A stretch of DNA of 38,468 nt from a virus: IMG/VR virus record IMGVR_UViG_3300014501_000009, positions 1-38,468 of that record. One strand, 5' to 3'. The position numbers and the translations under genes were made by a program. Numbering within the stretch: the first letter of the stretch is position 1; each line of letters starts with the position of its first letter. Below, one piece after another: positions 1 to 38,468 of the stretch. Below the pieces are notes generated by a model. It made no database searches and was not told the origin of the DNA. It saw only the letters and a program-made list of their open reading frames with translations.

Positions 1-123
1 AGACCATTGCTGCCGATCCTGACAAGTTTGAGTACTGTAAATACTATGGACCAGTAGCCGAAGGTCTTATACATGAGACGGTTGCTGAGGTATTAAAGGC
101 GGAGGGCCAGCTTATTTCCATCA
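1..123. repeat. Left copy of the terminal 123-nt direct repeat
   Basis: These bases are identical to 38346-38468. The repeat lies inside a continuous coding frame: the scaffold gene begins at 37853 and, after one copy is removed, continues here without a frameshift. A physical packaging repeat inside a gene would be unusual, so I read this as the overlap left when a circular or circularly permuted genome was linearised by assembly. Confidence 0.95.
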
Positions 124-386
124 AGGAAGCTGCTGAATTGGTCGAAAACTATTACGAGGAGCAAGATAAAGCCATGTCGTCACTTAAAAAGCGCACCCCA
201 GAGAAGAAGACCATCGAAGCGGCTAAATCTGATGCCAAGATGGCCATGGATAAATACAACCAAAACGCCAAAACTTTGACAAATAAGGCCGCAGCAACAA
301 CGGCGTCAACTATTCAAAAGACAGAAACTCGCGCCGAGAAGCGAGAAAGACTTGAAAACATGTTACGCAATGGGTTAAGTAAGTAG
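1..386 (+). CDS. Capsid scaffolding-like protein, 3' part (continues from 37853)
   Basis: This is the C-terminal part of a 292-residue protein whose start is at 37853, at the other end of the window. The frame at base 3 matches the frame that reaches the end of the window, and the stop is at 384-386. This half is highly charged (Lys, Glu, Ala) with predicted helix, and ends in a basic tail (EKRERLENMLRNGLSK), as many capsid scaffolds do. A TTG at 138 could be taken for a start, but it is internal. The gene lies between portal and major capsid, the usual scaffold position. Function is inferred from position and composition. Confidence 0.8.
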   Translation, partial: TIAADPDKFEYCKYYGPVAEGLIHETVAEVLKAEGQLISIKEAAELVENYYEEQDKAMSSLKKRTPEKKTIEAAKSDAKMAMDKYNQNAKTLTNKAAATTASTIQKTETRAEKRERLENMLRNGLSK

Positions 387-390
387 GCAC

Positions 391-414
391 TTGACCACTT
401 ATTACTATTATGTA
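391..414 (+). promoter_or_regulatory. Late-promoter-like element, copy A (upstream of major capsid gene)
   Basis: A 24-nt element beginning TTGACCAC and continuing TTATTACTATTATGTA. It matches copies at 15671-15694 (22 of 24 positions) and 33142-33165 (22 of 24). It sits between the scaffold stop (386) and the capsid start (510), leaving a leader of about 95 nt. The TTGACC block is only 9 nt from TATTAT, so it is not an ordinary sigma-70 promoter. I infer a phage late promoter or activator site. Confidence 0.6.
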
Positions 415-509
415 AAGCGCGGTCTATTTAATTAGACTATCAGCCCATTAAGACGTTCGGGCACCCAATAACTGCGTTGATTTATCAACAATTTATTTGA
501 GGTGTTTCG
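415..509 (+). promoter_or_regulatory. Leader of the major capsid gene with two hairpins
   Basis: Two perfect inverted repeats are visible: GTCTA (422-426) with TAGAC (433-437), and GTTGAT (476-481) with ATCAAC (484-489). A GAGGTG Shine-Dalgarno follows, 6 nt before the capsid ATG. A structured 5' leader on the most highly expressed late gene could stabilise the message. That role is inference. Confidence 0.45.
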
Positions 510-1811
510 ATGGCTTCCATTACGATGACCCAGGGCAGTGTTCCTGGTATTTTAAAAGAATTATATGATGATCAGAAGGTCCAATGGTTGACCTATAAGG
601 ACAATCCGTTCCTTGCTATGATCAAAAAAGAAGAGAAGTTCCCTGGTAAGTACTACCCCGTGCCGGTTGTTTATGCATTGTCGCAGGGTGCATCTGGTAC
701 TTTTGCCAATGCTTTCAATAACCAAACCAGCCCGCTGGTTGCTGAGTTCTTGATCACTCGCGTAGCTGACTTCTCGTTGGCTTCGATTGATGGTCAATTG
801 CTTGCTGCTGCTCAAACCGATCCTGGCGCGTTTATCGATGGCTCTGAATTGATGATTGATGCGGCATTCCAAACCGCAGTAAATCGGATTGCATCGGCCA
901 TGTTCCGCAATGGCGCAGGTACGATCGGTCAAATCGCATCGGTAGTATTCATTTCTGGCACTAACTATACTGTAACTCTCACCAATCCCGATGACGCGGT
1001 TCAGTTTGAAGTTGGTCAAACCCTAGTGGCAGTGCAAAATGTTGATGCTTCTGGCGCAGCTCCTGTTGATGTTGGCTCTGTGGTTTCTGTAAACCGCGCT
1101 GCTGGATCGATGGTTGTGTCTTCGGCAACTAACATTTCTGCAGATTGGCCGGCTACTTACTGGCTAGCCGTTCAAGGTGACTTGCCTGGCGCTTCGCAGA
1201 ACTTTGTGCTTCCTGGCGCGATCAGCTCTGGTAGCAATCTCAAGCTTGCTGGCTTGGCTGCTTGGCTTCCCTTGTCTGGCCCTCCCGCAGGCGAAGGTAC
1301 CACCTCGTTGTTCTTCGGCGTAAACAGAAACCTGGACCAACAACGGTTGGCCGGCGTATTTTTTGACGGTTCTGCTCTGTCTCTTGAGGAAGCAATTCAG
1401 CAAGGTACTGGCCGTATCGCAATGAATGGTGGTCGCGCAGATACTGGTATCTGTTCGTACTCTACCTATACTGCCCTAATCGTTAGCCTTGGCTCGAAAG
1501 TACAATACATCGATGAGAAGATCGGTGAAATTGGCTTCCGTGGCGTAGAAGTTAACGGCGCAAATACCGTAATGAACATATTTCCTGACCGAAACTGTCC
1601 GGATGGTGTTATTTACGCCCTTGAGATGGATTCTTGGTGCCTCAGAAGCCAAGGCCCCGCTCCCCATATCCTAAAATATCTTGACGAAATTGAGATACTA
1701 AGGGTCCCTGGAGTAGATAGCGCGGAATTACGCGTTGGGTCATATTTAAATATGTACACTAATAAACCCGGCCACAATGGAGCTATTGCGGTCCAGTTGC
1801 AAGAGTTCTAG
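510..1811 (+). CDS. Major capsid protein (HK97-fold type)
   Basis: The 433-residue product is the main shell protein of the head. The N-terminal part (DNPFLAMIKKEEKFPGKYYPVP, read in two pieces around residue 38, then VADFSLASIDGQLL) resembles podovirus-type capsid proteins, in which an N-arm is followed by residues making intracapsomer contacts. The length is normal for an HK97-fold subunit without a cleaved delta domain. The start has a good GAGGTG site. It lies directly after the scaffold gene and before two decoration-type proteins, and it has its own copy of the late element upstream. Assignment rests on position, length and sequence character. Confidence 0.88.
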   Translation: MASITMTQGSVPGILKELYDDQKVQWLTYKDNPFLAMIKKEEKFPGKYYPVPVVYALSQGASGTFANAFNNQTSPLVAEFLITRVADFSLASIDGQLLAAAQTDPGAFIDGSELMIDAAFQTAVNRIASAMFRNGAGTIGQIASVVFISGTNYTVTLTNPDDAVQFEVGQTLVAVQNVDASGAAPVDVGSVVSVNRAAGSMVVSSATNISADWPATYWLAVQGDLPGASQNFVLPGAISSGSNLKLAGLAAWLPLSGPPAGEGTTSLFFGVNRNLDQQRLAGVFFDGSALSLEEAIQQGTGRIAMNGGRADTGICSYSTYTALIVSLGSKVQYIDEKIGEIGFRGVEVNGANTVMNIFPDRNCPDGVIYALEMDSWCLRSQGPAPHILKYLDEIEILRVPGVDSAELRVGSYLNMYTNKPGHNGAIAVQLQEF

Positions 1812-1934
1812 AAAAATAGTCTACTAATAGGTGGGTGATCCAAGGAAGGAAATCCCACTTAAAAACTGTCTTCCCTTGGGGGCATCGGAAGAGAGCTAAA
1901 CCTACCCACCCGAAAGGGTTTTAAAGGAGATACT
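1812..1934 (+). promoter_or_regulatory. Structured intergenic leader with mutually exclusive helices
   Basis: The 123-nt gap between the capsid and decoration genes is strongly structured. GGTGGGT (1830-1836) can pair with ACCCACC (1904-1910) to close the region, with an inner stem of CCAAGG (1840-1845) with CCTTGG (1874-1879). Alternatively GTGGG (1831-1835) pairs with CCCAC (1854-1858), freeing the 3' side to form ACCC-GAAA-GGGT (1908-1919), a tetraloop hairpin followed by TTTT. The Shine-Dalgarno AAAGGAG follows at once. This is a plausible attenuator or partial terminator setting the ratio of capsid to decoration protein. No known riboswitch is recognised. Confidence 0.45.
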
Positions 1935-2597
1935 ATGTCTAATAGACGCGATAATCAGTTCATGTGGAATCCCCACAATAAGGCAACTGTCCTTGATTGT
2001 AGTTTTATTGTGGATAGTGCTAATGGAAACGGCCTTGGAATTAGGAGTCTAAAGAACTCTGGTCGGATTGGTAGTGTGTTTATGCACACCTCTGCTCCCT
2101 TGGCTGGCTCTGGAAACCCCAATCCTGCTGCCGGTGTAATCGTGGTTAATCTTCAGGATAACTATGCACATTACCTTGGTGGATATTCTGGCTTTGTTTC
2201 TCCCTTGTCTGGCACGCCCATTAGCTCTGGTATGACGGTCGGCAATGCCTATGTGATCGTATCTCTTGGCGCTTCTACGCAAGCCCAATGGGTTACTGCC
2301 GGATTGAATCAATACATCAAGGCGGCGGTTGGTGTTTCATTCATTGCTGCGGCTACTTCTGTAGCTGGCGGCGGTGCAGTAGAAGCTCCTGCGGCTGCTG
2401 GATCTAACGTAGATCACATTGAGGTTCTGGGTGACTCTAATCTCATGAACTCGAATGGTCCGGCCATCTCTGGTGGCGCTGCAGGCGGGATGCAATTCAT
2501 CTTGCTCTGCTACAAAGCCAACGTATTGACGGCCCCAGCCGATAATAGTGCGATTGGTCTTAATTTCTATATGAATAACGCCTCTTTCGGAAAGTAG
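1935..2597 (+). CDS. Capsid decoration / head-fibre-like protein, short paralogue
   Basis: The 220-residue product shares its N-terminal block (MSNRRDNQF, then PHNKATV, DCSF.VDS and NGNGLGIRSLK) and its C-terminal block (GVSFIAAATSVAGGG, then DHIEVLGD) with the next gene, so the two are tandem paralogues. The C-terminal part is Gly/Ala-rich with predicted beta structure. A strong AAAGGAG site precedes the ATG. Lying directly after the major capsid gene, it is most likely a head-surface (decoration or fibre) protein. It lacks the inserted domain of its neighbour and may show the ancestral form. I do not recognise a named family for the shared part. Confidence 0.65.
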   Translation: MSNRRDNQFMWNPHNKATVLDCSFIVDSANGNGLGIRSLKNSGRIGSVFMHTSAPLAGSGNPNPAAGVIVVNLQDNYAHYLGGYSGFVSPLSGTPISSGMTVGNAYVIVSLGASTQAQWVTAGLNQYIKAAVGVSFIAAATSVAGGGAVEAPAAAGSNVDHIEVLGDSNLMNSNGPAISGGAAGGMQFILLCYKANVLTAPADNSAIGLNFYMNNASFGK

Positions 2598-2603
2598 GCT
2601 AAA

Positions 2604-3959
2604 ATGTCTAATAGAAGAGACAATCAGTTCACATACAGCCCGCACAATAAAGCCACGGTGGTGGATTGTTCGTTCGTGGTTGATTCAATGAATGGCAATG
2701 GATTGGGTATTCGCTCGCTGAAACGATCGGGCCGAGTATATGGCGTAAGAATGCAGCAACTAGAGGCGGCTCCTTCGCCTCCAGTTGGTTCACCAAACCT
2801 TGCCACTTCTGCAACTTTCGCATTGTTGGCGGCATCGACCATTACCAATACTGGCTCTAGCGTCATTACTGGCAATCTTGGCTTGTATGCCGGTACTTCC
2901 GTAACGGGATTTCCTCCCGGAACAGTCAGTGGCATCCAATACATCGCGGATGGTGTGGCAGATCAGGCCAAAATTGATGCGACCGCTGCGTATAATGATA
3001 TCTCTGTCCGTCCAGCAACGGCCATCAGCGCTGATCTTGACGGCCAAACGTTGACCCCTGGTGTTTATAAAGAAACCACAGGAACATTCAATCTTGCTAC
3101 GTCTGGAAATGCGACGCTTACTCTTAACGGAGCTGGCCTCTATATATTCCAGGCATCTTCAACGCTTACCACTGGCGCTGGCGGAACTCCCACGATCCTA
3201 CTTACTGGTGGCGCTACTGCTGCTAACGTATATTGGGCGGTTGGTTCTTCTGCGACCATTAACGTATCTGATTCTGGTGTATTTGAGGGAACGATCATTG
3301 CGCATACCAGTATTACTATTGATGGTGGCTCTGTCGTTGGCCGTTTGTTGGCAAATACTGGTGCAGTAACCATTAGTGCGGCAACCAATGTTGCGCTGCC
3401 GGCTGGATCTGTTCCTACTCCAGCTCCTGTGGCTGGAAATCCTGCCGCTGGCTTGATCGTGGTTCAATTGGACGATAACTATAATCGCTATCTTGGCGGA
3501 TATTCTGGTTATGCTTCTCCGCTAAACAGCACTCCAATTAGCTCCGGCCTTATTGTTGGCAATCCTTATGTGATTGTCTCTTTGGGGTCTAGCACATTAG
3601 CTCAGTGGCGAGCGGCTGGATTGTATTCCACTCTTACTCCTGCGGTTGGTGTTTCATTCATTGCTGCGGCTACATCGGTAGCTGGTGGTGGATTGGTTGA
3701 GGGTCCGGCATTGTCCGGATCTGGAATTGATCACATTGAAGTGCTTGGCGATGCTAACCAAATGAATTGGTCTGGCCCATACTTTCCTGGATTAACTCCC
3801 AATGTTCCGGTTGCTGCGGCTTATCCTGGATCTGGAACTACTGGACCGGGAATGAGCTTTATCCTGGCTTGTTATAATGGCGGACAATTGACTGCCCCTA
3901 ATGACAATACGGTGATTGGCCTTAACTTTTATCTAAACAATACTGCACAAGGTGTTTAA
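2604..3959 (+). CDS. Decoration-type virion protein with inserted ice-binding-like (DUF3494) domain
   Basis: The 451-residue paralogue of the previous gene. Residues 1-60 and about 279-451 match the short paralogue. Residues 65-266 are an extra domain with DUF3494 (type 1 ice-binding protein) features in order: NLATSATFALLAAS, ITNTGSSVITGNLG, TGFPPGTVSG, DLDGQTLTPGVYK, YIFQASSTLTT, NVYWAVGSSATI and NTGAVTISAATNVALP. That family folds as a beta-solenoid with a flat binding face and occurs in secreted ice-binding proteins and adhesins. The frame is intact, and the insertion lies in a Pro/Ser-rich loop. I infer a surface domain on the capsid that binds ice, glycans or a host surface. Ice binding itself is untested. 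Confidence 0.85.
   Translation: MSNRRDNQFTYSPHNKATVVDCSFVVDSMNGNGLGIRSLKRSGRVYGVRMQQLEAAPSPPVGSPNLATSATFALLAASTITNTGSSVITGNLGLYAGTSVTGFPPGTVSGIQYIADGVADQAKIDATAAYNDISVRPATAISADLDGQTLTPGVYKETTGTFNLATSGNATLTLNGAGLYIFQASSTLTTGAGGTPTILLTGGATAANVYWAVGSSATINVSDSGVFEGTIIAHTSITIDGGSVVGRLLANTGAVTISAATNVALPAGSVPTPAPVAGNPAAGLIVVQLDDNYNRYLGGYSGYASPLNSTPISSGLIVGNPYVIVSLGSSTLAQWRAAGLYSTLTPAVGVSFIAAATSVAGGGLVEGPALSGSGIDHIEVLGDANQMNWSGPYFPGLTPNVPVAAAYPGSGTTGPGMSFILACYNGGQLTAPNDNTVIGLNFYLNNTAQGV
2796..3401 (+). other. DUF3494 ice-binding-like domain insert within the decoration protein
   Basis: This segment encodes residues about 65-266 of the 451-residue protein and has no counterpart in the 220-residue paralogue just upstream. 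Its edges fall in Pro/Gly/Ser-rich linkers (APSPPVGSP before, AGSVPTPAPVAG after). That fits a modular domain gain rather than independent divergence. Confidence 0.82.
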
Positions 3960-4214
3960 ATGATGATGTTTGATGATAAAAAAGCCATTTCTAGCATTCT
4001 CTCTAAGCGTTCGCCCAAAGGAGAATCCATGGGCAAGGCCCCAATGAAGGCAGAGATGTCTAAAAGCGAAGATGGAACACCAGATCCTCGCCACGCTGCC
4101 GCTCAAGACATGATCATGGCCCTACATGAGAAGTCTCCCGAGAAGCTCATGCAAGCGATGGCTAATTTTCATGACTTACATGCTATGCACAAAGAACCGG
4201 ATGGAGACGAATAG
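3960..4214 (+). CDS. Small charged virion-region protein, unknown
   Basis: The 84-residue product is rich in Met, Lys, Glu and His, with no membrane segment or signal peptide. The start touches the TAA of the preceding gene, suggesting translational coupling. The middle is predicted to be helical (residues 45-75, AAQDMIMALHEKSPEKLMQAM). Position between decoration and adaptor genes suggests a minor head or head-completion role, but I do not recognise the family. Confidence 0.6.
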   Translation: MMMFDDKKAISSILSKRSPKGESMGKAPMKAEMSKSEDGTPDPRHAAAQDMIMALHEKSPEKLMQAMANFHDLHAMHKEPDGDE

Positions 4215-4233
4215 TCTCCTGGGGGGCCGTTAA

Positions 4234-5265
4234 ATGGCGATTACTCTAGTTACGCCGCCTGGTTTTACTGCCATGTCGACGCAGAATCAGGTCTATTTAG
4301 CATGGAATGTATCTCCAAATGCTCTGAATTACTCTATTTCGCGTACTGGACCCACTAGCTTAATTGATCCAACGGTGGTTACTATTACTTTGGGGCCGAC
4401 ATCCAGTCTTTTCTTTTCTGATACCACCGCTCCACTAGATTTAGTTTATAGCTACACCATCACAGCCCAATCGGGCATCGATACCAGCCCGCCAACCAAC
4501 GCGATGTCGGCCCTTGCTTTAAAGCCCGGACAAACCACCGTTGGAAACTTGATGCTCGAGGCGCAACAACGCGCCGACAAGGTAAATAGCCCTTTCTATA
4601 CCACTCAGGAATGGGTGAATATGATCAGCCAATCGTATAAAGAACTTTACGATGTTTTGATTCAGAAGTTTGGAAATGACTATTTCATCGCACCACCCGT
4701 CAGTTTTTTGACGACTGGGCAACTTGATATTACCTATGGGGCGCAAGTGTTCCCATTACCGGCAGACTTCTATAAGCTAATGCGCGTTGAGGTAGCATTA
4801 AATCCCGGTGATTCAAATTCATGGGTTACGCTCCGAAAATTCGAGGCGGTTCAAGCCAATCTTTATAACTATCCAAATGTTTACACTTTTTACGGAATTA
4901 CCAATCTTCGTTATCGATTATGGGGCAGTCAATTACAGTTAGTTCCTTTGTCTGCCTCTGGCCAGACGATTAGAATCTGGTATTCTCCGCGTCCCAGCCA
5001 GTTAATCAATACCTTTGATCTGGTGGATGGTGTTTCTGGTTGGGAAGAATACATCATTTGCGATACCTGCGAAAAGGCGATGATCAAGGAAGAGTCTTAC
5101 GAGATGGCGAGTGCCTTTGGCACACAAAAGGGAATGCTATTACAGCGCATTATTGAAGCCGCAGAGAATCGTGATGTTGGGTCTCCTGAAACCGTATCCG
5201 ATAGTCGCTTGAGAAACTTTGCGTGGGGCGATTCTGGAGAATTTAGCGGCGGCGGTATGTGGTGA
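4234..5265 (+). CDS. Head-to-tail adaptor-like protein with N-terminal FN3-like domain
   Basis: The 343-residue product has two parts. Residues 1 to about 95 look like a fibronectin type III domain (PPGFTAMSTQNQVYLAWN, ALNYSISRTG, YSYTITAQSG). Residues from about 100 onward resemble podovirus adaptor (gp4/gp11-like) proteins: a helical start (VGNLMLEAQQRAD, then QEWVNMISQSYKELYDVLI), a beta region around FPLPADFYKLMRVEV, and a helical C-terminus with ICDTCEKAMIKEE. It lies between the capsid and nozzle genes, where the ring under the portal is normally encoded. The FN3 fusion is unusual for this small component and could project from the neck. The adaptor call rests on position and pattern. 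Confidence 0.65.
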   Translation: MAITLVTPPGFTAMSTQNQVYLAWNVSPNALNYSISRTGPTSLIDPTVVTITLGPTSSLFFSDTTAPLDLVYSYTITAQSGIDTSPPTNAMSALALKPGQTTVGNLMLEAQQRADKVNSPFYTTQEWVNMISQSYKELYDVLIQKFGNDYFIAPPVSFLTTGQLDITYGAQVFPLPADFYKLMRVEVALNPGDSNSWVTLRKFEAVQANLYNYPNVYTFYGITNLRYRLWGSQLQLVPLSASGQTIRIWYSPRPSQLINTFDLVDGVSGWEEYIICDTCEKAMIKEESYEMASAFGTQKGMLLQRIIEAAENRDVGSPETVSDSRLRNFAWGDSGEFSGGGMW

Positions 5266-5558
5266 GCCTAACAATATTCACAACCACAGATCAGAACTTG
5301 TCCATGATGCAGACCTCATGGGCGGCACAACTGAATCCACTCCTTGCCAATCCATTGAATGACATCAATATTATTCCAAGTGTTCAATTGGTCATTGGCA
5401 ACAATATCATCAACCACAAATTGGGGCAGATGCAACAGGGTTGGTTCCTGACAGACATTAACGCCGCATCAGTTATCTACAGATCGGCACCCCTAAATGC
5501 CACCTCACTTTCACTTAATAGTAGCGCTGTTTGTACTGTTTCGATCGGAGTATTTTAA
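5262..5558 (+). CDS. Small neck/tail protein, unknown
   Basis: About 98 residues. A GTG start at 5262 overlaps the TGA of the adaptor gene (GTGA); another GTG lies 3 nt earlier. The end overlaps the next start by one base. The sequence reads as beta-rich (NIIPSVQLVIGNNIINHKLG, GWFLTDINAASVIYRSA, then SLSLNSSAVCTVSIGVF) and resembles the small beta-sandwich proteins found beside podovirus neck genes. There is no membrane segment. Function is inferred from location only. Confidence 0.6.
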   Translation: MSLTIFTTTDQNLSMMQTSWAAQLNPLLANPLNDINIIPSVQLVIGNNIINHKLGQMQQGWFLTDINAASVIYRSAPLNATSLSLNSSAVCTVSIGVF

Positions 5559-6679
5559 TGAGCACATATAGTGTAGGGCCGATGAATATAGTAGTCCCCA
5601 CGGTTGGGGTAGAGCTTGGACCACAATGGGCAATTGATATCAACAATGCTTTTGTTACTGTCTCTTCACACAACCATTCTCCCGGGCAAGGAAATCAAAT
5701 TACCCCAGCAGGGATGCTTATTTCCCAGGATCTTAGCTTCTTGGGGAATAATGCCACGCAACTAAATACGGCTAGATTTAATAATCTGGCATCTTTAGTG
5801 TCTGGTGGACTAAACGTAGGATGCGTAGAAAACTATCTAGGCGATCTTTGGTATGTGAATGCTGCCGGAGTGCCAATTCAGATTACTGTCGGTAATGCGA
5901 TCTCTGGATCTCCCGGTAATATATCGGGGCTTTCTGCCCCGGCAAGTGTGGTATATTCATCTCCCACTTTCGCATTCCGTTCCGGTATTAATATTCCTGG
6001 AAACATAGATTTTGCATCTGCCATATTTAGAAACTTAACAACCGGATCTTTTGGTCTGACGGTTAGCGTTCCTACGCTTAGCGCAAACTCAGGATTAATT
6101 CTTCCTGTGGCCAATGGGACGCCAAGCTTTTTACAGATAGATGCAACTGGAACAATTACTCCCGGCGCAGCATTAGCCAATGGAATTACTGGATCAAATA
6201 TTTCCCTACAAACAATTGCGCAAGGAAATCTCGCTGTACGAACGACCGGATCTACGGTTGGCGCTGGCGGCGTGGCCATTAGTCCAGATGCTGCTGGGTT
6301 TATTACCAACACTAGTCTGACAGCGATTGGATTATTGTCAGTAACCATCACCACTACGGGGCGTCCGGTAGCATTGCAATTGATTTCAAAATCTACACCG
6401 ACAAGCAATAGTTTTGTTGGTATTGAATCTACTGGTGGATCACAAACACAAGTAACCGGATATTCCGCATTCTTTAGGGGCGCGACACAATTAAACCTAC
6501 AAAGCTTAAGTATAATTTCCGCTCCGTCGACTTCATTAACAAATCAAGTTCCTCCCACGACTTTTGCTTTATTGGACATGCCGGCAGCTGGAACATACAC
6601 ATATTCGGTGGAAGCTATGGTTGGTGGAGCAAATCAGGCAATGATATTTGAGTGCGCTTTAATGGCCTATGAGATTTAA
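5558..6679 (+). CDS. Tail appendage / fibre-like protein
   Basis: The 373-residue product starts at the ATG preceded by CGGAG; a longer frame from 5531 would overlap the preceding gene more deeply. Near the N-terminus it has SSHNHSPGQGNQITPAGM, a His/Gly motif common in phage short-fibre and collar proteins, then DLSFLGNNATQLNTARFNN, a common fibre-type segment. The rest is Gly/Thr/Ser-rich beta repeats ending in a compact C-terminal domain. It lies between neck and nozzle genes, so a fibre attached at the neck or nozzle is likely. No catalytic motif is seen. Confidence 0.65.
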   Translation: MSTYSVGPMNIVVPTVGVELGPQWAIDINNAFVTVSSHNHSPGQGNQITPAGMLISQDLSFLGNNATQLNTARFNNLASLVSGGLNVGCVENYLGDLWYVNAAGVPIQITVGNAISGSPGNISGLSAPASVVYSSPTFAFRSGINIPGNIDFASAIFRNLTTGSFGLTVSVPTLSANSGLILPVANGTPSFLQIDATGTITPGAALANGITGSNISLQTIAQGNLAVRTTGSTVGAGGVAISPDAAGFITNTSLTAIGLLSVTITTTGRPVALQLISKSTPTSNSFVGIESTGGSQTQVTGYSAFFRGATQLNLQSLSIISAPSTSLTNQVPPTTFALLDMPAAGTYTYSVEAMVGGANQAMIFECALMAYEI

Positions 6680-6682
6680 TAT

Positions 6683-9600
6683 ATGCCGCTTCAGAAGCAA
6701 TCAGTAAATATTAACTTTCAGCAAGGACTTGATACCAAGACTGATCCTTTTCAAGTTGCTGTTGGAAAATTCTTAAATCTCCAAAATTCCATATTTACCA
6801 AGGCCGGATTGCTTCAGAAAAGGAATGGATTTGAGCAATTGGCTGGTCTAGCAAATGGGTATAGTTTCCTAACCACGTTTAATGGCAATCTTACGGCCAT
6901 TGGTCAAGATTTGGCTTCATATTCTCAGGGGGCCGGCCTGTGGAACAATGTTGGTCCAATTTATCCTTGTGACCTAACCACGCTTCCCTTGATTAGAAGC
7001 AATCTGTCTCAAATTCAATGCGACTCTGCCATTTCTTCCAATGGTCTAGTGTGTACTGTATATATAGAGAGCGGTGGAGTTGTAAGTCCCGCTTACAAGT
7101 ATGCGGTTGCCGATAGTGTCACCGGACAAATGGTAATACCTCCTTCTTTTATAGTAAGTTCTGCCGCAGATATTCGCGGCAGTCCCAGGGTATTCGCATT
7201 GGGTAACTATTTCGTAATAGTCTACACAATTTTAATCAGCGGAACGAATCACCTACAATATTTTGCCATTAGTTCACAAGTTCCAACGCAAATTACTGCG
7301 CCAATGGATATTTCCACAACCGTAACGCCATCACTATCCACCCCAAACTTTGATGGGGTGGTTTCCGATAACAATCTATATATTGCATGGAATAATTCTG
7401 TAGGCGGTCAGTCGATTAAAATCACGTACATTACGCAATATCTAACTTCAACGGGGACAACAGTATTTAGTAATGCCGGACATGTGACAGCAACCACAAT
7501 GAGCGTATGTGCCGACGCCAGCACTGGAAATATCTTCGCTGCGTATTATGATACAGTTTCTGGCTTGGGATATATTTTCGGTGTTGATTCCCAATTACAA
7601 CCATTGACAACCATGACAGCGCCAGTTGAATGGACAACAAATCCAGATGTGGCGAATGTTGCTGCGGTGGCGCAAGATGGTTTAGTATCCATCTATTACG
7701 AGGTAAACAATGCTTACGGATATGATCCTAGTATCGCTACTAACTTCATTGATCTTGTCACATGCACAAGTTCTGGGGCAGTATCTTCGCCAACAACTAT
7801 CATACGATCTGTTGGGCTGGCTTCTAAAGCATTTATCCTTAACGGTGCTATTTACTTTCTTGCAGCTTATGACTCACTTTACCAGCCAACATATTTCCTG
7901 CTTAATGCGACTGGAAGCATTATTGCAAAGTTGGCATATTCAAATGGCGGCGGCTATCTCCAGTTTGGCCTACCATCTGTAAATGTAAATGGCGACACGG
8001 CCAACATTGCTTATCTTTATAAAGACTTGATTATCCCGGTCAACAAGACTGTTGGGACTACCAACGTCGGAGTGGGGGTGTATACGCAGACCGGGATAAA
8101 CTTATCCAGCTTTACGTTGAATACAGATGCGATAGCCACTTCTGAAATTGGCGGCAATCTTTTGGTATCCGGAGGTTTCCTATGGGCATATGATGGTGTG
8201 CAGCCGGTAGAGCAGAATTTCTTTGTGTGGCCAGATAGTGTAGAGGTGCATGGCTCTAATACGACGGGTCTCTTGAATGTTTCTTATACTTACGAATACG
8301 TGGCCACTTACGAATGGACTGATAATCAAGGAAATGCATACAGAAGTGCTCCATCCATTCCCGTTACATTCAACATATTGGCACCTCCAGTTAGTTTTAC
8401 AGCGACCACGACCACAAGCTCGAATGTATTGACGGTTATATCTAGCTTTACCGGTCTTCAGGATGGACAAGGTGTAAGTGGATCAGGAATTCCTGGCGGA
8501 ACTTATATAACCGATGTTGATTTTGATGCTGGAACAGTAACTTTAAGTGCGGCAATTACGGGTAGCGGAAGTGCTGGGGTAACCATTACGATAACATCCG
8601 AAGTAAGCTCGGCCACAATATACGTTCCCATGCTTAGGCTTACCTACAAAGTAAACAATCCTGTGAAGATTGTTCTTTATAGATGGTCCAGTAATCAACA
8701 GACATTTTATCAGGTTACGAATTTCGTCGTGCCAAATCTAAATAATGTCACCACTGATTACATTACGATCAATGACGGCTTGAGTGATTCCGAGATTGTT
8801 GGAAATTCCATTCTTTATACCAATGGTGGGGTTGTGGAAGATATTGGTCCGCCAGCAACTTCCGTAATGGCTCTTTATAAATCTCGCTTATTCTTGGTGG
8901 ATGCCGAAGACAGAAATCTCTTATGGTATTCCAAGCAGGTAATTGAAGCTACGCCGGTTGAAATGTCCGATCTTTTCACCATCTACATTCCGCCCACCAC
9001 GGCGGCACAGGGAAACACTGGACCAATTACTGCATTGAGTGCAATGGACGATAAGCTAATCATTTTCAAGAAGGATGCAATCTACTATCTCACAGGCGTC
9101 GGCCCCGATAACACGGGTGCCAACAATGACTTCTCTGATGCTGTGTTTATTACTTCTACTGTGGGCTGCGCCAATCCAAATTCCATCGTATTCATTCCCA
9201 ATGGTTTAATGTTCCAGTCGGATAAGGGAATATGGCTGCTTGGACGCGATCTTTCCACGAACTACATCGGCGCCCCAGTGGAAGCCTATAATCAATATTT
9301 AGTGGAATCCTCGCTTAATATTCCAGGAACGAACCAGGTGCGATTTACGCTCAATAATGACACCACCTTGATGTTTGATTATTTCTATCAACAATGGGGC
9401 ACTTTTGTGGGTATCCCTGCCCTATCGAGCACGCTCTATCAATCCCTGCATACTTTCATTAATTCTTATGGCCAGGTATTGCAGGAATCGGTTGGAACAT
9501 ATTCAGATGGACCCAACCCTGTACTTATGTCGTTTACTACGTCCTGGCTCAATCTTGCAGGCCTACAGGGTTATCAGAGGGCTTACTTCCTATACCTATT

Positions 9601-9946
9601 GGGCAGCTACATCAGCCCACATAAATTGAGCGTGCAAATTGCTTACGAATATAATGGCTCTCCTACCCAATCTACACTCATTAGTCCGACTAATTTTAGT
9701 GGTTATTACGGATCTGATCCTGTTTACGGTAATGCTAGCGTTTATGGCGGATCTATTTCTCTAGAGCAGTGGCGCGTTCATTTGCAGCAGCAGACGTGTC
9801 AATCCATGCAGATAACTGTATCTGAGCAATTTGATAGTTTCTTTGGGACTCCTGCTGGTGCAGGATTAACCTTGTCTGGTATTAACTTGGTGGTGGGATT
9901 GAAAAAACAATACCGCCCAATCGCTGCTGCGCAGAGTGTGGGGTAA
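6683..9946 (+). CDS. Tail nozzle / tail tubular B-like protein
   Basis: The 1087-residue product has the N-terminal signature of podovirus nozzle or stabilisation proteins (NINFQQGLDTKTDPFQVAVG, NSIFTKAGLLQKRNGFEQL). It then runs through long repetitive beta segments compatible with a propeller, as in T7 gp12-type nozzles, though larger than T7 gp12. Residues about 572-638 form a separate cassette (GQGVSGSGIPGGTYITDV, then GTVTLSAAITGSG), a small Ig-like beta module common in phage and bacterial surface proteins. The later part (SVMALYKSRLFLVDAEDRNLLWYS; IGAPVEAYNQYLVESS) is the conserved core. It would form the distal tail tube through which DNA leaves. Confidence 0.75.
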   Translation: MPLQKQSVNINFQQGLDTKTDPFQVAVGKFLNLQNSIFTKAGLLQKRNGFEQLAGLANGYSFLTTFNGNLTAIGQDLASYSQGAGLWNNVGPIYPCDLTTLPLIRSNLSQIQCDSAISSNGLVCTVYIESGGVVSPAYKYAVADSVTGQMVIPPSFIVSSAADIRGSPRVFALGNYFVIVYTILISGTNHLQYFAISSQVPTQITAPMDISTTVTPSLSTPNFDGVVSDNNLYIAWNNSVGGQSIKITYITQYLTSTGTTVFSNAGHVTATTMSVCADASTGNIFAAYYDTVSGLGYIFGVDSQLQPLTTMTAPVEWTTNPDVANVAAVAQDGLVSIYYEVNNAYGYDPSIATNFIDLVTCTSSGAVSSPTTIIRSVGLASKAFILNGAIYFLAAYDSLYQPTYFLLNATGSIIAKLAYSNGGGYLQFGLPSVNVNGDTANIAYLYKDLIIPVNKTVGTTNVGVGVYTQTGINLSSFTLNTDAIATSEIGGNLLVSGGFLWAYDGVQPVEQNFFVWPDSVEVHGSNTTGLLNVSYTYEYVATYEWTDNQGNAYRSAPSIPVTFNILAPPVSFTATTTTSSNVLTVISSFTGLQDGQGVSGSGIPGGTYITDVDFDAGTVTLSAAITGSGSAGVTITITSEVSSATIYVPMLRLTYKVNNPVKIVLYRWSSNQQTFYQVTNFVVPNLNNVTTDYITINDGLSDSEIVGNSILYTNGGVVEDIGPPATSVMALYKSRLFLVDAEDRNLLWYSKQVIEATPVEMSDLFTIYIPPTTAAQGNTGPITALSAMDDKLIIFKKDAIYYLTGVGPDNTGANNDFSDAVFITSTVGCANPNSIVFIPNGLMFQSDKGIWLLGRDLSTNYIGAPVEAYNQYLVESSLNIPGTNQVRFTLNNDTTLMFDYFYQQWGTFVGIPALSSTLYQSLHTFINSYGQVLQESVGTYSDGPNPVLMSFTTSWLNLAGLQGYQRAYFLYLLGSYISPHKLSVQIAYEYNGSPTQSTLISPTNFSGYYGSDPVYGNASVYGGSISLEQWRVHLQQQTCQSMQITVSEQFDSFFGTPAGAGLTLSGINLVVGLKKQYRPIAAAQSVG

Positions 9947-9948
9947 AT

Positions 9949-11169
9949 ATGTCTTTATTTGGCGACATTGGAACTTTATTTGGTGGGGGAAATGAAAACT
10001 CCAGTTTCAGCGCTCAAGGCGCCCCAATCATGCAAACCGTTGACCCAAATCAGCTATCAACAGCATATGGCCAAACTCAAAGCGGACTGGCTCAGCAACA
10101 AGGCCTAATCGGAGCCTTGAATGCTCAGAATGGTATTGGCAATCAAAACCAAGTCTATGGACAATTGCAAGGCGTAGCAAATGGCACTGGACCCAATCCA
10201 GCTCAAGCCATGTTAGCGCAACAGACTGGAAATAATATCGCAGCCCAGGGGGCATTGGCGGCTGGACAGCGCGGAGCCGGAGCAAATGTTGGATTAATGG
10301 CTAGACAGATTGGACAACAGGGGGCGGCCACTCAGCAACAGGCAGTAGGACAAGGCGCGACACTTCAGGCTCAGCAATCTCTGGGAGCTTTGGGGCAATT
10401 GGGTGGAATGGCCAACCAACAGGCCGCTCAACAAATTGGGGCGGTCGGAAATTATAATCAACTGGCACAAGGCCAACAGGGACAATTGCTTGGTGCGGCT
10501 GGACAGCTTAATTCCGCCAATGTAGGCATGCAAAGCAATATCAATAATGCCAACCAATCTATGGCAAACACAAATGCCAACAATGCAGCAAGTACAATTG
10601 GTGGATTAACTGGCGGCCTATCCGCGGCTGGTGGTAATTTGGCTTCTTCGGGCGGTAGCCTTGGTGGTGCATTAACTGCAGCAGCCGCATTTTCTCATGG
10701 CGGGATGGTAGCAGATAATATTCCACCCCATTTTCACGAATTGGCTTCACTGTATCAACATCATTTAAACGCCCCATTTAGCGGAAAAAATCCAAAGTCT
10801 GAAGCCGTGGCGCCCAAAGATAAATATGCTCATGGTGGAAAAGTTGATGCCATGGTATCTCCCGGTGAAAAATATCTAAAGCCGGGACAGGTTAAACAAT
10901 TCGCGAAAGGCGATAAAGACGTTGTTAAAAAAGCAGAGAAGATTGATGGAAAAGCCAAGGTTGCCGGTGATTCGGAGACGAATGATACGGTTAAAAAGAA
11001 GTTGGCACCCGGTGGCGTGGTGGTTCCTCGTACTGCTGTTGAAAAAGACAATGGAAAATCTTTCGTGGCCGCACTTCTAAACAAACATGCCGAAGAACAT
11101 CAAAAGGCCGGCGAGGAAGACTTTAAGAACGCTTTAAAAAAAGGCATCGCTTCTAGGGGTAAAAAATGA
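9949..11169 (+). CDS. Internal virion / ejection-type protein (Gln/Ala-rich)
   Basis: A 406-residue product. Residues about 40-200 are Gln/Ala/Gly-rich (GLAQQQGLIGALNAQNG, AQQAAQQIGAVGNYNQLAQG) with helical character, typical of podovirus ejection proteins. The C-terminal 150 residues are basic and carry VDAMVSPGEKYLKPG, then AEKIDGKAKVAGDS, NDTV and GGVVVPR. This SPGE/GDS-NDTV/PR pattern recurs in phage tail and injection proteins. The stop overlaps the next start (ATGA). It is first of three consecutive large proteins between nozzle and fibres, the classical slot for proteins ejected ahead of the DNA. Confidence 0.65.
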   Translation: MSLFGDIGTLFGGGNENSSFSAQGAPIMQTVDPNQLSTAYGQTQSGLAQQQGLIGALNAQNGIGNQNQVYGQLQGVANGTGPNPAQAMLAQQTGNNIAAQGALAAGQRGAGANVGLMARQIGQQGAATQQQAVGQGATLQAQQSLGALGQLGGMANQQAAQQIGAVGNYNQLAQGQQGQLLGAAGQLNSANVGMQSNINNANQSMANTNANNAASTIGGLTGGLSAAGGNLASSGGSLGGALTAAAAFSHGGMVADNIPPHFHELASLYQHHLNAPFSGKNPKSEAVAPKDKYAHGGKVDAMVSPGEKYLKPGQVKQFAKGDKDVVKKAEKIDGKAKVAGDSETNDTVKKKLAPGGVVVPRTAVEKDNGKSFVAALLNKHAEEHQKAGEEDFKNALKKGIASRGKK

Positions 11170-12866
11170 GCCTAAGTTTAGAAAAAGAAGATAACGAGCA
11201 TTATCATATCAAGACGCCAAAGGGCCACGTGCTGATGGTTCCCAAAAGTCAATTGACTGATACCGCCCATGAGTTTGTAAAGAAAATGGCCGGTGGGGGC
11301 ACAGTTCCCGATTCTGAAGTTGACCCAGACTATGACAATGAAGTGGCCACCCCCAAAGCCCTACCCGGCGGCGTTCCCACTCCTGCAGGAATGCCTGCAG
11401 CAGATCAAAATCTACCAGGTTCATCGTGGATTGACAGGGCGGAAAACGCCGTTGGTAATTTCTTTCATCAAAAAGGTCCGAGTGGTCCAAGTGGATCAGA
11501 TCAAACAACTGGGCCATCCGGGTCTAATCTAGTTCCAGCCCCAACAAGTGTCTCTAACCCCACGCCGGTTGCCGTTAGAAAAAATTCGGCACCAAAAAAA
11601 GACATGTCCCCGGCCCAGCAGCCCATTCCTTATAGCACCCCACCATCCGCGGCGTCATCTGGTGGCGGATATGATCCAGTACAAGCAGAACAAGGCCAGG
11701 TCGGCCAGCTTTTAAATCAACAACAATCGGAGGCGGAACAATATCAAAGTGACCTTGGTGAGCTGGGGGCAAAAGAAGCACAACCATTTAATGAGGCGGC
11801 ACAAGAACAACAATCCATGAAGACGCCGCTTCAGGCCGCAGAAGAATTTAATGCTACCGATGAAGCAAGTGTCCCGGTCTTGAACAAGATAGATCCAAAT
11901 CGACTAATGCATAATATGGATACGGGTAACAAGATCCTGGGTGGCATTTCTCTTATTCTGGGCGGTATTGGCGCAGGAATGCAACATAGTGGAACAAACC
12001 CGGCTTTGCAGATCATGCAAGATGCCATCAATAGAGACGTAAATGCTCAAATGGCAGATAATTCCAATCTAATGAATACCTATAAGATGCATCAGCAACA
12101 ATTCCAGAATGAGCAGCAAGCGAGAATCGCCACAACTAATAATTTGTGGAGCTGGGCGCAAGCCAAAGCGCAATCCGCAGCCGCCAATGCAAAAACGGCG
12201 CAGGCGCAATTTGCCGGCGGACAATTGGTTGATAGCATCAAGCAGCAAAAGATTCAAAATAACTTCATGCAAGGAATGTTGGCCGCGCCCGCACAAGGAC
12301 AGCCCGGACAGCAGCAAGGACAAAAAAGTGGCCTAATTAATGCTGACCCGTCCTACTTGGTAGAAAATATGGTTCAAGACCCAAACGCTAAAAAGCAGGT
12401 TTATGAAGAAATAAAAAATGCCCAGAATGTCGGAAGGAACGGCCCAGCAATGCTATCCGCATTCGATCAGGCACAAAAGGATACATCCGGCATGGGCGCA
12501 GCGACTAGCATGGGATATGAACCAGGATCTGTTAAGCGCCTAAAGCAGTTGATGCTTCCAAACTTCAAAACCATTGATGGGACAGTAAGACAGGCGGCAA
12601 TGGATGAGAGTTTTAATAATATTATTCCAGTTGGTACAGACACGTCGGATAGGCTGAATCAGAAGAAACAGGCGCTCCAACAATGGATGACTTCAGAAAC
12701 GGCAGCGCCTACTGCCAAGGGCCATGGTATTGATTTAAGTAGATTCGCCGGCACTGCTCCGCCTCAATTAGGACAAAGCCAAAAAGTAATTGGACAAAAA
12801 ACAGTTCAGGGTAAGCAATTCGTAAAATATGACGGTCAGCCCGGCTGGCATCAGGTGAATCAGTAA
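11166..12866 (+). CDS. Internal virion / ejection-type protein
   Basis: A 566-residue product, translationally coupled to its neighbours by ATGA at the start and TAATG at the end. The N-terminus (HYHIKTPKGHVLMVPKSQL) is a small ordered region. It is followed by a Pro/Gly/Ser-rich linker with GPSGPSGSD-type repeats, and then a long Gln-rich helical stretch (residues about 185-380) containing one hydrophobic Gly-rich segment (NKILGGISLILGGIGAGMQ). A membrane-active segment in a long helical protein fits a channel-forming ejection protein. No lytic transglycosylase motif is evident. The assignment is from position and composition. Confidence 0.6.
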   Translation: MSLSLEKEDNEHYHIKTPKGHVLMVPKSQLTDTAHEFVKKMAGGGTVPDSEVDPDYDNEVATPKALPGGVPTPAGMPAADQNLPGSSWIDRAENAVGNFFHQKGPSGPSGSDQTTGPSGSNLVPAPTSVSNPTPVAVRKNSAPKKDMSPAQQPIPYSTPPSAASSGGGYDPVQAEQGQVGQLLNQQQSEAEQYQSDLGELGAKEAQPFNEAAQEQQSMKTPLQAAEEFNATDEASVPVLNKIDPNRLMHNMDTGNKILGGISLILGGIGAGMQHSGTNPALQIMQDAINRDVNAQMADNSNLMNTYKMHQQQFQNEQQARIATTNNLWSWAQAKAQSAAANAKTAQAQFAGGQLVDSIKQQKIQNNFMQGMLAAPAQGQPGQQQGQKSGLINADPSYLVENMVQDPNAKKQVYEEIKNAQNVGRNGPAMLSAFDQAQKDTSGMGAATSMGYEPGSVKRLKQLMLPNFKTIDGTVRQAAMDESFNNIIPVGTDTSDRLNQKKQALQQWMTSETAAPTAKGHGIDLSRFAGTAPPQLGQSQKVIGQKTVQGKQFVKYDGQPGWHQVNQ

Positions 12867-15043
12867 TGCCCGATTCTGGATTCATATCTGATGCTGATAT
12901 GGCGAATATGGAGGCCCAACAAGCCCCTGCGCCAACAACACAGCCGCAGCAAAATACCGGATATATATCCGATGAGGACATGGCCAAGATGCCGGCGGAT
13001 AGTGATAAATATGACACGCTTCCGCAGCATGTTCTTGGTAATGTAGAAAACTTTGCCCGCGCTGGTACTTTGGGCGCTAGCGATCTTGCAGAAACTGGCC
13101 TATTGGGCCAATCGCAAGAAGACGTTAGGGGGCGTGAAAATGCTCTATCTATGCCAGAAAAGATTGCGTCTGGTATCGCCGGTGGCGCTACTCTTATTGG
13201 ATTAACTGGCGGCCTTGGTGCCCCACTAGAGGCGGCAATGGGGGGCGGATATGGAGCTGCCGCCTTGGGATATGGCGCAGAAGGTGCTTTGTTTGGTGCC
13301 GGGAATGTGGTTTCCGATGCCTCCCTTGGCGACCCCAATTTAAACGCCGAGAAGATTATTTCGGAGGTCGGATTTGGTGCGGCCCTTGGCGGTGGCTTAG
13401 GCATCTTGGGCAGAGCACTTAAGGGCGCCCCAGAACTACCAGGAAGTATCTTGGAGCCGGGAAGTGGTCCGACATCACCTCCGGGAACTGGTGGCGCTAG
13501 CAATCCAATTATGACAGATCCAATGCCCCCTAAGGAGCCAATAGGTTCTTTTGCCGCGCTGGAAAAAAGAAATGCTAATTCTATAGCCAATGGGCAAAGC
13601 GTAGAAATGCCGCAAAAACAAGCGCTCACGGAAGCGCTATCCAGATTGCCCGATTTAGAAAATCAAATACTCCCGCAACAAATAGAGTCATTAAGTAGCC
13701 ATGGTGCGAATCAGGATTATCAAATATTGCGTGATTCTCCCAATAAAGTTGGCGCGGAGATTAAAAATACAGAGGGTCTACAGAAGCAAGAGCTTACCTC
13801 TAAAATTGATTCTACCATAAGCGATCTTCACCCAGATGGCGCACCAACATCTGATCCAGTACAGGCCGGCAATAGGGCCAATGAGATTTTCACTAATCAA
13901 TATCAGCAAGAGCAAGCAGAGTTAAGGCCATTTTATGATGCTACCGATAAACTTATTCTTGGCCCCGCATCGGGAGACATTGCACCGCTTGTTAATGAGT
14001 TTAGCAAGGCCGTGCCGGGCGTTGCCAGAATGTTCGGATATGGCGATGTTGGAGAATTGGAAAATGTGCTCCCTTATGATTCTAAATGGGGCATTGATAA
14101 GTCAACGTATAATGCCGTCAAGGACGTTTTCGATTCACTGAAAGCGTCCGGAGATGAAAATAGTTCATTCTCTGAATTGAAAAACTTACGCCAGGGTATG
14201 AGCCAGAATGTAAACACACTAGATCAAGGTGCCGGCCCAGGACAAATACGCGCCCTGAAGGCCGCTTTTATGAATTACAATCAGAATGTTTTAGAAGATG
14301 CAATTCCACAAGATGCCACCATTCAATCTGGTGAAGGAACAATGAACTTGCGGGATGTTGCCAAGCGATATGCGATCAATGAGCAACAAAGAGATGTCAT
14401 AGAAAAGAACTTTGGCGCATCTGTTGGCCGGCAAGAATATGGCGCGATATCTAAGGTTAAACCAGAGGATATTCTGGACAATATGTTTAAGGATACGGCC
14501 ACAACCACGGCGGCCAAGAATATCCTAAGCCCGGATGATTTTAATGAATTGCTATCCGACCATCTGGCCCATAATAGGGGCTTGGTAACTAAAAACAATG
14601 TGTTTTCGTCTAATAAATTCGCTTCATTTTTGAAACGCCATCAATCAGAGCTTGGGGCGGCTTTTTCTGATAATCCGGAGACGCTGCAGCGTTTGAAAGA
14701 CCTTTCCACGGTATCTACAATTGTTCCCGATAATGCTTCCATTAATCCAGGCGGCACAGCAAAAACATTTATCGGTATGCTTAAAAACATGGGAACAGCC
14801 GATTTATTCATTGGACTACACAACCTGCCGGCATTGGTTGGCAAGAAAACTATGGAAATCCTAAACGAGGCCCGCGCCACCAGGAATGCCGTCAATGAGT
14901 TTAATCAAGGTCTAGCGGGGCAATCGGCAAAACAGGCAAGATTACAGCAAACTTCTAAAATACTTAGTCAAGTAGACAATGCCATGAACAAAGGCGCGGC
15001 GGCTATTTTCAGCCAAAGGGGTAAAAATGGCCAAGCTCCCTAA
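12866..15043 (+). CDS. Large internal virion / ejection-type protein
   Basis: The 725-residue product opens with two copies of a short motif, GFISDADMANM (residues 5-15) and GYISDEDMAKM (residues 32-42), likely a docking or packaging tag. A glycine-rich hydrophobic region follows (residues about 90-190, SGIAGGATLIGLTGGLG, GFGAALGGGLGILGRALKG), which could insert in membranes. The remainder is helical and charged. It lies third from the nozzle in the ejection block and overlaps the next gene by 17 nt. The longest antisense frame here (12709-13629, minus strand) is treated as a shadow. The function is inferred; no enzyme domain is recognised. Confidence 0.62.
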   Translation: MPDSGFISDADMANMEAQQAPAPTTQPQQNTGYISDEDMAKMPADSDKYDTLPQHVLGNVENFARAGTLGASDLAETGLLGQSQEDVRGRENALSMPEKIASGIAGGATLIGLTGGLGAPLEAAMGGGYGAAALGYGAEGALFGAGNVVSDASLGDPNLNAEKIISEVGFGAALGGGLGILGRALKGAPELPGSILEPGSGPTSPPGTGGASNPIMTDPMPPKEPIGSFAALEKRNANSIANGQSVEMPQKQALTEALSRLPDLENQILPQQIESLSSHGANQDYQILRDSPNKVGAEIKNTEGLQKQELTSKIDSTISDLHPDGAPTSDPVQAGNRANEIFTNQYQQEQAELRPFYDATDKLILGPASGDIAPLVNEFSKAVPGVARMFGYGDVGELENVLPYDSKWGIDKSTYNAVKDVFDSLKASGDENSSFSELKNLRQGMSQNVNTLDQGAGPGQIRALKAAFMNYNQNVLEDAIPQDATIQSGEGTMNLRDVAKRYAINEQQRDVIEKNFGASVGRQEYGAISKVKPEDILDNMFKDTATTTAAKNILSPDDFNELLSDHLAHNRGLVTKNNVFSSNKFASFLKRHQSELGAAFSDNPETLQRLKDLSTVSTIVPDNASINPGGTAKTFIGMLKNMGTADLFIGLHNLPALVGKKTMEILNEARATRNAVNEFNQGLAGQSAKQARLQQTSKILSQVDNAMNKGAAAIFSQRGKNGQAP

Positions 15044-15674
15044 ATATTCTCAGAACAAGTCAACGCTGGAAGATTTTTCTGACCCGGCGGAACTTAAAAA
15101 GCATTTGACCGATAATACGGCAGACTTTTTTCATGCGGCGCCGAATATTACTCAGGGCATCCATTCAACCGTTACAAATGGTCTTCAATATCTTAATGGC
15201 AAGTTGCCCGTCCCGGTAAATCCCATGCCGCTTTCCAAAGACCATGAACCACCAACACAATCACAGCATCACTTTAATCATAGTTTTGATATTGTGGATA
15301 ATCCGTTATCGGCACTAGAACATGTCAAAAATGGCACCTTAAGTAGTCTACACATGGAAGCCCTGCAAAACGTCTATCCCAATCTTCTTAAAGATATGCA
15401 AAAGAAGGTTTTGGAGCATATGGATCTGGAAAAGGCCAAAGACCTCCCATATCCAACAAAGTTATCATTGAGTAAATTCATCGGACAACCGCTAGACGAA
15501 AGCATGACGCCACAAGGAATTGTAGCCAACCAAGCGGCAATGACGCCGCCACAACAAGCCATGAATGCGGGACAGCCCAATAAGCCCATGCCAGCATCTT
15601 CCATGAAAGATATGGATGTTGCCGGTAGGGCGGCCACAAGATCACAGCAATTGGAATCTCCAGAGAAAGCCTGA
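15027..15674 (+). CDS. Virion-associated protein, unknown, end of the ejection block
   Basis: A 215-residue, His/Pro/Lys-rich product with a GGGG Shine-Dalgarno before the ATG, and an N-terminus overlapping the ejection-protein gene. The central part (LEHVKNGTLSSLHMEAL, VYPNLLKDMQKKVLEHMD) is helical. The C-terminus is Met/Pro-rich and disordered (ASSMKDMDVAGRAATRSQQ). It closes the ejection block: the second late-type element overlaps its stop codon. I do not recognise the family. A minor internal head protein or an assembly factor are both possible. Confidence 0.6.
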   Translation: MAKLPKYSQNKSTLEDFSDPAELKKHLTDNTADFFHAAPNITQGIHSTVTNGLQYLNGKLPVPVNPMPLSKDHEPPTQSQHHFNHSFDIVDNPLSALEHVKNGTLSSLHMEALQNVYPNLLKDMQKKVLEHMDLEKAKDLPYPTKLSLSKFIGQPLDESMTPQGIVANQAAMTPPQQAMNAGQPNKPMPASSMKDMDVAGRAATRSQQLESPEKA

Positions 15675-15694
15675 CCACTTATTACTATTATATA
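15671..15694 (+). promoter_or_regulatory. Late-promoter-like element, copy B (upstream of fibre block)
   Basis: Matches copies A and C: CTGACCAC followed by TTATTACTATTATATA. It overlaps the stop of the preceding gene and lies 41 nt before the start of the fibre block. A perfect hairpin, TCCTC (15701-15705) with GAGGA (15711-15715), and an AAGGGG Shine-Dalgarno lie between. The location suggests separate late transcription of the fibre genes. Confidence 0.6.
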
Positions 15695-15735
15695 GGCCAT
15701 TCCTCATACAGAGGATTAACTGACAAGGGGTATCA

Positions 15736-16086
15736 ATGGGCGCCAAGAAGGTTCTTCCACTATACAAGTTGATTAATTCCGGAGTAATGACTGGCGTAAA
15801 CACCCTCTCCTCTAACCCAACCAAAGTAGAAAATATTGACAATATTGGTCTGCAGGTAGACTGGACGGGAACTCCTACTGGGGTTTTCTCTGTTCTTTGC
15901 TCCATAGATGGCGTCAATTACCACGCGTTAACTTTTAACCCGGTTCTGGCTCAACCTGCCGGAGCTGCGGGCGGCTACATCATCAGCGTTAACCAGCAGC
16001 CCTTCGAGTGGCTACAGGTGCAATATACGAATACCTCTGGAGTCGGCGTTTTAAATGTTTGGATTCTCGGAAAGGATCTGAACTAG
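15736..16086 (+). CDS. Small beta-sandwich fibre-module protein
   Basis: A 116-residue product whose pattern (GLQVDWTGTPTGVFSVLCSIDG, read in two parts, then FEWLQVQYTNTSGVGVLNVWILG) matches a small jelly-roll or Ig-like module. A similar 120-residue protein is encoded at 20707. The two bracket the large fibre genes. It leads the block driven by late element B and has a good Shine-Dalgarno. A role as tail-tip adaptor or fibre cap is inferred. No signal peptide is present. Confidence 0.6.
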   Translation: MGAKKVLPLYKLINSGVMTGVNTLSSNPTKVENIDNIGLQVDWTGTPTGVFSVLCSIDGVNYHALTFNPVLAQPAGAAGGYIISVNQQPFEWLQVQYTNTSGVGVLNVWILGKDLN

Positions 16087-16956
16087 ATGCCGGCCATAGA
16101 TCTAGGTTCGTTTGAATGGCCGCCGTCTGGTGGTAATGGTTCCGGCGTAACAATTTATGCCAATTTCGCCGCATTTCCTGTTTCTGCTCCGGTTGGAACC
16201 CTAGCAATTGATGCCTCCACTGGAACTCTTTATGAATTCTTCGGTGGCATGTGGCAAGTATTGGCGGAACTTGGATTTACTCCGGGCGCTTCTTACCAAC
16301 AATTATTTAATGGCTCAAGCGGTGGTCTGATAAATGGTGTAAATACGGTATTTACACTAACGATTACGCCATCCCAGGCCGCGTCTCTTCTTCTAAGTGG
16401 GGACAACGGTCCGTTGTTCCAGGGCATTGATTATACCATTGCCGGAAATATCATCACGATGGCTATCGCACCGCCATTCGGATCTACTTTGTACGCATAT
16501 TATAATGTCGTTTCTGGCGTTATCGGCGTTACTGATATTAATGGTCAAGGCGGATCGCTAACTTTTACGGGCACGGGTGGAACTACCGTTACGAATGTTG
16601 GCGGCGCATTCACTGTCAATAGTGCGTCTTCCTCTCCTTTGACTGTCATTGGTTCACGTGCCGGCCCAGAATTAATCATGGCCGCTGGTGGAATCCCATT
16701 CACTAGTTCTACCGCGTTGACCAAAGAATACATCCAAGGAAATGGCGGTGCCGTGGTGGTTACTGCTAATCCGCAAATTGCTGCCGGATCTTTCGATGGT
16801 CAAGAACTTACTTTACAAAGCACAGATGCTACTGACACCGTTGAAATTCAAGATGGAAATGGCCTAGCAATGAATGGTCCATGGATCGGAGGATTAAACA
16901 GCGTGATTACTTTCACGTGGGATTTAACAAATTGGGTAGAAAAAGGACGCCAATGA
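16087..16956 (+). CDS. Tail fibre-like protein
   Basis: A 289-residue Gly/Thr/Ser-rich beta protein. The N-terminal part (TLAIDASTGTLYEFFGGMW) resembles the linker and attachment domains common in phage fibres. Residues about 95-140 (LLLSGDNGPLFQGIDYTIAG, then ITMAIAPPFGSTLYAYYN) are a module repeated at the C-terminus of the next protein. The C-terminal part (GQELTLQSTDATDTVEIQDG, then LAMNGPWIGG) looks like a trimer-tip domain. The stop overlaps the next start by ATGA. It is a structural fibre component by content and position. Confidence 0.68.
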   Translation: MPAIDLGSFEWPPSGGNGSGVTIYANFAAFPVSAPVGTLAIDASTGTLYEFFGGMWQVLAELGFTPGASYQQLFNGSSGGLINGVNTVFTLTITPSQAASLLLSGDNGPLFQGIDYTIAGNIITMAIAPPFGSTLYAYYNVVSGVIGVTDINGQGGSLTFTGTGGTTVTNVGGAFTVNSASSSPLTVIGSRAGPELIMAAGGIPFTSSTALTKEYIQGNGGAVVVTANPQIAAGSFDGQELTLQSTDATDTVEIQDGNGLAMNGPWIGGLNSVITFTWDLTNWVEKGRQ

Positions 16957-18524
16957 ATAAGATTTTACTTCTACTTTCGCTTCTCCCAATTATCGCTGGC
17001 GCCAATCCCAGGACAATAACCGCTGATATTTTGGAATCTAGCGATCTTACGCAATCTTATACTATTAATTATGCAACTTTGAATAATATCCAGACTACGC
17101 TCACATTCACTGCGCCACTGGTAAATACTCTAGGCGTACTAACTTGTAATGTGGCTTCCGGTTCTATGGCAGGATGTTTGGCTTCTGCTGACTTTGCCAC
17201 ATTCGCGGCAACTTCGGCTGCGGCCATTACCAGTCTAACTGGCGACGTAGTTGCTTCTGGCCCTGGAGCCGTAAATGCACTTATCCCTACAATGTCATAT
17301 CAACGTTGGGTGAATTTCGTAACTGGTAATGATGGTACAGGTACCGGATCGCAACTACGCCCATGGAAAACCATCCAAAAGGCTTGTACTGCCGTTACTG
17401 GATTGGCCACGATCAATACCCCCGTCACCATTAATCTTGATGGCGGAAATAATGATTTTGAAGCTGGCCCGATCTCTTGCCCGCCAAATATCGCATTAAA
17501 TTCTGGTTATTCAATTCAAATTCCTGTGGCGTTTGTTATTTCTGGCGGTTCAACAAACGATAATTTTTGGGCGTCAAATATAGAGTTTATTGGAGCATTT
17601 ACGTGGTCAAGAAACGATGCCACGGACATGAGCGCCACGTTTTCTCAGGTGGCATTTGGTGGAGCTACCACACTCAAGCAGGCTGGTTCGGGTGGCTTGG
17701 CTTTAGAAGTTTACAATAGTTCATTTGACGCCGCCACAGAAATACAGGCACCTACATTTGGTAGCATTTTCTACAGCACAGAATTTAATGCTGCCACCAC
17801 TTTTGATGACGTAACATCCGCCGCTTATTATGAATTTTTAGGTGGATACATGGGCGCCCCAATCAGCATTGCTGGTGGCCCATTCATATATTTCAGTGGC
17901 ATTCAGGCCGATGTTCCATTTGGCTATACTCTGACCATGGTTACTACGGGAAATGGTTCTCCTACATTACAAACGGATTCGGGTAGCGTACCTCCGACAA
18001 TCACGGGAACGCCAACCCTGATACTAACTTCCTATGCACAGCACGAAAGCTATACACCTGCTGTACCTGGAAATTGGTCTCCCGCTCCTGGCCAAGTTGC
18101 TGCAGCATTAGACCAATTGGCAGCGCGTGGTAGCGGATCTGGTTCTGTGACATCTGTATCGGTAGTTGGCGCTAATGGCTTTGCTGGTACTGTTGCCACC
18201 TCGACCACTACCCCCGCCATCACATTGAGTACGACTGTTACCGGCCTCCTTAAGGGAAATGGAACGTCAATCTCAGCAGCCGTAGCTGGTACAGATTATG
18301 TAGCGCCATTCACTTACACCCAGGAAGTACCTAGCGGGAGCATAAATAATTCTAATGTCACATTTACTTTGGCGCATACGCCGCAATCAAATGCTGGCGT
18401 AGTTCTTTTTGGAGACAACGGGCCGTTGGTGCAAGGAACTGACTATATTATTGCTTCTGCTACCATTACGATGGCGGTGGCACCTAACTTTGGACAAACA
18501 CTTTATGCGACGTATCAGTATTAA
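16953..18524 (+). CDS. Fibre/spike-like beta-helix protein with N-terminal signal peptide
   Basis: A 523-residue product. The start at 16953 overlaps the TGA of the previous gene; upstream extension would run through that gene. The first 17 residues (MNKILLLLSLLPIIAGA) form a textbook Sec signal: basic start, hydrophobic core and an A-G-A cleavage site. From about residue 115 there is a pectate-lyase-like beta-helix opening (FVTGNDGTGTGSQLRPWKTI), as in tailspikes. Later come a fibre repeat (GSVTSVSVVGANGFAG, LLKGNGTSISAAVAGTDYV) and a C-terminal module shared with the previous protein (LFGDNGPLVQGTDY). Export signals are not normal on tail fibres, so this may act in the periplasm or on the cell surface. 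Confidence 0.72.
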   Translation: MNKILLLLSLLPIIAGANPRTITADILESSDLTQSYTINYATLNNIQTTLTFTAPLVNTLGVLTCNVASGSMAGCLASADFATFAATSAAAITSLTGDVVASGPGAVNALIPTMSYQRWVNFVTGNDGTGTGSQLRPWKTIQKACTAVTGLATINTPVTINLDGGNNDFEAGPISCPPNIALNSGYSIQIPVAFVISGGSTNDNFWASNIEFIGAFTWSRNDATDMSATFSQVAFGGATTLKQAGSGGLALEVYNSSFDAATEIQAPTFGSIFYSTEFNAATTFDDVTSAAYYEFLGGYMGAPISIAGGPFIYFSGIQADVPFGYTLTMVTTGNGSPTLQTDSGSVPPTITGTPTLILTSYAQHESYTPAVPGNWSPAPGQVAAALDQLAARGSGSGSVTSVSVVGANGFAGTVATSTTTPAITLSTTVTGLLKGNGTSISAAVAGTDYVAPFTYTQEVPSGSINNSNVTFTLAHTPQSNAGVVLFGDNGPLVQGTDYIIASATITMAVAPNFGQTLYATYQY

Positions 18525-18534
18525 GGGGAGCGAT

Positions 18535-20697
18535 ATGAAAAACAAAATTATTCTATTCTTGGGACTACTGGCATCTACAGCTCTTGCCGCTCCCAAGATT
18601 CAGAACGTGGATGTACTCTCCCCGGCGGCTATCGTTACCGCTGGTGGAACGCAATCGCAAGCGGTCAACACCTCCAAACTATGGAACGATGTTGACTCGG
18701 AACTTGTAGACACTTCTATTGCTCGCTGGGACGCCAAGGGCACTGGATCTGTAACATCCGTATCTTTTTCTGATGGATCTTCTACCCCCATTTTTTCAAT
18801 TGGCGGTGTTCCGGTAACTACGTCCGGGACAATAACCGAGACGCTTTCTACACAATCAGCCAATACTGTATTTTCGGGGCCGACCTCTGGCGGCTCTGCA
18901 CAACCGACGTTTCGTGCTTTGGTTTCTGCCGACATTCCTTCGCTATCCGCCTTATATCTGGCGCTAACTGGCGGAACAATGTCCGGCATTATCAATACTG
19001 GCGGTAATACGATTACTGATACGTTCGTGCCCGTTACCGGAAGCGACGTAGCAAACAAGGCCTATGTAGACTCGCAACTTGCGCAGCTAAATCCCGCCGC
19101 CGCTGTTTACGCGGCCACAACCGCCAACCTAGTTGGAACTTATACGAATGCCGTGAGCGGAGTCTGTATTGGTGACTTATTCACTATTACAGCCACGGGT
19201 GCATTTACGGTTGATGGTGTTACGCCCCCGGCTGGATCTAGAATTCTATTCAAAAACCAGACAAGTTCATTCCAGGATGGTGTTTGGGTTTTAACCGTTC
19301 CCGGATCTGTTGGCGTTAGTGCAATATTCACTCGCGCCACCGACTCCGATTCTTCTGCGGACTTGAATGCTGGACAAATTGTTCCTATCGCAAACGGGAC
19401 AGTAAATGCTGGATCTTCTTATTTTCAAACTGCTGTTATTTCTACCTGTAGTAGTAATGCCCAAACATGGACAAAGTTTTCTAACGCGTCTTCGGCTTAC
19501 TTATTGGCGGCCAATAATCTATCTGATGTCGCTAACGTTGCCACTAGTCAAAGCAATCTTGGATTGGCAAATGTGCTCACTGGGCTGACTGGAGATGGAA
19601 CCGCAACTGCTTCCGGTGTGGCGTCTGCCGCTTTTACTTTGGCAACGGTGAATGCAAATGTTGGTAGCTTCACTAATGCCAATATTACCGTTAACGCAAA
19701 GGGACTAATCACTGCCGCTTCTAATGGAAGTGGCGGCGGCGGCTCAACGGTATACAATGCCCAATTCCAATGCGGATTTGGAACCGCGGATTCTAACACC
19801 ACACTTCTTTTGAACTTCGATGGCAATCCAACAACTGGATTTTCTAGTAGTACCGTCTATGACTATGGTATCTCCCATTTGACTGGCTGGAGTTTAAATC
19901 TTGGTGCAGTGATGGATGCTACGCATGTTAAGTTTGGCGCTGGATCATTGGACTTATCCGCTGGATCAAGCGGATCAAACTTATCTAGAGCCGGTAATGC
20001 GGCTTTTGCTTTAGGGTCTGGAAACTTTGAGGTCGATGCCCAGGTATATCCTGTTAATTTTTCTGCTAATTATGATGTGATGGGGGTTCAAAATAGCGGC
20101 GTGGGTGGTTGGGATCTTTATATCAACACCAGTGGACATCCCGTTTGGTACAATTCTTCCGCTGGAAATATTCTTGTGGGAACGGGTACTCTTACTCTCA
20201 ATGCATACAATTATGTTGAATTGGATAGAAGTGGCAGCACCGTCTATATGTTTGTCAATGGGACTTTGGGCGGTACCGCCACCGATTCTGCTAACTATAA
20301 CGATAGCACTGACACATTTCACGTAGGCGCAAACTCTACCGCTGCCGGGAATGGTAACGGGATTATCGTTGACGAGGTTCGCATTTCTAACGTCGCCAGA
20401 AATACAGTTAGTTTTACGGCCCCCACGGCGGCGTGGCCGATTACCCAAACTATCGACTCTGGTGGTAATCCTAGTTCTTGGATGACCCAAGTAAATGGCG
20501 GCCTTGGCCCTTGCACATGTCAAATTGTTCCCGCCGCACCATTTGCTGCTCTGCCGGCATGTGCCTTCAGCCCAATCACCACCAGCGTAAACAGCGGGGT
20601 GAATCCAACCACAACGCTAACGACTTCATTGATCACGCTTTCCACTTACATCAATGGCGTGTGTGCAAGTAACGATATCCAAGGAATGTGTCACTAA
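18535..20697 (+). CDS. Large fibre-like adhesin with signal peptide and LamG-like domain
   Basis: A 720-residue product, preceded by GGGGAG 5 nt before the ATG. Residues 1-18 (MKNKIILFLGLLASTALA, then AP) are a canonical type I signal peptide. Next come fibre motifs: GTGSVTSVSFSDGSS, then ALTGGTMSGIINTGGNTI and DVANKAYVDSQL, typical of trimeric phage fibre shafts. Residues about 413-635 resemble a laminin-G/concanavalin-like lectin domain (TTLLLNFDGNPTTG, GAGSLDLSAGSSGS, ELDRSGSTVYMFVNGTLGG, VDEVRISNVAR). Cysteines cluster near the C-terminus, fitting an exported, disulfide-bonded end. It is probably a glycan-binding receptor protein or a secreted adhesin. Confidence 0.75.
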   Translation: MKNKIILFLGLLASTALAAPKIQNVDVLSPAAIVTAGGTQSQAVNTSKLWNDVDSELVDTSIARWDAKGTGSVTSVSFSDGSSTPIFSIGGVPVTTSGTITETLSTQSANTVFSGPTSGGSAQPTFRALVSADIPSLSALYLALTGGTMSGIINTGGNTITDTFVPVTGSDVANKAYVDSQLAQLNPAAAVYAATTANLVGTYTNAVSGVCIGDLFTITATGAFTVDGVTPPAGSRILFKNQTSSFQDGVWVLTVPGSVGVSAIFTRATDSDSSADLNAGQIVPIANGTVNAGSSYFQTAVISTCSSNAQTWTKFSNASSAYLLAANNLSDVANVATSQSNLGLANVLTGLTGDGTATASGVASAAFTLATVNANVGSFTNANITVNAKGLITAASNGSGGGGSTVYNAQFQCGFGTADSNTTLLLNFDGNPTTGFSSSTVYDYGISHLTGWSLNLGAVMDATHVKFGAGSLDLSAGSSGSNLSRAGNAAFALGSGNFEVDAQVYPVNFSANYDVMGVQNSGVGGWDLYINTSGHPVWYNSSAGNILVGTGTLTLNAYNYVELDRSGSTVYMFVNGTLGGTATDSANYNDSTDTFHVGANSTAAGNGNGIIVDEVRISNVARNTVSFTAPTAAWPITQTIDSGGNPSSWMTQVNGGLGPCTCQIVPAAPFAALPACAFSPITTSVNSGVNPTTTLTTSLITLSTYINGVCASNDIQGMCH

Positions 20698-20706
20698 GGG
20701 GAAATT

Positions 20707-21069
20707 ATGAAACCAAGCAATCCAATCATGATTAATGCATTATCGGCGGCTAGTAATAAAAACTCTGCTGCTATCAATGCTACTTTCATGGTTTATGGTT
20801 CAATCCAGGCATCTTTCTCTGATTCCGCGGCAGCCGGGACACTTGTTTTGCAAGGTTCAAATGATCCAGAAGAACTTCTTCCGGCTGGAGCACCACCTAT
20901 AAATTGGGTCAATCTTGCTGGAGCCACCGCAACCGTTGTAGCCGGGGCAAGTGTAAATGTTGGATATGTGCCTTATGTAACTGGATCTTTTAGATGGCTT
21001 CGCGCTGTATGGACGCATAGCGCTGGGGCTGGTACGATAACTGTAACTGGATTTTTCCAAGGAGTGTAA
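20707..21069 (+). CDS. Small beta-sandwich fibre-module protein (relative of 15736 product)
   Basis: A 120-residue product with the alternating hydrophobic pattern and Ser/Gly/Thr content of the 15736 product (ATFMVYGSIQASFSDSAAAG, TLVLQGSNDPEE, FRWLRAVWTHSAGAGTITVTG). The ending WLRAVWT...GTITV parallels WLQVQYT...GVLNV in that protein, so both probably share one fold. It follows the large adhesin by 9 nt, with GGGG upstream. It is probably a small structural tail-tip or fibre-associated protein. Confidence 0.6.
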   Translation: MKPSNPIMINALSAASNKNSAAINATFMVYGSIQASFSDSAAAGTLVLQGSNDPEELLPAGAPPINWVNLAGATATVVAGASVNVGYVPYVTGSFRWLRAVWTHSAGAGTITVTGFFQGV

Positions 21070-21071
21070 TT

Positions 21072-21617
21072 ATGCCGATGATTAAGGGTTCAAGCCCACA
21101 AGCGGTTTCCGCAAACGTAAAAGAACTGATGAAGTCTGGCCGTAAGCAAAAGCAAGCTGTTGCAATTGCACTGGCTCATAAGCGTAAATACGCCAAGGGT
21201 GGAATGGTAGATCAGGATGCCGATGGTGGTTTTATTGACGCCTCTGATGCAGAAGAAATGGGCGACAATGATTTGCACATGCACGACTCTCTATCTCCAG
21301 ATGACGGCGGTTACGGCAGCGCAAACAATGAGCAGAAACAGCGAAGCGTTGATCAGATTGCCAAACAAGGTAGATTTCAAGAAGAGTCTATTGCCAATCC
21401 GCATCAGCAAACTATGGACAGGGCGCTGGCACTGGCTTTGGATAACTACGCCATGGGCGGCCTGATAGAGGGCGGAGAAGACGGCATTGACGGCAGTGAG
21501 CCCAATGAAGATATGGAATTGCAAGGAGCGGAAGGCGCGGAGCCGGAGCCGAGTGGATTGCCTGAAATGTTCCTGAAAGAAATTGCCGACCGCAAGAAAA
21601 AACGCCGATACATGTGA
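21072..21617 (+). CDS. Charged phage protein of unknown role at end of fibre block
   Basis: A 181-residue product. The N-terminus is basic and helical (SPQAVSANVKELMKSGRKQK, then QAVAIALAHKRKYAKGG), a pattern I have seen in many phage proteins near tail genes. The centre and C-terminus are very acidic (DADGGFIDASDAEEMGDND; GGEDGIDGSEPNEDMELQG) with a final Lys/Arg cluster. There is no signal peptide. The strong charge separation suggests an assembly factor or a nucleic-acid-associated virion protein. No firm function. Confidence 0.55.
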   Translation: MPMIKGSSPQAVSANVKELMKSGRKQKQAVAIALAHKRKYAKGGMVDQDADGGFIDASDAEEMGDNDLHMHDSLSPDDGGYGSANNEQKQRSVDQIAKQGRFQEESIANPHQQTMDRALALALDNYAMGGLIEGGEDGIDGSEPNEDMELQGAEGAEPEPSGLPEMFLKEIADRKKKRRYM

Positions 21618-21624
21618 GGTCAAT

Positions 21625-21825
21625 ATGATTGATTGGCATGAGTTTTTCACCTGGATGCTATTGGGAGGAATCTCCGCCATTGCGTCATATATTGCGAAAA
21701 GTGTTGGCAAAATGAGCAAATCAATAGAAGATCTGAACAGGCATATGGCCGTAATTGTGGAAAGGACAACTAACCACGAGAAGCGGATTAGTAAGCTGGA
21801 ATTAAAAAAGGAGAAATTAAAATGA
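21625..21825 (+). CDS. Small membrane protein with coiled coil (holin-like candidate)
   Basis: A 66-residue product with GAGG upstream. Residues about 7-28 are a membrane segment (FFTWMLLGGISAIASYIA). The rest is a charged heptad-rich helix (SIEDLNRHMAVIVERTTNHE, KRISKLELKKEKLK). One membrane helix plus a coiled coil is seen in phage holin or antiholin partners and in XhlA-like proteins, though in XhlA the order is reversed. It opens the presumed lysis cluster and overlaps the next gene (ATGA). Confidence 0.5.
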   Translation: MIDWHEFFTWMLLGGISAIASYIAKSVGKMSKSIEDLNRHMAVIVERTTNHEKRISKLELKKEKLK

Positions 21826-22013
21826 GTTCTATTACCTTGGCATCGTTACAGCCCCTATTGGCGCCCCTGGCATCTGAAGTATATTCGATGGTAGTTTACC
21901 CAGAGCTTCAAAAGTTGGCCGCTTCTGCTAATTCGCCCGATCTGAAAGTAGCAGCAGATGCCCTTTTGGTGGCGATCGACACCATTGCTAAAGCAGAAAT
22001 CGCGAAAGCCTGA
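21822..22013 (+). CDS. Small hydrophobic protein of the lysis cluster, unknown
   Basis: A 63-residue Ala/Leu-rich product, with AAGGAG upstream and the start inside the preceding stop. The sequence (LASLQPLLAPLASEVYSMVV, then AADALLVAIDTIAKAEIAKA) is amphipathic helix rather than a clear transmembrane segment. It might regulate lysis timing or be a small structural protein. No family recognised. Confidence 0.5.
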   Translation: MSSITLASLQPLLAPLASEVYSMVVYPELQKLAASANSPDLKVAADALLVAIDTIAKAEIAKA

Positions 22014-22015
22014 CC

Positions 22016-22378
22016 GTGGCAACCGCACCGGCAAACATCACAACTACTCTACAGGGTATTTTTGATGATGCCGGGATGGCTGCTCTTTCCGCCGCTTCTC
22101 CGCCACTTGCGGCAGCCCTAAATATCCCAATTGTTGGCCCCGTTGTTTCCTGGGCCATTACTAGCCTTACCAATTTCCTAATAGCCCAAGGCGTGATCGA
22201 GATTAAACTAGGCATCCTAGATATCCTAACAAGCGAAGCTAAAGCCAAATATGCTCCGCAGATAGCCATTCTAAAGGCAGCTCAGGCGGCTAAAACACTT
22301 ACTCCAGAACAAGAGGCGGCTTATGATTCAGCATTACAGGCGATTGTGTCTAACCATCCTGGCGTCGTTAACGCTTAG
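22016..22378 (+). CDS. Holin-like hydrophobic protein
   Basis: A 120-residue product from a GTG start two bases after the preceding stop. Residues about 30-55 are hydrophobic (ALNIPIVGPVVSWAITSLTN), a plausible membrane hairpin, followed by an amphipathic helical tail ending in SALQAIVSNHPGVVNA. A hydrophobic core with a polar C-terminus between a coiled-coil membrane protein and a lipoprotein is the pattern of a lysis cassette. The holin call is an inference. Its last 56 nt overlap the start of the lipoprotein gene in another frame. Confidence 0.42.
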   Translation: MATAPANITTTLQGIFDDAGMAALSAASPPLAAALNIPIVGPVVSWAITSLTNFLIAQGVIEIKLGILDILTSEAKAKYAPQIAILKAAQAAKTLTPEQEAAYDSALQAIVSNHPGVVNA

Positions 22379-22706
22379 TGGCTGCGGCCACACTAACGTA
22401 ATCCAAATTCCTGATTTTACCGTATACGGAGACAAGGGAGATATTGGCTGTACTGCTGTTCATACTCTGGCGGCCATTCCACCTAAAGACATTTCAGCAG
22501 AAGATTGTGCCCCGCTATTGATCGGTACAATTGCAGTAAATGCAGCAGACTTCGCCACCATCCAATCCAACGTAGATAAAATGTGTACGACCTTTACTGG
22601 TGCGTGTACTTACGAAATGGTGATGGCCCTGAGCCGACTAAAAAAGTTAAATAGTGGTATAATTAAATTTAGAGGATTGAATGAACTTAACTTTAAAACA
22701 CACTAG
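22323..22706 (+). CDS. Lipoprotein of the lysis cluster
   Basis: A 127-residue product with a basic start (MIQHYRRL), a hydrophobic core (LTILASLT) and lipobox LSGC, with lipidation expected at Cys21. The mature part contains four more cysteines (KGDIGC, DISAEDC, KMC, TGAC), compatible with two periplasmic disulfides. The N-terminus is embedded in the end of the preceding gene. Embedded lipoprotein genes recall Rz1-type outer-membrane spanins, but this is longer than typical Rz1 and lacks obvious proline richness, so a spanin role is only a possibility. Confidence 0.62.
   Translation: MIQHYRRLCLTILASLTLSGCGHTNVIQIPDFTVYGDKGDIGCTAVHTLAAIPPKDISAEDCAPLLIGTIAVNAADFATIQSNVDKMCTTFTGACTYEMVMALSRLKKLNSGIIKFRGLNELNFKTH
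22655..22663 (+). promoter_or_regulatory. Candidate extended -10 promoter before the DUF5675 gene
   Basis: TGGTATAAT is a perfect extended -10 box, 17 nt before the ATG at 22681. An AGAGG ribosome site lies between. There is no convincing -35 hexamer. It could give extra transcription of the last lysis-region gene. Confidence 0.35.
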
Positions 22707-23079
22707 CGCTGATCAAAATGGAATATGGGGCCAGCTAATCAATGACGCTGGTGATATTATCGCGTATACCGGGGAACATGCCTACTCAGATGGCGCAGGC
22801 TGGAGGGGTAAGGTTCCTCCTGGAGTTTACATTTGTCAACGCGGAACACACACATTAATAGGAAACGGAGAGGTTTTAGAAACCTTTGAAGTAACCAATG
22901 TCTCCGGACACAGTGGAATACTTTTACATAAAGGAAATAACCCGCAGGTGAATTCAGAGGGCTGCATTCTGCTTGGCAGCGCCGTCCAAGGTATTGTTTT
23001 ATTGCGCAGTCAGGACGCATTTGATGCCTTCATGAATTTGATGGATGGAATTGATAGTTTCAAGCTCACCGTTAGTTAA
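22681..23079 (+). CDS. DUF5675-family protein of the lysis cluster
   Basis: A 132-residue product with the DUF5675 signature: a central GAGWRGKVPPGVYICQRGTH, then ETFEVTNVSGHSGILLHKGN and NSEGCILLG. In that family the conserved His and Cys lie in HxGN and SEGCI motifs, which recall L,D-transpeptidase-like or peptidoglycan-acting folds, although the activity is not established. It is the only enzyme-like gene in this region, so it is the best candidate for a wall-active lysis enzyme. The end overlaps a convergent minus-strand gene by 8 nt. Confidence 0.7.
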   Translation: MNLTLKHTSADQNGIWGQLINDAGDIIAYTGEHAYSDGAGWRGKVPPGVYICQRGTHTLIGNGEVLETFEVTNVSGHSGILLHKGNNPQVNSEGCILLGSAVQGIVLLRSQDAFDAFMNLMDGIDSFKLTVS

Positions 23080-23239
23080 TAAAAATATCAGCAAATAGTT
23101 GTTGTGCCAAATAAAATGGATCTAGCGATTTTTCTCTAGCCGTCAATCCCATAACGTAATAATCAATACCAGTATTACAATACATTATGGACAATATTTC
23201 CAAGGCGTCGATTATAAGCTGGATGTCTTTCGATCTCAT
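23072..23239 (-). CDS. Small unknown protein, third gene of the left antisense operon
   Basis: A 55-residue product. Its ATG lies inside the stop of the upstream RHH-like gene (ATGA), and its TAA lies in the end of the convergent DUF5675 gene. The sequence begins MRSKDIQLIIDALEILSIMY and continues NTGIDYYVMGLTAREKSLDP; it is mostly helical with no metal or membrane motif. The tight overlap with two other genes in the same frame order argues that it is real. I do not recognise it. Confidence 0.55.
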   Translation of the reverse strand: MRSKDIQLIIDALEILSIMYCNTGIDYYVMGLTAREKSLDPFYLAQQLFADIFIN

Positions 23240-23409
23240 TTATCCACCGGCATTAATATTGTCGTTATATAATGTATTAAATGATCCCTGATAAACTCAC
23301 CAACCGATCCCTTGTTGGCATATTTCGCAGCCCTAATTACCAACGCTCGGTCAGATGGTTTGAATCTAACACCAATTACACTACTTTTTTTATCTTTCTT
23401 ATTCTTCAC
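23236..23409 (-). CDS. Ribbon-helix-helix-like small DNA-binding protein
   Basis: About 57 residues from a GTG start that overlaps the stop of the upstream gene. The order is a Lys-rich N-terminus (KNKKDKKSS), one beta strand (VIGVRFKPS), then two helices (DRALVIRAAKYANKG and SVGEFIRDHLIHYI). This is the layout of MetJ/Arc-type regulators and MobC-like proteins. It could autoregulate the divergent promoter region near 23.7 kb. The RHH call is from pattern only; a nonspecific DNA-binding role is possible. Confidence 0.6.
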   Translation of the reverse strand: MKNKKDKKSSVIGVRFKPSDRALVIRAAKYANKGSVGEFIRDHLIHYITTILMPVDK

Positions 23410-23653
23410 GCTCAACCCCAAACGGAAACATACGCAGGGTTTCCACTGTCTTATATAAGCCATTAGCATCGGGAGACTTTAGCTCCAACGTCAGAAGATA
23501 ATCGCCACCTATTAATTCTCTACCAGATGGCAGAAATTCTTTCAAGTAATCGAATTGTTGGATGGCCCTGTCTAGGTATTCAACCTTTTCTGTCCTATCC
23601 CCTACTACGTAGGCATCATCTACACGCACTAAAACTATTTTTAGAATGTCCAT
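23399..23653 (-). CDS. Unknown protein, first gene of the left antisense operon
   Basis: An 84-residue product. The ATG is chosen because AAGAGG lies 5-6 nt upstream. The first part (MDILKIVLVRVDDAYVVGDR) is beta-rich, followed by a helix (DRAIQQFDYLKEFLPSG) and a second beta region (GGDYLLTLELKSPDANG). It is acidic, with no membrane or metal motif. It leads a three-gene overlapping operon with an RHH-like protein, so a regulatory or anti-host role is possible. No family recognised. Confidence 0.58.
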   Translation of the reverse strand: MDILKIVLVRVDDAYVVGDRTEKVEYLDRAIQQFDYLKEFLPSGRELIGGDYLLTLELKSPDANGLYKTVETLRMFPFGVEREE

Positions 23654-23670
23654 TTTTACCTCTTGCTTTA

Positions 23671-23699
23671 TGTATAACAAAAGTTTACAACCTTTGCAA
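23671..23699 (-). promoter_or_regulatory. Candidate sigma-70 promoter for the left antisense operon
   Basis: Read on the minus strand: TTGCAA (23694-23699), a 17-nt spacer, then TATACA (23671-23676), four of six matches at each box. The start codon is 18 nt beyond the -10. The spacer holds an imperfect dyad (CAAAGG ... CTTTTG), a possible operator for the RHH-like product. The plus-strand early gene begins at 23710, so the two divergent units share this 56-nt gap. Confidence 0.45.
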
Positions 23700-23709
23700 G
23701 GAGAATTTA

Positions 23710-24252
23710 ATGCTTAAATTCAATATAGAGACAATTCGCGCCATTAAACCATGCTATGACCCAACCAAATATCTCTCGGAAGATTGGTCTGGAACTGCCA
23801 TAGACCTATTAGACGTTACTGCCATTCCGTTCCAAGATCGCCTTTGGGTGCTAATGCGAACGGATTTTGTAAGCGAAAAACTCATGCGCCTATTCGCCGT
23901 ATGGTCCGCCCGACAGGTTCAGCACTTAATGAAAGATCTGCGTAGCTTGGCGGCGCTAGATGTGGCAGAGAAGTTCGCCACTGGCGCGGCATCGCCTGAA
24001 GAATTGGCTGCTGCGAGGGATGCTGCGTGGGATGCTGCGAGGGATGCTGCGTGGGATGCTGGGAGGGATGCTGCGTGGGATGCTGCGAGGGCTGCTGCGT
24101 GGGCTGCTGGGAGGGATGCTGGGAGGGATGCTGCGTGGGATGCTGCGAGGGCTGCTGCGTGGGCTGCTGCGAGGGATGCTGCGAGGGCTGCTCAAAATAA
24201 AAAACTTAGAGAAATGATCATTGCTGGCATAGAGACGGGAGATACAAAATGA
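23710..24252 (+). CDS. Alanine-rich tetrapeptide-repeat protein
   Basis: A 180-residue product starting at the ATG preceded by AAGGAG. Residues 1 to about 100 form a folded N-terminal region (DLLDVTAIPFQDRLWVLMR, LMRLFAVWSARQVQHLM). Residues 103-161 are about 15 tandem four-residue units of the form [R/W][D/A]A[A/G], giving a regular amphipathic helix with Arg and Trp on one face. The C-terminus is QNKKLREMIIAGIE. Similar Trp/Arg/Ala repeat proteins occur widely in phages and bacteria, some labelled putative immunity proteins, with no proven function. It leads the recombination operon and overlaps the nuclease gene (ATGA). Confidence 0.65.
   Translation: MLKFNIETIRAIKPCYDPTKYLSEDWSGTAIDLLDVTAIPFQDRLWVLMRTDFVSEKLMRLFAVWSARQVQHLMKDLRSLAALDVAEKFATGAASPEELAAARDAAWDAARDAAWDAGRDAAWDAARAAAWAAGRDAGRDAAWDAARAAAWAAARDAARAAQNKKLREMIIAGIETGDTK
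24016..24192 (+). repeat. 12-nt coding minisatellite (about 15 units)
   Basis: Units follow the pattern WGG-GMT-GCT-GSG. Variation is confined to three positions: AGG or TGG, GAT or GCT, and GCG or GGG. The third codon is always GCT. The array is open in several frames on both strands, which creates long shadow reading frames. Confidence 0.9.
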
Positions 24253-25067
24253 ACCAGGGCTTTTACAGTACAAATCAGAACCTACCCCAGATGGACTATA
24301 TATCGTGGTCCAAGTGCTCCGCGATGCTCAAGTCTCCTCGGGGCTTCTATAATAAGTACAAACTGGGCAAGCAGACGCCGCCCACCGCAGCTATGGAATT
24401 TGGCCGGGCTTTCCATTCTAAGCTTCTGGAGCCCGAAAATCACAAATCACAATATGCAATAATGCCGGACTTCGGCGCTATGCAAAGCTCTACAAACAGG
24501 GCCAAGCGGGATGCCTGGAAACAAGAGTATTTCGGTAAGTCATTCCTAACCAAGGAAGAGGACGAACAGATTGACGCCATGATTGAGCGGGTTAGGGAAC
24601 ACCCCCATGCTGACTTCCTACAGGAAGGCCAGTCGGAGCAATGGGGCTATGCTAGCCGAGAGAATGGCGGCTGGTTGATGGGTAGGCCTGATTACCTCTC
24701 TAGCGATTGCGTAATTGAGGTTAAAACGACCTCCAGGGGCGTTGAGTGGGATAGCTTCTTTCGGGAAATGCTTAATTTCAACTATCATGCCCAGATGGCC
24801 TTGAATATCAACGTGGCTAATAAGATAAGAAATGTCAGGCATTCGGGCGTATTCGTGGTTGTCTCGACCGCAGAGCCTTATGACGTTGCCATTTATGAGC
24901 TTCCCGAGAATATCCTGGTAGAAGGAGAAGCCATCGTAGCGGAAGCCATTACCAAGATTGATCAGTTTTTGGCAATAGATCCACAGATGGAAGATCCAAA
25001 AGTGTGGCAAACAGTGGAATTGGTGGGCACGACGCCTCCCTGGTTCTTTAGAAAGACGATGGGATAA
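24249..25067 (+). CDS. RecE-like / PD-(D/E)XK recombination exonuclease
   Basis: A 272-residue product with the core of RecE/lambda-Exo-type phage nucleases. GRAFHSKLLEP (His56) is the family's N-terminal motif. GRPDYL (Asp148) and VIEVKTT (Glu157, Lys159) form the metal-binding PD-(D/E)XK centre. YHAQMAL (179-185) is the usual Gln motif. It should resect duplex ends 5' to 3' to give 3' overhangs for the annealing protein encoded directly downstream. The length is that of the isolated nuclease domain, without the long N-terminal part of E. coli RecE. Confidence 0.88.
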   Translation: MNQGFYSTNQNLPQMDYISWSKCSAMLKSPRGFYNKYKLGKQTPPTAAMEFGRAFHSKLLEPENHKSQYAIMPDFGAMQSSTNRAKRDAWKQEYFGKSFLTKEEDEQIDAMIERVREHPHADFLQEGQSEQWGYASRENGGWLMGRPDYLSSDCVIEVKTTSRGVEWDSFFREMLNFNYHAQMALNINVANKIRNVRHSGVFVVVSTAEPYDVAIYELPENILVEGEAIVAEAITKIDQFLAIDPQMEDPKVWQTVELVGTTPPWFFRKTMG

Positions 25068-25070
25068 TTT

Positions 25071-25652
25071 ATGAGCAATCAAAGTGAACAAATCAATGAA
25101 CTAGCAATGGCCCTATCCAAAGCCCAGGGCGAAATAGTCGGGGCCAAGAAGGATAGCCAGAATCCTTTCTTTAAAAGCAACTACGCCGATCTAGCAAGCG
25201 TCTGGGATGCTATACGTGAGCCTCTTAGTAAGAATGGCTTGGCGGTTGTGCAGACTATGGAAGCGGCAGTGGGCGAAGAGACGTTGCTTCATACAACGCT
25301 TGTTCATTCATCTGGCCAGTGGATTAGGGGTTATGCGGCAATCAAAGCCAAAGACGCAAGCCCCCAAGCTCAAGGCTCTGCCATCACCTACGCCCGCAGG
25401 TACGCCCTAGCGGCTATCGTTGGTGTCGCGCAGATTGATGATGATGCCAATGCAGCCCAGGGAAGGACGGCACCAGTACAGCGCTCTACCACGTACCCAC
25501 AAAGCGTTGATACTTCGAGAACTGTAACCTCCGCTGCCGGCATAGACTTCAAAGAGCCAGCGCAAGCCCCGAAGGCTAATCCATTCCAGAAGTCACTTGA
25601 TAAAATAGGTCAGAACCTAACGCCAAGTAATATTCCTAGGCCTAAAGTTTAA
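25071..25652 (+). CDS. ERF-superfamily single-strand annealing protein
   Basis: A 193-residue product with the ERF core: LAMALSKAQGEIVGAKKDSQ, then NPFFKSNYADLASVWDAIREPL, read across residues 30-53, and QGSAITYARRYALAAIVGVA followed by acidic DDDANAA. The C-terminal third is a disordered Pro/Thr/Ser linker ending in a basic patch, as in P22 Erf relatives. It would anneal the strands exposed by the nuclease encoded 4 nt upstream, allowing circularisation or recombination of phage DNA. Confidence 0.9.
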   Translation: MSNQSEQINELAMALSKAQGEIVGAKKDSQNPFFKSNYADLASVWDAIREPLSKNGLAVVQTMEAAVGEETLLHTTLVHSSGQWIRGYAAIKAKDASPQAQGSAITYARRYALAAIVGVAQIDDDANAAQGRTAPVQRSTTYPQSVDTSRTVTSAAGIDFKEPAQAPKANPFQKSLDKIGQNLTPSNIPRPKV

Positions 25653-25655
25653 ACC

Positions 25656-25898
25656 ATGCGGTTTATGGCAGCTATGGTGTTTGGCTTCATGGCGGGAGCC
25701 GGCACCATGGCATTTACTTATATGGGCGTAGTGCAGTTGCAGAGTAGGCATTACGTGGCAATTGTAGAAGCCGCCCAGATACAGCAGTCTAATTTGCAAG
25801 CTTGCGAGCGGCGTATTTCTTTATCCCATACTTCTCGGCGAGCAGGTTCGCGGCGGAAAGAGCAACCTCAACAGCCTGAGAAGAAGTCTGAGCTTTAA
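25656..25898 (+). CDS. Possible small membrane protein, convergent with antisense gene
   Basis: An 80-residue frame starting 4 nt after the ERF stop. Residues 2-30 are hydrophobic (MAAMVFGFMAGAGTMAFTYM). The rest is polar, then very basic and Ser/Gln-rich. There is no good Shine-Dalgarno. The last 110 nt overlap the end of a minus-strand gene, so the C-terminus is read from sequence that codes on the other strand. It may be real only in its first half. Confidence 0.42.
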   Translation: MRFMAAMVFGFMAGAGTMAFTYMGVVQLQSRHYVAIVEAAQIQQSNLQACERRISLSHTSRRAGSRRKEQPQQPEKKSEL

Positions 25899-26145
25899 CC
25901 TCTGTCCAGCCCCTCTTATGACACGCGTCAACAAACCCATAAGTCTGTAGGGTATTTACAAGGAACTTCTGAGCACTAGATCCAGGTCTAAGGCTATCCC
26001 TAATGTCGCAGTAAGCGCACCAGGCGACATTTCTCTCCACAACTGAGCCTCTAGTATTATCCCAGGTTAAAAGAGCCTGTAAGACCTCTACGCGATCCAG
26101 TGGGGGGGGCATGTCATGTTCTAGGCCGAAAGCTGAGTTAATCAT
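25789..26145 (-). CDS. Unknown protein, third gene of the right antisense operon
   Basis: A 118-residue product whose ATG shares a base with the upstream stop (TAATG). It is mostly helical, with NVAWCAYCDIRDSLR (two Cys, three apart) and a C-terminus AVEVALSAANLLAEKYGIKK. The single CxxC is not enough for a zinc site. It runs against the recombination operon. I do not recognise the family. Confidence 0.58.
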   Translation of the reverse strand: MINSAFGLEHDMPPPLDRVEVLQALLTWDNTRGSVVERNVAWCAYCDIRDSLRPGSSAQKFLVNTLQTYGFVDACHKRGWTEVKAQTSSQAVEVALSAANLLAEKYGIKKYAARKLAN

Positions 26146-26423
26146 TAGAATGGTCCATTATAGGCTTTAAGTAGTTCAATTTGGCGCTTCGATTTCTTTC
26201 TAACGTCTAATACCGTTCGCAACAGGGTATCTGCGCCTGTTTTTTCTACGACGCGGTATGATATCGGGACTTGTATCGTCTCGGCCCTGCGGGAATATAG
26301 CTGCTTGTATGCACTGACCGAATAAATCAAAACATACTTGCCGAGAAGTTCGCCACTGATTCTACAATAGCCGACCGATTCTTTTCCATTCCATAATTCG
26401 TAGCTTATTGGTCCAGTAGGCAT
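26145..26423 (-). CDS. Unknown protein, second gene of the right antisense operon
   Basis: A 92-residue beta-rich product (SYELWNGKESVGYCRISGEL, YVLIYSVSAYKQLYSR) with a basic C-terminal helix (RKKSKRQIELLKAYNG). The start follows an AGGAAG ribosome site carried on a 19-nt element that also precedes the first gene of the operon. It ends overlapping the next gene. No family recognised. Confidence 0.58.
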   Translation of the reverse strand: MPTGPISYELWNGKESVGYCRISGELLGKYVLIYSVSAYKQLYSRRAETIQVPISYRVVEKTGADTLLRTVLDVRKKSKRQIELLKAYNGPF

Positions 26424-26441
26424 TGAATAAATCTTCCTATA
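26423..26441 (-). repeat. 19-nt translation-leader repeat, copy 2
   Basis: On the minus strand this is TATAGGAAGATTTATTCAA, identical to the leader at 26673-26691. It ends at the start codon and supplies the Shine-Dalgarno (AGGAAG). Two exact copies before two genes of one operon suggest duplication of an expression leader. Confidence 0.85.
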
Positions 26442-26465
26442 GTGCGGTTTCTAATTCCGAGTTAA

Positions 26466-26672
26466 TCAAGCGCACCACCTTGCAAACTTTAGTTTATTGG
26501 TTCTCAAGGAAAACTCCGCAAACGCCATGCAATCTGCTCTTGTATAATCTCCGGTGGCGATAAGCTCCAGCGCCCTGTTTCGTAATTTATCTTCTCTGCT
26601 ATGGGCCACCTCGTCATCATCGTTTTTGATGGCCAATAACACTTCATCTAATATCTTATTAAGTTCGTCCAC
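26466..26672 (-). CDS. Small acidic helical protein, first gene of the right antisense operon
   Basis: A 68-residue product from a GTG start placed right after the 19-nt leader repeat. The N-terminal half (DELNKILDEVLLAIKNDDDE) is acidic and helical. The rest (RNRALELIATGDYTRADCMA) is also helical, ending LKFARWCA. It has no membrane segment. The operon it opens points away from the structured RNA region. Function unknown. Confidence 0.55.
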   Translation of the reverse strand: MDELNKILDEVLLAIKNDDDEVAHSREDKLRNRALELIATGDYTRADCMAFAEFSLRTNKLKFARWCA

Positions 26673-26691
26673 TTGAATAAATCTTCCTATA
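26673..26691 (-). repeat. 19-nt translation-leader repeat, copy 1
   Basis: Exact copy of the element at 26423-26441, directly before the GTG start at 26672. It carries the ribosome site AGGAAG. The TATAGG end may also be part of a -10-like box. Confidence 0.85.
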
Positions 26692-26700
26692 ATCTTTTAA

Positions 26701-26738
26701 ATACCCCCTATTTCCCTTTGACAGGCGCCCGGGGGTAT
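26701..26738. promoter_or_regulatory. Perfect 8-bp hairpin between divergent units, with TTGACA in the loop
   Basis: ATACCCCC (26701-26708) pairs exactly with GGGGGTAT (26731-26738), with a 22-nt loop. On the plus strand the loop holds a consensus -35 box TTGACA (26718-26723), but the nearest -10-like hexamer, TAAGAT (26743-26748), is 19 nt away, so the promoter is suboptimal. The loop also contains the self-complementary GGCGCC. It may be a promoter/operator, or the first stem of the structured region that follows. Confidence 0.5.
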
Positions 26739-26749
26739 GGCGTAAGATT

Positions 26750-27350
26750 TAATCGCAAAATTGATCTTGTCGTAAGTGTCCATATTCTGGGCAACCAAAT
26801 CAAGGAAAATCTGCAAAGCCAAGAGCCCTACTGTAACTATTTTCAATAGGTGGCGTAGGGGGACTGATAGGAGTCACGTAGTCAAAGCCCATAAGGGATG
26901 CCTACCTGGTACTTAGACGCATAGTTCTAAGACTAGATGGGTTGAAATATTGGGGCATGCAGGAAGCAGCCTGATTACCAATGCCTCGCGAAGCTGGCCT
27001 ATCAGTGGTGCCTACTACCTTGCGGTGAAAGACGCAGACAAAGTGTGGGAGAGGGATAAACTCATGCGGCCCATACGGGAAGTGAAGCATACAAGGGTTT
27101 TTCTTTCTACCTGAGGAGTTGAGACTAATACTAAAATATTAGGACAACCCCAAGGGGATTCCTTTGCTCCCTCCAGGAAGCTACGCTATCCTTTAATCTA
27201 GACAAGTTAAAAGCGTTATATAGCAAGCCATAATAGACCATTTTTCCCTTGACTACAAAATAGCCAATATCTAAACCTTAGGCACCAATAGTTGAAATTC
27301 TGTTATTGCATTCATTGGTAGCCCCCCGGGAATGGTTTCTAGGGGGCTTA
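26750..27350 (+). ncRNA. Candidate large structured non-coding RNA
   Basis: About 600 nt with no credible gene but many compact inverted repeats. CCCTAC/GTAGGG (26826-26831, 26855-26860) encloses CTATT/AATAG (26837-26841, 26845-26849). AGCCCAT/ATGGGTT (26886-26892, 26937-26943, one G-U) encloses CTTAG/CTAAG (26912-26916, 26927-26931). GGGGCAT/ATGCCTC (26952-26958, 26981-26987, one G-T) encloses CAGG/CCTG (26960-26963, 26970-26973). ATGC/GCAT (27064-27067, 27087-27090) encloses CCC/GGG. CTAATA/TATTAG is at 27125-27142. ACTGATAGG (26863-26871) complements CCTATCAGT (26998-27006). An intrinsic terminator closes the plus strand. Size and position recall the large phage RNAs ROOL and GOLLD; I cannot tell whether it belongs to either. 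The exact ends are a guess. Confidence 0.55.
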
Positions 27351-27358
27351 ATTATTAT
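27320..27358 (+). terminator. Intrinsic terminator after the structured region
   Basis: AGCCCCC (27320-27326) pairs with GGGGGCT (27342-27348), with a 15-nt loop, followed by the U-rich TTAATTATTATCTT on the plus strand. The opposite strand lacks a T-run after the stem, so termination is rightward. It closes transcription through 26.7-27.3 kb and insulates the next operon. Confidence 0.7.
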
Positions 27359-27359
27359 C

Positions 27360-27388
27360 TTGATTCGGTAAAACATTTGTTGTACACT
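27360..27388 (+). promoter_or_regulatory. Candidate sigma-70 promoter for the 27.4-31.4 kb early operon
   Basis: TTGATT (27360-27365), a 17-nt spacer, then TACACT (27383-27388), four of six matches in each box. Transcription would begin about 7 nt downstream, at or next to the ATG at 27396. That gene has no visible Shine-Dalgarno, so the first message would be leaderless. Confidence 0.42.
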
Positions 27389-27395
27389 TCTGATT

Positions 27396-27551
27396 ATGAA
27401 AGACCAAACACTAGAATGTCAGGAATGCGGTGAAATGTTCGATTGTGGAGGCTTTACTTACTTAAAGCTTTGCGAGGGCTGCCACGAAAACCATGAAAGA
27501 TATATTCGCGGAGATAATGACTCGAAATATGAGCAGGAGAATGGTAAATGA
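27396..27551 (+). CDS. 51-residue zinc-finger-like protein
   Basis: A short product beginning MKDQTLECQECGEMFDCGG, with a second pair in KLCEGCHENH. The two CxxC pairs, 18 residues apart, fit a zinc ribbon. The C-terminus is acidic and polar. No ribosome site is visible before the ATG, but a promoter abuts it, so leaderless initiation is possible. The stop overlaps a following ATG (ATGA at 27548). It opens the early operon of small proteins; many such mini-proteins modify host functions, but no target can be read here. Confidence 0.6.
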   Translation: MKDQTLECQECGEMFDCGGFTYLKLCEGCHENHERYIRGDNDSKYEQENGK

Positions 27552-27586
27552 ACTGCTGGGACTTAAATGATGAGAAGGGGAATACT

Positions 27587-27877
27587 ATGACTTTACTGCC
27601 TTGGAAATACGAGAATGAGAAGAGAACTACATATGACGTTTTTACAGGAAAACCTACCATTACTGAGGAGCATTTTATCTATAACGACAAAGATAGCCTT
27701 GTTGCCGTTGTTAATAACTATCGAGAAACATCCGTTCAGAACGCTATCTTGATCGCTGCCGCCCCAACCATGTACAATGCGCTGGTTGAAGTTGATCGCC
27801 TGTTCAATTGCGACGCCGTTAAGCTTGCCTTGTTTGTTGCTACCAAAGGCGAGAGATTGCCGGAAAGTGTTTTGTAA
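27587..27877 (+). CDS. Small phage protein with AAPTMY motif, unknown
   Basis: About 96 residues from the ATG with GAAGGGG 6 nt upstream. An in-frame ATG at 27548 overlaps the preceding stop and would add 13 residues. The N-terminal half is beta-like (WKYENEKRTTYDVFTG, EEHFIYNDKDSLVAVVNNY). The second half (NAILIAAAPTMYNALVEVDR) resembles the AAPxMxxAL helix common in small phage proteins of unknown function. The end shares a base with the next start (TAATG). Confidence 0.62.
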   Translation: MTLLPWKYENEKRTTYDVFTGKPTITEEHFIYNDKDSLVAVVNNYRETSVQNAILIAAAPTMYNALVEVDRLFNCDAVKLALFVATKGERLPESVL

Positions 27878-28338
27878 TGTGGCCATTTTATCATTGCGGC
27901 AATGGGCATCACGTTTCCGGTAGGGTTATTAAATACCCGGAGCACACAAAATGTTTTGTAAATTACTTTAAAGGCAATGAGCTTGCTTATAGGTATGATT
28001 CTAGGCATTGGTGCTCTAGGTGTCACTGCGAATATACGCACTCTGAATTGTACACTGGAAATGCGGCCAGAATGCATGAGAAATATGTGCGCTTAAATAA
28101 TGAACTTGAATCAAAATCCAAGACGCTTGTCTCCACAAGCGAGAGACTGCAACATTGGATCGACCACGGGAAAGACAAGCCAATTGACACCAAAGACATT
28201 CCGTTTTTTGGATTAAGCGCATGGCCTCCTGACCCGGAAACAGGGTTGTTTAAATTACCAACATCTGAGATGTCCCTTTATGAGTTGAGATTAAGAGCGC
28301 AGCAGAAATCGGGTAAGAAGAAAAAATGGAAAAAGTAA
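27877..28338 (+). CDS. Cys/His-containing basic protein, unknown
   Basis: A 153-residue product. The first 65 residues hold paired Cys and His (YHCGNGHHVSGR, then HWCSRCHCEYTHSE), suggesting metal binding. A helical segment follows (RMHEKYVRLNNELESKSKTL), then a Pro-rich region (FGLSAWPPDPETGLFKLP) and a strongly basic tail (KSGKKKKWKK). A nucleic-acid-binding role is plausible. The last 13 nt overlap a 30-nt direct repeat whose other copy starts a small membrane-protein gene at 28984. Confidence 0.6.
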   Translation: MWPFYHCGNGHHVSGRVIKYPEHTKCFVNYFKGNELAYRYDSRHWCSRCHCEYTHSELYTGNAARMHEKYVRLNNELESKSKTLVSTSERLQHWIDHGKDKPIDTKDIPFFGLSAWPPDPETGLFKLPTSEMSLYELRLRAQQKSGKKKKWKK

Positions 28339-28355
28339 TCATCTACGTTGGCGCT
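28326..28355 (+). repeat. Direct repeat, left copy (start of a truncated membrane peptide)
   Basis: 28 of 30 bases match 28984-29013; both begin exactly at ATG and encode [10 protein letters not shown]. Here the frame stops after 13 codons (TGA at 28365), so it is a broken or abbreviated copy. The copies flank the 28.36-28.98 kb segment with the GGGNAC array. Confidence 0.85.
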
Positions 28356-28395
28356 ATGGTGGCTTGATAAATTGGATTTTAAAAAGGAGAAAAGA

Positions 28396-28752
28396 ATGGA
28401 ATTAAATAAATTGACGGTCGGTGAAATTAAAGAATTGCAATGTTTGCTTGGTTCGCCCGAGAGCAAGAAAGATCCATGCTGTGAAAAATCATATGGCACT
28501 CGAATTGTTGTGCTCCAGCGCGGCTGGGTTGTTGTTGGAAATCTTTATAAGATGGGACAGGATTTTACTCTTCGCAACGCCAGTGTGATCAGAAATTGGG
28601 GAACCGATAAAGGATTGGGCCAAATTGCTAACGGCGGACCGACGGCGAACACAAAACTTGATCCATCGCCGGACATTCATTTTCATGAATTAACCGTAGT
28701 CATGGCGATTTCATGCAAGGAGAGCGTATGGTCCGGCAAATTGCCTCAATAG
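28396..28752 (+). CDS. Small phage protein upstream of the Gly-repeat gene
   Basis: A 118-residue product from the ATG with AAAAAGGAG upstream; earlier in-frame codons lack a ribosome site. The centre (GTRIVVLQRGWVVVGNLYKM, FTLRNASVIRNWGTDKGLGQ) is beta-rich and looks like a small barrel, with a conserved-looking NGGPTANTKLDPSPD loop. Its last 25 nt overlap the next gene, which restarts in another frame. In some phages a similar protein precedes a Gly-rich repeat protein, as far as I recall. Function unknown. Confidence 0.6.
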   Translation: MELNKLTVGEIKELQCLLGSPESKKDPCCEKSYGTRIVVLQRGWVVVGNLYKMGQDFTLRNASVIRNWGTDKGLGQIANGGPTANTKLDPSPDIHFHELTVVMAISCKESVWSGKLPQ

Positions 28753-28979
28753 GCGAAGAATCGAAAACCTCCGGGTACGGGTACGGGAACGGGAACGGGG
28801 ACGGGTACGGGGACGGGTACGGGAACGGGAACGGGTACGGGTACGGGAACGGGGACGGGTACGGGAACGGGAACGGGTACGGGTACGGGAACGGGAACGG
28901 GGACGGGTACGGGGACGGGTACGGGTACGGGGACGGGTACGGGAACGGGTACGGGAACGGGAACGGGAACGGGTATTAA
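28728..28979 (+). CDS. Gly-[Tyr/Asn/Asp] dipeptide-repeat protein
   Basis: About 83 residues. AAGGAG lies 5 nt before the ATG at 28728; another ATG at 28713 has no such site. After a 15-residue start ([15 protein letters not shown]) come 34 Gly-X dipeptides with X = Tyr, Asn or Asp only. The product should be disordered or sticky, perhaps phase-separating. It overlaps the preceding gene in a different frame. All variation comes from the first base of the second codon. No function is known to me. Confidence 0.6.
28773..28976 (+). repeat. 34-unit GGGNAC array (coding, G-quadruplex-prone)
   Basis: Exactly 34 hexamers, GGG followed by TAC, AAC or GAC; CAC never occurs, and the final unit is GGGTAT. 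The Y/N/D order contains an eight-unit pattern (YYNNDYDY) at units 1-8 and 18-25, so a 17-unit block of 102 nt seems to have been duplicated. Each G-triplet is 3 nt from the next, ideal for three-tetrad quadruplexes on the plus strand and in the mRNA. Confidence 0.92.
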
Positions 28980-28983
28980 TTTT

Positions 28984-29013
28984 ATGGAAAAAGTAATCAT
29001 ATACGTTGGTGCT
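28984..29013 (+). repeat. Direct repeat, right copy (start of intact membrane peptide)
   Basis: Matches 28326-28355 at 28 of 30 bases. The two differences are third-position changes (ATC/ATA and GGC/GGT), so the encoded peptide start is the same. That suggests selection on the peptide, or a recent duplication. Confidence 0.85.
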
Positions 29014-29061
29014 GGCGTATTAGCTGCCGCCGTCGTTTATTCTCTGGTGACGAATGGCTAG
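28984..29061 (+). CDS. 25-residue single-span membrane peptide
   Basis: The frame begins [20 protein letters not shown] and ends 5 residues later. It is one hydrophobic helix with a charged N-terminus. The stop overlaps the next ATG (29054). Its first 10 codons are duplicated at 28326. Small membrane peptides like this can affect host ion channels or proteases, or be lysis modulators; nothing in the sequence decides. Short length limits confidence. Confidence 0.45.
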
Positions 29062-29446
29062 GAATAAGTTTCGAGCGGTTAGGACAAGCCATAAAGGGTA
29101 TTCCTTTGGGTCTAAGCTAGAGGCCGCCGTCTTTGATAAGTTGGGAATTAGAGAGATTTTAGGTGAGATTAAAGATATTAAAGTTCAGCAAACCGTAGTC
29201 CTACAAGAGGGAACTAAGGGTAAAAAAGGAACTAGAATTACTTGGCGAGTTGACTTTAAAGCAACCCTGACAGATACAGGAGAGCCTATTTATATCGAAG
29301 CGAAGGGCGCGGTCACACCAGACTATCTTCTGAAGCTAAAGCTCTGGAGAAAGAATCCGCCGGCCATGCTTCAGATATATATGGGAAGTTACCAATATAA
29401 TAAGATTGTAGAAACGATTATACCGATAGCGAAGGAGTTACCTTGA
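29054..29446 (+). CDS. DUF1064-type PD-(D/E)XK nuclease
   Basis: A 130-residue product resembling the DUF1064 family of phage nucleases, related to Holliday-junction resolvases. It has the start [20 protein letters not shown] (Glu23), then [10 protein letters not shown] (Asp67) and PIYIEAKG (Glu82, Lys84), the expected metal-binding residues. The C-terminal region ([20 protein letters not shown]) matches the family pattern. It would cleave branched or single-strand junction DNA, fitting a genome with RecE/ERF recombination and no polymerase of its own. Confidence 0.75.
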
Positions 29447-29589
29447 TTTGGAATATACTAGACAAAGATGGAAATGTATTGGGGCAAATTGAAGCGGACG
29501 ATGAAAACGAGGCGGTAAATCATGCCAAATACTCTTGGCCTGAAGCGGTTAGCGCGGTCAAGGCAGCACACGAAAGAGGCGAAGTATGA
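29443..29589 (+). CDS. 48-residue small protein
   Basis: A TTG start lies in the stop of the nuclease gene, with GAAGGAG 5 nt upstream. The product starts [20 protein letters not shown] and continues with a helix (ENEAVNHAKYSWPEAVSAVK). It resembles small beta-beta-alpha proteins common in phage early regions. The next gene overlaps its stop. Unknown function. Confidence 0.55.
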   Translation: MIWNILDKDGNVLGQIEADDENEAVNHAKYSWPEAVSAVKAAHERGEV

Positions 29590-29657
29590 CAATGGCATTA
29601 ACTTTTGTAATGGTGGTACTTTATATATCTTGGACAAAGCGGGAGAAAAAGAAATGA
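29586..29657 (+). CDS. 23-residue membrane peptide
   Basis: The ATG overlaps the preceding TGA and the TGA overlaps the next ATG. The start (MTMALTFVMVVLYISW) is a single hydrophobic helix followed by a basic tail (TKREKKK), predicted to orient with its C-terminus in the cytoplasm. The double overlap supports translation, but the frame is very short. Confidence 0.42.
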   Translation: MTMALTFVMVVLYISWTKREKKK

Positions 29658-29806
29658 CATATATTTTGTTGATCTGGGTAATGAATTTCAGTGCCGCCGA
29701 TCATCCGCGCCAGGACATGATCTTCATGCCGGATCTTGAATCATGCGAGAGCTTTGGGGAGCAGAGCGGGCATTATTTTGAATGCTCACGGATTGTGATG
29801 CGATGA
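29654..29806 (+). CDS. 50-residue small protein with hydrophobic start
   Basis: The start at 29654 overlaps the TGA of the membrane peptide; a longer frame from 29522 is antisignalled by that overlap. Residues 2-12 (TYILLIWVMNF) are hydrophobic, possibly a weak signal or anchor. The remainder (DHPRQDMIFMPDLESCESFG, then ECSRIVMR) is polar with two cysteines. The order may suit a small periplasmic or membrane-bound protein. Unknown. Confidence 0.48.
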   Translation: MTYILLIWVMNFSAADHPRQDMIFMPDLESCESFGEQSGHYFECSRIVMR

Positions 29807-30147
29807 GTAGTAGTTGTTTAAATTGCGGCGGCTTAATTATGCAACCCAATATATCATATGGCTGGGGTGGGACTATTTGTTATTGTCCGAAAGCTCCGCT
29901 CATGCAATACCAGCGCCCAGCAAGTAAAAAACAGAGCCATCCATTCTATCAAACGGATGGTGCGCAATTAAAGCATAACGACCGAGCTTTAGAGGCTTCA
30001 GCCCGAGACGCAGTCGTCTATGGCACAGGAATGGTGAAGCTCACCATACTAAACGGAAAGATGATTTATGATCACATTGATATTCGCAAAGTGACTATGG
30101 AATTTAATAAAGAAAACGAAATCACAAAGCTAGAGGTACAGCCATGA
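29803..30147 (+). CDS. Small Cys-containing protein, unknown
   Basis: About 114 residues from the ATG inside the preceding TGA; an ATG at 29782 would add seven residues. The N-terminus has CLNCGG and later CYCPKAP, a possible four-Cys zinc site spaced 17 residues apart. The second half (GTGMVKLTILNGKMIYDHID) is beta-rich. The end overlaps the next start (ATGA). Unknown function. Confidence 0.55.
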   Translation: MSSSCLNCGGLIMQPNISYGWGGTICYCPKAPLMQYQRPASKKQSHPFYQTDGAQLKHNDRALEASARDAVVYGTGMVKLTILNGKMIYDHIDIRKVTMEFNKENEITKLEVQP

Positions 30148-30548
30148 CCCTGCAAAAACTAATAGACAAGACGCTGGAAAAACGGGGGAAGGCGAGCAAA
30201 GGCCGGTGGGATTGGTTGGATAGTGCTGGGCGCACAATTATTCGCACCGACAAGCCGCTAACCGGTCACGATTGTCTTTTTGTGTATCCCTACAAAGATC
30301 GCCATGAGGGGGAATACCGTTCAAACGATGATGCCGCCTTTACATCCCACGCCGCCAACGAGATGGCGAATCTTGCGCTTGCGGCTAGAAAATTAGCGAA
30401 GGCATTGGAGTTTTATGCGACGGCTACAGAAACAAAAAAGACGGCATCGATGATGGGGGACTATACACCATTTTTCATAGACCGTGGCGCGATGGCAAAA
30501 GCAGCACTCGCGGCGGCAGATAAGCTTTGCGGAGGCGGGGGAAAGTAA
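30144..30548 (+). CDS. Small phage protein, unknown
   Basis: A 134-residue product. The first half is beta-like (KASKGRWDWLDSAGRTIIRT, DCLFVYPYKDRHEGEYRSND). The second is Ala-rich helix (AANEMANLALAARKLAKALE, FYATATETKK). The NDDAAFTSHAANEMANLAL stretch is common in small phage proteins of unknown role. Start and stop overlap neighbouring genes (ATGA, TAATG). Confidence 0.6.
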   Translation: MTLQKLIDKTLEKRGKASKGRWDWLDSAGRTIIRTDKPLTGHDCLFVYPYKDRHEGEYRSNDDAAFTSHAANEMANLALAARKLAKALEFYATATETKKTASMMGDYTPFFIDRGAMAKAALAAADKLCGGGGK

Positions 30549-30748
30549 TGGGCTATCCACACCAGCCGGATGACATGCCGGAGTATAAATACCTAGGAAA
30601 TTTCTCTGCGGTAGACCCCGCCTATTCTAGGCACATGACTTGCGATGATTGCAAAGTAAGTTGGACTGGATGCTGGGATAATTTCCAATGTCCCAAGTGC
30701 GGCCACGGAGAACTACCATCAAATGAGATGAAAGCGGTGACCACATGA
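30548..30748 (+). CDS. 66-residue zinc-ribbon-like protein
   Basis: The ATG shares a base with the preceding TAA; a longer frame from 30527 would duplicate coding of that gene's end. The core is MTCDDCKVSWTGCWDNFQCP followed by KCGHGE: two CxxC knuckles 14 residues apart, the spacing of a small zinc ribbon. The surroundings are polar. It probably binds metal and perhaps nucleic acid. Its stop overlaps the next start. Confidence 0.6.
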   Translation: MGYPHQPDDMPEYKYLGNFSAVDPAYSRHMTCDDCKVSWTGCWDNFQCPKCGHGELPSNEMKAVTT

Positions 30749-31119
30749 CCCCCACCCCAAAAGAAACCGACCCGCAATGGCCGCCGAGAGTGTTCATAGA
30801 TAAGGTCGGCTGTATGACAGTAGATGGAAAAACAGGATTCGCCCCATGGGATAGGAAATTCTATTTAGTACCTGCGGCGTTTCCCGAAATGCGAGAATAC
30901 CTCTCCCTCGCCGAATCAGAGCACCTCTTGAAGAAGCAAGCCGAGAAATATGAGGCTAGGATTGCGGAGTTGGAGGAGGCGTTGCGCAACATAAGAATGG
31001 CGTATTTAGACGATGAAGATGGCGTAACGGCAGTATCTAAAGCACAAGCCATGGATTCATGGGCCAGACAAGGCCTCGCCGCACTTTCATCAACGCGGCC
31101 AAGTGAGGGGGAGAGGTGA
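30745..31119 (+). CDS. Coiled-coil small protein, unknown
   Basis: A 124-residue product. The N-terminus is polar with beta character (PRVFIDKVGCMTVDGKTGFA, FYLVPAAFPEMREYL). Residues about 57-85 are a coiled coil (SEHLLKKQAEKYEARIAELE), followed by a short helical end (AQAMDSWARQGLAAL). GC-rich codons here resemble those of the next gene more than the AT-richer genes upstream. Unknown. Confidence 0.6.
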   Translation: MTPTPKETDPQWPPRVFIDKVGCMTVDGKTGFAPWDRKFYLVPAAFPEMREYLSLAESEHLLKKQAEKYEARIAELEEALRNIRMAYLDDEDGVTAVSKAQAMDSWARQGLAALSSTRPSEGER

Positions 31120-31331
31120 ACCACCCCGAACTAATCCCGGAAGCGTTGGCGAGGGCGGAGAAGCTGGCGGAGGAGAAATATCCCATGCCGGGGAGCATCT
31201 ATCTAATTACTAACATAGAGCGAAGTGGATTTATCCAAGGCTACCGCGCCGCCTGGGCCGAGCATGCGGGAAAGATTGCCGAGCTGGAGCGGAAGGTTCA
31301 TGATCTGCGTGAACTATTGGAGAAGTCATGA
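31116..31331 (+). CDS. Small helical protein, unknown
   Basis: A 71-residue product from a GTG that overlaps the preceding TGA; GAGGGGGAGAG lies just before. It is almost entirely helical (ELIPEALARAEKLAEEKYPM, then AGKIAELERKVHDLRELLEK) with a central IYLITNIERSGFIQGYRAAW. Such short Ala/Glu-rich proteins recur in phage early regions. Unknown. Confidence 0.55.
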   Translation: MNHPELIPEALARAEKLAEEKYPMPGSIYLITNIERSGFIQGYRAAWAEHAGKIAELERKVHDLRELLEKS

Positions 31332-31429
31332 CCAATAATAATTATTATTGCGAAGCCGATGGATGCTTAAAAGAAGTTGACCCGCCAAAGATGTTAGGAT
31401 GTTTAATCTCATACTGGCCCCTTGAGTGA
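31328..31429 (+). CDS. 33-residue Cys-containing peptide at the end of the early operon
   Basis: The ATG overlaps the preceding TGA. The product starts MTNNNYYCEADGCLKEVDPP and ends in a hydrophobic turn. The first two cysteines are CX4C, so it could be half a zinc finger. Its last 21 nt are antisense to the end of the exonuclease gene. It could be a truncated remnant of a longer Cys protein. Confidence 0.4.
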   Translation: MTNNNYYCEADGCLKEVDPPKMLGCLISYWPLE

Positions 31430-32209
31430 TCTTTTCTTTTCCTTGGAAAGTAGGTTTCTGGATGTATCCGAGGAGAATGCTCCGCACTCTCGGCAGTGGT
31501 AGGACTGGTATTTTGATGTTCTTGCGTAATTAAATCCACGACGAATCAGATTCTGATTGCCACATTGGCACCTAAATATCTCTTCGCCCCGGAAGACGTT
31601 AAGATCAACGCCGGTCCCGCCCCACTTAGATAGCTTATGGTAAAGCTCCTCGGTGGCTAGAACATCCAGCTTGTTGTACTTCTCCATCTCTTTCCATGCC
31701 TTGATATTTCCCTTAAGGCATTCGGTCCAAAGCTCAAAGCCAGAGAATTTCTTGTGGCTAGACTTCTTATACTTCTTATTTATCTTCTCGCTCATGTACT
31801 CAAGCTTGTTGGAAGTGAAGGCGAAATGCTTCTTTGCGAGTTGCTTGGTATCTATATGCTTATAGGGAGAGGGCGGACCCATGCCGGCCATAATGAACCG
31901 GGCATTGACCTTCTTGGCATCGAATGCCTTAGAATTTTGGCCAATTACAACATCAGCCTCATTCAGTAGTTTCCACAGCCCTTGAAGAATCTTCCGATCA
32001 TCTGTCAAATCTTTGGCGCTTCTTTGGTCCATGTACATTATCTTCTTGGAGTCGAGCCATTTCGCGGCCCAAGAGAGCAAATGCCAGTCAGAAACTATTT
32101 GATTCGTGGCGACATTCTGTTCCCATATCCCCCACACGCGAGCCAATATGGGCGCCGTTTCAATATCGAATACGAGAACTTTGGCGGTTTCACGTCTCAC
32201 GAGTTTCAA
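31409..32209 (-). CDS. DEDD (RNase H-like) exonuclease with C-terminal zinc ribbon
   Basis: A 266-residue product. VLVFDIETAP (Asp15, Glu17), then VVIGQNSKAFDAKKVNARF (Asp97) and EKYNKLDVLATEELYHKL (Asp182) are the acidic residues of a DnaQ/YprB-like 3'-5' exonuclease fold. The C-terminus has CQC (214-216) and CREC (239-242), a zinc ribbon. The start is a TTG; a perfect TATAAT overlaps it, so GTG at 32200 may be the real start. Alone on the minus strand, it is convergent with the early operon and divergent from the late block. A role in processing recombination intermediates or removing host DNA is possible. Confidence 0.78.
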   Translation of the reverse strand: MKLVRRETAKVLVFDIETAPILARVWGIWEQNVATNQIVSDWHLLSWAAKWLDSKKIMYMDQRSAKDLTDDRKILQGLWKLLNEADVVIGQNSKAFDAKKVNARFIMAGMGPPSPYKHIDTKQLAKKHFAFTSNKLEYMSEKINKKYKKSSHKKFSGFELWTECLKGNIKAWKEMEKYNKLDVLATEELYHKLSKWGGTGVDLNVFRGEEIFRCQCGNQNLIRRGFNYARTSKYQSYHCRECGAFSSDTSRNLLSKEKKRSLKGPV

Positions 32210-32214
32210 TTATA
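32209..32214 (-). promoter_or_regulatory. Consensus -10 box for the exonuclease gene
   Basis: On the minus strand this is TATAAT, but no good -35 lies 17 nt upstream. Transcription would start about 7 nt further, close to the GTG at 32200, making the message nearly leaderless. It overlaps the first base of the TTG codon at 32209, which argues for the GTG start. Confidence 0.35.
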
Positions 32215-32311
32215 CGCGAATATCTTAATAAATAAGTTATTTCTCCACACGGTGATTATTGCTATTGACTAGTAAAATATTTCAGTCCACGATTTCCAGA
32301 AAGGGGAAACA

Positions 32312-32473
32312 ATGGAAAATAACGTAACAGAAATAAAAGCCAAGACAAAAGATCAGCAATATACCGAAGCCTGTGCGGTGCTAGGCGATAAAGAGTTTCG
32401 CCTAGAGGTTCTAAAGGCAGAAATTACTCAAGTTAAACAAGACATTTTGAAAATTGCACAAGAGAGCCAATAA
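32312..32473 (+). CDS. 53-residue helical protein opening the right block
   Basis: GAAAGGGGAAAC lies directly before the ATG. The product starts MENNVTEIKAKTKDQQYTEA and continues helical (FRLEVLKAEITQVKQDILKI). It has no membrane or metal motif. It is the first plus-strand gene after the divergent exonuclease gene, so its promoter should lie in 32215-32300, where I see AT-rich sequence but no convincing box pair. Unknown. Confidence 0.55.
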   Translation: MENNVTEIKAKTKDQQYTEACAVLGDKEFRLEVLKAEITQVKQDILKIAQESQ

Positions 32474-32490
32474 AAGGAAAATATCAAGCA

Positions 32491-32805
32491 ATGAACTTTT
32501 ACGAATACACCGACTTCCTCTTTCGCAAAGCCAACCAAGACCTTCAGAAAACTTACACAACCAATAATGATGGACTAGCTAAATGCTCAAGCATGCTGAT
32601 TCATGGGCAGCGAGTATTCTATAAGTGGCTACATGTGCCAATAGTTATTGTTTCCTATTTCGCGATCAAGTTTAATGCGCCAATTGCCAGTCGCCAGCAC
32701 TTCTTAGAATTCAAGGAAAAAGAAGCCGAAAGAATCAAGGCATTAGAAGAGGCCAAAAAGCCTAAATTAGTACCGGCAGCAGATGAAAGCCATAACGCCA
32801 GTTGA
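32491..32805 (+). CDS. Small unknown protein with hydrophobic centre
   Basis: A 104-residue product. Residues about 45-65 (FYKWLHVPIVIVSYFAIKFN) are hydrophobic, possibly a membrane-associated helix. The C-terminus is charged helix (FLEFKEKEAERIKALEEAKK). AAGGAAAA lies about 10 nt before the start. The end overlaps the start of the HTH gene by 23 nt. Unknown function. Confidence 0.55.
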   Translation: MNFYEYTDFLFRKANQDLQKTYTTNNDGLAKCSSMLIHGQRVFYKWLHVPIVIVSYFAIKFNAPIASRQHFLEFKEKEAERIKALEEAKKPKLVPAADESHNAS

Positions 32806-33145
32806 GGGTTGCGCCATCAAAAAGCCATCCAAAGAGCTTTTAGATGAATGGAACCAGAAATTAAAAGATTCAGGATTCGAGGACATAGAATATGCCGGCG
32901 GTAGCCTTAAGCGAGGATCTTGGAAGATACCATCGTGCCCGGACCAAGATATGATCCTAGAATTCTTCAGAAAGCTGGACCATCTATTGGGCACACAAAA
33001 ACTGCCAGCCAGAGATAGAAAGATCCTAGAACTATATGTAATGGGCCATTACTTAAAAGATATTGGTCCCATGGCGGGCGTATCTCAGTCCACCGCGCAA
33101 AGAGTGATCAGACGTTATACGAAGATCATAAACGGATATAATTGA
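32783..33145 (+). CDS. Sigma-region-4-like HTH protein (candidate late regulator)
   Basis: A 120-residue product. Residues about 74-112 (LPARDRKILELYVMGHYLKD, then IGPMAGVSQSTAQRVIRRYT) match the helix-turn-helix of sigma-70 region 4 and of phage ArpU/late-regulator-like proteins. The N-terminus (PSKELLDEWNQKLKDSGFED) is helical and polar. Late element C begins in its stop codon, directly before the terminase block. I infer that it recruits host RNA polymerase to the three late elements; that link is not proven by sequence. Confidence 0.68.
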   Translation: MKAITPVEGCAIKKPSKELLDEWNQKLKDSGFEDIEYAGGSLKRGSWKIPSCPDQDMILEFFRKLDHLLGTQKLPARDRKILELYVMGHYLKDIGPMAGVSQSTAQRVIRRYTKIINGYN

Positions 33146-33165
33146 CCACATATTACTAGTATGTA
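33142..33165 (+). promoter_or_regulatory. Late-promoter-like element, copy C (upstream of terminase block)
   Basis: Begins TTGACCAC and continues ATATTACTAGTATGTA. It overlaps the stop of the HTH gene and ends 3 nt before the next ATG, so any message starting beyond it would be leaderless. The centre contains the palindrome TACTAGTA, the strongest dyad among the copies. Confidence 0.6.
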
Positions 33166-33168
33166 GCC

Positions 33169-33633
33169 ATGACACAAGAATTTGAAATAAGATCAGCTAA
33201 CCCGGGAGACATAGCATTCATCTATGACACCTGGAAGAACTCATTCCGTTACGACAAAGTAACACCAGGCATCAGAAACTTCATATATTATCCCGAACAA
33301 ACAGCCGTCATGGACGCCATCTTAAATGATGATCGAACAAAAGTGTCTGTGGTCTGCAAGAAAGATGAATCATTCGTAGTATTTGGCTACATGGTTTACC
33401 AACCAAAGCCAGCAATATTGCATTACATTTATATTAAAGAGCCGTTTCAAAAGCTCGGCCTAGCAAAGGCATTGTTCGCCCAAGGATTTGGTCCAGAGGT
33501 GGGTAAGACAGAAAATCTGCAATGCAGCCATAAGACCAAAAAAGTGTCTGATTTATTCAGCACAAATGACCGGCTAATTTACAATCCTTATCTGATATGT
33601 TCAACGCACCTTAAAGGAGAAGACAATGGCTAA
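33169..33633 (+). CDS. GNAT-like acetyltransferase fold protein
   Basis: A 154-residue product beginning with a typical GNAT strand-helix start (EFEIRSANPGDIAFIYDTWK). It has a central beta region (FVVFGYMVYQPKPAILHYIY) and a helix (QKLGLAKALFAQGF) in the place of the acetyl-CoA-binding loop, here QKLGLAKAL. Similar proteins often lie beside phage terminase genes. No Shine-Dalgarno precedes the ATG, and late element C abuts it. The substrate is unknown and the acetyltransferase activity unproven. Confidence 0.6.
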   Translation: MTQEFEIRSANPGDIAFIYDTWKNSFRYDKVTPGIRNFIYYPEQTAVMDAILNDDRTKVSVVCKKDESFVVFGYMVYQPKPAILHYIYIKEPFQKLGLAKALFAQGFGPEVGKTENLQCSHKTKKVSDLFSTNDRLIYNPYLICSTHLKGEDNG

Positions 33634-33847
33634 AGCAGCACGAACGGTTAAAGCCCTACAAATGGCAGTATCACTGGATATGGTTGGCTCAAAAATGAGC
33701 ATGAGCACCAGCAAAAATCTAAGCCTAACAGAGCTTCCCCATGGAATTGAGATGAAATCCAAAGCCAGCAAGAGAACTGTAGTAATTCCATTCCCTAATA
33801 TTAAGGGATATGAAGTGGAATATACTGACAAAGATAGTCAAGAATAG
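33626..33847 (+). CDS. Small basic protein, unknown
   Basis: A 73-residue product with AAAGGAG before the ATG, overlapping the previous gene by 8 nt. Beta-rich (SLTELPHGIEMKSKASKRTV, then VIPFPNIKGYEVEYTD). Small proteins of this kind sit between acetyltransferase-like and small-terminase genes in related phages, as far as I recall. Unknown role. Confidence 0.58.
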   Translation: MAKAARTVKALQMAVSLDMVGSKMSMSTSKNLSLTELPHGIEMKSKASKRTVVIPFPNIKGYEVEYTDKDSQE

Positions 33848-33869
33848 CCATTAGTCTAAAGGTAAAATA

Positions 33870-34193
33870 ATGAATGGAAGGTTTCAAAAGGGTCAACCGA
33901 GAGCGCCAACAGCAGGCAGACAGCCTGGCGTGCCCAACAAGAAGAGATCACTTGAAGCAATAGCCGAAGAGATGGGATTCGACTTTCTCCATGCCTTGGC
34001 CACTATAGCCGCCGATATAGACCACCCAAGAAGATTCGATGCAATCAAAGAGGGATGCCAATACATCATCCCAAAGATGAACGCCAATTCGGTTAGCTTA
34101 AACAGCGACTTGGCTTCATTGGCCGAAGAGTTTGCAAAGATGACCACAGAAGAAATCGAAGCCTGGATAAAATCCAATGCAAGCCGTAAGTAG
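33870..34193 (+). CDS. Small terminase subunit-like protein
   Basis: A 107-residue product. The N-terminus (GRFQKGQPRAPTAGRQPGVP, then NKKR) is a basic, disordered DNA-binding tail of the GRP-G-PNK type. A helical centre follows (EAIAEEMGFDFLHALATIAA) and an oligomerisation-like C-terminal helix (LASLAEEFAKMTTEEIEAWI). It lies directly before the large terminase and overlaps it by 17 nt, the usual TerS position. No firm family match, so the name rests on location and layout. Confidence 0.65.
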   Translation: MNGRFQKGQPRAPTAGRQPGVPNKKRSLEAIAEEMGFDFLHALATIAADIDHPRRFDAIKEGCQYIIPKMNANSVSLNSDLASLAEEFAKMTTEEIEAWIKSNASRK

Positions 34194-35679
34194 CTTACAT
34201 ATAGCCATGGCAGAGCTTGCTAGCCGTCCAGGCTTTAAACCCCAATTGCTGGACAAAGACTTTCAGAAGCAATGTAGCTTCATTCAAGATCAAGCAAGGC
34301 GAAAGGCCCTATTCTGCACACGTAGGGCAGCCAAGAGTTACACAGGCGGCCTTTACTTGGTCCAAGAAGCCCTAGACAGGCCAAACAGCAATTGTCTCTA
34401 CCTTGGACTTACCAGAGCTTCTGCCAAGGGAATCATTTGGAAGGACATCTTAAAGGATATCAATACCAGAAACCGGATAGGCATGGCCTTCAATGGCACA
34501 GAGCTAACGGCTACAATGAATAACGGTAGTGTCATTTATGTTACAGGAGCGGACGCCGATGAAGATGAAATGGAAAAGCTTCTTGGCCGCAAGTATCGAT
34601 TGGTTGTCATTGATGAGGCTGCGTCTTTTACTGTGGATATGCGAAAGCTCGTTTACGGCATATTGGGACCGGCAGTCGTTGACCAGGGCGGAACGATTTG
34701 TCTTATGGGTACATCGGGCGACCTTACGCAAGGCCTGTTCTATGATGTCACTACGGGCGCAGAGCCGGGATGGAAACTCTACGAATGGACGGCACACGAT
34801 AATCCATATGTCGCAGCACAATGGAAAGCCGAGTTAGAGGATATCGCAGCCAATAGGCCCCTATTCATGCAAACGCCACTATTCAAGCAGTGGTATCTAA
34901 ACCAATGGGTAATTGATACAGAGAAGCTTTGTTACCGCTTTGACGCAGCCAAGAACATCTATCAATCATTACCATTCTATAAAACAGGGAGCTGGAGCTA
35001 TGTATTGGGTGTTGACCTTGGTTACAGTCCTGATCCTAGCGCTTTCGTGGTTACTGCTTTCCATGAGCATGATCCTAATCTCTATATTGTCGAAACTTAC
35101 AAAGCTACCGAGATGGACATCACCGATGTGGCCAATAGAATTAAGGAATATCAGTCAAAATATGACGCATTCAAGGTGGTCATTGACGGCAGCAATAAAC
35201 AAGCTGTTGAAGAAATGCAGAGGCGACACGGGATTGCGCTAACCGCAGCCGAGAAGACGGGAAAGTCTGACTTCATGCAGCTTATGAACGCTGAGTTTAT
35301 CCAAGGGAAGATTAAACTATCCGGAAACTCCAGAGAGTTGATGGATGAATATGCCAAGCTTATTTGGGTAGTGGATGGTGAGAAGATTGCCATACCGCGC
35401 AAAGAGAATCCAAATTGCCATAACCACCTTACTGATGCCGCACTATACGCATGGCGCTATTGCTATCAGTTTCTCTCTGCTCCGGCCAAGAAGCCAATTG
35501 ATCCCAGAGACAAGAGCCAATGGCTGATTTACACAGAAAAATTAATGAATGAAAGACTAGAGCAGCAGATCCAGCATCAGCAAGCCGCAGAAACTGGCGA
35601 AGACATATGGAATACGTCTGGACTTGATAGTGAACTGGACGTTTTGAAATATCACCTTAACAAAAAGAGGATGTCATGA
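34177..35679 (+). CDS. terL: Large terminase subunit
   Basis: A 500-residue packaging motor with both domains. The ATPase part has a Walker A-like CTRRAAKS (residues 47-54) and Walker B RLVVIDEA (141-148, with the catalytic Glu). The RNase H-like nuclease part has VLGVDLGY (Asp280), KVVIDGS (Asp337) and LTDAALYAWR (Asp420). The expected glycine before the Walker A lysine is alanine here, so the P-loop deviates from the canonical form. The start overlaps the small subunit; an ATG at 34207 is also possible. It translocates DNA into the procapsid and cuts concatemers. Confidence 0.93.
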   Translation: MQAVSSLHIAMAELASRPGFKPQLLDKDFQKQCSFIQDQARRKALFCTRRAAKSYTGGLYLVQEALDRPNSNCLYLGLTRASAKGIIWKDILKDINTRNRIGMAFNGTELTATMNNGSVIYVTGADADEDEMEKLLGRKYRLVVIDEAASFTVDMRKLVYGILGPAVVDQGGTICLMGTSGDLTQGLFYDVTTGAEPGWKLYEWTAHDNPYVAAQWKAELEDIAANRPLFMQTPLFKQWYLNQWVIDTEKLCYRFDAAKNIYQSLPFYKTGSWSYVLGVDLGYSPDPSAFVVTAFHEHDPNLYIVETYKATEMDITDVANRIKEYQSKYDAFKVVIDGSNKQAVEEMQRRHGIALTAAEKTGKSDFMQLMNAEFIQGKIKLSGNSRELMDEYAKLIWVVDGEKIAIPRKENPNCHNHLTDAALYAWRYCYQFLSAPAKKPIDPRDKSQWLIYTEKLMNERLEQQIQHQQAAETGEDIWNTSGLDSELDVLKYHLNKKRMS

Positions 35680-35933
35680 CCGATTTAGAGATATTGGCGC
35701 TATTGGTTAAGGCCAAAGAGCTGGGAGTTACGCAAGCCCAGGTTGATTCTTATAAGGCAACAAAGAGCATTATAAACGTCCCGGATTATGCTCCAGAAGA
35801 CATATTAAGCCCGCTTCCTATGTCGGACATGCCAACGGACGAGGAAATCCTCTACTACGCGACGCCGCATTACGATGAGATTCAAGCTAACAAACGAACC
35901 AAAGAACAAGCGATTAATGAAGAGGTACGATAG
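35676..35933 (+). CDS. Small protein between terminase and portal, unknown
   Basis: An 85-residue acidic product starting inside the terminase stop (ATGA). The N-terminal helix (LEILALLVKAKELGVTQAQV) is followed by a Pro-rich acidic stretch (NVPDYAPEDILSPLPMSDMP) and a polar tail. There is no enzyme or membrane motif. The stop is one base before the portal ATG. It may be a portal-assembly helper; unproven. Confidence 0.58.
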   Translation: MTDLEILALLVKAKELGVTQAQVDSYKATKSIINVPDYAPEDILSPLPMSDMPTDEEILYYATPHYDEIQANKRTKEQAINEEVR

Positions 35934-37856
35934 ATGGCCAAGATTCAACGATCAAACATGAGAAAAACAGACTCTAAAGGTAAGGTGTTGCGTGAGCCAA
36001 TTAAAGAGGGCACAGACGAACGCGTTAACTTCCATTGGTGGAAGGTTGATGATGATCAAGATGACGCAACCCTAGCCGGCAATATCGCAGCCACTATTAA
36101 ACAGATTCAGAACCATCAATCTGCTCGATTAGAGCAATTGGTTGTCTCTACTCGTTTATACGGCAACACCAGCGCATTTAGCTTGCTAGGTACGGCCTTT
36201 ACCCGTAGTGCTTCTGTTAATTCCAACCCCATGAGCCAGCGCATTAGTTACAACCTATGCCAGAGCGTGATTGATACTTTGGTGAGCAAGATTGCCAAGA
36301 ATAAGATCATCGCGACCTTCTTGACCCAAGGTGGCATTTGGAAGATGCAGCGCAAGGCTGAGCTATTAAGCAAGTTCATTGATGGCGTCTCTTATGCCTG
36401 CAAGATGAATACAATGAGGGTGATGGCATTCTTTCATGCTGCAATCTGGGGCGACGGAATTCTGCATATCTTCGATGACAACGGCAAGGTTGGTGTCGAT
36501 CACGTCTTTCCACATGAATTGCTTGTAGATATGGTTGAAACGCTAGCCACGAAGCCACAACAAATGCATCGTGTTAAGTTTGTTGATAGGGACGTGCTGT
36601 TCGATCTATTCCCGGAGAGCAAAGAAGAGATCGGACTATGCAATCCAGCTACCGCTCAAGATGTTGGTGGCTCTGGAACTGTAGCGGACTTAATGATGGT
36701 TACTGAATCATGGCACCTTCCTAGCGGACCGGAGGCTGATGATGGACTGCATGTAATCTGTTGCGGCGACGCGATTCTTTTTAAGGAAGAGTGGACCAAG
36801 GATTACTTCCCATTCGCTATTCTTCCTTACGCAAAGCGTCCTTTGGGCTTCTGGAGTCAAGGGGCCTGTGAGCGATTACAGAATCTTCAGGGCGAGATTA
36901 ATCGCACTATGATTCTTGATCAGCGCTCACGCTGGATGATGGGTAGCTTTAAGATCCTAATTGAGAATGGATCTAAGGTTGTAACGCAGCACTTAAACAA
37001 TGAAGTGGGCAGCATTATCCATTACACCGGAACGCCTCCGCAATATGTGACGCCGCCCCCCATTCAAGGAGACACTGCGGCTTATATTGATGGATTGATT
37101 GCCAAAGGATATCAGCAAGAGGGTGTAAGCCAATTAGCTGCCGCATCTCTCAAGCCCGAGGGCATTGATTCTGGTGCTGGATTGCGCACGCTGGATCAAA
37201 TCGGCGATGATAGATTCTTATTCGTGGGACAGCAGGTCGAAGAGTTTGTACTTGAGTGTGACCGTCAGATGATTGAGGTAGCCAAGGACATTTATGCCAA
37301 GAAGAAAAGCTACAAGGTTGTATTCCCAGACACCAATTTCCTTGAAACGATTGACTGGAAAGATATTCAGCTGGAGGCCGATGAATATATCTTAAAGGCC
37401 TATCCAACTAGCACATTGCCACAGGAACCAGACGCTCGATTGTCCTATGTGCAGGAACAAATGCAAGCCGGCCTCATTAGTCCAAGAACTGGCCGCAAGC
37501 TAATGGCTCAGCCAGACGTTGAGATGAGTGATGCTTTAGCAAACGCTAAGGAGAATCTGCTCCATAAGATCTTCGAGGGTATCTTAGACAACGAGGAATA
37601 CACGCCTCCAGAGCCCTTCTATGATCTTGTTTTGGCCAAACAAATGCTCTTGGACTACTACAATTATGGCAAGCTGCATAATGCTTCTGAGGAATCCCTG
37701 GCAATGCTGCAGCAATTCAATACGCAGATTGATGACCTGACTGGAGCAAATCAGCCACCTGCGCCCCCAATGCAGGCAGCGCAGCCACAAGCCAATCCAA
37801 TGCCCACCCCACAATCGAACATGGTCCCTAATGTGAACCAAGGAGCAGTACAATGA
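35934..37856 (+). CDS. Portal protein
   Basis: A 640-residue product placed between terminase and scaffold, as portals are. The N-terminal third (VSTRLYGNTSAFSLLGTAF, YNLCQSVIDTLVSKIAKNK) and a central clip/stem region (QGACERLQNLQGEINRTMIL, RWMMGSFKILIEN) fit podovirus portals of the P22/T7 group in length and order. The last 50 residues are Pro/Gln/Met-rich and disordered (QPPAPPMQAAQPQANPMPTP), a frequent portal tail. It forms the 12-fold ring through which DNA enters and leaves. The stop overlaps the scaffold start (ATGA). Confidence 0.85.
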   Translation: MAKIQRSNMRKTDSKGKVLREPIKEGTDERVNFHWWKVDDDQDDATLAGNIAATIKQIQNHQSARLEQLVVSTRLYGNTSAFSLLGTAFTRSASVNSNPMSQRISYNLCQSVIDTLVSKIAKNKIIATFLTQGGIWKMQRKAELLSKFIDGVSYACKMNTMRVMAFFHAAIWGDGILHIFDDNGKVGVDHVFPHELLVDMVETLATKPQQMHRVKFVDRDVLFDLFPESKEEIGLCNPATAQDVGGSGTVADLMMVTESWHLPSGPEADDGLHVICCGDAILFKEEWTKDYFPFAILPYAKRPLGFWSQGACERLQNLQGEINRTMILDQRSRWMMGSFKILIENGSKVVTQHLNNEVGSIIHYTGTPPQYVTPPPIQGDTAAYIDGLIAKGYQQEGVSQLAAASLKPEGIDSGAGLRTLDQIGDDRFLFVGQQVEEFVLECDRQMIEVAKDIYAKKKSYKVVFPDTNFLETIDWKDIQLEADEYILKAYPTSTLPQEPDARLSYVQEQMQAGLISPRTGRKLMAQPDVEMSDALANAKENLLHKIFEGILDNEEYTPPEPFYDLVLAKQMLLDYYNYGKLHNASEESLAMLQQFNTQIDDLTGANQPPAPPMQAAQPQANPMPTPQSNMVPNVNQGAVQ

Positions 37857-38468
37857 GTAGAGATTCAGCGCTGGCAGTATTGAGTGGCGAAACGCCTTCC
37901 CCCGTTGCGGAGGTAACATCGGTTGAGACGCCAGTTGCGCCGTTAGAACCAGCCAAAGACCTAGAATCCAGCCGACTAGCGCTGTTCGCCAAGAAGGAAG
38001 CCGCCATTGTTCGTGATCGCGAAGAGTTCAAGAAGCAGCGCCAGGAATGGGAAGAGGAAAAGGGCAGGTTCAAGCCTTTGATGGAGAAGGGCCAGCGCTT
38101 TGAAGAGCTAATCAAGAGCGATGCCGTTGAAGCATTGCGTCTTATGGGAATGACAGACGCACAGATTCTCAATACATTCGCTAATGTAACGGGAGAGAAA
38201 GCACCAACGCCACCAGAAGAACTGGCTAGGATTGCAGCACAAGAAGAAATTAAGAAGTTTCAGGAACAGGAAGCGGCAAAAGCGGCTGACGCAGAAGCTA
38301 AACGCCATGCCAGCATTCTTGATAAGTTTAATAAGGATATTACAAAGACCATTGCTGCCGATCCTGACAAGTTTGAGTACTGTAAATACTATGGACCAGT
38401 AGCCGAAGGTCTTATACATGAGACGGTTGCTGAGGTATTAAAGGCGGAGGGCCAGCTTATTTCCATCA
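37853..38468 (+). CDS. Capsid scaffolding-like protein, 5' part (continues at base 1)
   Basis: Begins at the ATG overlapping the portal stop and runs open to the end of the window; joining at the 123-nt repeat gives a 292-residue protein ending at 386. The N-terminus is Pro/Thr/Val-rich (ETPSPVAEVTSVETPVAPLE). A highly charged helix (AAIVRDREEFKKQRQEWEEE) and further helices follow (AAQEEIKKFQEQEAAKAADA). Length, charge and position between portal and capsid all fit a scaffold. It is not cleaved or fused to a visible protease. Confidence 0.82.
   Translation, partial: MSRDSALAVLSGETPSPVAEVTSVETPVAPLEPAKDLESSRLALFAKKEAAIVRDREEFKKQRQEWEEEKGRFKPLMEKGQRFEELIKSDAVEALRLMGMTDAQILNTFANVTGEKAPTPPEELARIAAQEEIKKFQEQEAAKAADAEAKRHASILDKFNKDITKTIAADPDKFEYCKYYGPVAEGLIHETVAEVLKAEGQLISI
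38346..38468. repeat. Right copy of the terminal 123-nt direct repeat
   Basis: Exact copy of bases 1-123. Removing one copy leaves 38,345 bases of unique sequence. The alternative is a genuine short terminal redundancy, which read coverage across the join would settle. Confidence 0.95.

Follow-up and report, generated by a model that had tools for sequence, protein, structure and literature searches.

Background

What is a domain of the ice-binding DUF3494 family doing inside a phage protein that is encoded next to the major capsid protein (MCP)? The question is raised by one linear metagenomic virus record of IMG/VR (IMGVR_UViG_3300014501_000009), analysed here over its full length of 38,468 nucleotides and referred to below as the window. 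Bacteria and fungi hold on to ice with this domain. The B face of the DUF3494 solenoid is the ice-binding face in solved members of the family, for one of which, AnpIBP, the site has been published coil by coil (PMC7277481), and the ice sites of DUF3494 proteins have no consensus motif (PMC7966756). EfcIBP, the solved protein nearest to the domain described here, is ice-active, with a thermal hysteresis of 0.53 °C at 50 µM (PMC10992025).

The same Pfam family, PF11999, has been reported from viral contigs of Arctic viromes, in three vOTUs and with a cyanophage homologue, where it was read as a host cryoprotection function (PMC11515562). A survey of tail-sheath evolution reports Ig-like extra domains and leaves ice-binding ones unmentioned (PMC9230969). 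In the open-licence literature we found no description of DUF3494 as a virion module, although absence there is no proof of novelty. In this work we have analyzed the locus together with its viral and cellular relatives, and the domain looks like a mobile virion-display module, deployed like the Ig-like domains of phages but with the fold of an ice-binding protein.

Results

The MCP gene of the window (510-1811, 433 amino acids) matches the major head protein family phrog_9953 (E 6e-5) and, weakly and below the cut-off, PF17236 SU10_MCP of Pfam (E 0.008). It is followed by two tandem genes of a putative decoration family: a short paralogue of 220 amino acids without insert (1935-2597) and a long paralogue of 451 amino acids (2604-3959), which starts closely behind the stop codon of its neighbour. 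Since a head-tail adaptor is encoded further downstream (4234-5265; PF24175 SU10_adaptor, E 1.3e-6, above the cut-off), the locus is placed in a virion module. These four genes, as well as the segments of the long paralogue given below, are on the + strand. Gene order suggests a capsid-surface location of the long paralogue. The short paralogue has a strong Shine-Dalgarno sequence (AAAGGAGAT) and the long one a weaker site, so the domain-bearing subunit would probably be the minority on the particle. Elsewhere in the window, an open reading frame of 762 amino acids (18409-20697) matches PHROGs of virion structural, baseplate and head-decoration type and probably encodes a tail or receptor-binding protein assembled from shared virion domains.

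The AlphaFold model of the short paralogue (42 aligned rows, pLDDT 84.6) is beta-rich. Nothing significant was found for it among the solved structures of the PDB by Foldseek (best E 0.07), no match was found among the PHROGs, and BFVD gave one weak match, to a minor tail protein (E 6e-4, TM 0.28). "Decoration" is therefore used here as a working name.

The two paralogues align end to end save for about 200 residues present in the long one, and outside this insert they are about 67-68% identical. The long protein is composed of an N-terminal family block that ends in a strand (residues 1-51, 2604-2756; alignments and profile match 1-51), a Pro-rich linker QLEAAPSPPVGSPN (2757-2798) of a type that also precedes the domain in unrelated virion proteins, the DUF3494 domain (residues 66-264, 2799-3395), a second linker LPAGSVPTPAPVA (3396-3434) and a C-terminal family block (residues 278-451, 3435-3956; family profile and alignments). 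In the core the insert lies between the strands 45-52 and 280-289. The first-pass annotation had described a complete DUF3494-type solenoid with limits at 2796-3401, set in an intact frame between the conserved blocks of one of two tandem paralogues and edged by flexible linkers, and in each of these respects it was borne out: the frame 2604-3959 is open throughout, both blocks match the gene 1935-2597, a profile built from phage copies agrees with the limits within a few bases, and the model has low pLDDT at residues 53-58 and 270-279. By a crude heuristic the long paralogue has no signal-like N-terminus, and its domain is embedded, unlike those of secreted microbial ice-binding proteins. Base composition does not support a recent foreign import of the insert (GC 0.50, flanks 0.48-0.49). 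In the long paralogue the GC3 of the C-terminal block (3402-3956) is 0.335, lower than that of the short paralogue (0.441) and of the MCP gene (0.457), and a nearly identical stretch of DNA (gcggttggtgtttcattcattgctgcggctac) occurs in both paralogues (2326-2369 and 3642-3685), which may reflect gene conversion.

Family membership of the insert is clear: Pfam PF11999 (Ice_binding) matches residues 75-261 of the long paralogue over positions 2-206 of the 208 in the profile (E 5.3e-41; 141 bits against a curated cut-off of 28.7), and phmmer against the PDB retrieves 6EIO, the structure of EfcIBP (E 6e-40). The structure prediction that had been proposed as a check also returned the solenoid. In the AlphaFold model (nine aligned rows) the insert, with pLDDT mostly 80-96, forms short strands in solenoid order and makes up a discontinuous triangular beta-solenoid. 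Its long alpha helix (residues 117-134 by DSSP on the model, 2952-3005) corresponds to the helix found packed against the A face of DUF3494 proteins. Foldseek superimposes the insert on 6EIO with a TM-score of 0.83 by target length, an rmsd of 1.8 Å and 42% identity, and every one of the 31 matches at E<=0.001 is a DUF3494 ice-binding protein.

The residues of the putative binding face were transferred from the AnpIBP site through the phmmer alignment. They fall, supported by this mapping and by conservation, in S-T-I-T-N-T of coil 1 (residues 78-83, 2835-2852), the loop T-S-V-T (98-101, 2895-2906), S-T-L-T-T-G of coil 3 (186-191, 3159-3176), S-S-A-T-I-N of coil 4 (215-220, 3246-3263), T-S-I-T-I-D of coil 5 (235-240, 3306-3323) and G-A-V-T-I-S of coil 6 (253-258, 3360-3377); the strand of coil 2, G-T-F-N-L-A (160-165, 3081-3098), was assigned from its in/out pattern and is the least certain. 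Threonine occupies the fourth position in five of the six coils of the window protein and, in coils 1, 6, 5, 4 and 3, in 76-99% of about 100 copies from viral contigs. When compared with other non-hydrophobic, non-glycine columns, the outward columns of the face have lower entropy (0.79 vs 1.95; Mann-Whitney p 1e-6), less charge (0.6% vs 7.8%) and more Ser/Thr (77% vs 32%). The values are much alike in cellular relatives, and the face is conserved in those from soil-dwelling bacteria such as Streptomyces and equally intact in those from soil Actinobacteria; its conservation is thus a property of the subfamily and no proof of ice as the ligand. The face is maintained, and the identity of what it binds does not follow from this.

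A profile search of IMG/VR for the carrier family yielded 92 relatives, about 72 of them distinct open reading frames with both conserved blocks. The domain is present in 12 of these, the window protein included, always at one junction, and the remaining 60 have a linker of 7-21 amino acids there; no other domain occupies this junction in any of the about 72. A homologue of MCP is encoded upstream of 64 of the 89 family genes with sufficient upstream sequence (a redundant count), mostly within 250 bp, so that the claimed virion-gene context is conserved across relatives. At the loci L037/L038, L211 and L220, too, a short gene precedes one that bears DUF3494. On the core tree the presence of the domain needs nine changes, at least four of them forced by well-supported branches; it has therefore been gained or lost repeatedly, and a single acquisition inherited once was rejected for this family. 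In a search for the host, run without a positive control, the family profile gave no match in 399 genomes from the class to which Granulicella belongs. A look through open-licence papers for the habitats of the IMG records gave no result.

The first-pass annotation had presented the domain as spliced into one phage protein. The insertion is real, but "one phage" is an understatement, as the domain recurs in the family and is also present in further virion proteins, those of the sheath and the baseplate among them. Viral contigs yielded 15 DUF3494 loci with the window's own sequence as the query and 79 with an alignment of phage copies, both of which are lower bounds as retrieval was limited by search patterns. 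The full chimeric protein as a query found nothing in viral contigs, because the patterns had been taken from divergent parts of that protein; relatives were retrieved with the domain by itself and with the family alignments. The viral DUF3494-bearing reading frames form 29 clusters by their flanks. The carriers include tail sheaths (phrog_279, E 1.6e-28; phrog_2839, E 2e-27; PF17482), a baseplate wedge protein (phrog_6, E 1.7e-24) and large tail-type proteins for which the databases gave no match. Two or more loci, kilobases apart, occur on each of at least eight contigs. The record 3300028800_000171, for instance, has the domain in a sheath and in a large tail-type protein (L082, L033), and several domains per phage, within one protein and across virion proteins, are found at L034 (2745-9611), L036, L041, L046, L072, L073 and L098 and in the record 3300028654_000012.

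In one group of tail sheaths (L016, L017, L019, L020, L066, L082, L093 and L094) the domain is circularly permuted, the helix and coils 2-6 being followed by coil 1; in the sheaths of another family (L057/L058) it is unpermuted. Given that the spatial order of the coils in solved relatives is 1-6-5-4-3-2, the permuted copy should form a solenoid that is continuous in chain order, and these sheaths offer a natural experiment on solenoid folding.

By the same kind of crude heuristic, about 50 residues or more flank the domain on both sides in 61 of the 79 complete viral carriers, and a signal-peptide-like N-terminus is seen in 3 of the 79, vs 40 of 82 cellular proteins. One viral locus (L062, 4911-5855) encodes a DUF3494 protein with a signal peptide that groups with cellular copies; it may be genuinely secreted, of AMG type or misclassified. 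In two Nocardia proteins (L168, L169) the domain is C-terminal, after a TIG-like region, and no obvious signal peptide is present.

Copies from viral contigs are up to 74% identical to the window domain, and the best cellular match, in a search of one genome per species for 84,980 bacterial and archaeal species, reaches 58%; the closest cellular relatives come from many soil lineages. In a tree of 174 domains (quick method, no bootstrap) viral and cellular copies stand largely apart, with 5 changes against a shuffled mean of 58, a separation toward which the tree is biased because similarity to phage queries determined both samples. The carrier contexts (decoration, sheath, baseplate and others) are interspersed in it, the decoration label alone changing 9 times, at least 5 of them forced. 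A linker of the type P-P-x-G-S-P-N/V precedes the domain in 17 of 85 viral copies, with carriers that are unrelated, and is absent from all 81 cellular copies. The dN/dS ratio is about 0.06-0.12 for pairs with measurable dS, indicating purifying selection. Taken together, the identities, the tree, the shared linker and dN/dS make the domain look like an old phage-borne module that has moved with its linker between virion genes. No match was obtained by tblastn of four DUF3494 queries, the short paralogue and MCP against 50,697 phage genomes, in which a sheath query used as the positive control hit 199 records; the published cyanophage homologue, also not recovered, must be too divergent for such a search.

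Discussion

We propose that the second gene after MCP encodes a decoration-type capsid subunit which would display the solenoid from an exposed loop, beside the unmodified short subunit. The flat face lined with Thr, Ser and Ala would be turned outside as the working surface and would bind a hydrated lattice of regular spacing, with ice as the most likely one; ice binding might keep virions at ice or in liquid veins, in which hosts are concentrated, and/or reduce the damage that freezing and thawing do to them. Like Ig-like domains, the domain would be shifted by phages, together with its linker, among virion proteins, those of the decoration type, the tail sheath and the baseplate included. 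For the proposal as a whole, the estimated probability is roughly 0.47. Its parts are not equally firm. Computation establishes the domain and its fold, the junction and its recurrence, the phage-typical lineage, the purifying selection and the conserved B face, while the presence of the protein in virions, the outward orientation of the domain and its ligand are inferred. That the domain is displayed on virions is highly probable, and ice, taken as the most likely single ligand since the closest solved relatives have been shown to bind it, stays somewhat short of an even chance.

The main rival is an adhesion module for another regular surface, such as a host exopolysaccharide, a cell-wall glycan, a mineral or a plant polymer, and we regard a polysaccharide or mineral lattice as a real, if lesser, prospect. 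DUF3494 proteins are found worldwide, the tropics and hot springs included, and other substrates with repeating units have been suggested for them (PMC7783341); the many soil lineages among the closest cellular relatives fit such a role as well, and so does the placement in sheath, baseplate and decoration proteins, which resembles that of phage Ig-like domains, thought to be weak binders of surface carbohydrates (PMC9230969). Ice as the ligand is favoured over these surfaces by the ice activity of the closest solved homologue and by the face itself, which would seem to be without the aromatic and charged residues that are usual in sites for carbohydrates. A solenoid that binds nothing and serves as passive cement or spacer, stabilising the particle or thickening its surface, would agree with the several copies per protein in some phages and with the virion stabilisation that has been raised for extra sheath domains (PMC9230969), but is unlikely, as it would not lead one to expect such strong conservation of exposed Thr/Ser columns across differing carriers, nor the absence of the domain from 60 of the 72 family members.

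An auxiliary product that protects the host from cold in or around the cell would follow the reading of the three vOTUs with cryoprotection AMGs (PMC11515562), and the viral locus with a signal peptide that groups with cellular copies would suit it, yet it is very improbable for the window protein, which lacks a signal-like N-terminus, and for a domain that lies within sheath and baseplate proteins and within proteins encoded beside MCP. That the source is a single linear metagenomic record might raise the suspicion of an assembly chimera or annotation artefact; the frame is intact and the base composition matched, and eleven other family members on other contigs with the domain at the same junction exclude a chimera, which leaves this explanation with a negligible probability.

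The domain shares with DUF3494/IBP-1 proteins (nearest EfcIBP, 6EIO, then AnpIBP, 7BWX/7BWY) the coils, the long helix and the Thr/Ser/Ala pattern of the B face, but it is neither secreted nor stand-alone, being set into a loop of a phage protein encoded beside MCP; its lineage is phage-typical and its activity putative. The Ig-like domains of virions (T4 Hoc, the decoration proteins of N4 and Sf14, type 2/3 tail sheaths) are likewise modular extras, exchanged between unrelated phages and missing from many relatives. The likeness is in deployment only, as the phage DUF3494 domain is a beta-solenoid and not an Ig beta-sandwich, has a putative lattice-binding face and occurs in circularly permuted form in sheaths. 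An ice-binding module on a larger surface protein is also known from SfIBP_1 and MpAFP; these are bacterial and not virion proteins, and the fold of MpAFP is unrelated. Unlike the AMGs of the Arctic viromes, read as helping the host (PMC11515562), the domain described here belongs to virion-type proteins.

The ligands of phage Ig-like domains are mostly unclear, whereas ice, the best-studied ligand of DUF3494, has sensitive assays, so that what a mobile virion domain does can be put to a direct test. Binding of ice, if it occurs, would bear on the survival and dispersal of viruses in permafrost, snow and freezing soils and would correct the reading of viral PF11999 genes as host-helping AMGs. 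We suggest, tentatively and at less than even odds, that in soils that are cold or freeze seasonally there are phages whose capsids, tail sheaths and baseplates bear a mobile module for binding ice, which makes their virions adhere to it; if true, it would be a previously unrecognised attachment of viruses to a non-living solid.

A second extra domain of about 110-190 amino acids ("GTYFRLYDAYGNTFNIWFSV..APQ...NDSAATI") occurs in another loop of the decoration family (L015, 6061-7797; L075, 363-2141; L238-L255; also L009, L018 and L039). Segments like it are found in baseplate-type proteins, and it may be another mobile virion module.
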